Below, piece by piece: positions 1-64,000 of a DNA stretch of 64,000 bases (positions are counted from its first letter, which is position 1; every line of letters begins with the position of its first letter). Under the pieces are notes generated by a model, which saw nothing but the letters and a program-made list of their open reading frames with translations, was not told the origin of the DNA and did not search any database. Location: positions 186,001 to 250,000 of the forward strand of contig NZ_JARULC010000003.1 in assembly GCF_029688625.1 (NCBI RefSeq), in the 5' to 3' direction. The DNA comes from Qipengyuania marincola. Its GTDB lineage: Bacteria; Pseudomonadota; Alphaproteobacteria; Sphingomonadales; Sphingomonadaceae. Made by a program: the position numbers and the translations under genes.

Positions 1-74
1 CGCGTCTGGAATTCGGTGCCATCGGTCATCTTGACCGTGATCATGTGGTAGTCGGGGTGCCCTTCGGCCTTCAT
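1..74 (-). CDS. rpmE: 50S ribosomal protein L31 (N-terminal part, cut by window edge)
   Basis: Reading the minus strand from ATG at 74 gives [19 protein letters not shown] followed by TEFQTR, which is the start of bacterial L31 (HPDYH and [12 protein letters not shown] region). L31 sits on the large ribosomal subunit near the central protuberance. Only the first 24 to 25 codons are present because the frame runs off the window. The usual zinc cysteines cannot be judged because they lie outside. It is separated from fabZ by 93 bp and so may have its own promoter. Confidence 0.9.
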
Positions 75-167
75 GATATTCGTCCTTTTAGCTTCGGAAC
101 GGTACCGACCGGTCCAGCTGTGATGGGAAAGGCGCGCGCATAGCGACGAGCGCCGATATTGGCAACC

Positions 168-626
168 TTATTCGGGTGCGTCGGCGATCATCGCGGTGAA
201 GTTGACCTCGCAGGTCACCTTGCCATCGACCGAGGCCTCGCCCGCAAACTTGCAGACCCGCGCGCGCTTCTGGACGAACTCCGCCTTGAGGTCGAGCAAC
301 ACGCCCGGTGTCACGGGACTACGGAACTTGGCGTTCTCGATCGCCATGAAATAGACGAGCTTGCCGGAGCCTGCGAGGCCGAGGCTTTCCACTGCGAGCA
401 CGCCGGCGGCCTGCGCCAGCGCCTCGATCTGGAGGACGCCCGGCATGATCGGCGCGCCGGGAAAATGCCCCTGGAAGAAGTCCTCGTTGAAGCTGACCGC
501 CTTGATCGCGTGGATGCGCTCGTCGACGACCAGCTCTTTCACGCGATCTACGAGGAGCAGGGGATAGCGATGCGGGAGGCGCTTTAGCACCTCGACGATA
601 TCGAAACCGGTGTCCGTCTCGCTCAT
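168..626 (-). CDS. fabZ: 3-hydroxyacyl-ACP dehydratase FabZ
   Basis: Encodes 152 residues with the single hot-dog fold of FabZ, which removes water from 3-hydroxyacyl-ACP in the fatty-acid elongation cycle. The catalytic region is visible: [12 protein letters not shown] carries the active-site His, and [20 protein letters not shown] carries the catalytic Glu. The start at 626 (MSETDTGF) is preferred to an upstream in-frame extension because the extension is arginine-rich antisense-like sequence with no homology and overlaps the ompH coding end. It lies 22 bp after ompH in the same direction. In many proteobacteria lpxD precedes and lpxA follows fabZ; neither is present here. Confidence 0.95.
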
Positions 627-648
627 GCCCTGTTTCCCCGTTGGCGGA

Positions 649-1326
649 TCAACGACCGCTGGGCTGCGCCTGTTGTTGCTGCTGGGCAGCCTGCTGCGCG
701 GCCTGCTGCTGCGCCACACCGAGCAGGATTTGCGAGACAGCCTGCTGCGTCTGCAGCGATTCCTGGCGCGGACGCCAGTTGGCGGGAGGCGTGATCTGCA
801 CCGAAGAGACACGCTGATTCATCACATTGACGAGATCGGCGGTTACATTCAGCGTATCCGGCGCCCACTGCACGGCTTCGGGCGTCAGGAGCAGCTGAAT
901 GTTCTTCTGCTGGACGACCTGCTGCTGGACATTGCTGTAGTCGTTGATCAGCTGCTCGATGGCATAGGTCTGCGCCAGCACGATGGGCTGCGAAGCCTGC
1001 TGGATCTGCTCTTCCTTCTGCTGGATCTGCTGCACGACCGACGGATTGGCCTGGGCTTCGGCCTGCGTCAGCTGGCCATCGCTATTGGTGTCGAGGCTTT
1101 GCTGCAGCGTGGCCGCTTCCTGGCGCAGCGTACGGATTTGCTGGATCTGCGAGGCGTATTGCTGCTCGATCTGCTGATAGGCGTTGATGCGCGCCTGCGA
1201 GCGGACGATGACCGCTTCCGGACTGCTGGTGGCAATCGCGCCGGTAACCTGCGCAGCGACCGGCGTGCCGGAAACGGCCGCGCCTGCGAGTGCCGCGGCA
1301 GCGAAGAGCTTGGTGGTAGTTTTCAT
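649..1326 (-). CDS. OmpH/Skp-family periplasmic chaperone with an EF-hand-like loop
   Basis: 225 residues with a signal peptide (cleavage near AAAALAG..PVAAQ, residues 1-25), then long glutamine-rich helices typical of Skp/OmpH, the trimeric periplasmic chaperone that holds unfolded outer-membrane proteins for BamA. Its stop-start arrangement with bamA (1-bp overlap, TGATG) supports this role. Two oddities are seen directly. Residues 79-90 read [12 protein letters not shown], an exact EF-hand calcium loop pattern (D-x-N-x-D-G-x-L-x-x-x-E) between the coiled-coil arms. The C-terminus (about 203-220) is a low-complexity Gln/Ala tract. It is longer than E. coli Skp (about 160 residues). Calcium binding is inference. 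Confidence 0.85.
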
Positions 1327-3983
1327 CAGAATTGCGTTCCTACGTTGAATGAGAAGGTCTTGGTGTCGTCTCCGACTTCCTTCTTGATGATCTGGGCAAT
1401 ATCGATCCTGAATGGACCGAAGGGTGAATTCCAGTTCACCCCGATGCCCGCCGAAATGCGCGGCGCAGCCGTATTGCCGACGAAGACCTCGCGATAGAAC
1501 GAGGTTTCCGGAATGAACGGCGGACGGGCCGTGCCATCGTCATTGGTGGGGTCGAGGGTGGGCAGGCCGTCAGGCCCGATGAACAGCGGTTCGCCCCCTT
1601 GGGTCGCTTGGCGACCATTGGGCTGGTTGACGAGCGTGGGCCGGGTGATTGCGAACAGCGAGCCGACATCGACCCACACCGACGGCCGGATGCCCAGTTC
1701 GCGAACGCCGCTGCCGAGGGGGATCTCCAGCTCCGCACGGCCCTGGTAGTAGGCCTTGCCCCCGATGGAGTCGTCGAACCGCTGATCGGCGTTCAGAGCG
1801 TCTTCGATCGGCGTGAGAATGCGCGGTCCGGCAGGGTTGTCCGGATCAATCGTGTAATTCAGGCGGACGATACGCGGGCCGATGCCGCGAATGTCGAAGC
1901 CACGCATCTGCGGCTCGCCGAGGAAGAAGCGGTCGGTCAGGCGGATGCTGTCGCGCCCCGGCTCATCGCTGTCTTCGAGACCGCGGATCCAGCCGCCCTC
2001 GCCCGCCAGCGAGAACACGAAGCCGCTGCCGAGCGGCCAGTATTTGGCCATCCGAGCGCGCGAACGGACATATTTTTCCGAGCCGCCCAGCCCTGCGAAT
2101 TCATTCGTCCAGCTGATCGTCTCGCCACGTGTGGGCCGCAAGCGGCTGTCGAGCGTGTTGTAGTTGAGCGAGAGGCCGAGAATCGAGCTCGACCGCTCGC
2201 CGATCGCCTCGCACAGGAAGCGCGATGCGCGGCACTCGCCATTCTCGAAGAACTCGTCGCCGAGCGATACGTCGTCATAGTTGAACGTGTAGCTGCCGAT
2301 GGCCGAGAGGTACTCGGTCAGCGGCACGCCCAGCCGTAGCGAGGCACCGGTGGTGGCCTGCTCGTAGGTCGTGTTGCGTTCGTTGTTGCGGAAGTTGAAG
2401 CTGTTGAAGTCGCGCCGGTAAATGTCGACGCCAGCCGAGATATTGCGATCGAACAGGTAGGGTTCGGTGAAACTCACCTGCGCCGACTTGGAATAGCGCG
2501 AGTAGTTGACGCTGAGCCCGACGGTCTGTCCGCGGCCGCGGAAATTGCGCTGGCGGATGGAGCCGGCAAGGATGAAGCTTTCGAGCGAGCTGAAGCCCGC
2601 CGAGAGCTGCAGTTCGCCGGTGGCCTGTTCTTCGACATTGGCTTCGAGGATGATCCGGTCGGGCGCGCTGCCTTCGACCTGGTTGATCTCGAAATTCTCT
2701 TGGAAGTAGCCCAGCGAATTGATGCGCGCGGTCGAGCGGGCGACGGCGAGCGAATTGAAGGCATCGCCTTCCGCGATACGGAACTCGCGGCGAACGACCT
2801 TGTCCTGCGTCAGCGTATTGCCGTTGACGTCGATCCGCTCGACATAGACGCGCGGCGCCTCGCGCAGGACGAATTCGACGTCCATCGTCAGGGTCTCGGG
2901 ATTGCGGCGAAATTCCGGGCTGACCCCGGCAAAGGCATAGCCGAAGGTGCCGGCCAGCTCGGTCAGCTGTTCGACCGTGTCCTCGACCAGCTTGGCATCG
3001 TACCAGTCGCCCTGCTTCATCGGCAGGCGGGCGGCCATCGCGTCGCTGTCGAAGTCGCGAATCTGGCTGTCGACGCTGATGTCCCCGAACTTGTAGCGCT
3101 CGCCTTCCTCGACGACGTAGGTGATGATGAAATCTCGCTTGTCCGGCGTCAGCTCGGCGACCGCCGAAACGACGCGGAAGTCGGCATAGCCTTCGGTCAG
3201 GTAGAACTGGCGCAGCTTCTGCTGGTCGAAGGCGAGGCGGTCGGGGTCGTAACTGGTATTGGAGCTGAAGAAGCTGGTGAGGCGCGCCTGCTTGGTCAGC
3301 ATCTCGCCGCGCAGCTCGCCATCCGAGAACTCTTCATTGCCGATGATGTTGATCTGGCGGACCTTGGATTTCGGCCCTTCGTTGATCTCGAACACCACGT
3401 CGACGCGGTTCTGGCTCAGCTGCACCATGTTCGGCTCGACGGTCGCGGCGAACCGGCCCTGGCGCTTGTAGAGCTCGATAATGCGCGCCACGTCGGCACG
3501 GACTTTCGAGCGCGTGAAGATCTGGCGCGGGGCCAGCTTGATTTCGGGCAGGATCTTGTCGTTCTTGATCCGCTTGTTGCCCTCGAGGATGATGCGGTTG
3601 ATGACCGGGTTTTCGACCACGGTGATGACGACATTGCCGTCATTATTCACCACGCTGGCATTCGAGAACAGTTCGGTGGCGTAGAGGTCCTTGAGGACAT
3701 CGTCGCCGCGCGCCTGGCTCCAGGCATCGCCGGGCCGCAGGCGGATGTAGGACAGGATGGTTTGCGGCTCGAGCCGCTGCGCCCCGCTGACGGCGATGGA
3801 CTGCACGACCTCTTGCTGCGGAGCAGTCGCCTGCGGTGCGGGCTGGGCTTCCTCGCCCTCCTCCTGTGCAAGGGCCGTATACGGCACGCCTGCGAGCATT
3901 GTGCCTGCGAGCAGGCCCAGGGCCAGCCGTGCGGTCGAGCTCTTGCGGCATGCGGCTGCAGTTGCAAAATCAGTCATCGACAA
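1326..3983 (-). CDS. bamA: Outer membrane protein assembly factor BamA
   Basis: 885 residues: a signal peptide ending near TALAQEEG (about residue 40), five POTRA repeats (roughly 60-440; phrases such as ILEGNKRIKNDKI and VNGNTLTQDKVVRREFRI mark POTRA units), then the 16-stranded Omp85 barrel ending in phenylalanine (FNVGTQF), the usual BAM-recognised terminal signature. The barrel contains the conserved RGF-type loop motif (QMRGFDIRGIGPR). It inserts beta-barrel proteins into the outer membrane. It sits between rseP (165 bp upstream) and the ompH chaperone gene (1-bp overlap), the standard alphaproteobacterial order. Confidence 0.97.
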   Translation of the reverse strand: MSMTDFATAAACRKSSTARLALGLLAGTMLAGVPYTALAQEEGEEAQPAPQATAPQQEVVQSIAVSGAQRLEPQTILSYIRLRPGDAWSQARGDDVLKDLYATELFSNASVVNNDGNVVITVVENPVINRIILEGNKRIKNDKILPEIKLAPRQIFTRSKVRADVARIIELYKRQGRFAATVEPNMVQLSQNRVDVVFEINEGPKSKVRQINIIGNEEFSDGELRGEMLTKQARLTSFFSSNTSYDPDRLAFDQQKLRQFYLTEGYADFRVVSAVAELTPDKRDFIITYVVEEGERYKFGDISVDSQIRDFDSDAMAARLPMKQGDWYDAKLVEDTVEQLTELAGTFGYAFAGVSPEFRRNPETLTMDVEFVLREAPRVYVERIDVNGNTLTQDKVVRREFRIAEGDAFNSLAVARSTARINSLGYFQENFEINQVEGSAPDRIILEANVEEQATGELQLSAGFSSLESFILAGSIRQRNFRGRGQTVGLSVNYSRYSKSAQVSFTEPYLFDRNISAGVDIYRRDFNSFNFRNNERNTTYEQATTGASLRLGVPLTEYLSAIGSYTFNYDDVSLGDEFFENGECRASRFLCEAIGERSSSILGLSLNYNTLDSRLRPTRGETISWTNEFAGLGGSEKYVRSRARMAKYWPLGSGFVFSLAGEGGWIRGLEDSDEPGRDSIRLTDRFFLGEPQMRGFDIRGIGPRIVRLNYTIDPDNPAGPRILTPIEDALNADQRFDDSIGGKAYYQGRAELEIPLGSGVRELGIRPSVWVDVGSLFAITRPTLVNQPNGRQATQGGEPLFIGPDGLPTLDPTNDDGTARPPFIPETSFYREVFVGNTAAPRISAGIGVNWNSPFGPFRIDIAQIIKKEVGDDTKTFSFNVGTQF

Positions 3984-4148
3984 GGGGAATCCCGTCCTCG
4001 TTACAATCCGTGGAGTGCGGCTCGCTTTGCGCTGGCCGGCACCGGTTTTCCGCCTGCGCAGCGGACCGCAGGTCCCCTGCCCTAAGCGCCGGTCCCAATC
4101 AAGCGTTGCGGCTGTGAAAAGCCTCCCTCCCGGACACCATTTCCCCGG

Positions 4149-5291
4149 CTAATTCCCGAAGAACGGGAGACCGGCCAGGTCGTTCACAGTGACGAATATC
4201 ATCAGCATGAGCACGAGGGCCACGCCGGCGCGATACGCCACTTCGGTTCCACGGGGGCCGATGGGTTTCCGGCGGACCGCTTCGGCCGCGTAGAAAGCCA
4301 GGTGCCCACCGTCGAGCGCCGGGATTGGCAGGAGGTTGATGAATGCCAAGTTAAGCGAAATGAGCGCCACGAAATTGGTAAAGGCGAGCGCGCCCATGCT
4401 GAGTTGTTCGCCCGAGAATTTGGCGATCTTGACCGGTCCGCCAAGCTCCTGAACGGATCGCTCACCGGTAAATATCTGCGCGATCCCGGTCAGCATCATA
4501 TCGACGATTCCGATCGAATGATCGACTGCGAGGCCGAGGCTGGCAAAAATCCCTTGCGGCTCGAATTCGTACTCCGCCCCGGCGGCCTCGATACCGACCA
4601 GGCCGATCTTCGACTTGTTGCCGAAACGGTCTTCGATCTCGTGGCTGCCCACGGGCACGGCAAAGGTTTCGCGGGCGCCGTCGCGCAGCACAGTGATGTC
4701 GAGCGTGCGGCCCGGATACATCATGATCGCATCCTGCACGTCGCGGAAACTTGCCATCGCTTCGCCTTCGACCGACACGATCCGGTCGCCCTGCAACAGG
4801 CCGGCCTCGCGCGCAGGAGAAGTCTCGGCGAATTGCGCGATAGTCAGCTGCTGGTCGGCATCCGCCGGTACCGGCTTGCCGTAGAAGGCGAAGAAACTGG
4901 CGAAGATGGCCAGCGTGACGAGGATGTTGGTGGCCGGCCCGGCAAAGACGATCAGCGCGCGCTTCCACAGTGCTGCATGGTGAAAGCTGCCGGCGCGTTC
5001 TTCCGCGCTCGCCTGATCGGTGGCGTTCCGGTCGGGAATGCTGGCAGGGTTCATGTCGCCCTTGAACTGGACATAGCCGCCCAGCGGCAGGACAGACAGT
5101 TTCCAGCGGGTGCCACGTTTGTCCGTGAAGCCCCAGATTTCCTTGCCGAATCCTACCGAGAACGCTTCTGCATGGACGCCGAACCAGCGACCCACCAGAT
5201 AGTGCCCAAGCTCGTGCACCGTGACCAGCGGCCCCAGCAGCAGGGGGAAGCCGAGGACGTAATAGACCCAGAGGGGCAGCAGGTTTTCCAA
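4149..5291 (-). CDS. rseP: Site-2 zinc metalloprotease RseP family
   Basis: 380-residue integral membrane protease. The zinc motif HELGH (H26, E27, H30) lies in the first transmembrane helix and the distal ligand motif LDGGH is in a C-terminal helix (about residue 320). A PDZ domain (about 125-210, with the GDRIVSVEGEAM segment) separates the halves. In this family the enzyme cleaves membrane-embedded substrates such as anti-sigma factors and signal-peptide remnants. It follows dxr by 2 bp. The substrate in this organism is not visible from the sequence. Confidence 0.95.
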   Translation of the reverse strand: MENLLPLWVYYVLGFPLLLGPLVTVHELGHYLVGRWFGVHAEAFSVGFGKEIWGFTDKRGTRWKLSVLPLGGYVQFKGDMNPASIPDRNATDQASAEERAGSFHHAALWKRALIVFAGPATNILVTLAIFASFFAFYGKPVPADADQQLTIAQFAETSPAREAGLLQGDRIVSVEGEAMASFRDVQDAIMMYPGRTLDITVLRDGARETFAVPVGSHEIEDRFGNKSKIGLVGIEAAGAEYEFEPQGIFASLGLAVDHSIGIVDMMLTGIAQIFTGERSVQELGGPVKIAKFSGEQLSMGALAFTNFVALISLNLAFINLLPIPALDGGHLAFYAAEAVRRKPIGPRGTEVAYRAGVALVLMLMIFVTVNDLAGLPFFGN

Positions 5292-5293
5292 AG

Positions 5294-6451
5294 TCAGGCG
5301 AGCTCCAGCAATTCGTTCGCACGATGTCGCGCAGTCTCGTCAACGCGCAGGACCTCGTCGAGGGTCTGCGGCGCATCCGGCAATTCGCCATCCGAGAGAA
5401 CGCGGTCCACCAATACGGGAATACGGCTGAACGGTACCTTACGATCGAGGAAAGCGGCCACGGCGACCTCGTTCGCGGCATTGAGCACCGCCGGGGCCGC
5501 CCCGCCCTCGCTGATCGCCTCGCGACACAGGCGCGTCGCGGGGAAGACATCCTCGTTCGGAGCCTCGAAATCGAGCCGGCCGATCGCCGGCAGGTCGAGC
5601 GGCGCCATCGGCGTATCCATGCGCTGCGGCCAGGCCAGACAGCTGGCAATGGGCACGCGCATGTCCGAAGGCCCGAGTTGCGCGAGGATCGAGCCATCGC
5701 GATATTCGACCATCGAATGAATAATGCTCTGCGGATGGACCACGATCTCGATATTATCGAGCCCGACCGGGAACAGGTGATGGGCCTCGATCAGCTCCAG
5801 CCCCTTGTTGAACATGGTGGCGGAATCGATCGTGATCTTCGCGCCCATGTCCCAATTTGGGTGCTTGAGCGCCTGTTCGCGGGTTACATTCGCGAGTTGC
5901 TCGGCGCTGAAGGTGCGGAAAGGTCCGCCACTGGCGGTCAGGATTACGCGCCGCACGTCCTCGATCCGATTGCCCGCAAGGCACTGGAAGATCGCATTGT
6001 GCTCCGAATCCGTCGGCAGCAGGGTCGCGCCGTGGCGCTCGACCGCAGCCTTGAGAATTTCGCCCGCCGAAACCAGCGCTTCCTTGTTGGCGAGCGCGAT
6101 GGTGCCGCCCTGCTCGATCGCCGCCATGACCGGCCCTAGGCCCGCACAGCCGACGATCGCGGCGACGGTAATGTCCACCGGGCGCGATGCCACTTCGCAC
6201 AGGGCGCGCTTGCCGCCAGCCGCTTCGATACCCGATCCGTCGAGAGCGGCACGCAGATCGTCGAGGCAGCTTTCGTCCGCCACCACCGCAACTTCGGCGC
6301 GAAATTCCCTGGCCAGCGCCGCGAGCTCCGCGACGTTGCAATTTGCCGTCAGCGCAGTGACGCGCCAATCGTCGGGCGCGCGGCGAATGAGGTCGAGCGT
6401 CGATGTGCCGACCGAGCCGGTCGCGCCGAGGATGGACACCGTGCGCGTCAC
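5294..6451 (-). CDS. dxr: 1-deoxy-D-xylulose 5-phosphate reductoisomerase
   Basis: 385 residues starting at GTG 6451 (reading VTRTVSILGATGSVG, where GATGSVG is the NADPH-binding loop). This start gives a GTGA 4-bp overlap with the end of cdsA and aligns with the family N-terminus; a much longer in-frame extension upstream runs antisense-like through cdsA and is rejected. Catalytic metal and substrate residues appear as ALANKEALV and LLPTDSEHNAIFQ, with ASGGPFR following. It converts DXP to MEP, the committed step of the non-mevalonate isoprenoid pathway, and so supplies precursors to uppS in the same block. Confidence 0.97.
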   Translation of the reverse strand: MTRTVSILGATGSVGTSTLDLIRRAPDDWRVTALTANCNVAELAALAREFRAEVAVVADESCLDDLRAALDGSGIEAAGGKRALCEVASRPVDITVAAIVGCAGLGPVMAAIEQGGTIALANKEALVSAGEILKAAVERHGATLLPTDSEHNAIFQCLAGNRIEDVRRVILTASGGPFRTFSAEQLANVTREQALKHPNWDMGAKITIDSATMFNKGLELIEAHHLFPVGLDNIEIVVHPQSIIHSMVEYRDGSILAQLGPSDMRVPIASCLAWPQRMDTPMAPLDLPAIGRLDFEAPNEDVFPATRLCREAISEGGAAPAVLNAANEVAVAAFLDRKVPFSRIPVLVDRVLSDGELPDAPQTLDEVLRVDETARHRANELLELA

Positions 6452-7164
6452 AGCGCTGCTCCAAACACGGCCGCTGCCAGCAAGGTCACCGGAATCATTC
6501 CGTCGGTACGGTCGAAGACCCCGCCATGCCCGGGAATGAGCTGAGAGCTGTCCTTCACTCCGGCCCTGCGCTTCAACCAGCTCTCGAAGAAATCGCCTGC
6601 CTGCGCAAAAACCGCGACGACCGCACCCATGCCGAGCAATTGCACCATGTCGTAGACATCCAGCCAATCTCCCACCGATCCGACCGCAGCGTGCGACACG
6701 ACGTAGAGCCAGCCGGTCAGCCAGATTGCCGCCCCGACGGTCCCGCCAAGCAGGCCCGCCCAGGTCTTCGATGGGCTTATCGCGGGCGCAATCTTCGGGC
6801 CACCCAGGGTCCGGCCGAAGAAATAGGCGAAGGTATCGACGAACACGACCGCGCCGATGATGCCGATCACCATGGCCGAAGGAAAGCGGATCAGCGCAGA
6901 ACCGGCGAGGCCGATATAGATTGCCCCCGCCGCAATGCCGATGAACCGGGCACCCTGTTGACGTGTCGCCTTGAGTACCAGCAACACGAATTCCGCAAGC
7001 GTCGCCACGACCACCGCACCGATGAACAGGTCGAGCCATATGCCGCCCAGCCACAGCGCGAGGCCGGCCACTGCGACCATGACCAGCGCCGATACGGCGC
7101 GAGCGGGCAGGTCTGCGTTCTTGCCCTTCGCGGGCATCGCTTCTGCTGCCTTACCGTCCACCAA
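6448..7164 (-). CDS. cdsA: Phosphatidate cytidylyltransferase
   Basis: 238 residues, with about six to seven hydrophobic segments, making CDP-diacylglycerol from phosphatidate and CTP. The C-terminal family signature is recognisable around SPSKTWAGLLGG and the acidic residues in VVFVDTFAYFFGR. It overlaps uppS by 14 bp and dxr by 4 bp, so translation is likely coupled. Its product feeds PssA, which is encoded about 6 kb away in this window. The N-terminal cytoplasmic stretch of about 20 residues is unremarkable. Confidence 0.95.
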   Translation of the reverse strand: MVDGKAAEAMPAKGKNADLPARAVSALVMVAVAGLALWLGGIWLDLFIGAVVVATLAEFVLLVLKATRQQGARFIGIAAGAIYIGLAGSALIRFPSAMVIGIIGAVVFVDTFAYFFGRTLGGPKIAPAISPSKTWAGLLGGTVGAAIWLTGWLYVVSHAAVGSVGDWLDVYDMVQLLGMGAVVAVFAQAGDFFESWLKRRAGVKDSSQLIPGHGGVFDRTDGMIPVTLLAAAVFGAAL

Positions 7165-7834
7165 AGCGCCTCTCCCGGTCGCCGAAATCCGCCAGTGCCT
7201 GCTTGAACAGCGCGGGCGTGAAATCGGGCCATAGCACGTCGGTGAAGATCATTTCGGCATAGGCCGCCTGCCACAAGAGGAAATTCGACAGGCGAACCTC
7301 GCCGCTGGTGCGGATCAGCAGGTCGAGCGGCGGGAGCGGCGCGGTATAGAGATGTGCCTCGAGGCTCTCCTCCGTGATCTCGCCATTTGCCGCCGCCTTG
7401 CGCGCCGCGGCCACGATCTCCGCCTGCGAACCGTAGTTCAGCGCTACCGCCAGCGTGCGCGAGCCGCCACTGGTCTGCTCCAGCGCATCCTCCAGCATGG
7501 CGACGATATCGGGCGCCAGCGCTTGCCAGTCGCCAAGGATGTGCAGCTTCACGTCATTGGCGATGAATTCGGGCAGGTCGGACTTGATGAATTTGCGCAT
7601 CAGATCCATCAGGTCGTCGACCTCATCCTCGGGCCGTTTCCAGTTTTCGGAGCTGAAGGCATAGAGCGTCAGGCAGTCGACCTGCGTGTCTTTCAGGCTG
7701 CGCACCAGCTCGCGCACCGCCTCCACACCCTTGCGGTGGCCCATGACGCGCGGCAGATGCCGGCGCTTCGCCCAGCGGCCGTTGCCATCCATGATGATGG
7801 CGACATGGCGGGCCTGCTGGCCTTCCCCACTCAT
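7151..7834 (-). CDS. uppS: Undecaprenyl diphosphate synthase (cis-prenyltransferase)
   Basis: 227 residues with all landmarks of bacterial UppS: HVAIIMDGNGRWAKRR near the N-terminus (catalytic Asp and diphosphate-binding Arg), SSENW, and the C-terminal IRTSGEVRLSNF and WQAAYAE segments. It condenses eight IPP units onto farnesyl diphosphate to make the C55 lipid carrier for peptidoglycan and surface polysaccharides. It lies 22 bp after frr and overlaps cdsA. A length of about 230 is a little shorter than E. coli UppS (253) but normal for alphaproteobacteria. Confidence 0.96.
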   Translation of the reverse strand: MSGEGQQARHVAIIMDGNGRWAKRRHLPRVMGHRKGVEAVRELVRSLKDTQVDCLTLYAFSSENWKRPEDEVDDLMDLMRKFIKSDLPEFIANDVKLHILGDWQALAPDIVAMLEDALEQTSGGSRTLAVALNYGSQAEIVAAARKAAANGEITEESLEAHLYTAPLPPLDLLIRTSGEVRLSNFLLWQAAYAEMIFTDVLWPDFTPALFKQALADFGDRERRFGGR

Positions 7835-7856
7835 TCAGAAGCTCGGAATCCTGCCC

Positions 7857-8414
7857 TTACTGGGTCAGGATTTCCTGGACCTTCTTCTCGACCGCCTCGT
7901 CCGTTTCGGCGACGTATTTGTCGGTCAGCTTCTGGACCTCGTCCTCCGACCGCTTGCGCTCGTCTTCGGAAATTTCCTTTTTCTTCTCGTCTTCCTTCAG
8001 CGCTTCCATGCCGTCGCGGCGCACGTTGCGGATGGCGATCTTGCCCTTCTCGCCATATTCGCCCGCCAGCTTGGCGAGATCCTTGCGGCGTTCCTCGGTC
8101 AGATCGGGCATGGGCAGGCGGATGGTCTGGCCATCCTGCATCGGGTTGAGGCCGAGATTGGCCTTGGCGATGCCCTTTTCCACCGCGTTGACATTGGCCT
8201 TGTCCCACACCTGTACGCTCAGCATGCGCGGTTCCGGCGCGGATACGGTCGCAACCTGATTGAGCGGCATCATGGAACCGTAGACCTCGACCACGACCGG
8301 ATCGAGCAGGCTGGTATTGGCGCGGCCAGTGCGCAGGCCCGAAAGATCGCCCTTCAGGCTTTCGACGGCGCCCTTCATGCGGCGCTCGATGTCTGCTTTG
8401 TCGTATTTGGCCAT
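7857..8414 (-). CDS. frr: Ribosome recycling factor
   Basis: 185 residues, the canonical RRF length. The family pattern is seen as [21 protein letters not shown] near the N-terminus and [18 protein letters not shown] in the second half of the three-helix bundle. Together with EF-G it splits post-termination ribosomes. It follows pyrH by 12 bp in the conserved pyrH-frr-uppS order. Confidence 0.97.
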
Positions 8415-8426
8415 GCTGGCTCCCTC

Positions 8427-9152
8427 TTACCTCTTCTCGTTCGTGACGACCGTCTGAACACCCTCGCCCGCGATGACCCGGGCCAAATTGCCCTTCTCAC
8501 GGATCGAGAACACGACGATCGGAATATTGTTGTCGCGGCACAGGGCCACAGCGCTGGCATCCATGACCTTCAGGTCATCTGCCAGAACCTTGCTGTAAGT
8601 CACGGTATCAAAACGCTTAGCATCGGCGTTCTTCTTGGGGTCGCTGTCATAGACGCCATCGACGCTGGTACCCTTGAGCAGCGCATCGCAGCGCATTTCG
8701 GCAGCGCGCAAAGCGGCGCCGCTGTCGGTGGTGAAATAGGGCGCGCCGACACCGGCAGCGAAGATCACCACGCGGCCTTTCTCGAGATGCCGTTCGGCTC
8801 GGCGGCGGATTACCGGTTCGCACACCTGATCCATCTGCACCGCGCTCTGCACGCGGGTTTGCACGCCGATCTGTTCGAGCGCGTTCTGCATTGCCAGCGC
8901 GTTCATCACCGTGGCCAGCATGCCCATGTAGTCGGCCTGCGCCCGGTCCATGCCCTGCGCCGCCCCGGCCATGCCGCGGAAGATATTGCCGCCACCGATC
9001 ACGAGACAGATTTCGAGGCCGGTTTCCTTGGCCGCCTTCACCTCTTTCGCCAGTTCCATGACGAAGGCCGGATCGATGCCGAACTGCTGGTCTCCCATCA
9101 ACACCTCGCCCGACAGTTTCAGGAGGACGCGTTTCATGGAGGACAAGGGCAT
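8427..9152 (-). CDS. pyrH: UMP kinase
   Basis: 241 residues of the amino acid kinase fold. Motifs: [11 protein letters not shown] (phosphate binding, residues about 9-19), GGGNIFRG, and DKRFDTVTY-like region near 160. It phosphorylates UMP to UDP. The chosen start is [12 protein letters not shown] at 9152; an internal ATG at 9137 (MKRVLLK) is an alternative, and neither has a strong Shine-Dalgarno sequence. A far longer upstream frame extends under the divergent metallophosphoesterase gene and is rejected. The first gene of the pyrH-frr-uppS-cdsA-dxr unit, so its promoter should lie in the 54 bp before 9207 or inside the neighbouring gene. Confidence 0.96.
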
Positions 9153-9206
9153 GGGCGCAGGAGAATCCGTATTGCGGTGGAGCTTGCGGCTCCTTAGCGA
9201 TGAACC

Positions 9207-10070
9207 GTGAGCCGCGCAAAGGGAAAGCCTTTCATCGCCTTGAGGTGGATCATCGCAGGCTGCCTCGCGGCCATTGCGGTGGTCGGTGCGAAAGCGTGGT
9301 CCGACACGCTGGGCGATCCGGTGGTCAAGCACACGCGCGTAGAGATCGTCTCGCTCCCCGATACTGCTGCGCCCCTGCGCATCGTGCTGGTCAGCGACAT
9401 CCATGTGGCGGGGCCCGATATGCCGCCCGAACGGCTGCGCCGGATCGTCGCGCAGATCAATGCCCTCGAACCGGATATCGTAGCGATCGCGGGCGATCTC
9501 GTGAGCGAACGGCGCGGGGCGACGCATGTCTACGAGCCGGACGAGATCGTTGCGCCGCTCGGCGACCTTGCTCCGCGCCTTGGAACCGTGGTGGTCCCGG
9601 GAAATCACGATCACTGGTACAATTTGCCGGGCCTGGCTGCCGAACTCGAACAGCACGCCATCCCGCTGCTCGCGAACTCCGCGATCAGGCTCGGCCCGGT
9701 CGTTATCGGTGGGCTCGACGATGCCTATACCGGACGCGACGATCCTGCAGCGACGCTGGCCGCGATGGAACGGCTGGGCGGCGGGTCGATCATCCTGAGC
9801 CACAGTCCCGATCCTGCTGCGACCATGCCGGATACCATCACGCTGGTGCTGGCCGGCCATACGCACTGCGGCCAGATCGCATACCCCTGGGGCGGCGCGC
9901 CAGCGCACATGTCGGACTATGGCGAGCGCTACGGCTGCGGCCGTATCGACGAGGGGCGCCGCACGGTGGTGGTCGGCGCGGGCCTGGGCACGAGCCTGAT
10001 CCCCCTACGCCTGTTCACCCAGCCGGAGATCTGGATGGTGGAGCTGGTCGGAGTGCGACCAGCATCCTAG
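9207..10070 (+). CDS. Membrane-anchored calcineurin-like metallophosphoesterase
   Basis: 287 residues: one N-terminal hydrophobic segment (about 12-28) and then a metallophosphoesterase domain with the dinuclear-metal ligands in order: SDIH (about 71-74), AGDL, GNHDHW, HS (in LSHSPD) and GHTHCGQ. This set matches the YaeI/YkuE class of phosphodiesterases, some of which act on lipid intermediates; substrate here is unknown. Start is GTG at 9207 (MSRAKGK). It is divergent from pyrH with 54 bp between them and, with the PilZ gene, interrupts the tsf-pyrH neighbourhood. Confidence 0.85.
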
Positions 10071-10098
10071 GCAAGCACGTGCAACATCGCACCAGCCC

Positions 10099-10113
10099 TT
10101 AACGCTTCCTTAC
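10099..10113 (+). promoter_or_regulatory. CtrA-like half-degenerate site
   Basis: TTAA-N7-TTAC (TTAACGCTTCCTTAC) lies 62 bp upstream of the PilZ start codon. CtrA of alphaproteobacteria recognises TTAA-N7-TTAAC; this copy has one mismatch in the second half. PilZ and motility genes are common CtrA targets, which makes it plausible, but the match is imperfect. Confidence 0.35.
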
Positions 10114-10175
10114 GGACCATAGTGCTACGCCCGAGTCAGACAGATCAAGAGACAAGTCGCAACAGAAACGGACCC

Positions 10176-10538
10176 ATGACAATCGAAGAGGAAGCGCATC
10201 GCCGCACACGCGCGCGGCTGAATCTCGGTATCGAGGCGAAATTGATCGGGTTGGGATCGCCTGTGAGCGTACTGCTGCAGGACATCTCGGCAACGGGCGC
10301 CAAAATCGTCGTACCAACGCGCGACAAGCTCCGGCAGGGCGTGCTCTGCTGGAACGGGTTCGAGGCCTTCGGCGACATCGTTTGGCAGGACAAGGAATGG
10401 TGCGGAATGAAATTCGACCAGCCAATAAGCGAAAAGTGGCTGTTCGAAACGCGGCGATCCATCCCCGCACTGCTCGATGAAATGCGAAATGGCGCCCGCA
10501 AGGATGCAGCCGAATTCGTCGCGGGTCGGCGGGCTTGA
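10176..10538 (+). CDS. PilZ-domain protein
   Basis: 120 residues comprising a single PilZ beta-barrel. The c-di-GMP pattern is recognisable: an Arg-rich N-terminal stretch HRRTRARLNLG (RxxxR type, residues 8-18) followed by the LQDISATGAKI segment (D/NxSxxG, about 38-48). Start MTIEEEAHRR at 10176 is preferred to an upstream frame since the RxxxR motif falls at its usual position. It would be a c-di-GMP receptor; the window also encodes a diguanylate cyclase at 59.4 kb. It is convergent with tsf and shares the hairpin at 10542-10573. Confidence 0.85.
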   Translation: MTIEEEAHRRTRARLNLGIEAKLIGLGSPVSVLLQDISATGAKIVVPTRDKLRQGVLCWNGFEAFGDIVWQDKEWCGMKFDQPISEKWLFETRRSIPALLDEMRNGARKDAAEFVAGRRA

Positions 10539-10541
10539 ATC

Positions 10542-10573
10542 AAAAAAGGCCGCCGGAGCGAACTCCGGCGGCC
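10542..10573 (-). terminator. Intrinsic terminator of tsf
   Basis: An 11-bp perfect GC-rich stem (10548-10558 pairing with 10563-10573) with a CGAA tetraloop is followed on the minus strand by six T (10542-10547). It lies 26 bp after the tsf stop and 3 bp after the PilZ stop. Confidence 0.9.
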
Positions 10574-10599
10574 CGATGCTTTGGAAAGCGATTTTTCGC

Positions 10600-11526
10600 T
10601 CAGTTGCCGACGGCAGCTGCCACTTCGGCGGCGAAATCCGTTTCTTCTTTTTCGATGCCCTCGCCCAGCTGGAAGCGGACATAGTCCACCAGCTCGACCT
10701 TGGCGCCGACATCCTTGCCGGCCTGCTCGACGACCTGCGAAATCGGGGTCTTGTTGTCGATCACGTAGATCTGGCTGAGCAGCGCATTTTCCTTGGCGTA
10801 TTTGGCGACTGCGCCTTCGACCATCTTTTCCTGGACGTTTTCCGGCTTGCCGCTTTCGGCTGCCTTTTCCTTGGCGATCGAGCGCTCACGCTCGATCACG
10901 TCGGCGTCGAGGCCTTCGGCGGTCAGCGCCTGCGGGAAGGCGGCAGCGATATGCATGCCGAGCTTCTTGCCCAGCTCTTCCAGCTTGGCCTTGTCGCCTT
11001 CGCTTTCGAGCGCGACGAGCACGCCGATCTTGCCGAGGTCGGGAGCGACGGCATTATGCATGTAAGGCACGATCACGCCATTGGTGACCGAGACGGTCTT
11101 GATCCGGCGGATCTGCTGGTTTTCGCCGATCGTGGCGACGTTGTCGGTCAGCTTTTCGGCAACCGAACCGCCATCCGGGTAGTCGGCGGCCTTGAGCGTG
11201 TCGACGTCGTCGCCATCGGTGGTGAGCGCGACCTGCGTGGTCTTGCGGACGAAATCCTGGAACTTGTCGTTCTTGGCGACGAAGTCGGTTTCCGAGTTCA
11301 CTTCGACGGCGACGCCCTTGGTGCCTTCGACGGCGATGCCCACGAGGCCTTCGGCCGCGGTCCGGCTCGACTTCTTCTGGGCGGTGGCGAGGCCCTTTGC
11401 GCGCAGTGCGTCGACCGCGGCTTCGATATCGCCGTTGGCGGCTTCGAGCGCCTTCTTGGCGTCCATCATGCCCGCGCCGGTCTTCTCGCGCAGGGCCTTC
11501 ACATCAGCGGCAGTGAATGCAGCCAT
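10600..11526 (-). CDS. tsf: Elongation factor Ts
   Basis: 308 residues. The N-terminal UBA-like domain ([21 protein letters not shown]) and the TDFV motif (SETDFVAKN, about 80) that contacts EF-Tu are both present. It exchanges GDP for GTP on EF-Tu. The ATG at 11526 has an AAGGAA Shine-Dalgarno upstream. It lies downstream of rpsB with 124 bp between, the usual operon, and ends at a strong terminator, so in this genome pyrH is not in the same transcript. Confidence 0.97.
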
Positions 11527-11650
11527 GGTATGTTCCTTCTTGTAATGTGTGCGGGCACCGGGCCAGCCCATGAGCCATCAGACTCGAGCGACCCGGCGCG
11601 TAAGTTCGCTATGTGACAGGGGCGTGGCACCCCCGTCAGGATCGGGCCGG

Positions 11651-12403
<753 letters not shown>

Positions 12404-12754
12404 AGTGATATTCCTTTCCGGTTATGCCTCTGGAAAGCTGGAACCCGTGTGCGGTCATGTCCCGCGTCGGGCACCGGTATGTGCGCCTTCCATGTGGATT
12501 TGCCTGCCTGGGAAACTGCCGGAAACGGCCGAATCCGATGCGGACCGCGCGCCTTTAGCCGCTTGAGAGGGGGAAATCCACCCTCCATTCGCCGCAAAAA
12601 TACGGACTCCGACCGCAGATAGCGCTTGACAGGCTAGAACAAAGAGAGAACATTGCCCTTATCGCCGGAACTCCAGGCGGCTGATGAAGGTTTTCCACTA
12701 GATTTCCCCAGACTGTCAACAGGCAAGTCGACAGCTGGGTGAGGAGGTTGTGAG
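12404..12754. other. 351-bp intergenic region between divergent rpsB and a small membrane-protein gene
   Basis: Holds the rpsB leader and promoter (minus strand, not resolvable by eye) and, on the plus side, a TTGACA box with a LexA-type operator (12626-12654), described separately. No conserved coding frame is evident. A short inverted GAGGGGGAAATCC/ACCCTC pattern near 12566-12590 was seen but has no T tract. Confidence 0.6.
12626..12654 (+). promoter_or_regulatory. Promoter with alphaproteobacterial LexA (SOS) box
   Basis: A perfect -35 TTGACA (12626-12631) is followed 17 bp later by AACATT (12649-12654), a weak -10. Inside the spacer is GAAC-AAAGAGA-GAAC (12637-12651), which is the reverse complement of GTTC-N7-GTTC, the LexA operator of alphaproteobacteria. 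LexA bound here would block RNA polymerase. It is 103 bp before the start of the small gene at 12755. Confidence 0.7.
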
Positions 12755-12997
12755 ATGTTCGCTCTGTTCCTGATTGCCTTGACTGTCGTTGCTGCGATCG
12801 CCGCGATGGGCGTGCTCGCCGATAGCGGACTGCGTTTGTGGTCCGCTTTCGGTCAGCTCCGTGGGGAACTGCGCAGGACGTCGATCGTGTCCGACCTGCC
12901 TGTCCTGCGACCCTCCGTCGCGAACGCCGGCTACAGCGCCTTTGGCCGGACCGGCCCCTCCCCTTCCCCAATCAAGCGGTTTTCGCGCGCCGCCTGA
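12755..12997 (+). CDS. Small single-span membrane protein under a LexA box, candidate SOS-induced division inhibitor
   Basis: 80 residues. Residues 1-22 form one hydrophobic helix (MFALFLIALTVVAAIAAMGV), followed by a Trp-containing amphipathic stretch (LRLWSAFGQLRGELRR, about 26-41) and a Ser/Pro-rich polar tail. A strong Shine-Dalgarno (GAGGAGG, 7 bp spacing) supports the ATG at 12755. The 3' end overlaps the convergent pssA end by 26 bp. I recognise no named family. The LexA operator upstream and the small single-helix architecture recall SidA/DidA of Caulobacter, which block the divisome; homology by sequence is not claimed. Function is inference. Confidence 0.7.
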   Translation: MFALFLIALTVVAAIAAMGVLADSGLRLWSAFGQLRGELRRTSIVSDLPVLRPSVANAGYSAFGRTGPSPSPIKRFSRAA

Positions 12998-13808
12998 CCC
13001 GCGCGTACTTGATCAACGTAAAGGGCAGCAGCGCCAGATACCCGATCCCAATTGCGCTCAGGGTCCACCACGGCTCGACCAGCAGGGCGGCGAACAGCAG
13101 CCCGACAAAGGCCAGCACCCACAAACGAATCCCGCGCCGCGGGCGCAACGATGTCCAGCTTGGCGTGGCCATGCTCGAAATCATCAACAGCGCAGTGGCG
13201 AGCAACCAGGGCGCCACGAATAGCGGTTCGCGGAAAACGTCGAGACCGGTCGCCGACCACGCGAAGAACGGCATGAAGGCGAGGCCCGCACCCATCGGCG
13301 CGGGAACGCCGGTCAGGAAGCCCAGGGACTTGTGCGGCTGATCCTCGGTATCGATCTGGGCGTTGAACCGGGCAAGGCGCAGTGCGCAGCAGATCGCAAG
13401 CGCCAACGCGGCGAACCAGCCCCAGCGCGGTTCGCTCTGCAGCGACCAGAGATACAGAATGATCGCCGGCGCCGTCCCGAAACTCAGCGAATCAGCCAGG
13501 CTGTCGAGCTCGGCTCCAAAGCGGGATTGGGCCTTCAGCAAGCGTGCAATGCGCCCGTCCATGCCGTCGAGGATCCCGGCGATGATGATTGCCACCGCGG
13601 CGGCGGCCCATTGCTCGGAAATCGCGAACCGAATACCCGTCAGGCCTGAGCAAAGGGCTGCCGCCGTAATCGCGTTTGGCGCCATCGTGCGCAAGGTGAG
13701 GCCGCGGGAGCGCCCCAGGACCGGGCGCTCGTCCTCGGCCGCCTTGGGGCCCAGCCGCGCCCGTTCTTCTTCTTCAGCGGCTTTCTCGTTGCGCGAAACC
13801 AGGCTCAT
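12972..13808 (-). CDS. pssA: CDP-diacylglycerol--serine O-phosphatidyltransferase
   Basis: 278 residues, multi-span. The CDP-alcohol phosphatidyltransferase motif DG-x2-AR-x8-G-x3-D-x3-D is complete (DGRIARLLKAQ through FGAELDSLAD, about 83-106). It makes phosphatidylserine from CDP-DAG and serine, feeding Psd encoded immediately upstream with a 4-bp overlap (ATGA), so the pair works as one phosphatidylethanolamine module. The N-terminal 35 residues are charged and cytoplasmic. Confidence 0.93.
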   Translation of the reverse strand: MSLVSRNEKAAEEEERARLGPKAAEDERPVLGRSRGLTLRTMAPNAITAAALCSGLTGIRFAISEQWAAAAVAIIIAGILDGMDGRIARLLKAQSRFGAELDSLADSLSFGTAPAIILYLWSLQSEPRWGWFAALALAICCALRLARFNAQIDTEDQPHKSLGFLTGVPAPMGAGLAFMPFFAWSATGLDVFREPLFVAPWLLATALLMISSMATPSWTSLRPRRGIRLWVLAFVGLLFAALLVEPWWTLSAIGIGYLALLPFTLIKYARVRRRAKTA

Positions 13809-14557
13809 TGCGATACGCCTTCCAATAGTCTTTGCGTCCCCAGCACCGCCAGCGATGTCTCGCCAGCGATGACACGCTGACCCAGAAGGACGGAGGATCC
13901 GGTGCCCGCGGGCAAATACACGTCTACTCTGCTACCGAAGCGGATCAGCCCGATCCGTTGACCGGCCCCGACCGTGTCGCCCGGTTTCACAAAGGGGACG
14001 ATACGACGCGCGACCAGTCCGGCAATCTGCGTGAATCCGATCCTGATCCCGTCGGTCCGCTCGATCAGGATATGCTGGCGCTCGTTCTCTTCGCTCGCCT
14101 TGTCCAGACCGGCATCCACAAAGCTTCCCGGAATATAGACGACGCGGCGGACGATCCCGCCGATGGGCGCGCGATTAATATGTACATCGAAAACCGACAT
14201 GAAGATCGAGATACGCGTGACAGGTCCGGCGTCGAGACCTCTGGCCTCGCTGCCGTCATCGACCACCAGTTCGCGCGGCGCATCAACCTCGGCGATCATG
14301 GTAACGAGGCCGTCCGCCGGCGAGAGTATCGCATTGTCGTTTTGCGGCACGACACGCTCGGGATCGCGAAAGAAGGCAAAGATACCGGCAGAGAGGATCA
14401 GCAATGGCCAGCCGACCAGTTCCCAGTCGAGCCCGAGTAGAAAGAACAGGCTCACCAGCGTCGCGATGACCCCGTATTTTCGCCCCTCTGGATGGACTTG
14501 CGGGAGCGACCAGCGAACATCGCCGCGTCCCTGATTGTCGAGGAGTTCACCTGCCAT
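13805..14557 (-). CDS. psd: Phosphatidylserine decarboxylase proenzyme
   Basis: 250 residues. Two N-terminal hydrophobic segments (about 28-62) are followed by the decarboxylase domain: FFRDPER, SPADG, FMSVFDVHINR-AP, and a C-terminal RFGSRVDVYLP segment where cleavage at Gly-Ser generates the pyruvoyl group. This is the short PSD class common in alphaproteobacteria. It converts phosphatidylserine to phosphatidylethanolamine and is translationally coupled to pssA. Confidence 0.93.
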   Translation of the reverse strand: MAGELLDNQGRGDVRWSLPQVHPEGRKYGVIATLVSLFFLLGLDWELVGWPLLILSAGIFAFFRDPERVVPQNDNAILSPADGLVTMIAEVDAPRELVVDDGSEARGLDAGPVTRISIFMSVFDVHINRAPIGGIVRRVVYIPGSFVDAGLDKASEENERQHILIERTDGIRIGFTQIAGLVARRIVPFVKPGDTVGAGQRIGLIRFGSRVDVYLPAGTGSSVLLGQRVIAGETSLAVLGTQRLLEGVSQ

Positions 14558-14596
14558 ATTGCGGGACTACGCGCTGCGCCCTGCCGTCACAAGGCC

Positions 14597-15739
14597 TCAG
14601 CCGACCTTGCGCACGAACACCATACCCGCGGAATAACCCGCACCGAAACTGCAGATAAGGCCGGTATCGCCTTCCGCCAGGTCGTCGCTGTGCAAATGGA
14701 AGGCAATGATCGATCCGGCGCTCGAGGTGTTGCCATAGGTGTCGAGCACGGTCGGGCTCTCATCCGCATCGGCTTCATGCCCGAGCACCCGCTGCGCGAT
14801 GAGCCGGTTCATTCCCGCATTGGCCTGATGGAGCCACAGCCGGCGCAGGGTCTGGGGATCGATGCCCAGACGATCCGCTTCCTCGATGATCATGTCCGCA
14901 ACCATCGGAACGACTTCCTTGAAAACCTTGCGCCCTTCCTGGACGAACAGCTTGTCACTGCCTTCTTGCCCCTCCGGCGAAGCGCGATTCAGAAAGCCGA
15001 AATTGTTGCGAATATTGTTGGAGAAAACCGTCTTCAGCTTGGTCCCGAGAACTTCCCAGTGCGCGTCCGGCGCAATCGCCGCATCCTCGACCAGAACCGC
15101 GGTTGCGACATCGCCGAAGATGAAGTGGCTGTCACGATCGCGCCAATTGAGGTGACCGCTGGTGATTTCAGGGCTGACGACGAGCACGCTACACGCATTG
15201 CCGGCACGGATGTAATCCGCAGCCGTCTGAATTCCGAAGGTGGCAGAAGAGCATGCAACGTTCATGTCGAAACCGAAACCGTCGATCCCGAGCGCCTGCT
15301 GAATTTCGATCGCCATCGCCGGATAGGGCCGCTCCATATTGGAGGCCGCGCACAACACCGCATCCACATCCTTTGCATTGCGCCCGGCCCGCTCGAGTGC
15401 TTCCTCGGCCGCCGCCACGCCGATTTCCGCCATGTGCGAAAGCTCGTCATTCGTGCGTTCTTTCCAGCGTGGTTTCATCACCTCGGGGTCGAGGATCGGC
15501 TCCTTCGAAAGGACGTGCCGCGACTTGATCCCGCTGGCCTTCTCGATGAATTCGACCGAGCTCGGCTGCAAGGGCTCGACTTCACCGGCAGCGATGGCCT
15601 CTGCATGCTCGGAATTATGGCGTTCGACATAGGCGTTGAAGCTCGCAACCAGTTCTTCGTTGGAAATGCTCTGGTCGGGAGTGAACAGGCCGGTGGCAGA
15701 TATGACTGGGCGTCCGGTCATCTTGATATCCTGGGTCAT
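14597..15739 (-). CDS. FabH-like beta-ketoacyl-ACP synthase III (long, PA3286-like type)
   Basis: 380 residues from ATG 15739 (an ATG at 15721 preceded by AGGAT is an alternative). The thiolase-fold triad is visible: Cys in NVACSSATFG, His in WLHQANAGMN, Asn in YGNTSSAGSI. It is about 60 residues longer than ordinary FabH, with an extra helical segment at about 20-75. In length and motif spacing it resembles the Pseudomonas 3-ketodecanoyl-ACP synthase (PA3286), which primes with medium-chain acyl-CoA; that assignment is from memory of the family. It is 40 bp upstream of psd and may be co-transcribed, and divergent from the FNR-type regulator. Confidence 0.8.
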   Translation of the reverse strand: MTQDIKMTGRPVISATGLFTPDQSISNEELVASFNAYVERHNSEHAEAIAAGEVEPLQPSSVEFIEKASGIKSRHVLSKEPILDPEVMKPRWKERTNDELSHMAEIGVAAAEEALERAGRNAKDVDAVLCAASNMERPYPAMAIEIQQALGIDGFGFDMNVACSSATFGIQTAADYIRAGNACSVLVVSPEITSGHLNWRDRDSHFIFGDVATAVLVEDAAIAPDAHWEVLGTKLKTVFSNNIRNNFGFLNRASPEGQEGSDKLFVQEGRKVFKEVVPMVADMIIEEADRLGIDPQTLRRLWLHQANAGMNRLIAQRVLGHEADADESPTVLDTYGNTSSAGSIIAFHLHSDDLAEGDTGLICSFGAGYSAGMVFVRKVG

Positions 15740-15825
15740 CGCCGAGGCGTTAGGCTTCCGATGCGCAGCCGGCAAGCCGCCGCCTGATGCTTGGCACCGG
15801 CCTCGACCTTCCGTATATCTCGCGA

Positions 15826-16548
15826 ATGAGTTCGGCGCTGGACACGAGACCTGCCAATTTCTGCGAAACTTGCGCGGTCCGCAATCGTGCGATCTGTGCC
15901 GATCTCGACACGGCTGAGATTGCGGCCCTCAACAGCATCGGCCGCAGGCGCGCATTGAAGGCGGGCGAACAGCTCATGTGGGAAGGTGACGAGGCCATTC
16001 TCGTGGCGAATGTCATCGACGGCATGCTGAAGCTCGCAACGCACACATCCGATGGCAAAGAACAGATTCTCGGCCTCATATATCCGGCAGACTTTGTCGG
16101 GCGGCCCTTCGGCGAAACCAGTCCCTACGGTGTCGAGGCCCTCTCGGATTCCCTGGTGTGCGTGTTCGAGCGCAAGGATTTCGAGCGGTTTGCGCGCGAG
16201 CATCCGAGACTGGAACATAAGCTGTTGCAGCGCACGCTGGGCGAACTGGACCGCACCCGGCGCTGGATGCTCTTGCTCGGAAGGATGAGCGCAGAACAGA
16301 AGATCGCGACGTTCCTGCTGGAACTGGCCGATCGCCTGCCATCGCAGACGCAGAGCCACGGCGGAGAGGGCGAGACTTTGATCTACCTGTCGTTGTCGCG
16401 CCAGCAATTGGCGGATGTCCTTGGCCTGACAATCGAGACGGTCAGTCGGCAATTGAACGGGCTGCGCAAGTCAGGAATAATCGAAATACCGGGCCGCCGT
16501 GAACTACGCATTCTCGATCGCGATGCGCTCGAAGCACGGGCGGCTTGA
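15826..16548 (+). CDS. FNR/FixK-type Crp-family regulator with [4Fe-4S] cysteines
   Basis: 240 residues: cNMP-like sensor domain (about 30-150), dimer helix and a winged HTH with the recognition helix ETVSRQLNGL (E-x2-SR, the FNR DNA-contact pattern for TTGAT-N4-ATCAA). Cysteines C13, C16, C24 and C112 (numbered from ATG 15826) match the three N-terminal plus one distal ligand layout of FNR, so it should sense oxygen through an Fe-S cluster. An in-frame start at 15787 adds 13 residues. It is divergent from the FabH-like gene with 86 bp between; no perfect FNR box was found there. Confidence 0.88.
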   Translation: MSSALDTRPANFCETCAVRNRAICADLDTAEIAALNSIGRRRALKAGEQLMWEGDEAILVANVIDGMLKLATHTSDGKEQILGLIYPADFVGRPFGETSPYGVEALSDSLVCVFERKDFERFAREHPRLEHKLLQRTLGELDRTRRWMLLLGRMSAEQKIATFLLELADRLPSQTQSHGGEGETLIYLSLSRQQLADVLGLTIETVSRQLNGLRKSGIIEIPGRRELRILDRDALEARAA

Positions 16549-16591
16549 CGGGTTCGATTTGCGCAAGTTGCGCAGCAAATGTCGGCGGTGG

Positions 16592-16677
16592 TGGTGGACA
16601 GGGCTGGATTCGAACCAGCGTACGCTTGCGCGGGCAGATTTACAGTCTGCTGCCTTTAACCACTCGGCCACCTGTCC
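16592..16677 (-). tRNA. tRNA-Tyr (GTA)
   Basis: The minus strand folds as GGACAGG acceptor (16671-16677 with 16596-16602), long class II variable arm, T-loop GGTTCGAATCC and an encoded CCA (16592-16594). The anticodon loop ACTGTAAA contains GTA. The 86-nt length including CCA is right for tRNA-Tyr. Confidence 0.95.
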
Positions 16678-16826
16678 ACACGGGTTTGCTACATCTCGCG
16701 ATAGAGATTTGCCGGGGAACCGATGGGCTCCCCCGCCGAGAGGCGCCCCTTTGGCGAAGCGGCGCTTGCCTGTCAATGGCCTCACTGGCAGGAGCCGCCA
16801 CGAAACAATAGTTGGGCACGGAATCG

Positions 16827-17615
16827 ATGGCAAAAGGCGAACGGAAGAGAGCATTGCGCGGACGCGCGGGCCGGATGAAGGGCGGCCGGGGGAGTGGCCG
16901 GGCAAGTACCGGACAGGTTCGGCTATGGGGTCGCCATGCGGTCGAGGCCGCACTCAAGAATCCCGATCGGGTCCATCGCAAGCTGTGGGCGACGCGCGAG
17001 GGTATCGAATCGCTGGATGGCGATCTGCCGGCCGATTTTCCAGTCGAGTACGCCGATGTCGCCGATCTCGCGCGACTGGTGGCGAAGGACGCGCCGCATC
17101 AGGGTCTGGTACTCGAATGCGTTCCTTTGGAGGACATGCATCTCGATGAAGTTCTGGTCGCCAATACCGCCGGCCCCCTGGTCATACTCGACCAGGTGAC
17201 CGATCCGCACAATGTCGGCGCGATCATCCGTTCGGCAGCGGCCTTCGGCGCCGCGGCGCTGGTCACCCAAGACCGCCATGCCCCACCCGAAAGCGGCGTG
17301 CTGGCCAAGTCCGCATCCGGCGCACTCGAGGCACTGCCGTGGGTCCGGGTCGTCAATCTCGCGCGGGCGCTCGAGCAGATTGCCGAGGCAGGCTTCTGGC
17401 GCATCGGCCTTACCGGCTCGGCAGATGCCACGCTCGCCGAGGCTTTGCCCGAAGGACCCGTTGCGCTGGTTCTCGGAGCCGAGGGCGCAGGCATGCGCCA
17501 GAACATCGAAAGCCATTGCGACGCGCTGGCACGGCTTCCCATCGGTGATCTGATCGAGAGCCTCAACGTATCGAACGCTGCGGCGATCGCTCTATACGCC
17601 ACCGCAAGCCGATGA
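16827..17615 (+). CDS. rlmB: SpoU/TrmH-family 23S rRNA 2'-O-ribose methyltransferase (RlmB-like)
   Basis: 262 residues from ATG 16827. A basic N-terminus (about 1-30) is followed by the L30e-like substrate-binding domain (LWGRHAVEAAL) and the knotted SPOUT domain with its three motifs: LDQVTDPHNVGAIIRSA, LVLGAEGAGM and LNVSNAAAIALY. RlmB methylates G2251 of 23S rRNA in the P-loop; TrmH-type paralogues with other sites cannot be excluded. It is followed by a bidirectional terminator shared with hup. Confidence 0.9.
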   Translation: MAKGERKRALRGRAGRMKGGRGSGRASTGQVRLWGRHAVEAALKNPDRVHRKLWATREGIESLDGDLPADFPVEYADVADLARLVAKDAPHQGLVLECVPLEDMHLDEVLVANTAGPLVILDQVTDPHNVGAIIRSAAAFGAAALVTQDRHAPPESGVLAKSASGALEALPWVRVVNLARALEQIAEAGFWRIGLTGSADATLAEALPEGPVALVLGAEGAGMRQNIESHCDALARLPIGDLIESLNVSNAAAIALYATASR

Positions 17616-17629
17616 CTGTCAATGCGAGC

Positions 17630-17668
17630 AAAAAAGCGCCGCATCGCTTTCGGCAATGCGGCGCTTTT
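17630..17668. terminator. Bidirectional intrinsic terminator between rlmB and hup
   Basis: A 13-bp perfect inverted repeat (17632-17644 with 17656-17668) has an A run on its left and a T run on its right, so it terminates transcripts from both convergent genes. Confidence 0.9.
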
Positions 17669-17720
17669 AATGTAGGTTGATCCCGTAGCCTGTCTTTGGC
17701 GGCGGGCAGTTTAGTAAGGC

Positions 17721-17993
17721 TTAGTTGACCGCGTCCTTCAGGCCCTTGCCGGCCTTGAACTTGGGCTGGTTCGACGCCTTGATGGTCATCGGTTCGCCCG
17801 TACGCGGATTGCGGCCCGTCGACGCCTTGCGCTTGGCCACGGAGAAGGTGCCAAAGCCTACCAAGCGAACTTCATCGCCGCCCGAAAGAGCCTTGGTTAT
17901 GGAATCGAAAACGCCCTCGACGGCGCTCGATGCGTCGCTCTTGGAAAGGCCGCTCGCATCGGCAACCGCACTGATCAGGTCGTTCTTGTTCAT
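17721..17993 (-). CDS. hup: HU-family DNA-binding protein
   Basis: 90 residues, the standard HU length, starting MNKNDLISAVAD. The beta-arm signature GRNPRTGEPMTI and the core VGFGTFSVAKR are intact. HU bends and compacts DNA as a dimer. It is a lone gene with its own 250-bp upstream region (to lon) and the shared terminator downstream. Confidence 0.96.
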   Translation of the reverse strand: MNKNDLISAVADASGLSKSDASSAVEGVFDSITKALSGGDEVRLVGFGTFSVAKRKASTGRNPRTGEPMTIKASNQPKFKAGKGLKDAVN

Positions 17994-18247
17994 TCTCGGG
18001 AACCCCCTCGTTATTCTTAATGACTGTCGTCCGGTGACTCATGTCTCCGAAGGCCGACGAATTGAGAGAGTTTTCGTCGGCCTGTCAAAGGCAAAATCCC
18101 CGAATTCGGGCGAATTTCCAGCCGAAACTGGCCCCGAACGAGACAAACCGTGTCGATCCGGTCACGACGGCTCAAGCAGTCCCATATTGCAACCGGAATT
18201 GCCCGGACTTGGCGCCCGCGATTCGCTGCAATGCGTCATGTCAAATG

Positions 18248-20641
18248 TTAATGCGCGGTCGGCGACGACGGGATTGCCTGCGTATGATCGGGCTGGCTGG
18301 CCAGATCGTCAGCTTCGGACCACTCGATCGGTTCGGGAAGTGTGCAAAGCGCGTGTTCCAGCACCTCGTCGACGTGGCTGACCGGAACGATCTCCAGACC
18401 CTCCTTCACATTCGCCGGAATCTCGACAAGGTCCTTCACATTCTCTTCGGGGATCAGCACTTTCTTGATGCCGCCACGAAGGGCCGCGAGCAGCTTTTCT
18501 TTGAGACCACCGATAGCCAGCACCCTGCCGCGCAGGGTAACTTCCCCGGTCATCGCCACATCGCAGCGGACCGGAATACCCGACAGCGTCGAGACGATCG
18601 AGGTCACCATGCCGACGCCTGCGCTTGGCCCGTCCTTCGGCACCGCGCCTTCGGGCAGGTGGATGTGGATATTGCGGCGATGGAACAGGCTCGGGCGGAT
18701 ACCGTAATGCGGCGCGCGCGCCTTCACGAAGCTGAAGGCCGCCGCAACACTTTCGTTCATCACGTCGCCCAGCTTGCCGGTCGTCTTGATCTCACCCTTG
18801 CCCGGCGTCGTCACGCTTTCGATGGTGAGCAGTTCGCCGCCGACCTCGGTCCATGCAAGACCGGTAACGGCGCCAACTTGCGGCTCTTCCTCGCCCATGC
18901 CGTGCTTGAATTTGCGAACACCGGCGAAATCGCTGAGGTTGTCGGGCGTGATGGTCACGCTTTCGGCCTTGCCTTCAAGGATCTTGCGAAGGCTCTTGCG
19001 CGCCAGTCGCGCCAGTTCGCGTTCGAGAGTACGGACGCCGGCTTCGCGCGTATAATAGCGGATGAGGTCGCGCAGCCCATCTTCGGTCAGCGCGAACTCA
19101 TCGTCCTTGAGACCATGTTCCTCGATCTGCTTGGGCAGCAGGTGCCGCTTGGCAATCTCGACCTTCTCGTCTTCCGTGTAGCCTTCAAGCCGGATGATCT
19201 CCATCCGGTCCAGCAGCGGCTGTGGCAGATTAAGACTGTTCGCGGTGGTCACGAACATGATGTCCGATAGGTCGAGGTCCAGCTCCAGATAGTGGTCCTG
19301 GAACTTGTTGTTCTGTTCGGGGTCCAGCACTTCGAGCAAGGCCGAGGCCGGGTCGCCGCGGAAATCCTGTCCGAGCTTGTCGATCTCGTCGAGCAGGAAC
19401 AGCGGATTGATCTTGCCCGCCTTCTTGAGGTTGCTGACGATCTTGCCCGGGAGCGACCCGATGTAGGTGCGCCGGTGGCCACGAATTTCCGCCTCGTCAC
19501 GAACGCCGCCGAGCGACTGGCGCACGAATTCGCGCCCCGTGGCCTTTGCGATCGACTTGCCGAGCGAGGTCTTGCCCACACCCGGAGGGCCGACGAGGCA
19601 CAGGATCGGCCCCTTGAGCTTCTTCGTCCGGGCCTGCACGGCGAGATATTCGACGATCCGGTCCTTGACCTTCTCGAGCCCGTAATGGTCCGCATCGAGC
19701 ACCTTCTGGGCTTCGCCGATATCCTTTTTGACCTTGCTTTTCTTGCCCCAGGGCAGGCCGAGCAGCACGTCGAGATAATTGCGGATGACGGTCGCCTCCG
19801 CGCTCATCGGCTGCATGCTCTTGAGCTTCTTGAGCTCGCTTTCGGCCTTTTCGCGCGCTTCCTTGCTGAGCTTGGTCTTGGCAATCTTCTCGGTAAGTTC
19901 GGCGATCTCGTTGCCGCCGTCCTCGTCATCGCCGCCCAGCTCGTTCTGGATCGCCTTAAGCTGTTCGTTGAGGTAATATTCGCGCTGGGTCTTTTCCATC
20001 TGCCGCTTCACACGGCCACGAATGCGACGCTCCACCTGAAGCACCGACAATTCGCCTTCCATGAAGGACATGACCATTTCGAGCCGCTTCAGCGGATCGT
20101 GCTCGACCAGCAAGGCCTGCTTGTCGGAAACCTTGGCATTTATGGCAGCGGCGAGCGTGTCAGCCAGCTCGCCCGCATCGTCGATGTCGGCAAGCTGTTC
20201 GGCCGCGTCTTCGCCGATCTTCTTGTTGAGCTTGGCATAATCGCCGAACTGTTCGACGACCTGCCGCATCATCGCCGTGACCTCGCTACCCGAGGCCGTC
20301 ACCGGATCGCGCGAGCTGACTTCGGCCACGACATGGTCGTCACGCTCGATCAGCGAGTCCAGCTTTGCCCGACGTGTACCCTCGACCAGGACGCGCACCG
20401 TGCCATCGGGCAGTTTCAGGAGTTGGAGGACCTGCGCAACCACGCCGATCTCGTAGAGGTCGCCGCGTTCCGGATCGTCGCAGCCGGGATCCAGCTGGGC
20501 AAGGAGGAAGATGTCCTTTGACCCTTCCATCGCCACTTCCAGCGCCGCGACCGATTTATCGCGGCCCACGAACAATGGCACGACCATACCGGGAAAAACC
20601 ACGATGTCGCGCAGGGGAAGGAGGGGAAATGCGTTGCTCAT
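18248..20641 (-). CDS. lon: ATP-dependent protease Lon
   Basis: 797 residues: N-terminal LAN substrate domain (LPLLPLRDIVVFPGM start), coiled middle, AAA+ module with Walker A GPPGVGKTS (about 355) and Walker B LFLLDEIDK, sensor residues, then the serine-lysine protease domain with PKDGPSAGVGM (catalytic Ser, about 677) and the catalytic Lys in GGLKEKLLAA. It degrades misfolded and regulatory proteins (CcrM, DnaA and SciP in related bacteria). Upstream there is an RpoH-like promoter candidate. Confidence 0.97.
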   Translation of the reverse strand: MSNAFPLLPLRDIVVFPGMVVPLFVGRDKSVAALEVAMEGSKDIFLLAQLDPGCDDPERGDLYEIGVVAQVLQLLKLPDGTVRVLVEGTRRAKLDSLIERDDHVVAEVSSRDPVTASGSEVTAMMRQVVEQFGDYAKLNKKIGEDAAEQLADIDDAGELADTLAAAINAKVSDKQALLVEHDPLKRLEMVMSFMEGELSVLQVERRIRGRVKRQMEKTQREYYLNEQLKAIQNELGGDDEDGGNEIAELTEKIAKTKLSKEAREKAESELKKLKSMQPMSAEATVIRNYLDVLLGLPWGKKSKVKKDIGEAQKVLDADHYGLEKVKDRIVEYLAVQARTKKLKGPILCLVGPPGVGKTSLGKSIAKATGREFVRQSLGGVRDEAEIRGHRRTYIGSLPGKIVSNLKKAGKINPLFLLDEIDKLGQDFRGDPASALLEVLDPEQNNKFQDHYLELDLDLSDIMFVTTANSLNLPQPLLDRMEIIRLEGYTEDEKVEIAKRHLLPKQIEEHGLKDDEFALTEDGLRDLIRYYTREAGVRTLERELARLARKSLRKILEGKAESVTITPDNLSDFAGVRKFKHGMGEEEPQVGAVTGLAWTEVGGELLTIESVTTPGKGEIKTTGKLGDVMNESVAAAFSFVKARAPHYGIRPSLFHRRNIHIHLPEGAVPKDGPSAGVGMVTSIVSTLSGIPVRCDVAMTGEVTLRGRVLAIGGLKEKLLAALRGGIKKVLIPEENVKDLVEIPANVKEGLEIVPVSHVDEVLEHALCTLPEPIEWSEADDLASQPDHTQAIPSSPTAH

Positions 20642-20678
20642 AAATGAATTCCGTCAGGGGGCTTTGCCGTATGAGCGG

Positions 20679-20708
20679 AATATGGTGACGCCCTTGGCAC
20701 TTCGCAAC
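20679..20708 (-). promoter_or_regulatory. Candidate heat-shock (RpoH) promoter of lon
   Basis: On the minus strand GTTGCGAA (20701-20708) is followed about 15 bp later by CCATATT (20679-20685). CCATAT is the characteristic -10 of alphaproteobacterial RpoH promoters, and lon is commonly in that regulon. The -35 is weak (GTTG rather than CTTG). Confidence 0.35.
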
Positions 20709-20724
20709 GCAGCAACGCCATAAG

Positions 20725-20760
20725 GGTGTGGACGGGGGGAGCATGCTGCCCCCCGCCACC
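20725..20760. terminator. GC-rich hairpin after ybaB
   Basis: GGTGTGGACGGGGGG (20725-20739) pairs imperfectly with GCCCCCCGCCACC (20748-20760). It lies just after the ybaB stop and upstream of lon. There is no T tract, so it may be only a weak or Rho-assisted terminator. Confidence 0.4.
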
Positions 20761-20771
20761 TGATTTGAAGG

Positions 20772-21107
20772 TCACATGCCCGGCAGTTTCATGCCCGGCG
20801 GAAGGCCCATCCCCTGCTGGATCTTGGCCATTTCCTCATTGGACACTCGATCCGCCTTGTCACGCGCGTCGTTGAAAGCCGCCGCGACAAGATCCTCCAC
20901 CATCTGCTTTTCTTCGGGCTTCATCATGCTGTCGTCGATTGTCACCCCGAGAATGCGGCCGCGAGCGGTGGCGCGCACTTTCACCAGTCCGCCACCGGCT
21001 GTCCCCTCGACATGGATCTCGTCGAGCTTGGCCTGAGCCTCGTTCATCTGTTTCTGGATCTGTTCGGCGGCCTGCTGGGCCTGGGCGAGCATTTCTTCCA
21101 TGTTCAT
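20772..21107 (-). CDS. YbaB/EbfC-family nucleoid-associated protein
   Basis: 111 residues, the family's usual length, with the helical arm MLAQAQQAAEQIQKQMNEAQ, the central beta sheet (GGGLVKVRATARGRI) and the conserved LEDLVAAAFNDA-type helix (here VEDLVAAAFNDA), ending in a Met/Gly/Pro-rich tail. It binds DNA as a dimer. The 4-bp ATGA overlap with dnaX is the very widely conserved dnaX-ybaB pair. Confidence 0.93.
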   Translation of the reverse strand: MNMEEMLAQAQQAAEQIQKQMNEAQAKLDEIHVEGTAGGGLVKVRATARGRILGVTIDDSMMKPEEKQMVEDLVAAAFNDARDKADRVSNEEMAKIQQGMGLPPGMKLPGM

Positions 21108-22939
21108 GCGTTTCTACTCCACGGTACGGTGCGGCGCGATGGGGGGGATGCGCCGTCTTCAATCAATTCTGCGTCGGGAAAGGTGTCAAAGGCTGCCTTG
21201 ACTAGCGGGTGCGCGCGCAGGGCAGCAGCGGCTTCCTGCTGCATGGCATGATCCTGTTCGACCAGCGAAGGAGACCCGTAGCTGCCGTCCACCTGCTCGA
21301 CCACCCAGCGTTTGCCGGTGTGGCGATGAAGGGTATCCTTCAGGACCGGCACGATATCGTCCGAGAATTTGCCGTCACGCGTAAAGCGCAGGAGCCCGTC
21401 CGCCAGGTCGACTACACGGACCTGCAACCGCATGACGCTTGCCTCGGTCATCATTCCCGACGCATCGATCGCTTCGACCAGCACCTTCCAGTCCAGAGCC
21501 GATTGTGCAGCAGGAGCAGCATTGCCCTCTGCCGCGTGGGTCGGGGAGGATGAGGCGGGCCGCGCTGCCAGATCCTCGATCTGTTTGGCCAGCTTGCCCG
21601 GGTCGGGAAGCTGAGTGGCATGCAGGACGCGCAGCAATGCCATGCGCAAGGACACCAGTGGGTCGGGAGCCAACCGGACTTCCTCATGCCCCTTCAGCAG
21701 CAATTGCCACAGCCGGTGGACCTGCCCGACATCGAGCCGTTCCGCCCACTCACCAAGGACTTCGCGTTCCTCCTGCGTCGCGCCTTCGGCATCGCCACCC
21801 GAAACCTGCGCCAGGGCGATGCGATGCGCGAGGTCCATTTGCGCGCGCATCAGCGCGAGCGGCTCAACGCCGAGCGCGTATTGCTCGTCGATACTTTTCA
21901 GCAACTCCTGGGCCTCGCCAGCCAGGATTTGCGAAAGCAAGCGTCGCTGCGCCGACTTGTCGGCCAGGCCGAGCATGTCGCGGACGCGCTCGGCGGTCAC
22001 CCTGCCCTCTGTGTCGAGGTCGGCATGCGCGATCGCCTGGTCGAGTATCGAGAGACCGTCGCGCACAGAGCCTTCCGCCGCACCGGCAATGATGTTCAGT
22101 GCCTCGGCATCGGCCTCGACGCCTTCCTTGCGGCAGATCTCGGCAAAATGCGCCTCCAGCAGTTCAAGCGGAATTCGCCGCAGGTCGAAGCGCTGGGTGC
22201 GGCTGAGAACAGTGACCGGTAGCTTTTCCACCTCGGTCGTCGCGAAGAGGAACTTCACATGCGCAGGCGGTTCCTCAAGTGTCTTAAGCAAGGCATTGAA
22301 AGCATTGCGCGACAGCATGTGGACTTCGTCGATTATGTAGATCTTGTAGCGCGCCGAAACCGCGGCGTAGCGAACGGCTTCGATGATTTCCCGCACATCG
22401 TCGACGCCGGTATGGCTGGCAGCGTCCATCTCGATCACATCGATGTGCCGCCCTTCGGCAATCGCGCGACAAGGTTCGCATTCGCCGCAGGGGCTGATCG
22501 TCGGCCCACCCTGCCCGTCAGGACCAATGCAATTAAGTGCCTTGGCGATCAGGCGCGCGGTCGAGGTCTTCCCCACCCCACGCACGCCAGTCATCAGGAA
22601 GGCATGTGCCAGCCGATCGCGCGCGATGGCATTGGCCAGCGTACGGACCATCGCGTCTTGCCCGATCAGCTCGGCGAAGGTCTGCGGCCGGTACTTGCGA
22701 GCAAGCACGCGATAGGGTTGCGCTGCGGTGGCGGGAGGCGGAGCGCGAGTTTCGGCGGGACCTGGTGCCGCGACCGGCGTGACTTCGGGCGTGACCTGCT
22801 CGGGAGCAGGCGATGGCTGCGGCGCGTCACCGAACATAGAGTTCTGCCCCGCAGCTTCGAGCTCGGCAGCGCTCGGCGCGGCCTCGTCTGCCTCGCTTTC
22901 CCATGGCAGCGCGTCGGGATTGTCCGGTGAATCACCCAT
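21104..22939 (-). CDS. dnaX: DNA polymerase III subunit gamma/tau
   Basis: 611 residues. An acidic Ala/Pro-rich N-terminal extension of about 75 residues precedes the AAA+ clamp-loader core: YRPQTFAELIGQ, Walker A GVRGVGKTS, zinc cysteines in CGECEPC plus the preceding LNC and PC, Walker B IIDEVHML, and SRC-type sensor SRTQRFDLRRI. The C-terminal tau region (about 430-611) contacts the polymerase. It loads the sliding clamp. The N-terminal extension is unlike E. coli DnaX but common in Sphingomonadales. Confidence 0.96.
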   Translation of the reverse strand: MGDSPDNPDALPWESEADEAAPSAAELEAAGQNSMFGDAPQPSPAPEQVTPEVTPVAAPGPAETRAPPPATAAQPYRVLARKYRPQTFAELIGQDAMVRTLANAIARDRLAHAFLMTGVRGVGKTSTARLIAKALNCIGPDGQGGPTISPCGECEPCRAIAEGRHIDVIEMDAASHTGVDDVREIIEAVRYAAVSARYKIYIIDEVHMLSRNAFNALLKTLEEPPAHVKFLFATTEVEKLPVTVLSRTQRFDLRRIPLELLEAHFAEICRKEGVEADAEALNIIAGAAEGSVRDGLSILDQAIAHADLDTEGRVTAERVRDMLGLADKSAQRRLLSQILAGEAQELLKSIDEQYALGVEPLALMRAQMDLAHRIALAQVSGGDAEGATQEEREVLGEWAERLDVGQVHRLWQLLLKGHEEVRLAPDPLVSLRMALLRVLHATQLPDPGKLAKQIEDLAARPASSSPTHAAEGNAAPAAQSALDWKVLVEAIDASGMMTEASVMRLQVRVVDLADGLLRFTRDGKFSDDIVPVLKDTLHRHTGKRWVVEQVDGSYGSPSLVEQDHAMQQEAAAALRAHPLVKAAFDTFPDAELIEDGASPPSRRTVPWSRNA

Positions 22940-23025
22940 GCGACATTAGGTAGGCACTGACGCGCCGAATGTCATGCGGACATCTTGTCCAATATGTGGG
23001 TGAAAGGGAGGCGATCTTGTCGGAG

Positions 23026-23122
23026 GCTCCCTGCAAGAAGGAGCCGGGCGACCCGCCGCAATTCACCTGGGCTGCTTCCTTCCGGACCTGACCCGGTGAG
23101 CGAACGCAAACGTCCACCCGAC
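23026..23122 (-). ncRNA. ffs: Signal recognition particle RNA, bacterial small type (4.5S)
   Basis: The minus strand contains the invariant SRP apical region GGTCAGGTCCGGAAGGAAGC (23066-23085 on the plus strand as its complement) flanked by pairing arms GGGTGGACG (23111-23119) and GGGCGACCC-complement (23046-23054). This is helix 8 with the GGAA tetraloop that binds Ffh. The extra stem 23025-23045 may be the 3' end or a processing hairpin, so the 3' boundary is approximate. Linkage to dnaX is common. Confidence 0.88.
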
Positions 23123-23158
23123 TCCCGGCGCGCCATATGGCGGCAAGCGGGCCCGACT

Positions 23159-24058
23159 TCAAGTGCCAGTTGCTGGGAGCGCTTTGGCAATCGTTGCAGC
23201 GACTTCGGCAAGTACCGCTTCCCCGTCGGCAATCGAACCGGATGACTGATTCAAATAGGCAGCAAGCACGTAGCGCTGCCCGTCCGGCGTGCTGAATACG
23301 GCGATGTCGTTGATGGCGCGGCGGTTTTCGGAACCGCACGTGCCGGTTTTGTCGCCGGCGTCCCATCGGGCCGGCAGACCGGCGCGCAACCTGCGGCTTC
23401 CAGTGGGCGTTTCGATCAGCCAATCCCTGAGAAGATTCCGGTCGTCCACCGGCATGGCATCGCCCCACACCAATTCGGACACGGTTCGCGCCATCGCCCG
23501 AGGGGTTGTCGTATCCCGCGGATCGCCCGCCGCATTCTCGTTCAGTGCAGGCTCGATCCGATCCAGCCGCGTCGCGTCGTCACCGATCTCGCGCAGCCAA
23601 GCGGTAAACCGAGCAGGCCCACCAATCTCCGCAAGCAACAGGTTTGCGGCCGTATTGTCACTTAAGGTCACGGCGTGATGCGCCGCTTCCAGTCCGCTCA
23701 TCCATCCGATCGACGCTCTTTCTTTTGCGTAGGGAGCATAGCTCAGAATATCAGCTGGTTCGAAATGCAGTTGCGCATCGCGTAAACCGGGTTGTCGCAG
23801 GGCCATTGCGGCCAGAGCGAATTTGAACGTCGAGCACAATGCGAAACGCTCCGCCCCGCGATAGCTGGTTATGACACCGTGTTCTTGCGAATATAACGCA
23901 ATTCCGATCCGCGCACCGGACCGGGCTTCGATCGCGCCGATACTATCGTACAGAACTCGATCCGGTTCGATGGCGTCGGCCACCGTTGGCGCTTCACTTG
24001 TGCACGCAACGCACAAGAGAGTGAGCGAAAGCAGCGCCGCTCGCGCTGTGGCGATCAC
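23159..24058 (-). CDS. Class A serine beta-lactamase with Cys69/Cys238 pair
   Basis: 299 residues with an N-terminal export signal ending near LLCVAC (possible lipobox, C19, though the -3 residue is Cys rather than Leu). All class A landmarks are present: S76-T-F-K79 (Ambler 70-73), S133-D-N (130-132), E169-P-A-L-N173 (166-170) and K237-T-G (234-236). C75 and C241 correspond to Ambler 69 and 238, the disulfide seen in KPC, SME and GES-type enzymes and in only a few others; T240 is at position 237. This suggests, but does not prove, a broad spectrum. Start GTG overlaps the NDUFS4-like gene by 4 bp. It is likely an intrinsic chromosomal gene as no mobile element is nearby. Confidence 0.9.
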   Translation of the reverse strand: MIATARAALLSLTLLCVACTSEAPTVADAIEPDRVLYDSIGAIEARSGARIGIALYSQEHGVITSYRGAERFALCSTFKFALAAMALRQPGLRDAQLHFEPADILSYAPYAKERASIGWMSGLEAAHHAVTLSDNTAANLLLAEIGGPARFTAWLREIGDDATRLDRIEPALNENAAGDPRDTTTPRAMARTVSELVWGDAMPVDDRNLLRDWLIETPTGSRRLRAGLPARWDAGDKTGTCGSENRRAINDIAVFSTPDGQRYVLAAYLNQSSGSIADGEAVLAEVAATIAKALPATGT

Positions 24059-24333
24059 CGAAAATTGTCGGCGTAAGCTTGCAGCTTGAGGCTCTTGGGC
24101 GGCGTCGCGTGGACGCGGGCGGTGATGCCGTATTTTTCGGCATAGGCCTTCGCCGCATCCTTGCTGGGAAAGGTCAGCGAGACCTGCGCCTGCGTATCGC
24201 CGCTGCCGGTCCAGCCCATCAGCGGATCAGGCCTGCGGGCTTCGGACTGTTCGAATTCGAGCACCCATTCGTCAACGCGGGCCTTGCCCGACTGCATTGC
24301 ACTCTTGGGTCGCTGGTAGATTCGTGCCGCCAT
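24055..24333 (-). CDS. ETC complex I accessory subunit, NDUFS4-like
   Basis: 92 residues matching the NDUFS4/NuoS-type family of alphaproteobacteria and mitochondria: ARIYQRPKSAMQSGKA near the N-terminus, WVLEFE, PLMGWTGSGDT and FPSKDAAKAYAEKYG are diagnostic. In mitochondria this subunit stabilises the N-module of NADH dehydrogenase. It has no other respiratory gene nearby in this window. It overlaps the beta-lactamase start (GTGA), so the two are probably on one transcript. Confidence 0.9.
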   Translation of the reverse strand: MAARIYQRPKSAMQSGKARVDEWVLEFEQSEARRPDPLMGWTGSGDTQAQVSLTFPSKDAAKAYAEKYGITARVHATPPKSLKLQAYADNFR

Positions 24334-24348
24334 GCCGCGCCCCTTAAT

Positions 24349-26784
24349 TCAACCGCCCGCCTTATGGAAGGCGTTCTTGGTCTTCAAACTCGGCTTTTCG
24401 GTCCAGGGTTCCTCGGGCCAGCGATGCTTGGGATAGCGCCCCTTCATGTCCTTGCGCACATCTGCCCAAGTGCCGCGCCAAAAGCCGGGCAGGTCGCGCG
24501 TCGCCTGGATCGGGCGACCCGCTGGGCTGGTGAATTTGAGGAGCAGCGGAGTGCGGCCGATCATCGGGTGACTATCGAGGCCGAACACTGCCTGCACTCG
24601 CACCTCGACGCTTGGCGCGTCGTCGCCAATGTAGTCGATAGCGTGCGTCGTGCCGGCAGGCGAGGTGAACGCGCGCGGCGCCTCGCTATCGAGCCGTTGC
24701 CGCTCGTTCCACTCGAGCAAGCCAAGAAGCGCATCGACCAAGCGCGCTTTCGGCAGGTCGAGATCGCGTCGGCCCTCGAGTAGCGGGACAAGCCAGAGAT
24801 CGGCAGTTTCGCGCAGGCTATCCTCTGCAAAACTGCCGAAACCCAGATAGCTCGCGCGCGCCCCCAGATCGGTTGGAATCAGTTTTGCCGGGTTTTCCAG
24901 TGCTTTATCCACAAGCATGTCCACAATAGCCTGCGCGTCCGGTTCAGGGTCCGTGCCGCGAGCGAGCGTGATCGCACCCAGCCTCCGCTCGACCAGCGCC
25001 TCGACCCGCTCGCCCTTCCAGCGCAGTACCTTGCGTCGCTCGATCCGATGATCGAGCCAGCGCTCGAGATCGGCTTCCTCCAGCTTTAGTGCAGCGGTGA
25101 TGCGCGCGCCCTTCGCCTGCCCCTGCGCGTCGCCGATGACGAGAAATTCCGCGCCCGCCAGCGAGGACGCGGGATCGAGCATGAACCCGCGCCCACCGGC
25201 GGCAATCCATTGCTCGCCCGACCCATCGCGTCTCCGGGCGATGAAGTCCGGGCGTCCGGCCGCGAGAAGGATAGCGAGCGGGACTTCGCGAGACCTCGTC
25301 TCACCGACCAGTTCGCTCGCGCGTTTCGCCCATCGGCCTGCGAGCTTGCGGCTCGCCTCCGCACGCACGCCGCGATCGCCATCCCACCGCGAGAGTCGCG
25401 CTTCAAGATCCTCGCCGCGACCGCCCAGCCCGCGTTCCTGCAACAGCAGGGCCAAGCGCGCCGCCGTTCGCGCGTCGCCCTGCTCCGCGCCGAACAAGAC
25501 CATCGCTGCCGATGCCGGATCGAGCGGCAGCGCAGCGAGCTTGTCTCCGAAAGCCGTGACCCGCGTTTCCGCATCGAGCGCGCCGAGCGCTTGCAAGGTC
25601 GTTCGGGCGGCTGCCACGGAGGGCTCGGGCGGCGGGTCCAGCCATTGCAGGCTGGTCGGATCGCTCGTCCCCCATTTCGCAAGTCCGAGCACCAGTGGAG
25701 CAAGGTCGGACGTTGCCATTTCGGGCGGGTCGAACCGTGGCCTGCCGCCATGCCCGCCCTCTTCCCACAGGCGATAGGCGACGCCCGGACCCTGCCGCGC
25801 GGCACGCCCTGCCCGCTGCGCCGCGGCGGCCTGGCTGGCGCGGTGGGTGACGAGATGGGTCGTCCCGGCGGCTCTATCGAATTCCGCCCGGCGCGATAGT
25901 CCGGCGTCGACCACCACGGAGACCCCGTCCAGCGTGAGCGAGGTCTCGGCAATGGCAGTCGCGAGCACGATGCGGCGTCGGCCCTCGGGATCGCGGCGAA
26001 TGGCGGCGCGTTGCTCGGCAGGCTGCACCTGCCCATGCAGCGGCAGCACGAGCGCTTCGGGAATCCGGGCGGCAAGACGTTCGCGAGTCCGCTCGATCTC
26101 GCCCACTCCCGGCAGGAAAGCGAGGATATCGCCGTCTTCCTCGCGCCAGGCGGTGGCTATCGCGGCCGTCATCGCATCCTCGATCCGGTCCTGCGGCGAC
26201 GAACCGAGCCACCGAATATCGAGCGGGTAGGCGCGCCCTTCGCTCTCGATTACGGACGTTTCGGGGCCAAGCAACTGGGCGAACCGCGCACCATCGATTG
26301 TCGCCGACATGACCAGAATGCGCAGATCCTCGCGCAGTACCGAGCGGGTCTCCAGCGCCAGTGCGAGCCCGAGATCGCTGTCGAGATGCCGTTCGTGCGC
26401 CTCGTCGAACAGGATTGCGGAGACGCCACGAAGGTCGGCATCGTCGAGGATCATGTTGACGAAGATCGCTTCGGTAACGACCAGGACGCGCGTCCGCGCC
26501 GAGCGCTTGCTGTCGAGGCGGGTGAGATAGCCGATCGTCTCGCCTGGGCTCTCTCCCAGCATGCGAGCCATCTGCTCTGCAGCGGCGCGGGCTGCGACCC
26601 GGCGCGGTGAAGTGAGGATGACCGTGCCTGTGCACCAGGCCTCATGGATCAAGGCCGGGGCGACAGCCGTTGTCTTGCCCGCTCCCGGCGGCGCGACCAG
26701 CACTGCGCCCGTATCCGATCGCAAGGCTGCGACGAGATCGGGCAGAACAGACGTAATCGGCAGGTCGGGCACGCCGGCGCCCAT
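24349..26784 (-). CDS. hrpB: ATP-dependent helicase HrpB (DEAH-box)
   Basis: 811 residues from ATG 26784; a TTG four codons upstream (26796) would overlap the ispB-like stop as TTGA and is an alternative. Helicase motifs in order: APPGAGKTT (I), TSPRRVAARAAA (Ia), LFDEAHERHLDSD (II), SATID (III), and QRAGRAARQGPGVAYRLW (VI). The long C-terminal HrpB-specific domain ends with the WPEEPW segment typical of the family. It is a putative RNA helicase whose cellular substrate is not known. Confidence 0.93.
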   Translation of the reverse strand: MGAGVPDLPITSVLPDLVAALRSDTGAVLVAPPGAGKTTAVAPALIHEAWCTGTVILTSPRRVAARAAAEQMARMLGESPGETIGYLTRLDSKRSARTRVLVVTEAIFVNMILDDADLRGVSAILFDEAHERHLDSDLGLALALETRSVLREDLRILVMSATIDGARFAQLLGPETSVIESEGRAYPLDIRWLGSSPQDRIEDAMTAAIATAWREEDGDILAFLPGVGEIERTRERLAARIPEALVLPLHGQVQPAEQRAAIRRDPEGRRRIVLATAIAETSLTLDGVSVVVDAGLSRRAEFDRAAGTTHLVTHRASQAAAAQRAGRAARQGPGVAYRLWEEGGHGGRPRFDPPEMATSDLAPLVLGLAKWGTSDPTSLQWLDPPPEPSVAAARTTLQALGALDAETRVTAFGDKLAALPLDPASAAMVLFGAEQGDARTAARLALLLQERGLGGRGEDLEARLSRWDGDRGVRAEASRKLAGRWAKRASELVGETRSREVPLAILLAAGRPDFIARRRDGSGEQWIAAGGRGFMLDPASSLAGAEFLVIGDAQGQAKGARITAALKLEEADLERWLDHRIERRKVLRWKGERVEALVERRLGAITLARGTDPEPDAQAIVDMLVDKALENPAKLIPTDLGARASYLGFGSFAEDSLRETADLWLVPLLEGRRDLDLPKARLVDALLGLLEWNERQRLDSEAPRAFTSPAGTTHAIDYIGDDAPSVEVRVQAVFGLDSHPMIGRTPLLLKFTSPAGRPIQATRDLPGFWRGTWADVRKDMKGRYPKHRWPEEPWTEKPSLKTKNAFHKAGG

Positions 26785-26792
26785 GCGATTGC

Positions 26793-27809
26793 TCAATAAC
26801 CCCGAGCCACTGCAAAAAGCGCCGCCTGCGTCATCGCGCGACGGGCCTGACCGTCGGGGAAGATGGACAGCGCGTCGATCGCCCGCTGCGCGAAATGGCG
26901 GGCGCGCAGCTTGGTGTCGGCAACCGCATCATGCCGGTCGATCAGCGCGATCGCGTGATCAAGATCGGCGTCGGAGGTCTTGAAACCGCCGATCGCCGCT
27001 TTCCAGAACGCCCGCTCCTCCTCGTTTCCGCGCGCGTAGGCGAGGATCACGGGCAGCGTCATCTTGCCCTCTCGGAAATCGTCGCCGCGGTCCTTGCCCA
27101 TCGCCTCGGCGTTGGAATCATAGTCGAGCGCATCGTCGACAAGCTGGAAGGCGACGCCGAGGTTGCGACCGTACTCGTCGAGTGCCTGCTCCTGCTCCTC
27201 GCTGCACTCGGCCACGACCGCCGCGATCCGGCTGGCAGCGGCAAATAGCGCGGCCGTCTTGGCGCGAATGATGTGGAGATACCGCTCCTCGCTCGTGTCG
27301 ATCTTGCGCTGGGCGGTCAGCTGGTCGACCTCGCCCTCGGCAATGATCGCGCTGGCGCCAGAGAGAATCTTGAGAACCTTGAGGCTCCCATCCTCGGTCA
27401 TCAGCTCGAAGCTGCGGCTGAACAGGAAATCGCCGACCAGCACGGTCGCCGGATTGCCGAAGATGATATTGGCCGCTGCCTTGCCGCGCCTGAGGTCGCT
27501 GCCATCCACCACATCGTCATGCAGCAAGGTCGCTGTGTGGATGAACTCCACCGCCGCGGCCAGCTTGTGGTGGCGCGTGCCGCTGTAGCCCACCAGTTCC
27601 GCCCCGGCGAGCGTCAGCATCGGGCGCAAACGCTTCCCGCCACCCGAAATCAGGTGTCCGGCCAGTGCCGGGATCAGCGGCACCTCGCTCTGCATCCGGT
27701 CGAGGATGACCTGATTGACCTGATTCATTCCCGAAGCGGTCAGGGCGAGCATCGGCTCGATCGATCCTTCGGGTTGCTGGCGCGGCAGGGGAACAACGTC
27801 GGCTGTCAT
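26793..27809 (-). CDS. Polyprenyl diphosphate synthase (ubiquinone side chain)
   Basis: 338 residues of the trans-prenyltransferase fold. Both Asp-rich motifs are present: DDVVD (about 100) and DDALD (about 226), as is GGKRLRP. Presumably makes the C45-C50 chain for ubiquinone, as IspB/DdsA do; chain length cannot be read by eye. It is divergent from chorismate mutase (67 bp), an apt pairing since chorismate supplies the quinone ring. Confidence 0.92.
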   Translation of the reverse strand: MTADVVPLPRQQPEGSIEPMLALTASGMNQVNQVILDRMQSEVPLIPALAGHLISGGGKRLRPMLTLAGAELVGYSGTRHHKLAAAVEFIHTATLLHDDVVDGSDLRRGKAAANIIFGNPATVLVGDFLFSRSFELMTEDGSLKVLKILSGASAIIAEGEVDQLTAQRKIDTSEERYLHIIRAKTAALFAAASRIAAVVAECSEEQEQALDEYGRNLGVAFQLVDDALDYDSNAEAMGKDRGDDFREGKMTLPVILAYARGNEEERAFWKAAIGGFKTSDADLDHAIALIDRHDAVADTKLRARHFAQRAIDALSIFPDGQARRAMTQAALFAVARGY

Positions 27810-27876
27810 GTCAGCTTGGCCATGCTCTTGCTATGCTTGCTTGGCAAGGGAGCGATTGGCGTTAATCTGGCAAGCG

Positions 27877-28182
27877 ATGACGCAAGACGTGCAACAGCCG
27901 ACCGAGGACGCCACGCTGGCGACCTACCGCAGGAGCATCGACAATATCGATGCCGCCCTGGTTCACATCCTGGCCGAGCGATTTCGCATCACCCAGGCGG
28001 TAGGCGAGTACAAGGCCAGAACGGCGCTGCCCCCGGCCGATCCCAACCGCGAGAAGGAACAGATCGCGCGACTGCGCAGGCTGGCGGAGGAAAGCGAACT
28101 CGATCCGGAATTCAGCGAGAAGTTCCTGCGCTTCATCATCGACGAGGTCATCCGCCACCACGAACAGGCTAGGGAGACCTAG
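27877..28182 (+). CDS. Chorismate mutase, AroQ class
   Basis: 101 residues of the all-helical AroQ fold: RRSIDNIDAALVHILAERF in helix 1 (active-site Arg), KAR in the first loop and REKEQIARL with the C-terminal FIIDEVIRHHE helix. It rearranges chorismate to prephenate for phenylalanine and tyrosine. Start at 27877 (MTQDVQQ) avoids a Cys-rich extension that overlaps the divergent gene. Confidence 0.9.
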   Translation: MTQDVQQPTEDATLATYRRSIDNIDAALVHILAERFRITQAVGEYKARTALPPADPNREKEQIARLRRLAEESELDPEFSEKFLRFIIDEVIRHHEQARET

Positions 28183-28195
28183 CTAGAACGCGGGT

Positions 28196-29680
28196 TCAAT
28201 CCGCGCGCGGCAGGCGCAACCTCACGAGCAAGCCGCCAAGGTCCTCGCTTTCGTCGAGTTCGACCGAACCGCCGTAGATTTCCGCAACATCGCGCACGAT
28301 GGCGAGCCCAAGGCCCGTGCCCGGCTTGCCGGTATCCAGCCGTGCGCCGCGATCGAAAATGCGCACCCGCTCGCTCTCGGGAATGCCCGCGCCATCGTCC
28401 TCCACCCAGATCGAGCATTCGTCGGGATCGTTGCGCTCCGCATCGACTGTCACGAAAACGCTGCCGCCGCCGTATTTGGCGGCATTCTCGATCAAATTGC
28501 CGAGGATTTCGTCGAGATCCTGCCGCTCGATCGTCACCTGCACCTCGCGGTTTCCATCGAGGTCGAAGCGGGTGTCGGGATAGATACGTGTAACGGCGCG
28601 CACCACGCTTTCCGCGCTGGGCCAGACATTGGCACGGCTGTGGCCAGTCGCCCTGCGACCAACGGCGCGCGCCCGGGCAAGGTGATGCTCGACATGGCGC
28701 TGCATGGTGCGGGTCTCGCGGCAGACCAGGTCCGAAAGCTGCGGGTCGTGCGCCGTTGCTGCGTTCGTGAGCACGGTGAGCGGCGTCTTCAGGGCATGAG
28801 CGAGGTTGCCGGCATGGGTGCGCGCTTCCTCCGCCTGTTTCTCGGTATGGGCGAGGAGCGCATTGATTTCCTCGACCAGCGGCTCGACCTCCAGCGGCAA
28901 GGGCTCGGTGATGCGATGGCTGCCCTGGCTGCGCATCGACTGGATCGCGGCCCGCACGCGGCGCAAGGGCGACAGGCCGTAATAGCTCTGCGCCAGGGCC
29001 ATCGCCATCAGGCCAAGACCCAGCAAAGCGAAGCTCCACAGCAGGATCGAGCGGATCCGGCTGATCTGGAAATCCAGTTCCTCGCGCGCGGATGCGACGG
29101 CAAAGGTCCAGCGCGTATCGCTTTCGGGCAACATGACGCTGCGCTCGACGATGCGCAGGGGTTCGTTGTCGAACTGGCTGGAATCGTAGAAATGCGGGTC
29201 CATGTCGACATGGTCGGCCTGAAGCTGCAGCTCGGTATCCCAAAGCGAGCGCGACGGCGTATCGAGCTGGCCGGTACCGCTGATCTGCCAGTAAAGGCCG
29301 CTATTGGGTTCGAGGAAGCGCGGTTCGCCCAGCGGACGGTTGAAATAGACCTCGCCATCGGGGCCGATCTCGGCCGTGACGATCATGGCATTGAGCAGAT
29401 ATTCGAGCTGGTCGTCGAAATTGTTCTCGACCATCCGGGTCAACGTGCGATCGAGCGCGAAGCCGCCGCCGAGCAGGAGCACGCCGATCCACAGCGCGGC
29501 AATCGCCATCATGCGCGCCGCGAGGCTGCGGCGCGCCCCGGTGGATGATGCCGGGGTTACGGGCTCCGTTTCAGGCACCGCATTCGCAGCGCGCGCATCT
29601 TCGCCCTCAGCCTCGGTTTCGGCTTCGGCGTCAGGCGCGCGGCTGGTCGGCGGGATCGTCGAGGCTGTAACCGAGTCCAC
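28196..29680 (-). CDS. Sensor histidine kinase, PhoQ-like
   Basis: 494 residues: an acidic cytoplasmic N-terminus of about 50 residues, TM1 (about 58-75), a periplasmic sensor domain (about 80-208), TM2 (about 211-232), HAMP, dimerisation helix with the H-box AHALKTPLT (phospho-His H295), then HATPase with NLIENAAKYG (N box), DDGAGIP (G1) and GTGLGLAIV (G2). The HALKTPL box and single periplasmic domain match PhoQ-type kinases. GTG start at 29680 overlaps the response-regulator gene by 50 bp, indicating tight coupling. The stimulus is unknown. Confidence 0.93.
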   Translation of the reverse strand: MDSVTASTIPPTSRAPDAEAETEAEGEDARAANAVPETEPVTPASSTGARRSLAARMMAIAALWIGVLLLGGGFALDRTLTRMVENNFDDQLEYLLNAMIVTAEIGPDGEVYFNRPLGEPRFLEPNSGLYWQISGTGQLDTPSRSLWDTELQLQADHVDMDPHFYDSSQFDNEPLRIVERSVMLPESDTRWTFAVASAREELDFQISRIRSILLWSFALLGLGLMAMALAQSYYGLSPLRRVRAAIQSMRSQGSHRITEPLPLEVEPLVEEINALLAHTEKQAEEARTHAGNLAHALKTPLTVLTNAATAHDPQLSDLVCRETRTMQRHVEHHLARARAVGRRATGHSRANVWPSAESVVRAVTRIYPDTRFDLDGNREVQVTIERQDLDEILGNLIENAAKYGGGSVFVTVDAERNDPDECSIWVEDDGAGIPESERVRIFDRGARLDTGKPGTGLGLAIVRDVAEIYGGSVELDESEDLGGLLVRLRLPRAD

Positions 29681-30308
29681 GGATCGTCGTGATTACCTCC
29701 GCCCCCAGCTTCTTGCGAATACGCGTGACGAACACTTCGATAGTGTTCGAATCGCGGTCGAAATCCTGATCGTAGATATGTTCGATCAGTTCGGTACGGC
29801 TGACCACCTTGCCCTTGTGGTGCATGAGGTAGCTCAGCAGCTTGTATTCCTGCGCGGTCAGCTTGACCGGCTCGCCAGCCAGCGTAACCCGGCCCGAGCG
29901 CGTGTCCAGCCGCACCTGTCCAGCCGTCAGCTCGCTCGACGTGTTGCCCGAGGCGCGACGGATAAGCGCACGTAGGCGGGCGATCAGCTCTTCGGTCTGG
30001 AACGGCTTTGCCAGATAGTCGTCGGCCCCGGCGTCGAGGCCCGCCACCTTGTCCGACCAGCTGTCGCGAGCGGTCAGGACGAGCACCGGGAAACTGCGCC
30101 CCTCCTTGCGCCACATGCCGAGAACGGTGAGGCCGTCGATTTCGGGTAGGCCGAGATCGAGGATAACCGCGTCATAATCCTCGGTGCTGCCGAGGAAGTG
30201 GCCATCCTCGCCATCGGTCGAGAGGTCCACGGCATAGCCGTTCTGTTCCAGCGTCGATTTCAACTGCTGGCCGAGCGTCGGCTCGTCTTCGACAATCAGG
30301 ATTCTCAT
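29631..30308 (-). CDS. Response regulator, OmpR/PhoP family
   Basis: 225 residues: receiver domain (phospho-acceptor D51 in VILDLGLP, K101-type Lys in AKPFQTEEL) and a winged-helix DNA-binding domain with RDSNTIEVFVTRIRKKLG. It pairs with the overlapping kinase. A PepSY-like gene lies 86 bp upstream in the same direction and is a plausible regulatory partner or target. Confidence 0.95.
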   Translation of the reverse strand: MRILIVEDEPTLGQQLKSTLEQNGYAVDLSTDGEDGHFLGSTEDYDAVILDLGLPEIDGLTVLGMWRKEGRSFPVLVLTARDSWSDKVAGLDAGADDYLAKPFQTEELIARLRALIRRASGNTSSELTAGQVRLDTRSGRVTLAGEPVKLTAQEYKLLSYLMHHKGKVVSRTELIEHIYDQDFDRDSNTIEVFVTRIRKKLGAEVITTIRGLGYSLDDPADQPRA

Positions 30309-30394
30309 GCAATGTCCGTCCCGTGATAGGTATAGCGCGTTTCGTTCATGTAGATGAACGCGTCAACCTGAACACAGTTTCGCAAGCCGGTTTT

Positions 30395-30697
30395 TCAGCG
30401 ACTGCGACGCAGGATGCGGCCCGTGCGCGCGTCGACATCGACGAACACCACCCGCCCATCGCGAATGAATTTCAGACGATAGGCCTTGGCGGTCGGATCA
30501 TAGGCAGGGCCGAGATATTCCGCACCGCCCATGGTCGGCACCACGCGCCGCTCGATGTCGCGAAGCTTCATTGCATTACCCGCATTCATTTCGCGGCGCG
30601 CCTCGCCCTGCTCGCTGCGCTGTGCGAAAGCGGGGGTCGCGGCGATCGGACCGGCGACGAGGCTGGCTGCGAGGATCGAGGCGAGAATGCGTTTCAT
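30395..30697 (-). CDS. Periplasmic PepSY-like small protein
   Basis: 100 residues with a clear signal peptide (residues 1-25, cleavage after TPAFA) followed by a short alpha/beta unit ending in GRVVFVDVDARTGRIL, the closing pattern of PepSY domains. Such proteins are often encoded next to PhoPQ-like systems and modulate peptidases or kinases. It is in the same orientation as the two-component pair just downstream, so it may be the first gene of that operon. Confidence 0.7.
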   Translation of the reverse strand: MKRILASILAASLVAGPIAATPAFAQRSEQGEARREMNAGNAMKLRDIERRVVPTMGGAEYLGPAYDPTAKAYRLKFIRDGRVVFVDVDARTGRILRRSR

Positions 30698-30768
30698 GGT
30701 GCCGTCCTGCCTAGGTGTAACGCATTGAACAAGGTGTGAATGTCGAACGACTGCCCAATCCAGCCTGG

Positions 30769-31500
30769 TCAGCGCGTCATTTCGTAGGTCAGGGCGATGC
30801 CCACTCCGGTGGCGACCACGCCCGGTGCGACCGGCGGCGGCGGTGCTGCATTCGCCATGCGCGATCCTGTCACGACGATCGCCTCGTCCTGCGCCATCGG
30901 ACCGCTCGATCCGCGGATCGCTTCTGCGACCTGGAGAAGGCGGACGCCCGAATATCCGGCGAGCCTGGCATATTCCTCGGCCTGCGCGCGGCCCCGTTCG
31001 AGCGCGTTCGTGCGAGCCTGCGCCTTGGCGGCCTCATCGTCCTCGATCGAGAAATTGGGCCCATTGATATTTGTCGCGCCTGCCTCGACCATGGCGTCGA
31101 GCACTTCGCCGACCCGGTCGAGATCGCGCAGCTTTACGGTCACTTGGTTGCTGGCACGATAGCCAAGGAAGCGCGGCGGTTGGTCGCCGCGATTGTTGTA
31201 GTCGTAACGGGGATTGAGGCTGATGCGCGAGGTCTGGATATCGCGTGCCGGGATGTCCAGCGCGCGGATCAACGCGACCAGACGCTCCATCTCTGCGGAA
31301 TTGCGGCGCAGCGCTTCGACCGCCGTGTCGGCATCGCTCTGCACACCGGTCCATACGGTCGCGGTATCGGGCTCTACCTCGATCTGCTCGAAGACCGACA
31401 ATTCTATGACCGGATTTTGCGCGGCGATCTGCACCTCGGCAGCCTGCGCGGGTACGGCGAGCGCGGTGGATGCGATCAGGGCAATGGCGAGGCGTTTCAT
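30769..31500 (-). CDS. Periplasmic SIMPL (DUF541) domain protein
   Basis: 243 residues: signal peptide (1-20, LAVPAQA), then the SIMPL domain (about 30-235) beginning with the typical EPDTATVWTGVQ and containing LNPRYDY..., ALERGRAQAEEYARLAG. Family members (such as E. coli YggE) are linked to oxidative-stress tolerance, though their biochemistry is unknown. The ATG at 31500 has GGAGAA upstream; the longer open frame upstream is antisense to the amidohydrolase. It is divergent from that gene. Confidence 0.88.
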   Translation of the reverse strand: MKRLAIALIASTALAVPAQAAEVQIAAQNPVIELSVFEQIEVEPDTATVWTGVQSDADTAVEALRRNSAEMERLVALIRALDIPARDIQTSRISLNPRYDYNNRGDQPPRFLGYRASNQVTVKLRDLDRVGEVLDAMVEAGATNINGPNFSIEDDEAAKAQARTNALERGRAQAEEYARLAGYSGVRLLQVAEAIRGSSGPMAQDEAIVVTGSRMANAAPPPPVAPGVVATGVGIALTYEMTR

Positions 31501-31639
31501 CGGCAATTCTCCTTTTCGGCCACACACTTGCGCAGCACTCGTTTCCCCCGGCTGAACGGAAGCGAACGATAATCGTGCCCGCATGCGCTTCACAGCCTCG
31601 CCTGCGTGATCTAGGCGATGCGAAGACAGGGAGAAACGG

Positions 31640-33202
31640 ATGACGATACGCAGCCTGGCCATCGCAGTCATAATATCGCTGGCACCAGTCGCGCTGTCGG
31701 CACAGCAGATGGAGCCGGTCCCCGACCGCCCAGCTGGCGAAGGTGAAGGCCCGTATCCGCGCCTGCTGATAACCGGGGCGACCGTGATCGAGGGCAGCGG
31801 TGCACCGCCTGCCGGTCCGGTGGACGTGCTGGTCGAGAACAACCGCATTGCCGCACTTTATCCCGGCGGCGCGCCTGAAACCGTTCGCAATGCGGCGGTG
31901 CGGACGATCGATGCCGGCGGCATGTATGTCCTGCCCGGCTTCGTCGACACGCACGGCCATAACGGCGACCCTTCGAAGGCCAACCAGCCGTCCTACGGTT
32001 ACAAGCTGTGGTTGGCCCATGGTGTGACGACGGTGCGCGGTGTGAGCTTCTATTTCGGCCCCGACCAGCCGGACCTGACCGATACCGCCCGCAGCGCCGC
32101 GAATACGATCACCGCGCCACGTCTCGTCCCCTATGCGGTGTTCGGCGACAAATGGTCGCGCGGCACGCCGGACACGCCGGCCAAGGCCCGCGAGTGGGTC
32201 CGCTGGGCCAAGGCGCAGGGGTATTGGGGCATCAAGTTCTTCAATTCCGCGACGCCCGAAGTGCTCGCAGCCGCTCTTGAAGAGGCGGAGACGCAGCAGC
32301 TGGGCACCGTGGCGCATCTTGCACAGACCGGTGTCGCTGAGGTCAATGCGGACACCGCCGTCGGCCTCGGCCTCGACGGCGTGACCCATTTTTACGGCCA
32401 TTTCGAAAGCCTGTTGAAGGATGCCCTTCCCTATTACCCCGAAGACTATAATTATTTCGACGAGCAATCCCGCTTCGGCTGGGTCGCGCGGCTGGCCCCG
32501 CAGGCCGTCGAGCCGGGCAGCGAAAAATGGGATGCCTATGTCGATGCGCTGGTCGAAAGCGGCGTAACGCTCAGCCCTACCTTCAACATCTATTCCGCGA
32601 GCCGCGACGTCATGGCGGCGCGCACGCGCGATTGGCACGAGCGATACAGCCTGCCCAGCCTGCTCGATTTCTATGCGCCCAGCGCTGTCAACCACGGCAG
32701 CTATTACAAGGACTGGAGCACGGAAGACGAGGTCGCCTGGCGCAATTTCTACGGTAAGTGGTTCCAGCTGACGAAGGACTTCCACCGCAAGGGCGGGCGC
32801 GTCACCGCTGGCTCCGACCCCGGCTATATCTACCAGACCTGGGGCTTCGCTTATATCGGCGAGCTGGAAATGCTGCGCGAGGCAGGGCTCGCTCCGCTCG
32901 AAGTGATCCGCGCCGCAACGCTGGACGGCGCGCGAGAGATTTACGAGCCTCGCGGTGTCGAGCCGCCGATGGGCCGTGTGGCGGTCGGTCAGCTGGCCGA
33001 TTTGGTGATCGTGCCGGAAAACCCGCTCGCGAATCTCAAGGTGCTCTACGGCACCGGCCATACGCGGCTGAATTACGAGACCGGCGCGATCGAGCAGGTC
33101 GGCGGGGTGCGCTGGACCGTCAAGGACGGCATCGTCTACGACGCGCCCAAGTTGCTAGAGAGCGTCGCCGCGATGGTCGAGGCGCAGAAGGCGGCGCGCT
33201 AA
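31640..33202 (+). CDS. Secreted amidohydrolase-family metal-dependent hydrolase
   Basis: 520 residues with a signal peptide (1-21, ALSAQQ). The TIM-barrel amidohydrolase motifs follow: PGFVDTHGHNGD (HxH metal pair, about 100), GIKFFNS (bridging Lys position), AHL (third His), GVTHFYGH and the C-terminal Asp in TAGSDPGY. The composite N- and C-terminal beta sandwich (DLVIVPENPL) is present. It resembles periplasmic dipeptidase/imidazolonepropionase-like hydrolases; the substrate cannot be told from sequence. Confidence 0.87.
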   Translation: MTIRSLAIAVIISLAPVALSAQQMEPVPDRPAGEGEGPYPRLLITGATVIEGSGAPPAGPVDVLVENNRIAALYPGGAPETVRNAAVRTIDAGGMYVLPGFVDTHGHNGDPSKANQPSYGYKLWLAHGVTTVRGVSFYFGPDQPDLTDTARSAANTITAPRLVPYAVFGDKWSRGTPDTPAKAREWVRWAKAQGYWGIKFFNSATPEVLAAALEEAETQQLGTVAHLAQTGVAEVNADTAVGLGLDGVTHFYGHFESLLKDALPYYPEDYNYFDEQSRFGWVARLAPQAVEPGSEKWDAYVDALVESGVTLSPTFNIYSASRDVMAARTRDWHERYSLPSLLDFYAPSAVNHGSYYKDWSTEDEVAWRNFYGKWFQLTKDFHRKGGRVTAGSDPGYIYQTWGFAYIGELEMLREAGLAPLEVIRAATLDGAREIYEPRGVEPPMGRVAVGQLADLVIVPENPLANLKVLYGTGHTRLNYETGAIEQVGGVRWTVKDGIVYDAPKLLESVAAMVEAQKAAR

Positions 33203-33244
33203 CCGCTTGCAGCATCGGGGTCGCGCGCCTACCTCGCGCGGCCT

Positions 33245-35050
33245 ATGGCACAGCCCCCGATCCTCAGCCTCGAAGGCATGGCACTGCAGCAGGGCGGCAA
33301 ATGGCTGTTCGGCGGGCCGGACCACGACGCGCTCGACCTCCATATCGGCCCGCGCGACCGGCTCGCGCTGATAGGCCGCAACGGCGTCGGCAAGACGACG
33401 CTGTTCCGCATGATCGACGGCCAGATCGAGACCGATGCGGGGGAGCGCAAGATCAAGCCCGGCACGCGGATCGTGCTGCTGGAACAGGATCCGGACCTCG
33501 CCGGCCATGCGACGCTGATGGACTGGGCGCTCGACGGCACGCACGCGCCGCAGGAACACGAGGTGGAGGCCATCGCCGGCCAGCTCGGCATCGACATGAG
33601 CCGCGAGACCAAAGGTGCCAGCGGCGGCGAAAAGCGCCGCGCGGCCATTGCCCGCGCGCTGGCGCAGGATCCCGACCTGCTGCTGATGGACGAGCCGACG
33701 AACCATCTGGACCTCGGCGCGATCGACTGGCTCGAAGGCTGGCTCGACCGCTACAAGGGCGCCTTCGTCGTCATCAGCCACGACCGGACGTTTCTGAAGC
33801 GCCTCACCCGCGCGACCATCTGGCTCGACCGTGGCAGCCTGCGCCGCAAGGAAGTCGGCTTCGGCGGGTACGAGGCATGGGAAGAGCAGGTCTATGCCGA
33901 AGAAGCGCGCGCGGCGGAAAAGCTCGATGCCAAGCTGAAGCTGGAGGCGCACTGGCTCGAGCGCGGCGTGACCGCACGGCGCAAGCGCAACCAGGGGCGG
34001 CTCGAGAAACTGTGGCAGATGCGTGCCCAGCGCGCCTCGATGATTTCGGCTGGCGGGACGGCCAAGCTGAAACTCGCGACCGAGGAAGACTTCAAATCGA
34101 AGTCGGTCATCGTCGCGGAGAATATCACCAAGAGCTATGACGATCGCACGATCATCAAGCCCTTCAGCCTGCGCATCCAGCGCGGCGACCGGATCGGCAT
34201 CGTCGGCGCAAACGGCGCAGGCAAGACGACGCTGCTCAAGATGCTCACCGGCGAGCTGGAGCCCGACAGCGGCACAGTGGAGATCGCCAAGACGCTGACC
34301 GGCGTGATGATCGACCAGCAGCGCCAGCTCCTCACTGCCGACAAGACCGTGCGGCAGGTGCTGGCCGAAGGCGGCGACTGGATCGACGTGCGCGGCAATC
34401 GCAAGCATGTGCAGGGCTATCTCAAGGAATTCCTGTTCGATCCCAAGATCGTCGACATGAAGGTGGCAGTATTGTCGGGCGGCGAACGCAGCCGCCTGTT
34501 GCTTGCGCGCGAATTCGCCAAGGCATCGAACCTGCTGGTGCTGGACGAGCCGACCAACGACCTCGACCTCGAAACGCTCGACCTGCTGCAGGAAGTGATC
34601 GCCGATTACGAGGGTACGGTGCTGATCGTCAGCCATGATCGCGACTTCCTCGACCGCACGGTCACGGTGACGCTGGGCCTCGACGGAACGGGCCGCGTCG
34701 ATGTGGTCGCGGGCGGATATGAGGACTGGCAGGCGAAGCGGCAGAAGCCGGTCGAGGGCAAGGCGAAGACCGACAAGCCTGACACCGCGCCGCCCCCTCC
34801 TCCGCCGCCGCAGAAGCCGACCAAGCTGAGCTACAAGGACCAGCGCGATTTCGAGCAACTGCCCGCGCGGATCGAGGAGCTGGAGGCCGCTATCTCGAAA
34901 GGCGAGACGATCCTCTCCGACCCCAATCTCTACACCGCCGACCCGCAGCGTTTCGCGACCATCTCGCAAGGCATCGAGAATGCGCGGGCCGAGAAGGACG
35001 CGGCGGAAGAACGCTGGCTGACGCTGGCCGAGCAGGTCGAGTCGATGTGA
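33245..35050 (+). CDS. uup: ABC-F family ATPase, Uup type
   Basis: 601 residues with two ABC domains and no membrane segments: Walker A GRNGVGKTT and GANGAGKTT, signatures SGGEKRR and SGGERSR, Walker B LLMDEPTNHLD and LVLDEPTNDLD. A proline stretch (about 515-525, PPPPPPP) leads to a C-terminal coiled coil (about 540-601) that in Uup binds DNA/ribosome. Uup affects transposon excision and ribosome function. It overlaps the uracil-DNA glycosylase-like gene by 4 bp (GTGA), an association fitting a nucleic-acid role. Confidence 0.92.
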   Translation: MAQPPILSLEGMALQQGGKWLFGGPDHDALDLHIGPRDRLALIGRNGVGKTTLFRMIDGQIETDAGERKIKPGTRIVLLEQDPDLAGHATLMDWALDGTHAPQEHEVEAIAGQLGIDMSRETKGASGGEKRRAAIARALAQDPDLLLMDEPTNHLDLGAIDWLEGWLDRYKGAFVVISHDRTFLKRLTRATIWLDRGSLRRKEVGFGGYEAWEEQVYAEEARAAEKLDAKLKLEAHWLERGVTARRKRNQGRLEKLWQMRAQRASMISAGGTAKLKLATEEDFKSKSVIVAENITKSYDDRTIIKPFSLRIQRGDRIGIVGANGAGKTTLLKMLTGELEPDSGTVEIAKTLTGVMIDQQRQLLTADKTVRQVLAEGGDWIDVRGNRKHVQGYLKEFLFDPKIVDMKVAVLSGGERSRLLLAREFAKASNLLVLDEPTNDLDLETLDLLQEVIADYEGTVLIVSHDRDFLDRTVTVTLGLDGTGRVDVVAGGYEDWQAKRQKPVEGKAKTDKPDTAPPPPPPPQKPTKLSYKDQRDFEQLPARIEELEAAISKGETILSDPNLYTADPQRFATISQGIENARAEKDAAEERWLTLAEQVESM

Positions 35051-35625
35051 GCGCAGAGGCGCTCAAACGCGAAATTCGCGGCTGCACGCTCTGCGCGGAG
35101 CATTTGCCGCTCGGCCCCAAGCCGATCGTCCAGTTCAGCGCGACCAGCCGTGTCGTCGTGATCGGGCAGGCACCGGGACGGATCACACACCAGACCGGCC
35201 TCGCTTTCGACGACAAGTCCGGGCACCGGCTGGCCGACTGGCTTGGCGTCGATTTCGACACGCTACACGATCCGGAGCTTTTCGCCATCGTCTCGATGGG
35301 CTTCTGCTACCCCGGCAAAGCGAGCGGAGGAGACAAGCCGCCCCGCCCCGAATGCGCGCCCACATGGCATGAGCGGGTGTGGGAGGAGCTGCCCACCGAC
35401 CGCCTGACGCTGCTCGTCGGCACCTACGCCCAGCGCGCCTATCTGCCGGAGACGAAAAGCTGGACGATGGTCGAGCGCATCCGGCGCTGGCGTGATTTCC
35501 TCCCGCACTTCCTCCCCTTGCCCCATCCCGCCTGGCGCAGCACGCTGTTCATGCGTGACCACCCATGGTTCGAGGCAGAGGTGCTGCCCGCCCTTCGACA
35601 ACAGCTTTGCGAACGCCTGCGATAG
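35047..35625 (+). CDS. Uracil-DNA glycosylase family protein with four Fe-S-type cysteines
   Basis: 192 residues. The UDG fold is indicated by motif 1 GQAPGRITHQTG and a C-terminal HPAWRS segment in place of the usual motif 2 HPS/HPG. Cysteines C13, C16, C87 and C103 show the C-x2-C ... C-x15-C spacing of the [4Fe-4S] cluster in family 4 enzymes. Motif 1 differs from family 4 (GEAPG) and from UdgX, so the exact family and base specificity are open. GTG start overlaps uup. Confidence 0.8.
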   Translation: MSAEALKREIRGCTLCAEHLPLGPKPIVQFSATSRVVVIGQAPGRITHQTGLAFDDKSGHRLADWLGVDFDTLHDPELFAIVSMGFCYPGKASGGDKPPRPECAPTWHERVWEELPTDRLTLLVGTYAQRAYLPETKSWTMVERIRRWRDFLPHFLPLPHPAWRSTLFMRDHPWFEAEVLPALRQQLCERLR

Positions 35626-35693
35626 CGCTCCGCCCCGGCCTGCGTTGTGATATGCTCGCGCCGAACGGGGGGGTGAGTCGTAAGGAGAGCAGC

Positions 35694-36047
35694 ATGTCGA
35701 TCGAACAGATGGCGAAAGATTTCACGCAAGCCGTGGCCGAAGACCGTGCCGAGGATTATCAGGCCTATTGGGCCGACGACATCGTCAGCCTTGAGCCGAA
35801 CGATGGCCCGATGTCGCGCTGCGAAGGACGTGAGGCCCTGCAAGAGAAACACGCCTGGTGGAACAACAATGCCGAGGTGCACTCCGCCTCTGCCGACGGA
35901 CCCTATGTTTTCGGCGACCAGTTCGCAGTCAACTACGAAATGGACGTCACCATGGATGGCGAGCGAAACCAGATGAAGGAAATCGGCCTCTATACCGTTC
36001 GGGACGGCAAGATCGCCGAGGAGCGCTTCCTGTACGGCCAGCAGTGA
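35694..36047 (+). CDS. SnoaL/NTF2-like small protein
   Basis: 117 residues of a cone-shaped NTF2-like fold: helical N-terminus MAKDFTQAVAEDR, YWADDIVSLEPNDGP and CEGREALQEKHAWWNN, then strands to the end. A good Shine-Dalgarno (AAGGAGA, 8 bp spacing) fixes the ATG at 35694. Proteins of this type bind or isomerise small hydrophobic molecules, often with no known substrate. It ends 12 bp from the convergent DUF6456 gene. Confidence 0.8.
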   Translation: MSIEQMAKDFTQAVAEDRAEDYQAYWADDIVSLEPNDGPMSRCEGREALQEKHAWWNNNAEVHSASADGPYVFGDQFAVNYEMDVTMDGERNQMKEIGLYTVRDGKIAEERFLYGQQ

Positions 36048-36059
36048 GCGTACGGCCCA

Positions 36060-36533
36060 TCACCTGACGCGGTAGAAATCTGCAACCCTGTCGAGTGCCA
36101 GCTTGAGCACCAGCTTGCCGCTGCGCGCGGGCCATTCGAGCGCCTTTTCGGCATCGGGCAACCCTTCGCATGCGCAGGCCACGCGCCAGAGGATATCCTT
36201 CAGTCCCGGCCCCGCTTCCGCCATCGCGCCGTCGAAGCGCGACTTGGCCGACAATTGCCGCTCAGTTGGCGTCAAGCCGTCGCCGCCGCCACCATCAACG
36301 CGCACCGGGTCCCACCGCATGGTGACGGAAGGGGACAGTTGGGCCCGCTCGTAGTCGGCGCGAAGCCTCTCGCCGGCATCGAACTGGCGATCGGACAGAT
36401 GCCCGCGCGAATGCAGCCAGGTAAGCGGCGACTCTGCAAGATTGACGGTTACGCTTCGCCGCCTTGCGCGCGCGCTTCCGGACCGGCGCGGCCCTTCGGG
36501 GGTCAATTCGCGTTCAACGTATTTGCGGGTCAT
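36060..36533 (-). CDS. DUF6456-domain protein of unknown function
   Basis: 157 residues from ATG 36533 (RBS AAGGAG, 6 bp spacing). A basic N-terminal third (RRSGSARARRRSVTVN) is followed by the DUF6456-type core: SPLTWLHSRGHLSDRQFDAG ERLR (about 50-72), and a C-terminal helical part (LKDILWRVACACEGL...). No catalytic residues are evident. It is divergent from the XRE regulator, 89 bp between starts, and may be linked to it. Confidence 0.7.
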   Translation of the reverse strand: MTRKYVERELTPEGPRRSGSARARRRSVTVNLAESPLTWLHSRGHLSDRQFDAGERLRADYERAQLSPSVTMRWDPVRVDGGGGDGLTPTERQLSAKSRFDGAMAEAGPGLKDILWRVACACEGLPDAEKALEWPARSGKLVLKLALDRVADFYRVR

Positions 36534-36622
36534 CGGCTTCTCCTTGCGTTGGAGAAATCGCTTGCGCATCTTCGGTTCATGTAGGAAAGTCGGAAAACCA
36601 AATCGGTTATTCAGGTCCACAA

Positions 36623-37195
36623 ATGATCAACCGCATTCGCGACATCCGGAAGCAGAAGGGCATGACGCTCGCCGATCTCGCCGCCGCGTGCGACCCGCCC
36701 ACCACGCCGCAGACCGTCGGGCGGCTGGAAACCGGCATGCGCAACCTCTCGCTCAAATGGATGGACCGCATAGCCGCGGCGCTCGATGTCGATCCGGAAC
36801 TGCTGGTACGCTCCGAGAAAGCAGCGCAGCCGCAAATCGTCGCCACACTTGAAAAGGCTGGACCGGAAGCACTCTCGTCCCCGCGCGACGCGATCCTTGC
36901 CACGGACCTCGGCAGCGAAGGCGCGCTTATGGTGCTCGACATCGCCTATCCGCACGGCGAATATCGCCCGGGCGACCAGCTGTGGCTGCGACAGCTCGAT
37001 CCTGCCGATTCCGCCCGCGCGATCAATCGTGACGTTCTGGTGCCGAAGAAGGGCGGCCGCTTCGCCTTCGGCAGGCTGATCGACCGGCAAGGCGATTTGC
37101 TCGGCGTGTTGCCGCCCGGACAGGGCCAGAAGCAGGACGTCATCAAGGATGCGGCCTGGATTGCCGTGGCCGAGATGCTGGTGCGCAGACTGTGA
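36623..37195 (+). CDS. XRE-family regulator with S24-like C-terminal domain
   Basis: 190 residues: helix-turn-helix at 1-62 (MINRIRDIRKQKGMTLADLA with TTPQTVGRLETGMRNLS), then a C-terminal LexA/CI-like beta fold (about 85-190, YRPGDQLWLRQL, DVLVPKKGG). A longer frame upstream is antisense to the neighbour. I cannot see a clear Ser-Lys dyad, so autocleavage is doubtful. It overlaps the glycosyltransferase by 4 bp (GTGA). Confidence 0.85.
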   Translation: MINRIRDIRKQKGMTLADLAAACDPPTTPQTVGRLETGMRNLSLKWMDRIAAALDVDPELLVRSEKAAQPQIVATLEKAGPEALSSPRDAILATDLGSEGALMVLDIAYPHGEYRPGDQLWLRQLDPADSARAINRDVLVPKKGGRFAFGRLIDRQGDLLGVLPPGQGQKQDVIKDAAWIAVAEMLVRRL

Positions 37196-38382
37196 CGCCC
37201 AACAAGACGCGGCGGGTACTCTCGCTGTCGACGCTGTTCCCGAACCAGGCACAGCCGCGCTTCGGCATATTCGTGGCCAAATCGCTTCAGGCATTGCAGC
37301 GCGACACCCATTGGGATGTGACCTGCATCAACCCGATAGGCGTCCCGCCGGTCGCCTTTGGTCGCTACAAGGCGCTTGCAGAGGCTGCGCGGGACACCAG
37401 CGATTTTGCCTTTCCGGTGCTGCGACCGACTTTCCGCCTGCTCCCAAAGGTGGGCGGACGACTAAACCCCCGCATGATCGTACGCGCCGTGCTGCCGCTT
37501 GCGCGCCAAATGCATGCGGAGCAGCCCTTCGATCTGCTCGACGCGCAATTCTTCTATCCCGATGGTCCGGCGGTAATGCAGCTTGCCGAGGCGCTCGGCC
37601 TGCCGTTTTCAGTAAAGGCGCGCGGTGCCGACATCCATTTATGGGGATCGCGCAGCTATGGCCGCGAGGCGCTGCTCGAGACCGCCAGCGCGGCATCGGG
37701 CGTCCTTGCTGTATGCGATGCGCTGGCCGACGACATGGCAGCACTGGGTATCGAGCGCGAGAAAATCGCCACGCATTACACCGGGCTGGATCGCGACCTC
37801 TTCCGGCCAATGAGCCACATGGGTCTGCGCAAGCGTCTGGCCGAGACCTTCGGCATACCGATGGCCCACGACGAGCGCGTGCTACTGACCGTGGGCGCAC
37901 TGATCGAGCGCAAGGGGCAGAGCCTTGTCATCAAGGCCTTGGGAGACTTGCCGAACACGCGGCTTTTGCTGGTCGGTCAGGGAGAGGAGGAAGGCTGCCT
38001 GCGCAAGCTGGCGCGCGAAGTGGGAGTGGAGTCCCGCGTGCATTTCCTCGGCAGCCAGCCGCCCAGCAGCCTGCCGCCGCTCTATTCGGCAGCCGATGCG
38101 ATGGTGCTGCCCTCGCGCAGCGAAGGTCTTGCCAATGTGTGGATCGAAGCGCTGGCCTGCGGCACGCCACTGGTCATCACCGATGCAGGCGGCGCGCGCG
38201 AGGTCGTCACGACGCCCGAGGCGGGCGTCATCGTCGCGCGAAATCCGCGCGCGGTGCGCGACGGTATCGAGCAGGTGCTGCGCCGCCCGAGGAACACGGA
38301 ACGCGTCGTTGCGGCGGTCGAGAGGTTCAGCTGGGAGGCCAATGCAAGATCCCTCGCCTCCCATTATGACGCACTGGTCTAG
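37192..38382 (+). CDS. GT4-family glycosyltransferase
   Basis: 396 residues of the GT-B fold. The N-terminal part begins RRVLSLSTLFPNQAQPRFGIFV; the nucleotide-sugar site in the C-terminal half shows VGALIERKGQ and the E-x7-E region PSRSEGLANVWIEALACGTPLV. GTG start 4 bp inside the XRE gene. It would transfer a sugar in exopolysaccharide or glycolipid synthesis; no polysaccharide cluster is nearby. It ends 4 bp into the convergent secF. Confidence 0.88.
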   Translation: MTPNKTRRVLSLSTLFPNQAQPRFGIFVAKSLQALQRDTHWDVTCINPIGVPPVAFGRYKALAEAARDTSDFAFPVLRPTFRLLPKVGGRLNPRMIVRAVLPLARQMHAEQPFDLLDAQFFYPDGPAVMQLAEALGLPFSVKARGADIHLWGSRSYGREALLETASAASGVLAVCDALADDMAALGIEREKIATHYTGLDRDLFRPMSHMGLRKRLAETFGIPMAHDERVLLTVGALIERKGQSLVIKALGDLPNTRLLLVGQGEEEGCLRKLAREVGVESRVHFLGSQPPSSLPPLYSAADAMVLPSRSEGLANVWIEALACGTPLVITDAGGAREVVTTPEAGVIVARNPRAVRDGIEQVLRRPRNTERVVAAVERFSWEANARSLASHYDALV

Positions 38383-39356
38383 ACGACGCCGCGCGCCTTC
38401 TTCTCCTGCTCGTCGGCAGCCGTTTCGCGAGGAACGAAGCTGTCGCTGTCCACGCCCAGCCAGACGAGGATCGGCGCGGCCATATAGACCGAACTATAGG
38501 TACCCACGAACAGGCCTAGCGTGATTCCGGCGACCATGCCGAACAGGCTGGCCGGACCGAACATCAGCAGCGGCAGCAGCGCCACGAACAGCGTCAACGA
38601 GGTCATCACGGTGCGCGCCAGCGTTTCGTTGACCGACAGGTCGAGCAGTTCGGGCAGCGGCATCTTGCGATATTTTTTCAGATTTTCGCGGATGCGGTCG
38701 TAAACGACGATCGTATCGTTCAGCGAATAACCGATGATCGCGAGGATCGCAGCGATGATCTGCAGGCTGAATTCAAGCTGGAATAGCGCGAACATGCCCA
38801 AGGTCAGGCTGACGTCGTGGAACAGCGCGAACAGCGCGCCCACGCCGAATTGCCATTCGAAGCGGATCCAGATGTAAACCGCGATCGCGGCCATGGCGGC
38901 GAGCAAGGCATAGAGCGCCGTCTGACGGAACTCGCCCGATACCTTGCCGGAGACATTGTCGTTCCCATCGAGGCGGAAATCGTCGTAATCGGCCTGCAAG
39001 CTGCGCACGATGTCGTTCGCCGCATCCTGTGCGGCCTCCTTGTCCGCCGACACTTCATCGGGCAGGCGGACGCGGATCGAGACCTGGTTGTCCTCGCCGA
39101 ACCGCTGGACGACGGGCGATCCGTAACCCAGGCTCTCGACCTTGTTGCGTAGTTCGGCAACGGGCGCTTCCGCGCTTTGCGTGAAGGTCGCGCGGACCTC
39201 GAGGCCGCCGGCAAAATCGACGCCGTAGTTCAGCCCCTTAGTAGCAACCAGTGCCCAGCTCGCCGCGATTAGCAAGATGCTGACCACGAAGAACGGGATG
39301 CGCCACTTGAGGAACTTGATGTTGGTGTTGTCGGGGACGAGTTTCAGAAGTCGCAT
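38379..39356 (-). CDS. secF: Protein translocase subunit SecF
   Basis: 325 residues, six TM helices, with the family's GVDFAGGLE near the N-terminus and GYSLNDTIVVYDRIREN in the TM bundle. It forms the SecDF complex that drives late protein export with the proton motive force. It follows secD by 13 bp. Confidence 0.96.
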   Translation of the reverse strand: MRLLKLVPDNTNIKFLKWRIPFFVVSILLIAASWALVATKGLNYGVDFAGGLEVRATFTQSAEAPVAELRNKVESLGYGSPVVQRFGEDNQVSIRVRLPDEVSADKEAAQDAANDIVRSLQADYDDFRLDGNDNVSGKVSGEFRQTALYALLAAMAAIAVYIWIRFEWQFGVGALFALFHDVSLTLGMFALFQLEFSLQIIAAILAIIGYSLNDTIVVYDRIRENLKKYRKMPLPELLDLSVNETLARTVMTSLTLFVALLPLLMFGPASLFGMVAGITLGLFVGTYSSVYMAAPILVWLGVDSDSFVPRETAADEQEKKARGVV

Positions 39357-39369
39357 GGTGCTCGCCTCC

Positions 39370-40968
39370 TCAAAGGTGCAGGTCGCTGGGCCGCGCCTTG
39401 CGCAGCCAGCCCGCGACCCACATGCGGGTTAGTGTCACGGCGGTGAAAACGCTGGTGAACAGGCCGATGATCAGCACGACCGCGAAGCCACGGATCGGTC
39501 CGGAGCCGAACAGAAACAATAGCACCCCGGCAATGAAATTCGTGACGTTGGCGTCGTAGATCGCGCGGCTTGCTTCCTTGTAGCCGGTTTCGACCGCAGC
39601 GACGACCCTGCGTCCTCGCGCGCGTTCTTCGCGAATACGCTCGTTGATGAGCACATTGGCGTCCACCGCCGCGCCGATGGTCAGCACGAAGCCTGCGATG
39701 CCCGGCAGGGTCAGCGTCGTGCCGAGACCAGCCATGATACCGAGGATCATGAGCACGTTTATGCCCAGCGCCACCGTCGCATAGATGCCGAAGCGGCCAT
39801 AGCTCGCGATCATCAGTGCGATGACGAGCACAGAGCCGATCGCCATGGCGAGCATGCCGCTGCGGATCGAATCCGCGCCAAGGTCGGGCCCGACAGTGCG
39901 CTCCTCGATGACAGCCAAATCGACCGGCAGCGCGCCGGAGCGCAGCGAGATCGCCAGGCGGTTTGCCGTATCCACGCTGAACCCGCCCGAAATCTGGGCC
40001 GTGCCGCCGCGGATCGGCTCGTTGATGTTGGGCGCCGAAAGAACCTGCCCGTCGAGGATGATGGCAAAGGGCCGACCGACGTTTTCGGTCGTCAGCTTGG
40101 CGAAGCGGCGTCCGCCGTCGGTGTCGAACTGGATGTTGACCACCGGCTCGTTGGTCTGCGGATCGAAGCTCTGCTGCGCGCCGGTTAGGTTGTCGCCGCG
40201 AATCCCGCCAAGGCGACGCACCGCGATGGCGCTGCCGGCAAAGTCGGACGTCGCCGCATAGGGCACGACTTCGCTGCCCGGAGGAGCGCGCCCCTCGGCA
40301 ACGTCGCTCGGCAGGGCGTTCTGATCGACCAGCTTGAATTCGAGCTGTGCGGTCTCGCCGAGCAGAGCCTTGAGCGCCTCGGGATCCTGCAGGCCGGGAA
40401 CCTGAACCACGATGCGCGTGTCGCCCTGGCGGATGATCGTCGGCTCACGCGTGCCGAGCTCGTCGATGCGCTTGCGCACGACTTCGACCGCGCTTTCCAT
40501 CGCGTCACCGACAGCCTGGTCAATGCCTTCCGCCGTCGGCGTCAGGATCACGCGGTTGCCGTCCTCGACGCTAAGATCCCATTCGCGCACGAGGCCGGTG
40601 CCGTTCATCGACGGGAGCATGATCTCGCGCGCCCGGTCGATCTGCGAGGGATCGTCGAGAATGAAGCTCAGCCTGCCATCCCGGGTGGACACGTCGCCGA
40701 TCCGAATGCGCGGTTCGGCATTGCGCATCAGGCTGCGGACGTTTTCCTCCATGTTCTCCAGCCGTTGCACGCGAACTTCGCGCGGGTCGGCTTCGAGGAG
40801 GATGTGGCTGCCACCGGCAAGGTCGAGGCCGAGATTCACCATCGGATCGGGTAGTGCCTCGGGCCAGCGAATGCTGGTGGCGGACAGCAGCGAAGGAAGC
40901 GCTGCCAGCATGGCGATGATCGCGATCGACCAGAGCCAGGCCTTACGCCAGGTGGGAAATTCGAGCAT
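39370..40968 (-). CDS. secD: Protein translocase subunit SecD
   Basis: 532 residues: TM1, the large periplasmic P1 domain with GLDLAGGSHI (conserved proton-path Asp region), then five TM helices with GAAVDANVLINERIREE. Partner of SecF. It lies 19 bp after yajC; yajC-secD-secF is the standard order. Confidence 0.96.
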   Translation of the reverse strand: MLEFPTWRKAWLWSIAIIAMLAALPSLLSATSIRWPEALPDPMVNLGLDLAGGSHILLEADPREVRVQRLENMEENVRSLMRNAEPRIRIGDVSTRDGRLSFILDDPSQIDRAREIMLPSMNGTGLVREWDLSVEDGNRVILTPTAEGIDQAVGDAMESAVEVVRKRIDELGTREPTIIRQGDTRIVVQVPGLQDPEALKALLGETAQLEFKLVDQNALPSDVAEGRAPPGSEVVPYAATSDFAGSAIAVRRLGGIRGDNLTGAQQSFDPQTNEPVVNIQFDTDGGRRFAKLTTENVGRPFAIILDGQVLSAPNINEPIRGGTAQISGGFSVDTANRLAISLRSGALPVDLAVIEERTVGPDLGADSIRSGMLAMAIGSVLVIALMIASYGRFGIYATVALGINVLMILGIMAGLGTTLTLPGIAGFVLTIGAAVDANVLINERIREERARGRRVVAAVETGYKEASRAIYDANVTNFIAGVLLFLFGSGPIRGFAVVLIIGLFTSVFTAVTLTRMWVAGWLRKARPSDLHL

Positions 40969-40987
40969 CGGTGCTGTCGCCCTCGCC

Positions 40988-41314
40988 TCAGTCGTTTGCG
41001 GCAGGCTTGCCGCGCGAGGAAATGACCTCGCCGATGGTGTTCCGCACCGCCTTCACGGTCATGCCTTTGGCAAGCTCGACGTGGACGAAATGATCTTCCA
41101 CCTTGGTGATCTTGCCGACAAGCCCGCCTTGCGTGACGACCTCGTCGCCCTTCTGCAGACCGGCTACCCGCTCCCGATGCTGCTTTTGCTGGCGCATCTG
41201 CGGCCGGATGATCAGGAACCAGAGGATGAGCAGCATGCCGAGCGGGAGAATCCAGCCCGTCCATGCGGGGGGCTGGCTCGCGGCGGAACCGGCGGCGGCG
41301 AGAAGATCGAGCAT
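40988..41314 (-). CDS. yajC: Preprotein translocase subunit YajC
   Basis: 108 residues, one TM helix (about 20-38, WILPLGMLLILWFLIIRPQ) followed by the cytoplasmic QRERVAGLQKGDEVVTQGGL domain, exactly the YajC pattern. First gene of the secDF unit; the promoter should be within the 220 bp before tRNA-Pro. Confidence 0.95.
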   Translation of the reverse strand: MLDLLAAAGSAASQPPAWTGWILPLGMLLILWFLIIRPQMRQQKQHRERVAGLQKGDEVVTQGGLVGKITKVEDHFVHVELAKGMTVKAVRNTIGEVISSRGKPAAND

Positions 41315-41535
41315 TGAGATTTACCTGTCGAATTGAACCTGCGGCGACACGCGAGCGAGCAGCGGACGCTGGTCTTTCGAGCCCGCGCCGCACCCCTCGT
41401 GTGCAGAGTGCGGGCGCGGTTAGCAGCAATGGGATTGTCCCGCAATGAATAGGACGCGGGATCGCCACAAGATGATGGAAGACACGCGCTTGCCTTGTCG
41501 CGCAGCCGCGCCTATAGGGCCGCCTCCACTGGTTT

Positions 41536-41612
41536 CGGGATGTAGCGCAGCCTGGTAGCGCACCATACTGGGGGTGTGGGGGTCGCTGGTTCGAATCCAG
41601 TCATCCCGACCA
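41536..41612 (+). tRNA. tRNA-Pro (GGG)
   Basis: 77 nt with encoded CCA. Acceptor CGGGATG/CATCCCG, D-arm GCGC/GCGC, anticodon loop CTGGGGG with GGG at 34-36, and T-arm GCTGGTTCGAATCCAGT fold normally. Confidence 0.95.
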
Positions 41613-41747
41613 GTGGTTTCCCCTTCTCCACGCTGCGAAATGGTATTGGCCGGTGACGGCCGAGTGCTACGCACGCTATAGGCCCCTTTCCTACACGAAC
41701 CGATATGGTTAGTTGTTTCCCCGTTCCTAACCGACGGAGTCCGCGCC

Positions 41748-42161
41748 ATGCCCCTAATCGATTCGCTCATCGGCCCCATCGCTTCGATCATCGACAAGGT
41801 CATTCCCGACAAGGAAGCGCGCGCCAGGGCCAAGCTCGAGCTGATCGCGCTTGAGGGAACGCAGGAACTGAAGGCCATCGAAGCGCGCCTCTCCGCCATC
41901 GTCGCCGAGGCACAAAGCGCCGACCCCTGGACCAGCCGAGCACGCCCCAGCTTCCTTTACGTGATGTATGCGCTGATCCTGTTCAGCGTGCCGATGGGGG
42001 TGATCGCCGCCTTCGACGCGCAGACCGCGCTCGACATCGGCACCGGGATGACTCGCTACCTCGCCGCCCTGCCTGATGCGCTTTATGCGCTCTTCGGGAC
42101 GGGCTACCTTGGATACACGGCGGCTCGCCAGTGGGGGAAGGTCAAGGGGACGGATCAGTAG
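41748..42161 (+). CDS. GTA-type three-TM holin family protein
   Basis: 137 residues. The N-terminus has an amphipathic helix (PLIDSLIGPIASIIDKVIPDK, about 2-22) and charged helix, then two to three hydrophobic segments (about 66-128, FLYVMYALILFSVPMGVI and YLAALPDALYALFGTGYLGYTAARQWGK). This matches the GTA_holin_3TM family associated with gene-transfer-agent release in alphaproteobacteria. No capsid, tail or terminase gene is in the window, so it stands alone. It has a GGAG Shine-Dalgarno. Confidence 0.75.
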   Translation: MPLIDSLIGPIASIIDKVIPDKEARARAKLELIALEGTQELKAIEARLSAIVAEAQSADPWTSRARPSFLYVMYALILFSVPMGVIAAFDAQTALDIGTGMTRYLAALPDALYALFGTGYLGYTAARQWGKVKGTDQ

Positions 42162-42170
42162 TGCCGCGTC

Positions 42171-43220
42171 TCAAGGGCGACATTGGGGTGGGAAGCGGAC
42201 GGTCTGCTTTTTGCAAACCAAAGGTTCAAGCAGACCATAAATCCCCGTCGTCTTGAATTGCTCTGCTAAAGCGGTGTTCAGCATTGCACCCAATTCAAAT
42301 GGACGCCTAGGATACTCCCGACGCCAAGCCGGTTCCGTCTGCTCCAACATCTCTGCCTCTACAGCCCCAAGCACGTAAAAGGCACTGCGTGTCCACATGT
42401 GCAAACCATCACGATCGATAGCGCGCAGGCTCGTGGCGAGGCCAAGTCTTGTTTCTTCGGCCACGGCGGCCAAATCTGGATCGGCACTACCTGCAGCCGC
42501 AGCGAGCCTGATCTCCGACCAGCGAGCGACGCCTTCCTGACCAGCCTGGAACTCATAATAGGCCCAGTTCTTCTGTTCGACGATCTCCTCTGCTTTCTCC
42601 CGAGCGGTTAGGTAATCCTCAATCGCAGCCAGTTTCTGCTGTTCAGATGATGCGTCGAGAAATCGAAGGGCACTTCCGGTCATTTCCGCAAAAATTGCCC
42701 GTACCTGTGCATCGGCATAGGGGAAGGGATAATCGAGCATCCAGCGCACGTCTTGGTCGTTGCCGCCCTCGAACTCTAATCGGAGCCTGTCGGTTGCATC
42801 GCTATACGCCGGCGACATGGACTGATATTGATGAAAAGCTTCATGAAGTACGATTACTACCCATTCAGCCCGCGTCATTTCCAGAGTGGATGACGTCCCC
42901 ATCATGATGACTTGATGCTCGCCAAGATCAGTTGCCGCTGACAGATCAGTCGGCAATTCGCGAGGCCGAAACTGCATACTGCACTTGGTAATTGTGTCAA
43001 ATCCCGCAGAAACGAAGCCATCGATTGGCACACCGCAGAAGAGGGTTTCGTGATCCTCTTCGATTAGCAAGATTGGCAAGGGTGCTTGGGAAAATCCATC
43101 CCACACCTGGTCGCCATATTCTCGGATGATTGAATGCGCATCAGCGATCATTTCGCGGTCCGATTGCGTCGGAATGGTGAAAAGAGCCGCTGAAGAGGCG
43201 AGAGCGAAAAAGCTTATCAT
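42171..43220 (-). CDS. Putative secreted zinc metallopeptidase (HExxH), unknown family
   Basis: 349 residues with a likely signal peptide (1-17). VLHEAFHQYQ (about 126-135) is an HExxH motif, and EGVARWSEIRL about 105 residues later could give a third, glutamate, ligand as in gluzincins. The region between is mostly helical. Base composition is lower in GC than neighbours (AT-rich codons), suggesting acquisition. Not assigned to a named family. It ends 9 bp after the convergent holin gene. Confidence 0.65.
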   Translation of the reverse strand: MISFFALASSAALFTIPTQSDREMIADAHSIIREYGDQVWDGFSQAPLPILLIEEDHETLFCGVPIDGFVSAGFDTITKCSMQFRPRELPTDLSAATDLGEHQVIMMGTSSTLEMTRAEWVVIVLHEAFHQYQSMSPAYSDATDRLRLEFEGGNDQDVRWMLDYPFPYADAQVRAIFAEMTGSALRFLDASSEQQKLAAIEDYLTAREKAEEIVEQKNWAYYEFQAGQEGVARWSEIRLAAAAGSADPDLAAVAEETRLGLATSLRAIDRDGLHMWTRSAFYVLGAVEAEMLEQTEPAWRREYPRRPFELGAMLNTALAEQFKTTGIYGLLEPLVCKKQTVRFPPQCRP

Positions 43221-43396
43221 TCCTTCGTCCGTTCCGTGACAGCGCAGATTATCGGATTAGATTACCGATTGTGTCCCGACAATCGGGCCTGTCACCGCTT
43301 TCGGCACATCGATTGCAATTACGCAGGGTCCGCGATTAGGGTCGTTAACGGACAGCCCGCTTCCCACCCGCGCCAACCCCCGCTAATCCTCCCCTC

Positions 43397-43831
43397 ATGC
43401 CCCCTACCGTCTTCGTCCTCAACGGTGCCAATCTTAACCTGCTCGGCACGCGCGAGCCGGAGATCTATGGCTCGGATACGCTCGACGATATCGGGCGAAT
43501 GCTCGAGGCGAAGGCGAAGGAACTCGGCCTTGCCATCGACATGCGGCAGACCAATCACGAGGGCGTGCTGGTCGACTGGCTGCACGAGGCACGCGAGGTC
43601 GGGGCGAAGGCGGTGCTGCTCAACGCGGGCGCCTACACCCACACCTCCATCGCGCTGCTCGATGCGATCCGGGCGATCGGGGTGCCGGTGATCGAGGTGC
43701 ACCTGTCCGACCCGGACAAACGCGAGGATTTCCGCCACATCTCCTATGTCGGCATGGCTGCGGTGGATGAGGTCAAGGGTCTTGGCCCGCGCGGCTATGC
43801 CGTAGCGTTGGAGAAGGCCGCGGCGCTGTAA
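43397..43831 (+). CDS. aroQ: 3-dehydroquinate dehydratase, type II
   Basis: 144 residues, the dodecameric type II enzyme: FVLNGANLNLLGTREPEIYG at the N-terminus, the flexible-loop region DMRQTNHEG, LNAGAYTHTSIALLDA and VEVHLSDP (here IEVHLSD) with the catalytic Tyr and His visible. Shikimate pathway. It precedes accB-accC with 72 bp, an order shared by many alphaproteobacteria. Confidence 0.96.
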   Translation: MPPTVFVLNGANLNLLGTREPEIYGSDTLDDIGRMLEAKAKELGLAIDMRQTNHEGVLVDWLHEAREVGAKAVLLNAGAYTHTSIALLDAIRAIGVPVIEVHLSDPDKREDFRHISYVGMAAVDEVKGLGPRGYAVALEKAAAL

Positions 43832-43903
43832 AAACCCTCCTGTCCCCTTGCCCTATCCGACTGCGCGGCGCATAGGCGGGCCCAAGCAACAACAAGGGTT
43901 CTC

Positions 43904-44398
43904 ATGGGCGACCACAAGGGAAGCGCCGGCAAGTCCGGCATGAACATCGACATCGCGATGGTCCGCGAACTGGCTGAAATGCTGGCCGATACCGGCCTCA
44001 CCGAAATCGAGGTCGAAGATGGCGACCGCATGATCCGCGTGTCGCGCGGCGGCGGCGTGACCATGGCAGCAGCGCCGATGGCAGCGCCCGCACAAATGCC
44101 GCCTGCCGCGCCCGCCCCGACCGCCCAGGCGCCGACGCCCGATGCGGCGGCTCCGGTGGATACCGCAGGTGCGATCAAATCACCGATGGTAGGCACAGTC
44201 TATCTCGCGCCCGAGCCGGGAGCGTCCGATTTCGTGAAGGTTGGCGATACCGTGAAGGAAGGGCAGACCCTGCTCATTGTCGAGGCAATGAAGGTGATGA
44301 ATCCGATTACCGCCGACAAGGCCGGCACGGTCAAGGCGATCCTGGTCGAGAACGCCCAGCCGGTCGAATTCGACCAGCCGCTCGTCACCATCGGCTGA
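43904..44398 (+). CDS. accB: Biotin carboxyl carrier protein of acetyl-CoA carboxylase
   Basis: 164 residues: N-terminal helical part, Ala/Pro linker (about 55-85) and the lipoyl/biotinyl domain with EAMKVMN, where K130 is biotinylated. Carries CO2 between the two half-reactions of malonyl-CoA synthesis. Seven bp before accC. Confidence 0.95.
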
Positions 44399-44405
44399 GG
44401 GTCAC

Positions 44406-45758
44406 GTGACTGATATCAAACGTATCCTGATCGCCAATCGCGGCGAGATCGCCCTGCGCATCCATCGTGCGGCGCACGAAATGGGCATCGAGACCGTCGC
44501 GGTGCATTCCACCGCCGATGCCGATGCCATGCACGTACGGCTGGCCGACCACGCCATCTGCATCGGCCCGCCGCCCGCTACCGACAGCTATCTCAACATG
44601 GCGAACATCATCTCGGCTGCGGAAATCGCCGAAGCGGATGCAATCCATCCGGGCTACGGCTTCCTGTCGGAAAACGCCAAGTTCGCCGAGATCGTCGAGG
44701 CGCACGACATCAAATGGATCGGCCCCAAGCCCCAACACATCCGCACGATGGGGGATAAGGTCCAGGCGAAGAAGACTGCCGGAGAGCTGGGTCTGCCCCT
44801 GGTGCCGGGGTCCGATGGCGCCGTGTCCGATATCGACGAGGCGCGCGAGATCGCGGCGGAGATCGGCTATCCCGTCATCATCAAGGCCGCCAGCGGCGGC
44901 GGTGGCCGGGGCATGAAAGTCTGCGAGAGCGAGGATCAGCTCGAAACGCTGATGCAGCAGGCCGGCAGCGAGGCGAAGGCCGCCTTCGGCGATGCGACCG
45001 TCTATATCGAAAAATACCTCGGCAATCCGCGCCACATCGAATTCCAGGTGTTCGGCGATGGCGAAGGCAATGCGATCCACCTGGGCGAGCGCGACTGCTC
45101 GCTCCAGCGCCGCCACCAGAAGGTGCTGGAGGAAGCTCCTTCCCCCGTGATCACGCACGAAGAGCGCATGCGCATGGGCGAGGTGTGTTCGAAGGCGATG
45201 CGCGACATGGGCTATCGCGGCGCGGGCACGATCGAGTTCCTATGGGAGAACGGCGAGTTCTACTTCATCGAGATGAACACCCGCCTGCAGGTCGAGCATC
45301 CCGTGACCGAGGCAATCACCGGCGTCGACCTGGTGCGCGAACAGATCCGTATCGCCGCAGGCAAGCCTCTGTCGGTCACGCAGGACGATATCGAGTTTAA
45401 GGGGCACGCGATCGAGTGCCGGATCAATGCCGAAGACCCCTTCACCTTCGCGCCCAGCCCGGGCGAGGTCACCTATTACCACGCCGCGGGCGGCATGCAT
45501 GTGCGAGTCGATAGCGGGCTGTATGCCGGCTACCGCATCCCGCCCTATTACGACAGCATGATCGCCAAGCTGATCGTCTTTGGCCGCTCGCGCGACGGCT
45601 GCATGATGCGCCTGAAACGCGCGCTTGAAGAAATGGTGGTCGAGGGCGTGAAGACGAACATCCCGCTGCATCAGGAATTGCTGCTGCAGAACGATATCCA
45701 GAGCGGCGAATACACGATCAAGTGGCTCGAGGACTGGCTCAAGGAGCGCGAGGGCTGA
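44406..45758 (+). CDS. accC: Biotin carboxylase subunit of acetyl-CoA carboxylase
   Basis: 450 residues of the ATP-grasp biotin carboxylase: [13 protein letters not shown], the Gly-rich [12 protein letters not shown] loop, [15 protein letters not shown] and [14 protein letters not shown] motifs are intact. GTG start (VTDIKRIL). It carboxylates biotin on AccB. An unknown gene overlaps its 3' end. Confidence 0.97.
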
Positions 45759-46492
45759 GTAGCGAGGTCATCGAGGCCGTTTATCGCGCATTCGCAGACG
45801 AGACGCGTCCAAGCTATCTTAACCGATCCCCCTATCGTGACTCCGAAGAAGATCGCGTTCTCGGTCAATTGGTATCAATCGATCTTCGCGAGCTTCCGAA
45901 TGGGGCAATCGGTCCATACGCAGGTTGGGCGATGACCACCGTCGGGGGGCCGAAAGATTATCGGTATTTTCTGCCGCGCGTCCTGCAACTAGCGATCGAA
46001 GAACCAACGTGGCTTGGCCTTGAGCCGCCACTGCTTACATGGCGCATCCAGAAAGGCGGCTGGTCCAATTTCAGCCAAGAAAAACGAGAGGCTGTTTTGG
46101 GGGTTTTTGCCCATGCTATGGCCAGAGGTCTCTCAGCGCATCCGTTCGACGATGTCAGTTATCTCTCATGGTGGAGCGGCGCAGCGGCCCTCGATTGGCC
46201 GGTGGAACGCGGATGCGAAATTATCCGAAGCCTGCACGGCCAGAACGTCGCTCTACAGCTCGCCACTTCCATCGTCGAGGAATACCCCAATCTCTTAAAG
46301 GAGGGCCGCCTCAAAGCGCAGTTTGCCGAGGAGTATGAGGACGAAGCCGCGTTGAGTGAGATGACCCGTTTCCTCCTGTCGGATGAGACCGAGGCTAGGA
46401 TCATCGAAGCATCAAGCGGCGCGAGCGACGACGACGTCTCGATGATACTCGAGCCTGCCTTAGCCTATATCGAGCTGTTCCGGTCGACCTGA
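45722..46492 (+). CDS. Uncharacterised 256-residue protein overlapping accC
   Basis: Up to 256 residues; the only start seen in the frame upstream of the obvious coding part is GTG 45722, 37 bp inside accC, so the first 12 residues are uncertain. Tryptophan-rich segments ([20 protein letters not shown], about 75-95; [18 protein letters not shown], about 145-162) and acidic helical C-terminus. No family recognised. GC is clearly lower than in accC. It might be a late insertion that recruited accC's transcript. Confidence 0.6.
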
Positions 46493-46504
46493 CCGGACTT
46501 CACA

Positions 46505-47299
46505 TCAATCCCTAAAACTCGGATCGATCCGGTCGAGCTTGCGCAGCAGCGCCGGCCATGCAAGCCCGTTGGCGACCATGCCGATACCCTCTGCGGGGGT
46601 CTGCGCTTGGACCTTTTCCGGCGTGCCCTGCGGCGGGTTGTTGAGGTTTTCGCGGCCGGCACTCAGCATGCGGACCTGCGCCGTGCAGGCGCGCTCGATG
46701 AAATAGAGCCGCAGGAAGCATTCGGCGACTGTCTTGCCGATTGCCAGCGTGCCGTGGTTGCGCAGTATCATCGCGTGCTTGTCGCCCATGTCCTCGACCA
46801 GCCGCTCGCGCTCTTCGAGGTCGGTCGCGATGCCTTCGTATTCGTGATAGGCGATGTCGTGCCGCGCGATCATGCCGGTCTGCGTGTGCTCCATCAGCCC
46901 CTCCGACATAGCGCTCACCGCCTGCCCGTCGGGCGTATGGAGGTGCATCACGGCATGCGCATCCTCACAATTCATGTGCAGCGCGGAATGGATCGTGAAG
47001 CCCGCCGGATTGACCGGATGCGCAGTCTCGATCACCGGCTGGCCCTCGGTGTCGATCTTGACGAGGCTCGATGCGGTGATTTCCTCGAACATCATGTCGT
47101 AGGGGTTAATCAGGAAATGGTGCTCCGGCCCCGGCACACGCGCGGACAGGTGCGTGAAGATGAGATCGTCCCAGCCATAATGCGCCACCAGCCGATAGGC
47201 CGCCGCGAGATCGACACGAACCGCCCATTCCTCGTCGCTGACCGAGCCGCGAATGTGGCTGTCGTCATTGGCGGATTTGGTTTCGAGTACGGTGGCCAT
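46505..47299 (-). CDS. Class II aldolase/adducin family protein
   Basis: 264 residues from ATG 47299 (GGAGAGA Shine-Dalgarno 6 bp upstream). Zinc-ligand His residues are seen in HLHTPDG (about 114) and RNHGTLAIG (about 193), with LSARVPG near the N-terminus, the family layout of fuculose-phosphate aldolase and adducin head domains. Substrate unknown. Convergent with the preceding unknown gene with 12 bp between. Confidence 0.88.
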   Translation of the reverse strand: MATVLETKSANDDSHIRGSVSDEEWAVRVDLAAAYRLVAHYGWDDLIFTHLSARVPGPEHHFLINPYDMMFEEITASSLVKIDTEGQPVIETAHPVNPAGFTIHSALHMNCEDAHAVMHLHTPDGQAVSAMSEGLMEHTQTGMIARHDIAYHEYEGIATDLEERERLVEDMGDKHAMILRNHGTLAIGKTVAECFLRLYFIERACTAQVRMLSAGRENLNNPPQGTPEKVQAQTPAEGIGMVANGLAWPALLRKLDRIDPSFRD

Positions 47300-47404
47300 G
47301 GCTGTCTCTCCGGGTTTCGCTTTGGCCACACCTTACACGCCAGCCCCGTCGGGCTCAAATCCAAAGCTGCGTGAACATTTCGGCAGTCGGCGGGTTCTGG
47401 TGTT

Positions 47405-48520
47405 ATGACCTTGCAACCCCAAGCCTTCACCCGCACCGACGATCTGCCCACCCCGCGCGAGCCGGTCGGCCATGTCAAACTCCTGTTCGACGGCGACGCG
47501 ACCGACGACGAGCATCCGATCCATGACATCTCCGCCTGCGCTTTTGGTGGGGAAACGCTGTTCGTGGCAGGCGACGAGGCCCATGGTGTCGAGCGCCTCA
47601 CGCCGGGAAAATACGGCTGGTTCGAGAACCATGTCCGCTATCCGCTCAAGGAATTCATCGATCTCAAGGATCCCGAGGAAGAGATCGACATCGAAGGTCT
47701 TGCCATTCATGACGATTGGCTGTGGGTAACAGGGAGCCATTCGCGCACTCGCCACGACCCGCGCGACGATGGCGCGGAGCCGGATTGCATCGATCTGGCG
47801 AAGCTCGCCGACCTAAAGGACACCCGCCCGCGCTGCGTTCTGGCGCGCATTCCGCTGCTCTACGACGAGGACGGCTTTGCCGTGCCGATCGAGCAGCATG
47901 GCGATCGCAAGGCCGGTCTGGTAGCCCAGAAGAAGGATCACGGCAGCAAGCTCGGCCGCTATCTCGCGAAGGACCCGTTGATCGGCCCGTCGATGCGAAT
48001 GGCGGCGAAGGAAGGCGGGCTGGATATCGAGGGCATCGCCGCTGCCGGGCCGACTCGCGTCGCCCTCGGCCTCCGCGGGCCCGTGATCCAGACCTTCGCC
48101 GTCCTGCTCGAACCGCGGATCGAACCGAAGGATTCCGGCAAGCTGCACCTTCCGGGCAAGCCGCACCAGCGGCTCGTCGATCTCGGGGGGCTCGGCATTC
48201 GCGATCTGCTGGCTGACGGCGCCAATCTCCTGATCCTCGCCGGGCCGACGCAGGACCTCGACGGGCGCTGCGCAATCTATCGCTGGACGAACTGGGCGAA
48301 CGAGGAGCCGGAAAACGAGGAGACGGTACGTCTCCATCGGCCCGAACGGCTGTTTGATCTGCCCGTAAAGCTCGAAGCGGATCACCCCGAGGGAATCGAG
48401 TTCATGACCGACGACGATGGCAAGCGGCGGCTGCTGGTGTTTTACGACAGTCCCAATCCGGACCGGCTCGATACCGAGGATGGCACGATCCTCGCCGATC
48501 TATTCGCTATCGACGAGTAA
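47405..48520 (+). CDS. DUF3616-domain protein
   Basis: 371 residues with no signal peptide. Beta-propeller-like repeats with ISACAFGGETLFVAGDE and IEGLAIHDDWLWVTGSHS and a closing HPEGIEFMTDDDGKRRLLVFYDSP segment are typical of DUF3616 proteins. Function unknown. Divergent from the aldolase-type gene. Confidence 0.78.
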   Translation: MTLQPQAFTRTDDLPTPREPVGHVKLLFDGDATDDEHPIHDISACAFGGETLFVAGDEAHGVERLTPGKYGWFENHVRYPLKEFIDLKDPEEEIDIEGLAIHDDWLWVTGSHSRTRHDPRDDGAEPDCIDLAKLADLKDTRPRCVLARIPLLYDEDGFAVPIEQHGDRKAGLVAQKKDHGSKLGRYLAKDPLIGPSMRMAAKEGGLDIEGIAAAGPTRVALGLRGPVIQTFAVLLEPRIEPKDSGKLHLPGKPHQRLVDLGGLGIRDLLADGANLLILAGPTQDLDGRCAIYRWTNWANEEPENEETVRLHRPERLFDLPVKLEADHPEGIEFMTDDDGKRRLLVFYDSPNPDRLDTEDGTILADLFAIDE

Positions 48521-48538
48521 GCACCGCCGGGAACGGCG

Positions 48539-49300
48539 TCAGAAGGTGAACCGCAGGCTGGCCGCCGCGGAAACGCCGATGCGTCCGCCGTATTGTTGCA
48601 GGGCAAGCCAGGACTTGATCGGCCCCTCGCGCGTTTCCTTCTCATAGAACGCGCTGATCGAGGACACGGCATCCCAGCTTGCGAAGGGGTATTGCGTGCG
48701 CGAGGCCATCATTCCGATGCGCGCATCCTTGTCCAGCTTGCGCGAAAAGCCGGCCTCCGAATGCCACGCATTGCGCACGTCGTAGCGCCCGCTGCTGTAA
48801 AGATCGCGCCGCTGCTCCACCCAGATGTCGGTTTTGTCGAGCGCCATGTAGAGGCCCGATCCGACCGAGGCGTCATGCGCATATACGTGCTCCAGCGAAT
48901 TGTCGGAGACCATGTGGAGCTTGGCCGAGCCATAGACCCAGAGACGCGGCGCCACCCGCTCGAAGCGGGTCACCGACACATTGAAATTCGCGACCTGTGT
49001 CGGCCCTTCGCGGAAATTCCGCATGGCTGAACCGTCAAGCGGGCGAAGGTGTTCGAGTTCCGGGCGCAGTTCCGTCCGATGCCACTCGGTTTCCGAACGC
49101 AGTTGCCATTTCCCCAGGCTCGTCGAAACGGTCGCAGTCTGCACTTCGGCGACACTGGGGTCGAGTTCGGAGTAGGCGCCCGCATTCCAGGTGGTCGCAA
49201 GCTTGATCCGCGGCTCATCGGCCAGCGCGGGGGTTGCTACGGGAAGCGTCAGTGCGATCATTGCACCGCGCACGCAGAGGGTTCGGATGCTACAGCTCAT
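48539..49300 (-). CDS. Putative outer-membrane beta-barrel protein
   Basis: 253 residues from ATG 49300. A signal peptide (about 12-28, VATPALADE) is followed by alternating hydrophobic/polar strands and ends in LRFTF, the C-terminal aromatic signature of outer-membrane barrels. Repeated YGSAK, MASRTQYPF, ISAFYEKE segments look like barrel strands. No named family recognised. The start is not certain because no Shine-Dalgarno is evident; ATG 49336 is an alternative. Confidence 0.65.
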   Translation of the reverse strand: MSCSIRTLCVRGAMIALTLPVATPALADEPRIKLATTWNAGAYSELDPSVAEVQTATVSTSLGKWQLRSETEWHRTELRPELEHLRPLDGSAMRNFREGPTQVANFNVSVTRFERVAPRLWVYGSAKLHMVSDNSLEHVYAHDASVGSGLYMALDKTDIWVEQRRDLYSSGRYDVRNAWHSEAGFSRKLDKDARIGMMASRTQYPFASWDAVSSISAFYEKETREGPIKSWLALQQYGGRIGVSAAASLRFTF

Positions 49301-49372
49301 GGGAGGTCGCCGGATAGGCAGGGGGTGCGCGACCACTTATGCACCCCGCTGACGAGACTTCGGGAAAGGCGC

Positions 49373-49633
49373 TCAGTCCGGCACGCGCGGCGTGTCGGGC
49401 ACCCAGCCGTCGGGCTTGAAACCCGGGTCGCGATCCGGTCCTGGCGTATCGACGTTCGGCGAAGGATCGTCGGGCACGCGCGGTACGTCCGGAACCCAGC
49501 CATCCGGCTTCGGGCGAACGTCTTCGCCGACGGTTGGCGTGTAGGCCGGCTTGGGCCGATCGGCAGAGGCCGCAGTCGCAAGCGACGCAGCCACCGTCCC
49601 GGCTATCAGGGCGGTTAAAAATCGGGATCTCAT
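49373..49633 (-). CDS. Small secreted Pro/Asp-rich repeat protein with a CtrA box
   Basis: 86 residues: signal peptide 1-24 (ATAASA-D), then a Pro-rich mature part carrying two nearly identical 14-residue repeats (KPDGWVPDVPRVPD at 42-55 and KPDGWVPDTPRVPD at 73-86, one difference). The second repeat is the very C-terminus. Good AGGAG Shine-Dalgarno. A full CtrA operator lies 35-50 bp upstream of the start. No family recognised; it might be a cell-surface or envelope-linked protein. Confidence 0.7.
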   Translation of the reverse strand: MRSRFLTALIAGTVAASLATAASADRPKPAYTPTVGEDVRPKPDGWVPDVPRVPDDPSPNVDTPGPDRDPGFKPDGWVPDTPRVPD

Positions 49634-49667
49634 CGCAGCTCTCCTGTTGAGGGTTGGGAGCAGGATG

Positions 49668-49683
49668 TTAACCTTTTGTTAAC
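49668..49683 (-). promoter_or_regulatory. CtrA binding site upstream of the small repeat-protein gene
   Basis: TTAA-N7-TTAAC reads on both strands (TTAACCTTTTGTTAAC on the plus strand, 49668-49683), an exact match to the full CtrA operator of alphaproteobacteria. It is 35 bp upstream of the start codon at 49633, in promoter position. Confidence 0.7.
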
Positions 49684-49820
49684 TATTTCTCGTCGGCGCA
49701 AACGTAGTAATGCCAATGAGTTACTGGTTTTTCTGTCAATTTCGGCTTTACGATGCCGGGTTGCGTCGTCGCGAACGATCGCGTTGCGGAGACGCTCCGA
49801 ATATGTCGCAGGCGCGATAC

Positions 49821-50252
49821 TTAATCGAAGGAAAATCCGGCAGCCTTGGCTTCTTCAATGACTTGCGCGCCCGTCCGCCGCGGATGGTCGCCGCTGATCC
49901 GGCACCAGTCGGCCGCTTCGTCGACGAATATCTCTTTCTCGATTCCATGCGAAGTTGCCGCATCGAACAGGCCAGCGGAAAAGCTGCGATTCCCCGTCGG
50001 CAGGAAGCGGAACCACAGATGGCTCCCGCAGGTGCCGCAAAAGGCGCGTTCGGCCCATTCGCTCGAACGATAGACAGTGGCGCGATCCTCGCCCTCGACC
50101 CTTGCCTCTTTGCCGGTCTGCGCAGTGTAGATCGCGCCCGACCAGCGGCGGCACATGCCACACTGGCAGATTTCGATCTCGTGCGCCGGTGCTGTGATCG
50201 CGATCTTTACTGCCTTGCAGAGGCAGTGTCCGTGGATGATCTCCTCGGCCAT
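49821..50252 (-). CDS. GFA/CENP-V-type zinc-binding protein
   Basis: 143 residues of the GFA fold with its cysteine zinc ligands: CLC (about 10-12), CQCGMC (about 29-34) and FCGTCGS (about 71-77). Related proteins bind glutathione or act in formaldehyde handling, but most are uncharacterised. ATG 50252; a GTG just before it is an alternative. It starts 6 bp after the Lrp-type gene's stop and is likely co-transcribed with it. Confidence 0.85.
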   Translation of the reverse strand: MAEEIIHGHCLCKAVKIAITAPAHEIEICQCGMCRRWSGAIYTAQTGKEARVEGEDRATVYRSSEWAERAFCGTCGSHLWFRFLPTGNRSFSAGLFDAATSHGIEKEIFVDEAADWCRISGDHPRRTGAQVIEEAKAAGFSFD

Positions 50253-50258
50253 CACCCG

Positions 50259-50723
50259 CTAGCCCAGCGGAACGCCAGGCTCGCTCTTGCTCGTGCGGAT
50301 GGTGAGCGATGTCTTGACGCTCGCCACGTTCGGCGCGGGCGTCAGCTTGCTGGTGAGAAATTCCTGGAAGCTCTGCAGGTCGCGGCTCACGATCTTGATG
50401 ATGAAATCGATTTCGCCATTCAGCATGTGAACCTCGCGCACCTCGGGCAGGTCGCGCATCGCCTCCTCGAATTCGCGCAAGGCATCTTCGGCCTGGCTCT
50501 TCAGGCTGACCATGGCGAAGACGGTGATCGAGAAGCCGAGTTTTCCGGGGTCGAGATCGGCGTGATAGCCCTTGATGACGCCTTCTTCCTCCAGCGCGCG
50601 CACCCGGCGCAGGCAGGGCGGCGCGGTCAGCCCGACGCGATGGGCGAGCTCGACATTGGTGATGCGCCCCTCCGCCTGTAATTCGCCAAGCAGCTTGCGA
50701 TCGATATCATCCAGATTGGCCAT
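50259..50723 (-). CDS. Lrp/AsnC-family transcriptional regulator
   Basis: 154 residues: winged HTH (DDIDRKLLGELQAEGRITNVELAHRVGL, about 5-30, recognition helix APPCLRRVRALEEEGVI) and the RAM effector domain with EVREVHMLNGEIDFII. Such regulators respond to amino acids. It is co-directional with the GFA gene and divergent from the degenerate histidine kinase. Confidence 0.9.
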   Translation of the reverse strand: MANLDDIDRKLLGELQAEGRITNVELAHRVGLTAPPCLRRVRALEEEGVIKGYHADLDPGKLGFSITVFAMVSLKSQAEDALREFEEAMRDLPEVREVHMLNGEIDFIIKIVSRDLQSFQEFLTSKLTPAPNVASVKTSLTIRTSKSEPGVPLG

Positions 50724-50954
50724 GACCCGTGTAGCCCCCAAATGCCTCTTGCAGTTCCCGATCCCACGCCCACCTTGCGAAACGATAACGACGCATGTGG
50801 AGCCTGTTCGATAACATTATTATCTTTGCCAGCAATTGTCCCGCTTTGCAACGCGGAGGCAACTTTCCGTTCAGCGTAAGTTTTGCACGGATAGAAAGTC
50901 TAAAGGTGCGATGGTTTACGCTTCGCCAACCTTAATCCCCCATTCGGAGTTTCG

Positions 50955-52766
50955 ATGCATTTCGACGATCGCCTTGCCACTGTGCTGCGCAACCGCGCCA
51001 CCGGCGAGCGCGCGTGCAAGACGCAGTTCCGGCAGCTGATCGATCTGCTGGGCGAACGGCCGCAGGCAGGCGACCCCGCGCTGAAGGCGGCCGCCTATCT
51101 CCGCCTGATCGCTCTTGCGGAGACGATCGGGGCGGATGAGCGTGCAAGGATCGTGGGCGAAACCGGCTGGCGGTTCCGCAATCCAGAATTGGTAAAATGG
51201 TTCGGCGAGGCACACCCCAAGGTGGCCGCCGCGGCGCTTTACCGCGCGAAACTGAGCGGGGAAGAATGGGAAGTTCTCATCCCGAAACTGCCGATCCGTG
51301 CGCGTGGCTTTCTGCGGCACCGGCGCGACCTTCCCGAAGAGGCGGTGCGCGTGCTCGACCGGCTCGGCGTGCAGGACCGCGCCCTGCCCCTGCCCGAACT
51401 AGCTGAAGCCACCGCCGTCGAGACACGAGACGATGCAGATGCCGGGGACCTGGCAAACGATCCCGCCCCCTTCGTTCTCGACACCGCGCTCGATGACGAT
51501 TCACCGACGCAGGAGGCGCCTGCAAGCGAGGCTCCCGAAGCAGCACCGCAGATCGCCCCCCCGCCGCCGACGGAGCAACAGCACGCCCCCCGCACGTCCG
51601 GTCGCGAACCCGAACCGAACGGCATTCGCGCGCTCGTCGACCGAATCGAGGCATTCAAGCGCACGCGCGGCAGCAGCGCGGGGCAAGGTGCGCCATCGCT
51701 CCCGCTCGGCGAGCTCGATCCGCCTCAACCGCGCGAGGCAATCCAGAACTTCCTGTTCGGAACCGACACGCAGGGCAGGATCGACTGGGCCGACGAGACG
51801 GTCGCACCGATGATCATCGGCACGATGCTGGGCGAGCTAGAGTGCAGCGACGGCGCTGTCGCGGACCTGGGCGCTGCCATTCGCAACCGTCGCCCGATCG
51901 GCGACGGGCGGGTCGTGCTTCAGGGCGGCGAGGCGATTTCCGGGGACTGGATTGTCGATGCGACGCCCTGCTTCACGCGGGACGACGGCCGCTTCAAAGG
52001 GTATGTCGGTCGTTTTCGCCGGATCGCCCCGGCACAGGAAGGCCGGCGGCAGGAGGCCGCCGATCGGTTGCGGCAGCTGCTTCACGAATTGCGCACCCCG
52101 GTGAACGCGATGCAGGGGAACGCCGAGGTTATCCAGCAGCAGATCTTCGGCCCCACTCCACATGAATATCGCGCGCTCGCGGCCACGATCGCCGGGGACA
52201 GCGCCCGCATCCTGGCGGGCTTCGACGAGCTCGACCGGCTGGCCCGGCTCGAGACCGGCTCGCTCGACCTCGAGGAGGGCAGCGCCGATTTCGCGGCCAT
52301 CGCGCGGGCGCAGGTTGCGCAGCTGCAGACGGTCCTCAAGCCGCGTGTCGCGCAGTTCGAAACCTCGCTTACCACCGATGCCGCGCTGCTTCCGCTGGCG
52401 CAGGGCGAAGCCGAGATGCTAGCCTGGCGCATCCTTGCAACCCTGGCCGGCGCTACGGGAGCAGGCGAGACGATCCATCTCGACCTCAGGACACAGGACG
52501 AACAGGCCACGTTGCGGGCGCGGTTGCCAGCATCGCTCGCGCGCGAGGCGGATGTCTTCTCGAACGAGGCGCGCGCCGCAAGTGGCGCAGTCAGCGCAGG
52601 CATCTTCGGACCCGGCTTCTCGCTGCGCCTTGCCCGCGCCGAAGCGCGGGCGGCCGGTGGAGAATTTTCCCGCGATGGCGAATGGTTGGTATTGTCGCTG
52701 CCGCTCTTGACCGGCGCGCAGCGCCTGCCTAGCCCGGCTGATGCGCCCGATCGCGCTGCCGGCTGA
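50955..52766 (+). CDS. Histidine-kinase-like protein with degenerate catalytic domain
   Basis: 603 residues, no TM segments. Residues 1-140 are a helical repeat region, 150-240 a Pro/Glu-rich linker, about 255-360 a PAS-like domain, then a good dimerisation H-box LLHELRTPVNA (H377). The ATP-binding part is abnormal: no N-box Asn (LAWRILATLAGATGAG at the expected place), no DxGxG box, and only a G2-like FGPGFSLRLA. It may therefore be a phosphatase or a scaffold taking phosphate from elsewhere, like DivL-type pseudokinases. ATG 50955. Confidence 0.8.
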   Translation: MHFDDRLATVLRNRATGERACKTQFRQLIDLLGERPQAGDPALKAAAYLRLIALAETIGADERARIVGETGWRFRNPELVKWFGEAHPKVAAAALYRAKLSGEEWEVLIPKLPIRARGFLRHRRDLPEEAVRVLDRLGVQDRALPLPELAEATAVETRDDADAGDLANDPAPFVLDTALDDDSPTQEAPASEAPEAAPQIAPPPPTEQQHAPRTSGREPEPNGIRALVDRIEAFKRTRGSSAGQGAPSLPLGELDPPQPREAIQNFLFGTDTQGRIDWADETVAPMIIGTMLGELECSDGAVADLGAAIRNRRPIGDGRVVLQGGEAISGDWIVDATPCFTRDDGRFKGYVGRFRRIAPAQEGRRQEAADRLRQLLHELRTPVNAMQGNAEVIQQQIFGPTPHEYRALAATIAGDSARILAGFDELDRLARLETGSLDLEEGSADFAAIARAQVAQLQTVLKPRVAQFETSLTTDAALLPLAQGEAEMLAWRILATLAGATGAGETIHLDLRTQDEQATLRARLPASLAREADVFSNEARAASGAVSAGIFGPGFSLRLARAEARAAGGEFSRDGEWLVLSLPLLTGAQRLPSPADAPDRAAG

Positions 52767-52799
52767 TCCGGCAGACGGACGGGTCGCGCGGGGTCGCTA

Positions 52800-53816
52800 G
52801 TGGGGACCGATCCGATTCCGAAAGCCAATCTCCTAGAACCACCGTCACCGCGTCAGAAGGTGCAGTTCAAGGACGGGTTCGGCCAGCGTGCCGTACTCAC
52901 CGTGGATACGGAGGAGGAATTCGACTGGCAGCGCGATTTCTCGCGCCAAGGCCATACACTCGAGCACCTGCCGCGGCTGGCGAAGTTCCAGCAGTTTTGC
53001 GGCACCATCGGGGTCAAGCCGATCTATTTGCTCGACTGGCCGGTCGCCCAATCGGATATCGCGCAGGACATCATCGGCAGCGCGGTCGCGGCGGGAGAGG
53101 CCGAGATCGGCGTGCAACTCCATCCCTGGGTGAACCCCCCGCATGATGAAGACGTCAACCGGCGCTCGAGCTTTCCGGGAAATTTGCCGCCCGCCCTTGA
53201 GCGCGACAAGTTCCGGCGGCTGCGCGATCTGCTGGAAGAGAAGTTCGGTGCCGTCCCGCGCATCTACCGCGCCGGGCGCTACGGGCTTGGCCCGGCAACC
53301 GCGACTATCCTGTCCGAAACCGGCATCGCAATCGACACCTCGGTCCGCGCGTGCTTCGACTACAGCGCGGAAGGCGGCCCCGATTATCGCCGGCACCCGA
53401 CCTGGCCTTACTGGAGCGACGCGGGGCGCAGCCTCATCGAGCTGCCGCTGACAACCGTATATTGGGGGATGCTGCGGCGTCAGGGCGAAAGCCTGTTCCC
53501 GGCAATCCAGCGCGCGCCACGGCTGGCGGGCCTGTGTACGCGGCTCGGCCTGCTGGAACGGATTGCGCTCACCCCGGAAGGCGTCTCGCCCGAAGAGGCG
53601 CTGAAGGCCGTCGACATCGCGCTCGATGACGGGCTGCCGATCCTCAACATCAGCTTTCACAGCCCTTCGCTGTCGCCCGGCCACACACCCTATGTGCGGA
53701 CCGAAGACGATCTCGACGATTTCTACGACTGGCTGCGCGCCGTGTTCGGTTATCTCGACCGACGGGGCGTCAGGCCGGCCACAGTCGCGCAAATCATCGA
53801 CGCCGCCATCGTCTAG
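52800..53816 (+). CDS. Polysaccharide deacetylase-family (WalW-like) protein
   Basis: 338 residues. LTVDTEEEFDW near the N-terminus supplies the Asp-rich metal motif, VQLHPWVNP the His pair region, and NISFHSPSLSPGH the C-terminal His motif, which together match the NodB-homology/WalW branch. Start is GTG at 52800. No sugar-binding domain is attached. It would deacetylate or hydrolyse a surface polysaccharide; substrate unknown. Same strand as the preceding gene, 33 bp gap. Confidence 0.82.
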   Translation: MGTDPIPKANLLEPPSPRQKVQFKDGFGQRAVLTVDTEEEFDWQRDFSRQGHTLEHLPRLAKFQQFCGTIGVKPIYLLDWPVAQSDIAQDIIGSAVAAGEAEIGVQLHPWVNPPHDEDVNRRSSFPGNLPPALERDKFRRLRDLLEEKFGAVPRIYRAGRYGLGPATATILSETGIAIDTSVRACFDYSAEGGPDYRRHPTWPYWSDAGRSLIELPLTTVYWGMLRRQGESLFPAIQRAPRLAGLCTRLGLLERIALTPEGVSPEEALKAVDIALDDGLPILNISFHSPSLSPGHTPYVRTEDDLDDFYDWLRAVFGYLDRRGVRPATVAQIIDAAIV

Positions 53817-53873
53817 CATCTTGCCCTTGTCGCGGCACGCGGCTAGGCGCTTCCTTCCGCATGCGGTGCATGG

Positions 53874-53950
53874 GGGCCTGTAGCTCAGTTGGTTAGAGCT
53901 GGCCGCTCATAACGGCTAGGTCGCGGGTTCGAGTCCTGCCGGGCCCACCA
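53874..53950 (+). tRNA. tRNA with CAT anticodon, probably tRNA-Ile2 (lysidine)
   Basis: 77 nt with CCA. Acceptor GGGCCTG/CGGGCCC, D-loop AGTTGGTT, anticodon loop CTCATAA, T-arm GGGTTCGAGTCC. CAT tRNAs are initiator, elongator Met or Ile2. The C4-G69 and C5-G68 acceptor pairs favour Ile2 (they are TilS recognition features), and it lacks initiator marks. Elongator Met cannot be excluded. Its last 17 nt are the left att core of the island. Confidence 0.85.
53934..53950 (+). repeat. attL core, tRNA 3' end
   Basis: TCCTGCCGGGCCCACCA. This is the T-arm/acceptor 3' end of the CAT tRNA and is repeated at the right end of the island. Confidence 0.85.
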
Positions 53951-53968
53951 CCCCCACCGCCGGACGGC

Positions 53969-54005
53969 AGAAAAGCGTAGATTACTGTGTAGTCTACGCT
54001 TTTCT
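53969..54005. terminator. 13-bp inverted repeat after the tRNA
   Basis: AGAAAAGCGTAGA (53969-53981) pairs perfectly with TCTACGCTTTTCT (53993-54005) around an 11-nt loop. A T run ends the right arm, and an A run begins the left arm, so it can terminate transcription in both directions; it probably ends the tRNA transcript. Confidence 0.7.
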
Positions 54006-54010
54006 CGTCG

Positions 54011-54036
54011 AACTGTGACACATAACTGTGACACAT
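54011..54036 (+). repeat. Left pair of 13-bp direct repeats containing TGTGACACA
   Basis: AACTGTGACACAT occurs twice in tandem (54011-54023 and 54024-54036), the second copy running into the integrase start codon. The same TGTGACACA core occurs as a 13-bp-spaced pair at the right end. They look like integrase arm-type binding sites. Confidence 0.7.
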
Positions 54037-54209
54037 GAGCGACGAAATGGCGAACTATCCGGGCCTCTACAAACCCGAGAACTCTGCGAACTGGCACGTG
54101 CGCAAGCGCACACCAAAAGACCTTCGTCATGTCGAAAAGAGAGAGTCGATCCGCAGCAGCCTTGGTACGAGCGACAAGCGCGAGGCCATTCGACGTTATC
54201 CGTTAAAGC
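54035..54209 (+). pseudogene. Tyrosine recombinase (integrase) N-terminal remnant
   Basis: About 58 codons match the N-terminus of a tRNA-targeting integrase family (MANYPGLYKPENSANWHVRK, then PKDLRH, SLGTSDKREAIRRYPLKL). After that the sequence abruptly becomes hsdM at about 54206-54212, in another frame, so the catalytic domain with R-H-R-Y is lost. The start codon overlaps the left repeat pair. It cannot act as a recombinase. Confidence 0.85.
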
Positions 54210-54794
54210 TATGGTTGCCCGCCGAAGGGATACGGCGACCTCGCCTTCGTGCAGCACATGCTTGCGAGCTTGAAAGACGATGGTTTGCTCGCAGTCGTCG
54301 TTCCGCATGGTGTGCTCTTTCGTGGTGGGGCCGAAGGGCGCATCAGAAAGGCCATGCTGGACGAAGACGTGATCGAGGCGATTGTCGGCCTCGCACCCAA
54401 TCTTTTTTACGGAGCAGGCATTCCTGCTGCTTTGATCGTATGCCGAAAGGGCAAACCCTCCGAGCGCAAAGGCAAAGTGTTGATCGTGAATGGCGATGCA
54501 ACTTTCAAACCAGGCAAAGCGCAAAACTTTCTGACAGACGAAAACCGTCGGACGCTGGCCGATGCCGTCCACGGTTTTACAGATATTGAGAAATTAGCCC
54601 GTGTTGTCTCATTGGAAGAGATTGCGGACAATGAGCACAACCTCAATATCAGCCGTTACGTCCAGACTGCGGCGGATGCCGAGGATGTTGATGTCGCAAC
54701 GGAAGTAGCCAAACTGCAGGAACTGATTTGCAATCGCGACGAAGCGGAAGCCGCGATGTTCGGTCATCTGAAGAGGCTCGGCTATGTCAGTTGA
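54210..54794 (+). pseudogene. Type I restriction-modification methyltransferase HsdM, C-terminal fragment
   Basis: About 194 codons reading YGCPPKGYGDLAFVQHML, then PHGVLFRGGAEGRIRK and VIEAIVGLAPNLFYGAGIPA are the C-terminal half of HsdM N6-adenine methyltransferases. The SAM-binding and catalytic NPPF part is missing. A TAA at 54204 closes the frame upstream; the first ATG in frame is 54249. It is joined to the integrase remnant by a deletion. It overlaps hsdS by 11 bp, keeping the ancestral operon spacing. Confidence 0.88.
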
Positions 54795-55935
54795 ACTGCC
54801 AAATGGCTGGGCCGTGAAAACAATCGGAGAACTAGTTACGACTACGATGGGGCAATCCCCGCCGTCCGCAGCCGTCAATGAGGCAGGCGAGGGATTGCCA
54901 TTTATACAAGGAAACGCGGAGTTCGGCGATCGCTTCCCAGAGCCTCGACTGTTTGCATCTAACTGTCCAAAGATCGTTGAAGCTGGCGATATCCTATTGA
55001 GCGTACGCGCACCTGTTGGAGAAGTGAATGTCGCGCCTCAACGCCTTTGCATAGGTCGAGGATTGGCGGGCTTGCGCCCTAAGAATGGTGACAACGACTA
55101 TCTCTTCTTTGCGCTCGGCGGACTAGCATCTGAATTCGCTCGTCTATCGCAGGGCAGCACATTCGACGCGATAAACGGAAAAGACCTACGCTCGATTTGC
55201 TTACCGTTGCCACCCCTCGCAGAGCAGCGGCGGATCGCCGAAGTACTGCGGTCTGTTGATGGGTCCATAGCTGCCAATGAAGCAGTTTCAACCCAAGCTC
55301 GCACCGCCTTTCAGGCTGCTCTTAGAGATTTGCTCGGCAGACAGGCGAACAGTTGGAAGACGACTTGCTTGGGAGACTTAGCCGCATTCGTGAATGGACG
55401 AGGCTTCAAACCGCACGAATGGAGCAGCGAAGGGCTACCCATCATCCGCATTCAGAACCTCAATGGTGGTAAGGAGTTCAACTACTACAGCGGTGAGTTT
55501 AATCCGAAGATACTTGTCATGCCGGGAGACCTGTTATTCGCATGGTCAGGAAGTCGTGGCACATCTTTCGGCCCCCACATCTGGCAGGGGCCAAAAGGGG
55601 TACTGAACTATCACACTTGGAAGGTCGTACCAAAGGAGCCAAAGGATCGCGATTTCCTCTATTTTGCGCTCCAGCATCTAACGAAGAAAATCGAGAATGA
55701 AGCGCACGGTGCTTCGGCGCTAGTACATATGCAGAAAGCATATGTGGTCAATTATGAGGTTGATCTTCCTCCACCGGGGGAACGCGAAGCGATTGCAAAT
55801 ACCCTCAACGATTTGCTTAAAGCTGCCACTTTCGCAGATCGCGCGCTAAGCGATCTAAAAGAAATGAAACGCCACTTGCTTCTCGAGCTTCTCTCCGGTC
55901 GCGTAGACGCCCACGGCCAATCCCACTGTCTATAA
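54784..55935 (+). CDS. hsdS: Type I restriction-modification specificity subunit HsdS
   Basis: 383 residues, apparently complete. Two target-recognition domains (about 8-150 and 195-340) each begin with W-x-(V/T)-x-x-(G/L)-L-type segments (GWAVKTIGELV; SWKTTCLGDLA), with conserved LPLPPLAEQRRIAEVL after TRD1 and PPPGEREAIANTL after TRD2, both leading into coiled coils. It would read a bipartite DNA target. No hsdR and only a truncated hsdM are nearby, so it is functionally orphaned unless another locus supplies subunits. Confidence 0.9.
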   Translation: MSVELPNGWAVKTIGELVTTTMGQSPPSAAVNEAGEGLPFIQGNAEFGDRFPEPRLFASNCPKIVEAGDILLSVRAPVGEVNVAPQRLCIGRGLAGLRPKNGDNDYLFFALGGLASEFARLSQGSTFDAINGKDLRSICLPLPPLAEQRRIAEVLRSVDGSIAANEAVSTQARTAFQAALRDLLGRQANSWKTTCLGDLAAFVNGRGFKPHEWSSEGLPIIRIQNLNGGKEFNYYSGEFNPKILVMPGDLLFAWSGSRGTSFGPHIWQGPKGVLNYHTWKVVPKEPKDRDFLYFALQHLTKKIENEAHGASALVHMQKAYVVNYEVDLPPPGEREAIANTLNDLLKAATFADRALSDLKEMKRHLLLELLSGRVDAHGQSHCL

Positions 55936-55986
55936 GGTCCGAGTTGTAGCCTAAATGTGTAACGTTGAAGCGACGAGCAAACGTCG

Positions 55987-56484
55987 ATGAGCGCGGAGAA
56001 CGACCTCCCACCACCGCGAGAGAGAAACAGATACGGAATACGGTCCTATACCGAAAATCCACCGGTCGCCGCCGAAGCGTTGTTCGACAGGCTCGAACTG
56101 CGCGTCAAAGGCTCGATCGTCGCGCGCGACGCAGCCTCGATGGAAAATTATGTGGGGCAAATTGGCGCTAGCGCGGAGCAGCCTCGACTGCTCGGAATTG
56201 CGCATCGGCATGGCGGGGCGTGGAAAGCATCGGCAGTGAACGGCACGACAATTTCGCGCTGCGACCTGCGGATCGTGAGAACCTCGCCGAACGCCCACTT
56301 TGAAATGGTGATCTCCGCAAACCCGATGCGCACGCTCGGGCATTTGCTCGACCGTTACAACTTCGACGATCTCACCGCCATCGAGCCGTCGGACTTCTTC
56401 GCAGCGGTCCGAGAGCCAACGGCAGCGATCTGCTCGATGCCGTGGCTGATGTCACGAGCAAGGCAAGCGGCAAACGACGTCTGA
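55987..56484 (+). CDS. Island hypothetical protein, likely first part of a frameshifted gene
   Basis: 165 residues, no Shine-Dalgarno of note. It contains RLELRVKGSIVARDAASMENYVGQ and FEMVISANPMRTLGHLL (about 100-117). No family recognised; a faint likeness of the ISANP-xxx-L segment to the GNPxK motif of filamentous-type gene II/X replication proteins is too weak to name it. The last 14 codons overlap the next frame, which stays open well upstream, so the two may once have been one gene. Confidence 0.5.
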   Translation: MSAENDLPPPRERNRYGIRSYTENPPVAAEALFDRLELRVKGSIVARDAASMENYVGQIGASAEQPRLLGIAHRHGGAWKASAVNGTTISRCDLRIVRTSPNAHFEMVISANPMRTLGHLLDRYNFDDLTAIEPSDFFAAVREPTAAICSMPWLMSRARQAANDV

Positions 56485-56678
56485 TATTCCTGGAGCTACT
56501 TCGCCATGGAAGCATTACGGCTACCAACCATCATGGGACCGCGCCGACACGAATACTGGAACGACTGGCCAGTCGGAACGTGCTCGAACATGTCCGGCTA
56601 ATCAAGAAGGACGGCAAGGTTGGACGCCGCTACCGACTGACCGAGAAGTACCTGCCGCTCGTCCAGAAGGCGGACTAG
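56442..56678 (+). CDS. Island hypothetical, possible C-terminal part of a frameshifted gene (wHTH-like)
   Basis: 78 residues from GTG 56442, with no ribosome-binding site. The frame is open upstream too and reads naturally as RANGSDLLDAVADVTSK before this start. KRRLIFLELLRHG through ILERLASRNVLEHVRLIKKDG and GRRYRLT looks like a winged helix. A one-base indel between about 56390 and 56430 would join it to the gene before it. A separately translated protein cannot be excluded. Confidence 0.45.
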   Translation: MADVTSKASGKRRLIFLELLRHGSITATNHHGTAPTRILERLASRNVLEHVRLIKKDGKVGRRYRLTEKYLPLVQKAD

Positions 56679-56780
56679 GGCTCTCCAACCCAACGCAACC
56701 TACATATCTAGCTATTTCAATAGTTTAGATATTCCATTTCCAAGGCATTCGGGTACATTCCACCCATTCAGGAGGTAGGA

Positions 56781-57071
56781 ATGAAAACCCAAGTAGGAGA
56801 ACAGATGTGCTTTCAGGGCTATACGTCGGAGCCATCCGAATGGCAGCCAAACTTATCGCCCGGACGGATCGTCGTCATCTTCAAGGATAATGGTGACGGG
56901 GAGTATCTAGTCTTTCCGCTTTCGGATGAAGGGCAGTTTGACCCCCTTAACGGCGAGGTCGTTTTCCAAGAAGAGATGATCAAGTTACCTCTTCCAAGGC
57001 TTCCACGCGACGCGCTGGCTGCTCCATTCGGAACAGGATTAGTTGTTGAGCCGCGCCGAACATCAGCTTGA
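56781..57071 (+). CDS. Island hypothetical protein, 96 residues
   Basis: A very strong Shine-Dalgarno (AGGAGG, about 5 bp spacing) precedes ATG 56781, supporting a real gene. The product is soluble, with GRIVVIFKDNGDGEYLVFPLSDEG in the middle and a Pro/Leu-rich tail. No family recognised. Last gene before the right arm repeats of the island. Confidence 0.6.
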   Translation: MKTQVGEQMCFQGYTSEPSEWQPNLSPGRIVVIFKDNGDGEYLVFPLSDEGQFDPLNGEVVFQEEMIKLPLPRLPRDALAAPFGTGLVVEPRRTSA

Positions 57072-57104
57072 CCAAAATGTTGGGCACCCGTAAGCGACCG
57101 CCGG

Positions 57105-57126
57105 TGTGACACATCGGTGTGACACA
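57105..57126 (+). repeat. Right pair of TGTGACACA repeats
   Basis: TGTGACACA at 57105-57113 and 57118-57126, 13 bp apart, as at the left end. Distance from the last repeat to the right att core is 63 bp, identical to the left side. Confidence 0.7.
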
Positions 57127-57189
57127 ACGCATGTCGCAGTTTGGCCTAAATCGCTGATTTTATTAGCGAGGTGGTACTGTGGGTTTTGC

Positions 57190-57206
57190 TCCTGCCGGGC
57201 CCACCA
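57190..57206 (+). repeat. attR core
   Basis: Exact copy of 53934-53950. The preceding GGGTT is also shared at the same distance, so the repeat extends imperfectly to about 25 bp. Confidence 0.85.
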
Positions 57207-57233
57207 TCTACGGCACATTGCGGGACATCCGGT

Positions 57234-57310
57234 CGGGGAGTGGCGCAGCCTGGTAGCGCACTTGTTTTGGGTACAAGGGGTCGCTGGTTCGAATCCAGTC
57301 TCCCCGACCA
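57234..57310 (+). tRNA. tRNA-Pro (TGG)
   Basis: 77 nt with CCA. Acceptor CGGGGAG/CTCCCCG, anticodon stem CTTGT/ACAAG around TTTGGGT with TGG, T-arm GCTGGTTCGAATCCAGT. It is the second tRNA-Pro in the window and sits 27 bp after the island end. Confidence 0.95.
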
Positions 57311-57386
57311 ACTAAACGCAGTGAAGGCGGGAGAGAGAGAGAGAGAGACTTGATTGGCGCAGCCAATCCAGTCTCCCCGACCAACT
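57292..57386 (+). repeat. 22-bp duplicated tRNA-Pro 3' end (integration scar) with (GA)9
   Basis: AATCCAGTCTCCCCGACCAACT occurs at 57292-57313 (end of tRNA-Pro) and again at 57365-57386. The 51 bp between contain a (GA)9 run (57331-57348) and no gene. Duplicate tRNA 3' ends of this kind mark att sites, so this is probably the residue of an element that was deleted or the target for another. Confidence 0.6.
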
Positions 57387-57422
57387 GTCTTGCCGCATGG
57401 CGTTCGATCAGTCGTCGGGCGC

Positions 57423-58046
57423 TCAGACCGGCTCCATGTCCTGCCGTGCAAGGGCCAGCCTTACGCCTTCGTCCTTCTGCATCCGGTCGCGAAATGCGCG
57501 CAGGGAGGGATAGTCGTCGATCGATAGCGGCGTCTGTTCGATCCACCGCGTGACGACATAGAGATAAGCGTCGGCGAAGCTGCGCTCCGACAGGTACCAG
57601 TCGCCGTCGCTCTCGTTGAAATTCGCTTCCAGCCGTTCGAAATGGCCGCGCAACCGGTCGTAGGCGGCAGCCTTGACCTCGTCCTGCGCCTCCTTGCTGC
57701 TGGCAAAATTGCGCGCTGCGAAATGCGGTCCGAAGGCGGCATGGACCTCGCTCGTGAGATATGACAGCGCTTCAGCCTCCTTGCGGCCCAGCGCCTTGTC
57801 CCGCGCATAGCCTTCGGTCCCGTATTCGGCCCCCAGCCATGCGAGTATCGCGGCAGCCTCGGTCAGCACGTCGCCGTCCTCGAAGGCGACGGCAGGCACC
57901 TGGCCCTTCGGATTGATGGCGAGATAGGCCTCCTTCTTGTGGTCGCCATAGGCCATGTTCTCGACATTCAGCGGGGCATCCAGCCAGGCGACCGCGATAT
58001 TAGTCGAAAGCGCGCAGGTTCCGGGCATGGTGTAAAGCGTGGGCAT
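57423..58046 (-). CDS. Glutathione S-transferase, beta-class-like
   Basis: 207 residues from ATG 58046 (GGAAGGAA Shine-Dalgarno). The thioredoxin-fold half has [18 protein letters not shown] (Cys at position about 11, the GSH-contact site in beta-class GSTs), [23 protein letters not shown] as the GSH-binding cis-Pro and Ser/Glu region, then the all-helical C-terminal domain. Divergent from the MATE gene. Confidence 0.9.
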
Positions 58047-58108
58047 ATGGGATTCCTTCCGTGACGGGCCGTCTTGCAAATAAGCGCCCGCTCCTGTCTC
58101 AGGTTCCG

Positions 58109-59437
58109 ATGACGGCGGCCCGGCACCCAGCAACGCTCGACAGGACGGCGGTCCTCGCAATCTGGGCTATCGCCCTGCCCGCAATGGCGACCAATGTCGC
58201 TACCGCGCTGATCGGGGTAGGCGACATGTGGATCGTCGGCCGGCTGGGCGATGCGCCGACCCAGGGCGCGGTCGATGTGGGCGCCAAGCTCTTCGCTGCA
58301 CTCTTCACCGTGATGAATTTCCTCAAGACCGGCACCACAGGCTTGGTGGCGCAGGCAGGCACGCGGAGCGGCCCGGGCGAGCAGGCGGCGCTGTTGCTGC
58401 GCGGACTGGTGGTCGGGCTGGCCATCGCGGCGCTGCTCCTGCTCGCAAAACCCGTGTTGCTGCCCGCATTGCTCGATGCACTCGGTGCACAGGGCGAGGT
58501 CCGGCGCGCGGCGGTGATCTACGCCGATATCCGCTATTGGAGCGCGCCGGCCGTGCTCGCGAACTTCGCGCTGGTCGGCTATCTCGTCGGGCGTCGGCGG
58601 ATGAAGACCGTGCTGGCCATCGAGGTCTGCTACAATCTGCTCAACGTCACGCTGGGGCTGTGGCTGGCGCTCGGCCTCGAGTGGGGCATCGCCGGGATCG
58701 GCTGGTCGAGCTTCATCGCCGAATGCGCGAAGCTGGTGGCTTGTGGCGCAATCGTTCTGGGGCTTGCCGGGACGGAGGTGCGCGCGTCGTTGAGCAGGCG
58801 GGCGACGCTTTCGATCGCCGCATTGCGCCCGTTTCTCTCGGTCAACCGCGATCTCTTTTTGCGCACGGTGATCCTGATGGTGGCCATTTCGGCGCTCACC
58901 CGGCTGGGCGCGGAACGCGGAGCGGTGACATTGGCCGCCAATGGCATACTGTACCAGATGTTCGTCCTGTCGGCCCTGCTGCTCGACGGCTTCGAAAATG
59001 CCGCGCAGGTCCTCAATGGCGAGCGCCATGGCGAAGGGGACCGAAACGGCTTTCTTGCTTATGTGCGCGCAATTCTGTGGCGCGGCTTTGCCGTAGCAGT
59101 CCTGCTGGCCGGCCTTTTCGCAGTCGGTGGCGGCTGGTTGATGAGCACCTTTGCAGCCACCCCCGACGTGGCGCAGGAAACGCGGTCGCTGGTGGGCTGG
59201 CTGGTTGTCATTCCCCTTGCTGGGATCGCGGGCTTCGTGCTCGATGGGGTCTTCGTCGGCGCAAGCTGGACCCGTGCACTGTTGCTGACGATGCTGGGGG
59301 CAGCGCTGAGCTATGCCGCGCTGTTGTGGCTGACGTGGCCGCTGGGGAACGACGGCCTGTGGCTGTCCTTCGCCGCTTTCTTGGTGCTGCGGGCGCTGTT
59401 CCAGCTGGCGCTGATACCGAACTTGCTGAAAGACTAG
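58109..59437 (+). CDS. MATE-family efflux transporter (DinF/NorM type)
   Basis: 442 residues from ATG 58109; a GTG at 58061 adds 16 residues without homology value. Twelve hydrophobic segments in two bundles, starting AVLAIWAIALPAMATNVATALIG, with GVGDMWIVGRLG, and the second-half FLSVNRDLFLRTVILMVAISALT. It exports drugs or toxic compounds against sodium or protons. It meets the convergent diguanylate cyclase with a 4-bp overlap. Confidence 0.9.
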   Translation: MTAARHPATLDRTAVLAIWAIALPAMATNVATALIGVGDMWIVGRLGDAPTQGAVDVGAKLFAALFTVMNFLKTGTTGLVAQAGTRSGPGEQAALLLRGLVVGLAIAALLLLAKPVLLPALLDALGAQGEVRRAAVIYADIRYWSAPAVLANFALVGYLVGRRRMKTVLAIEVCYNLLNVTLGLWLALGLEWGIAGIGWSSFIAECAKLVACGAIVLGLAGTEVRASLSRRATLSIAALRPFLSVNRDLFLRTVILMVAISALTRLGAERGAVTLAANGILYQMFVLSALLLDGFENAAQVLNGERHGEGDRNGFLAYVRAILWRGFAVAVLLAGLFAVGGGWLMSTFAATPDVAQETRSLVGWLVVIPLAGIAGFVLDGVFVGASWTRALLLTMLGAALSYAALLWLTWPLGNDGLWLSFAAFLVLRALFQLALIPNLLKD

Positions 59438-60636
59438 GCTGCGGCGCCCTTGCGCACGCCCTTCGGCTTGAATTCGGCCACCACTACGCCCGGCATTTCT
59501 TCGTGGCATACACGATTGCGGCCGCCGTGCTTTGCGCGGTAGAGCTCAGCATCGGCTCGCGCGAACAGCTTGCCATAGCCCTCGCCCGACCGGCGCCCGG
59601 CCACGCCGAAGCTGGCCGTCAACCGGTTGCCCGCCGGCATGCCCGGGATCGCGGTTTCCGCAAAGCGACGACGAATGCGCTCGGCCATGGCGTGCGCTTT
59701 TTCCTCATCGCAATTCCACGCCAGGATGCAGAATTCCTCGCCCCCGATGCGCCCTGCGACATCTGCGTGGCGGATCATGCCCGAGAGGACATTGCCGAAT
59801 TCGGCGATGGCCCGGTCCCCGACCTGATGGCCGTAAACATCGTTCACGCCCTTGAAGTGATCGATATCGGCGACCACGAGCGAGAGCGGCACATGGTCGG
59901 CTTTCGCCTTTTCGAAGGCCTCCATCACATCCGATTCGAAAGCGCGGCGCGTTCGCAGGCGCGTGAGAGAGTCCAGTTTGGACGCCTCGCGAACCGAACG
60001 CATCTGGTCCGTCAGCGCGGCAATCATCAGACTAAGGGCAATCAGCAGCGAAGAAACCGCAAGCCAGACCACCATCACGGCATAGAACGGGGTCGCGCGA
60101 TACTCCTCGGCAGTCATCGCGCCCTCGACCATGATCGCGGTGATGGGACGAACAAAGAACTGGAACGCCCCGATCGCGATCAGCCACAGGATGACCTTGT
60201 CCAGAAACTCTTTCTCGGTCTTGCTTGCGGCGACCTGGCAACCCAGGGCGAGGATGAGGCCGTATGCGGCATTGGCCGCGTAAAGCCGGGCGTTGTAATT
60301 CGCGCCGATGGTCGCGGCGACCATCAATGCGAGACTGATGACGGCAATTGTCGCGAACAGGGCCAAGGGCGCCCGCTGTCCGTTGCGCGCACAAATGCCC
60401 CACATCATCGCACTTGCCCCTGCCGAATAGAACAGGTGCATGGCGGTGATGGCGACCACGCCATTCGGATTGCCGGTGAAATGGAAGATGAAGAAACCGA
60501 CTGCCTGTGCCGCATAAGCAAAGGCGATCATGACCGGCCACGAAGTCGACGTATCCCGGCGCCACAGGGCAATGAAGCTGAGCGCGAATACCGTGCATAG
60601 CAATGGGTTCGCCATGGCGAGGATTTTTTCGGTCAC
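59434..60636 (-). CDS. Membrane diguanylate cyclase (GGDEF) with I-site
   Basis: 400 residues. Six to eight N-terminal TM helices (about 5-205, MASE-like) lead to a GGDEF domain (about 225-390) with the active GGEEF site (RIGGEEFCILAW) and an RxxD inhibitory site exactly five residues before it (RHAD). It makes c-di-GMP from two GTP and is likely product-inhibited. A possible partner is the PilZ protein at 10.2 kb. Confidence 0.92.
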   Translation of the reverse strand: MTEKILAMANPLLCTVFALSFIALWRRDTSTSWPVMIAFAYAAQAVGFFIFHFTGNPNGVVAITAMHLFYSAGASAMMWGICARNGQRAPLALFATIAVISLALMVAATIGANYNARLYAANAAYGLILALGCQVAASKTEKEFLDKVILWLIAIGAFQFFVRPITAIMVEGAMTAEEYRATPFYAVMVVWLAVSSLLIALSLMIAALTDQMRSVREASKLDSLTRLRTRRAFESDVMEAFEKAKADHVPLSLVVADIDHFKGVNDVYGHQVGDRAIAEFGNVLSGMIRHADVAGRIGGEEFCILAWNCDEEKAHAMAERIRRRFAETAIPGMPAGNRLTASFGVAGRRSGEGYGKLFARADAELYRAKHGGRNRVCHEEMPGVVVAEFKPKGVRKGAAA

Positions 60637-60976
60637 GACCCGATCCCTTGCCGGTTCGGCATCAAATGCTGATTTCTGCTTTGCCCGCGCATGATGCTGT
60701 TCGTAGGACCCCCTTGTGCAATTAAGCCCTAGAGAAGTTTGCTTAATAAGTCCTCACCAAATGCTGGAAACACGCGCACAAAGCCTCCGATCCGAACCAG
60801 TAAAGCAGCGGGACGACCGGTTTCGGCAGCGCGAGACCCCATCGCATGCGGTCGACCACGCCCGACACCGCCCCAACATGCTTGCCCCAGCGCGCCCTCG
60901 CCCCTATCTGGCGCACAGACCTGCCGGGCGCGCCGCAGCCCGCTTTTTCATCTCTTGCTTACGAAGGACCCGCCCG
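60637..60976. other. 340-bp region before ettA
   Basis: No convincing gene. A frame runs in from 60716 as an extension of ettA but its composition is unlike coding sequence. Two TTAA elements (60722, 60740s) are too far apart to be a CtrA site. It presumably carries promoters for the divergent dgc and ettA genes. Confidence 0.6.
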
Positions 60977-62650
60977 ATGGCCGCGCAATACGCCTATGTC
61001 ATGAAGAACATGACGAAGACCTTCCCCGGCGCGCAGAAGCCGGTGCTGAACAATATCAACCTGCAATTCTATCGCGGGGCGAAGATCGGCATCGTCGGGC
61101 CGAACGGCGCGGGCAAGTCGACCCTCATCAAGATCATGGCGGGGATCGACACCGACATCACCGGCGAAGCCTGGCCGGGCGAGAACATCACCGTTGGCTA
61201 TCTCGAGCAGGAGCCGGAACTCGATGACAGCAAGACCGTGCTCGAAAACGTGCGCGAAGGGGCGAAGGACACCGCGCAGCTGGTCGAACGCTACAATGCG
61301 ATCGCGGCCGAAATGGCCGAGCCCGATGCCGATTTCGAAGCGCTGGGCGAGGAAATGGCCGAGCTGCAGACCAAGATCGACGCCGTCGACGGCTGGACGC
61401 TCGACAACCAGCTCGAGATCGCGATGGAAGCCCTGCGCTGCCCCCCGGGCGACAGCCCCGTCACCGACCTTTCGGGTGGCGAGAAGCGCCGCGTCGCGCT
61501 CACCCGCCTGCTGATCCAGAAGCCCGACATCCTGCTGCTGGACGAGCCGACCAACCACCTCGATGCCGAAAGCGTCGAATGGCTGGAAAACCACCTCAAG
61601 GAATATGCCGGCGCGGTGCTGATGATCACCCACGACCGCTACTTCCTCGACAATGTGGTGGAATGGATTCTCGAACTCGACCGTGGCAGCTACTACCCGT
61701 ACGAGGGCAATTACTCGACCTACCTGGAGAAGAAGGCCAAGCGCCTCGAGCAGGAAAGCCGCGAGGAATCGGGCCGCCAGAAGGCGCTATCGCGCGAGCT
61801 TGAATGGATCCGGCAGACGCCGTCCGCGCGCCAGACCAAGTCCAAGGCGCGTATCCGCAAGTTCGAGGAACTGCAGGAAAGCCAGAAGGACCGGAAGCCC
61901 GGCAAGGCGCAGATCGTCATCCAGGTGCCCGAGCGCCTGGGCGGCAAGGTGATCGAGGCCAAGGGCCTGACCAAGGCCTATGGCGACAAGCTGCTGTTCG
62001 AGAACCTCGACTTCATGCTGCCGCCGGGCGGCATCGTCGGCGTGATCGGGCCGAACGGCGCGGGCAAGTCCACGCTGTTCAAGATCATCACCGGCCAGGA
62101 ACAGCCCGACAGCGGCAGCATCGAGATCGGCGACACCGTGCGCCTCGGCTATGTCGACCAGAGCCGCGACGACCTGAACCCGAAGAACAACGTCTGGGAG
62201 GAAATCTCCGACGGGCTCGATTACATGAAGGTCAACGGCCACGACATGAGCACGCGTGCCTATGTCGGCGCGTTCAACTTCAAGGGCGCGGACCAGCAGA
62301 AGAACGTCGGCAAGCTGTCGGGCGGCGAACGCAACCGCGTGCACATGGCCAAGATGCTGAAGCAGGGCGGCAACGTCCTGCTGCTGGACGAGCCGACCAA
62401 CGACCTCGACGTCGAAACCCTCGCCGCGCTGGAAGACGCAATCGAGAACTTCGCCGGCTGCGCCGTGGTCATTTCGCACGATCGCTTCTTCCTCGACCGC
62501 CTCGCGACGCACATCCTCGCCTTCGAGGGCAACAGCCACGTCGAATGGTTCGAGGGCAACTTCGAGGCTTACGAAGAGGACAAGCGTCGCCGTCTGGGTG
62601 ATGCGGCGGATCGACCGACGCGATTGGCGTATAAGAAGCTGACTAGGTGA
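60977..62650 (+). CDS. ettA: Energy-dependent translational throttle protein EttA
   Basis: 557 residues (E. coli EttA 555). Two ABC domains: GPNGAGKSTL twice, signature SGGEKRR and SGGERNR, Walker B LLLDEPTNHLD and LLLDEPTNDLD; the family's arm and linker region (RELEWIRQTPSARQTKSKARI, split about 285-305) is present. Start ATG 60977 is chosen as the MAAQYAYVMKNM start fits EttA. It gates ribosomal entry into elongation according to ATP/ADP. The next gene overlaps by 1 bp (TGATG). Confidence 0.95.
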   Translation: MAAQYAYVMKNMTKTFPGAQKPVLNNINLQFYRGAKIGIVGPNGAGKSTLIKIMAGIDTDITGEAWPGENITVGYLEQEPELDDSKTVLENVREGAKDTAQLVERYNAIAAEMAEPDADFEALGEEMAELQTKIDAVDGWTLDNQLEIAMEALRCPPGDSPVTDLSGGEKRRVALTRLLIQKPDILLLDEPTNHLDAESVEWLENHLKEYAGAVLMITHDRYFLDNVVEWILELDRGSYYPYEGNYSTYLEKKAKRLEQESREESGRQKALSRELEWIRQTPSARQTKSKARIRKFEELQESQKDRKPGKAQIVIQVPERLGGKVIEAKGLTKAYGDKLLFENLDFMLPPGGIVGVIGPNGAGKSTLFKIITGQEQPDSGSIEIGDTVRLGYVDQSRDDLNPKNNVWEEISDGLDYMKVNGHDMSTRAYVGAFNFKGADQQKNVGKLSGGERNRVHMAKMLKQGGNVLLLDEPTNDLDVETLAALEDAIENFAGCAVVISHDRFFLDRLATHILAFEGNSHVEWFEGNFEAYEEDKRRRLGDAADRPTRLAYKKLTR

Positions 62651-63123
62651 TGGACAAGTTCGAACAGCAGGCCATCGATCGATTGGTTCACCAAACTTCA
62701 CCTGAGGACATTCGGCGCGTGATGGAAAATGCGCGCGACAAATCACCCGCAGTACACAAGGCGGCATTCCGAAGGTTGGTCGAGGTCTCTGCTCAAGATG
62801 CCGACGATCCCATTTCCAAAGCCTGTTGGGAGATGGTCTACACAGTCGAGGGGATCAGAAAGCAATTGGGCCGACCTGTTTGGCGTATGAACAGGCTTCG
62901 GCCAAAGATCGAGAAGGACGGCGAGATTGCAGCGCTCGAATACTGTGCTCGCAACCGTACCGATGGATTCGACGAGGTTCTCGAATATGAGCTTGCTGAG
63001 TTCACAGCCGAAGCAATCATCCTTAGATTTCCCGACACCTTCACTGACGAAAATCTGCGCGGAATCGCTCGAACAAGGTTGGTGGATGCGGGCGTAGATG
63101 TCGACGCAGCAGTGAGAGGGTAA
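62650..63123 (+). CDS. Uncharacterised 157-residue protein coupled to ettA
   Basis: ATG 62650 overlaps the ettA stop (TGATG), so reinitiation is expected; a GTG one codon earlier is possible. The protein is helical and charged, with FEQQAIDRLVHQTSPEDIRRVM at the start and EFTAEAIILRFPDTFTDE near the end. No family recognised. GC is lower than in ettA, which suggests a later insertion at the end of the ettA transcript. Confidence 0.65.
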   Translation: MDKFEQQAIDRLVHQTSPEDIRRVMENARDKSPAVHKAAFRRLVEVSAQDADDPISKACWEMVYTVEGIRKQLGRPVWRMNRLRPKIEKDGEIAALEYCARNRTDGFDEVLEYELAEFTAEAIILRFPDTFTDENLRGIARTRLVDAGVDVDAAVRG

Positions 63124-63140
63124 TTTTTCCTGATACATAT

Positions 63141-63224
63141 CGTCACCCCGAACTTGATCCGGAGTCCAGTTTTTTCAGACGCCGCTACAGAGTAAGCGGG
63201 ATGCCGGATTAAGTCCGGGATGAC
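63141..63224. repeat. Intergenic palindromic repeat element
   Basis: The left arm (63142-63167, GTCACCCCGAACTTGATCCGG...) and right arm (63196-63224) are imperfect inverted repeats built on the GTCATCCCGGACTT(A/G)ATCCGG core that is scattered in many alphaproteobacterial intergenic regions. It can form a long hairpin and may end the ettA-side transcript. Only one copy is in this window. Confidence 0.6.
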
Positions 63225-63243
63225 TAGGGATGGAACGGCGCGG

Positions 63244-63546
63244 TCAGCCCGCCGCCACCAATCTCTTAACATCGGGCTCCTCGCCATTCAGCTTTAGCTG
63301 CGCCAAATCATACGCCACCTGCATCCGCAGTAGCGTGTCGGCCCTGATGCCGAAGGCCTTTTCGAAGCGCAGCGCCATCACCGGCGACAGGGCAGCACGG
63401 CCGTTCAGCAGCGCGCTCATGTTCTGGCGGCTCACGCCCAGATGCGCGGCGCATTCGGTAACGCTCAAATCGTACGGCTCGACGATCTCATGCAGCAACC
63501 AGGTCCCCACATGCGAATGAAGCGAGGGATGCAGTTCGATACCCAT
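63244..63546 (-). CDS. higA: HigA-family antitoxin
   Basis: 100 residues: HPSLHSHVGTWLLHEIVEPYDLS through LGVSRQNMSALLNGRAAL (helix-turn-helix, about 30-55) and ISPxMALRFEKAFG-type phrase (LSPVMALRFEKAF) characterise HigA. It neutralises HigB and binds the operator. It begins at the last base of the higB stop (1-bp overlap). Confidence 0.93.
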   Translation of the reverse strand: MGIELHPSLHSHVGTWLLHEIVEPYDLSVTECAAHLGVSRQNMSALLNGRAALSPVMALRFEKAFGIRADTLLRMQVAYDLAQLKLNGEEPDVKRLVAAG

Positions 63547-63827
63547 CAGTGATAGTCCTCGAGATCGAGGTCGGCGATCGTATTCTCGTCAACCTTGGTG
63601 AATGTCAGCCGCCAGTTGCGCGTGACGGTGACGGAAAACGTTCCGGCACGGTCCCCGGTCAGCGGATGGAAACCGAAATTCGGTGGTTCGTACAGTCGCT
63701 CGAAAGATCGGGCCGCGACAACGAATTCCAGAATGCGCGCCATCCGGACCGGCTCGATCACACCCTTGGCCTTGCCGGTCTCCACGAAACGCCGCAGAGC
63801 CTTGTGCCGTATGCTCTCGATTTCCAT
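63546..63827 (-). CDS. higB: HigB-family (RelE superfamily) mRNA interferase toxin
   Basis: 93 residues, the HigB length: RHKALRRFVETG at the N-terminus and FHPLTGDRAGTFSVTVTRNWRLTF near the C-terminus contain the basic catalytic surface. It would cut mRNA in the ribosome. Toxin-first order (higB-higA) is the normal higBA arrangement. The start codon is only 4 bp from the operator palindrome, so the message may be leaderless. Confidence 0.92.
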   Translation of the reverse strand: MEIESIRHKALRRFVETGKAKGVIEPVRMARILEFVVAARSFERLYEPPNFGFHPLTGDRAGTFSVTVTRNWRLTFTKVDENTIADLDLEDYH

Positions 63828-63830
63828 CGA

Positions 63831-63877
63831 GCGTCATGTATCGCTTGACACCACGCCTGTCAAGTGTCGCATGACGC
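63831..63877 (-). promoter_or_regulatory. higBA promoter-operator palindrome
   Basis: A 47-bp two-part inverted repeat: GCGTCATG (63831-63838) with CATGACGC (63870-63877) and CTTGACA (63844-63850) with TGTCAAG (63858-63864). On the minus strand TTGACA (63858-63863) and TACATG (63835-63840) are spaced by 17 bp, giving a promoter inside the operator. HigA is expected to bind the arms. Confidence 0.75.
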
Positions 63878-64000
63878 TTCGCTGCGTTTGACTCCCCCCA
63901 CCCCGGTTTGACACAATAGCGGGCAACGCGCTCGAAAAGCGGGCGCATTTCCCGACGGCGCATCCCTCGCGCCGCGAACACGAAATCCAAAGGAATACCA
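63878..64000. other. Window end without a supported gene
   Basis: A minus-strand frame crosses this stretch and continues through higB in another phase; its composition (Arg-rich) is that of a shadow frame or an intergenic repeat. Nothing else is supported. Confidence 0.5.

Follow-up and report, generated by a model that had tools for sequence, protein, structure and literature searches.

The window analysed here, 64,000 nucleotides of the Qipengyuania marincola genome (G000:C3:186001-250000), contains a short region around positions 12626 to 12997 in which only one gene lies between the divergent rpsB gene and a convergent gene that we take to be pssA on the basis of its sequence and neighbourhood. 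The single gene is predicted to encode a small membrane protein (P0001) and is preceded by a promoter with a LexA-type operator, by a set of DnaA-box-like 9-mers, and by a ribosome-binding site (Table 1). The TTGACA element, the GAAC-N7-GAAC motif, the -10-like box, the Shine-Dalgarno sequence, and the 80-residue protein had all been correctly placed in a preliminary description of this DNA, which did not mention the DnaA-box-like array, the C-terminal Ala-Ala, or the conserved position between rpsB and pssA.

Table 1. Features of the rpsB-pssA region in window coordinates
Feature	Position	Strand	Basis
rpsB (ribosomal protein S2), divergent; synteny anchor	11651..12403	-	Match to Ribosomal_S2 at this position
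-35 element TTGACA of the SOS promoter	12626..12631	+	Sequence; TTGAC before the LexA box in 94/94 orthologous loci
LexA operator GAAC-N7-GAAC, GAACAAAGAGAGAAC, inside the promoter spacer	12637..12651	+	Sequence; conserved in 94/94
-10-like AACATT; 17-bp spacer from the -35 element; overlaps the second operator half-site	12649..12654	+	Sequence
Three DnaA-box-like 9-mers in 11-bp steps: TTTTCCACT (12691-12699), ATTTCCCCA (12702-12710), CTGTCAACA (12713-12721)	12691..12721	+	Sequence; family statistics and logo
Possible weak fourth unit CAAGTCGAC, in the same register as the DnaA-box-like 9-mers	12724..12732	+	Sequence of the window only; without support in the family logo
Shine-Dalgarno GAGGAGG, 7 nt 5' of the ATG	12741..12747	+	Sequence
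P0001, predicted 80-aa single-span membrane protein; ATG at 12755, stop at 12995-12997	12755..12997	+	ORF; orthologues in 94 genomes
Predicted transmembrane segment, residues ~2-22	12758..12820	+	Hydropathy; AlphaFold2 helix 2-45
Juxtamembrane conserved positions D23, R27, A31, L35	12821..12859	+	Alignment of 88 members
C-terminal Ala-Ala, candidate cytosolic degron	12989..12994	+	92/94 end in AA
pssA, convergent; 3' end overlaps the small gene by 26 bp	12972..13808	-	Sequence, neighbourhood

The LexA operator of alphaproteobacteria is GTTC-N7-GTTC, which reads GAAC-N7-GAAC on the other strand. Exact matches to the latter numbered 3 in the window (1.83 expected) and 75 in the 2.99-Mb genome, compared with 48 for the reversed pattern; taken alone, the operator box is weak evidence. 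The box at this locus was judged to be real because it is conserved across orthologous loci, and not from its own frequency. The preliminary description had proposed looking for the box upstream of orthologues and had named its absence there as a refutation; the search did not refute the proposal, since all 94 orthologous loci have GAAC-N7-GAAC no more than 260 bp from the ATG, whereas seven control patterns occurred in 0, 0, 0, 1, 0, 2, and 2 of the same 94 stretches. The geometry of the promoter was also conserved: TTGAC is located 3 to 6 bp before the box in all 94 loci, and exactly 5 bp before it in 85, and the distance from the box to the start codon is 55 to 134 bp (median, 116). There were 38 distinct boxes among these loci, with an A+T-rich core (76% AT). 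In the 85 promoters that were aligned, the second half-site is always followed by A and then in most cases by T (50 promoters) or another A (28 promoters). The conservation of the operator and of the preceding TTGAC in all 94 loci strongly supports LexA (SOS) control, as had been suggested, and the bacteria very probably switch this gene on when their DNA is damaged.

Orthologues were collected from the genomes of one search family (f1), which we infer to be GTDB Sphingomonadaceae. When 249 family genomes were queried with the single protein, 15 of them gave a total of 16 rows, with the box in front of 12 rows and absent from 4 (L011, L013, L015, and L016). A profile was built from the 12 box-bearing rows and three named relatives (the gene is present in an uncultured Erythrobacter, Qipengyuania proteolytica, and Q. 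xiapuensis), the four boxless rows being left out, and it gave 114 match rows in 109 of 397 family genomes. Four weak rows with E values of 0.0052 to 0.0083 (G358:C17, G300:C35, G207:C12, and G336:C1) were left out, and 94 of the 110 rows examined were located at the rpsB locus, followed by pssA or psd, one in each of 94 genomes. The other 16 were elsewhere, none of them with a box within 260 bp. Because the 12 seeds had been picked after the box was seen, and because L025 is identical to seed L019, only 81 of the 94 loci are independent of the choice of seeds; the box was present in all 81.

The locus was also entered through rpsB only in 30 of the 288 family genomes that gave no hit, taken by low handle number. 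In 20 of them, rpsB is next to pssA or psd, and a small hydrophobic ORF, picked by eye as were all ORFs of these distant members, follows the box. The box is exact in 18 of these genomes, and in the remaining 2 (L140 and L151), a box with one mismatch was seen by eye before the ORF. Among the 10 genomes lacking this gene adjacency, one (L154) has TTGAC, the box, and the ORF, and nine have no box, including L152, for which only 263 bp of upstream sequence was available. Of eight further family loci, the seven with the adjacency all carried the box and the one without it did not. No box lies within 700 bp of rpsB at any of 16 loci sampled from the order's other families (taken from 42 matching genomes outside f1). 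Among 28 class-level loci (taken from 70), there were one G+C-rich match near rpsB in the same orientation (L204) and one on the opposite strand 1.1 kb away (L200), both of which look like chance; no convincing operator was thus seen upstream of rpsB in these 44 loci. Thirteen profile matches outside f1 (385 class-level genomes) were likewise treated as chance, all having E values of 4e-4 or weaker and none an upstream box. So far as sampled, the unit of small gene and box appears to belong to one family.

The proteins encoded at the 94 loci are 70 to 99 residues long, an ATG start being assigned in all, so that the length of 80 residues pointed out in the preliminary description applies to the window protein and not to the family. 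Over codons 1 to 48, pN/pS was 0.09 to 0.49 in 18 of 22 related pairs; of the other four pairs, one was identical, one had no amino acid change, and two had values near 0.8. This shows that the small ORF is under purifying selection. All 94 proteins have one hydrophobic segment (best 19-residue mean hydropathy, at least 1.98), and AlphaFold2, run with 88 sequences, predicted one helix spanning residues 2 to 45 (block pLDDT of 93 to 98 over residues 1 to 40) and a low-confidence tail after it (mean, 79.9; pTM, 0.46). The proposed single-span membrane protein is therefore strongly supported. The positive-inside rule links flanking charge to membrane topology. The charge before the segment is 0 in 88 members and -1 in 6, and the net charge over the 20 residues after it is positive in 85 of 94 and 0 in 9; because of this rule and this charge pattern, the topology is predicted to be N-out/C-in. 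Conservation is highest after the membrane segment, with D23 in 76, R27 in 80, A31 in 73, and L35 in 75 of 88 aligned members. The tryptophan in the helix, described earlier as characteristic, is not a family trait, W being present at that column in 16 of 88 members.

Neither Pfam nor NCBIfam gave a match to P0001. In the 88 members, no Pfam match was found at E values up to 0.01, and hence no LysM domain, and the only NCBIfam matches were to seven unrelated models, none of them hit by more than one member; membership in a known protein family was rejected on these grounds. A profile search of the PDB gave one match only (E value, 0.25). A phage or plasmid origin was also rejected, since the window protein had no tblastn match in phages or plasmids and the 88 members had no PHROGs match.

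The leader between promoter and gene often contains words resembling the DnaA box, whose consensus is TTWTNCACA. The perfect box TTATCCACA is present in 19 of 94 leaders (0.04 expected from shuffling) and TTWTNCACA in 36 (0.18 expected), and the words are strongly oriented, with 70 forward and 4 reverse occurrences of TCCACA. A relaxed matrix found 163 forward and 20 reverse sites compared with 19.4 expected; at least one such site occurs in 84 loci and at least two in 61. The step between neighbouring sites is 11 bp in 54 of 79 cases, and a pair of sites at this step aligns into a logo in 77 of 94 leaders, with a weaker third unit corresponding to CTGTCAACA in the window. For comparison, 29 rpsB-upstream stretches outside the 94 gave 31 sites in 11,463 bp, three of these stretches (L140, L151, and L154) carrying the gene. 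Genome-wide, TTWTNCACA occurs 28 times compared with 34 for the reversed pattern. The array looks like the signature of a second regulator. It is not essential to the unit, because the copies in the window are themselves degenerate and relaxed sites are missing from 12 of 25 distant leaders, as they are from 10 of the 94. Proximity to oriC was rejected as the reason for the boxes: with the parS pattern as the position marker, the gene was ~0.21 to 0.48 of the chromosome away from parS in 16 genomes (three lengths rounded and circularity assumed). These were the genomes, out of 18 searched, that had parS and the gene on one contig; the two are on different contigs in the genome of the window, and G283 has no exact parS. 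No Rfam RNA matched the locus or leader at E values up to 1.

Two minor observations concern such words. A second cluster of DnaA-box-like words lies at window positions 24893 to 24925 on the forward strand (TTTTCCAG, TTATCCACA at 24905 to 24913, and TGTCCACA, ~12 bp apart). Five upstream regions (L053, L057, L074, L091, and L106) have extra GAACAAA-type half-sites near the start, and their scores for the DnaA-like pair are low; they perhaps represent a rewired operator.

The C termini of the family share a second sequence character. Ala-Ala is found at the end of 92 of 94 proteins (AAA in 59, VAA in 16, RAA in 7, LAA in 3, and others), the exceptions being L051 (AVA) and L074 (LAS), and positions -1 and -2 hardly vary, in contrast to the highly variable positions -6 to -12. 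Among the distant members, a count by eye gave 22 of 28 ending in AA and 6 of 28 not. The ssrA tail is a signal read by ClpXP, and the tag of this genome's own tmRNA (ssrA) is ANDNEALALAA. This tag ends in LALAA, and the tails of the small proteins resemble the ClpXP-read signal. However, the last codons of the gene are antisense to the 3' end of pssA in 87 of 94 loci, and in most of these the Ala-Ala tail mirrors, on the opposite strand, the (I/V)(K/R)(R/Q)Q motif of pssA. The Ala-Ala evidence is confounded, since this motif itself would give AA-stop on the other strand. Seven loci are free of overlap, and six of them end in AA. Five (L073, L075, L100, L112, and L118, all of one genus, g7) have psd as the next gene, with no pssA found adjoining, and serve as a natural experiment on the antisense constraint; all of them end in RAAA, with synonymous differences in the Ala codons. 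L108, with zero overlap, ends in ALAA with other codons and another stop, and L074 ends in LAS. On these sequences, we lean slightly towards the view that the Ala-Ala tail acts as a degradation signal.

Based on sequence and on analogy, the locus may represent an SOS gene repressed by LexA, with a product that would be a checkpoint protein that spans the inner membrane once, is short-lived, and pauses division; we regard this reading as evenly balanced. LexA bound between the -35 and -10 elements would block the promoter. DNA damage would activate RecA and lead to cleavage of LexA and transcription of the gene, steps that the conservation of the promoter supports. The product is predicted to insert N-out/C-in, and its helix and Asp/Arg juxtamembrane segment would, by analogy, most likely bind late divisome membrane proteins, for example FtsW, FtsI, or FtsN, so that division pauses. 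The return of LexA would close the operator again, and after repair, a cytosolic AAA+ protease (ClpXP or FtsH) could clear the protein by means of its Ala-Ala tail. In many members, DnaA bound to the tandem array, which starts in the leader ~45 to 80 bp before the ATG, might damp or tune the output. A doubly gated checkpoint, with release of the promoter by LexA cleavage, a DnaA filament on the 11-bp boxes, and termination through the ssrA-like tail, is a more tentative proposal that we find possible but doubtful. If it were true, the arrest after damage would be set by the SOS signal and the replication initiator together.

The division-inhibitor role fits the regulation, size, and topology of the protein, and several systems offer a comparison. 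The Caulobacter sidA gene presumably lies near dnaE and rpsB. According to the papers cited here, SidA of Caulobacter crescentus is an SOS-induced small inner-membrane division inhibitor of 29 residues that interacts with FtsW (PMC4211646) and is constitutive in a lexA deletion (PMC12700426). The sphingomonad protein resembles it, by description only, as an alphaproteobacterial, LexA-controlled, small and (by prediction) inner-membrane protein, but the family is longer (70 to 99 residues) and has a long tail. DidA of the same species has 71 residues and one predicted transmembrane helix, is induced by damage, and acts on division (PMC4211646). It is thus similar in helix number and size class, but its induction is described there as SOS independent and driven by DriD, in contrast to the LexA operator found in 94 of 94 sphingomonad loci; the preliminary description was therefore wrong in citing DidA as LexA regulated. 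Staphylococcal SosA is SOS induced, has an N-terminal transmembrane segment, and occupies the same chromosomal place at 25 to 60% identity; it is most conserved just after the membrane segment and somewhat at the extreme C terminus, which is a proposed proteolysis signal (PMC6851548). The sphingomonad family shares, by description, the SOS control, N-terminal membrane segment, fixed chromosomal place, and conservation after the membrane segment. However, the SosA tail is extracellular, with CtpA as the proposed protease (PMC6851548), whereas the sphingomonad tail is predicted to be cytosolic and ends in Ala-Ala. YneA of Bacillus subtilis, an SOS-induced single-span inhibitor that is rapidly degraded and whose transmembrane segment interacts with FtsW (PMC13396833), is similar in SOS control and (by prediction) in its single span; YneA has an extracellular LysM domain, whereas this feature of YneA and ChiZ is absent from the 88 sphingomonad members at the Pfam threshold given above. 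SOS-induced small membrane checkpoint proteins are a functional class and not one homologous family. Escherichia coli uvrB and recN, which are under joint LexA and DnaA control (PMC8203912), provide a precedent for both regulators on SOS genes, although they are repair genes, whereas here the product is predicted to be a membrane protein and the array lies within the leader, 3' of the LexA promoter.

The lack of any sequence link to a known division inhibitor, SidA being likened by description, was counted against the checkpoint reading, and other roles were weighed. The protein could be a membrane regulator of another SOS-linked process, such as replication initiation, envelope stress, or phospholipid synthesis through the pssA overlap. 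The antisense overlap in 87 of 94 loci and the DnaA-like array agree with such a role, but the five psd-type loci without overlap still keep the gene, the box, and the tail, which makes interference with pssA unlikely as the main role; we consider this alternative unlikely overall. Lower still we place an SOS-induced membrane-active peptide of the TisB/DinQ type, which would lower the membrane potential and slow growth, producing dormancy with no divisome target. The small size, the one hydrophobic helix, and the LexA operator would suit it, and DinQ is described as a toxic single-transmembrane SOS peptide (PMC3567139). However, this type is at odds with a length of 70 to 99 residues, with the conserved D and R next to the membrane segment, and with the long tail. 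The locus also matched no RNA in Rfam, which might nevertheless not list such an antisense RNA.

The DNA itself could also be the main element, as a site that titrates or reactivates DnaA within the terminus half of the chromosome, with the small protein being secondary. The tandem boxes at 11-bp spacing and the distance of the gene from parS in the 16 genomes are in line with this, but array sites are absent from 10 of 94 and 12 of 25 members that keep the LexA box and the ORF, and the ORF is under purifying selection; this explanation is very improbable. A chance LexA-like box before a spurious ORF was rejected as practically negligible: the exact box is only slightly above expectation in the window, but its conservation in all 94 loci with a fixed promoter geometry, the low counts of the control patterns, and the coding constraint all speak against chance. 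In our assessment, these proteins form a new family of small membrane proteins under SOS control, and by analogy with SidA, YneA, and SosA, they probably act as division-checkpoint inhibitors.

Sphingomonads are widespread, yet no SOS division inhibitor of this group was found in the literature among the matches listed, the subscription literature being mostly uncovered; also among the matches listed, no paper was seen to bring DnaA boxes together with LexA at the gene of a division inhibitor. Having an SOS membrane protein at a fixed chromosomal position offers a direct genetic entry to the arrest of sphingomonad division upon DNA damage. Should the DnaA-like array prove functional, one short leader would couple the replication initiator to a division checkpoint, and should the Ala-Ala tail prove to be a degron, the checkpoint would be self-terminating.

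The LexA motif also precedes other genes of the same genome. Twenty stretches around A+T-rich boxes were read and 17 adjoining ORFs were scanned. Boxes precede the following genes at the distances given: recA (93 bp), lexA (38 bp, counted to its ATG), radA (31 bp), the UvrD helicase gene uvrD (25 bp), a ribonucleotide reductase gene (67 bp), and, at 17 bp each, a radical-SAM repair-type gene and a weak ImuA match of 27.5 bits, which is below the cut-off. The boxes at an RmuC match (201.8 bits, below the cut-off of the model), a PA0069-type radical-SAM gene, and pdeM are weaker cases because there the box abuts the predicted start. Some of the boxes may have no function, since the others adjoin genes for an integrase, a glyoxalase-like protein, and a DUF3667 protein or ORFs without a match. 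Two of the stretches contain further genes of interest: (i) in L220 (G000:C1:528046-531046), the ORF at 1566 to 2261 on the forward strand resembles a second LexA/S24-like regulator (weak matches, below cut-offs) and starts 65 bp after its own GTTCCCTATACGTTC box, making an autoregulated SOS repressor possible; and (ii) in L218 (G000:C1:222911-225911), the ORF at 304 to 1446 on the reverse strand encodes a phage-type integrase whose start is ~69 bp from an A+T-rich LexA-like box, and it is possibly part of an SOS-responsive mobile element.
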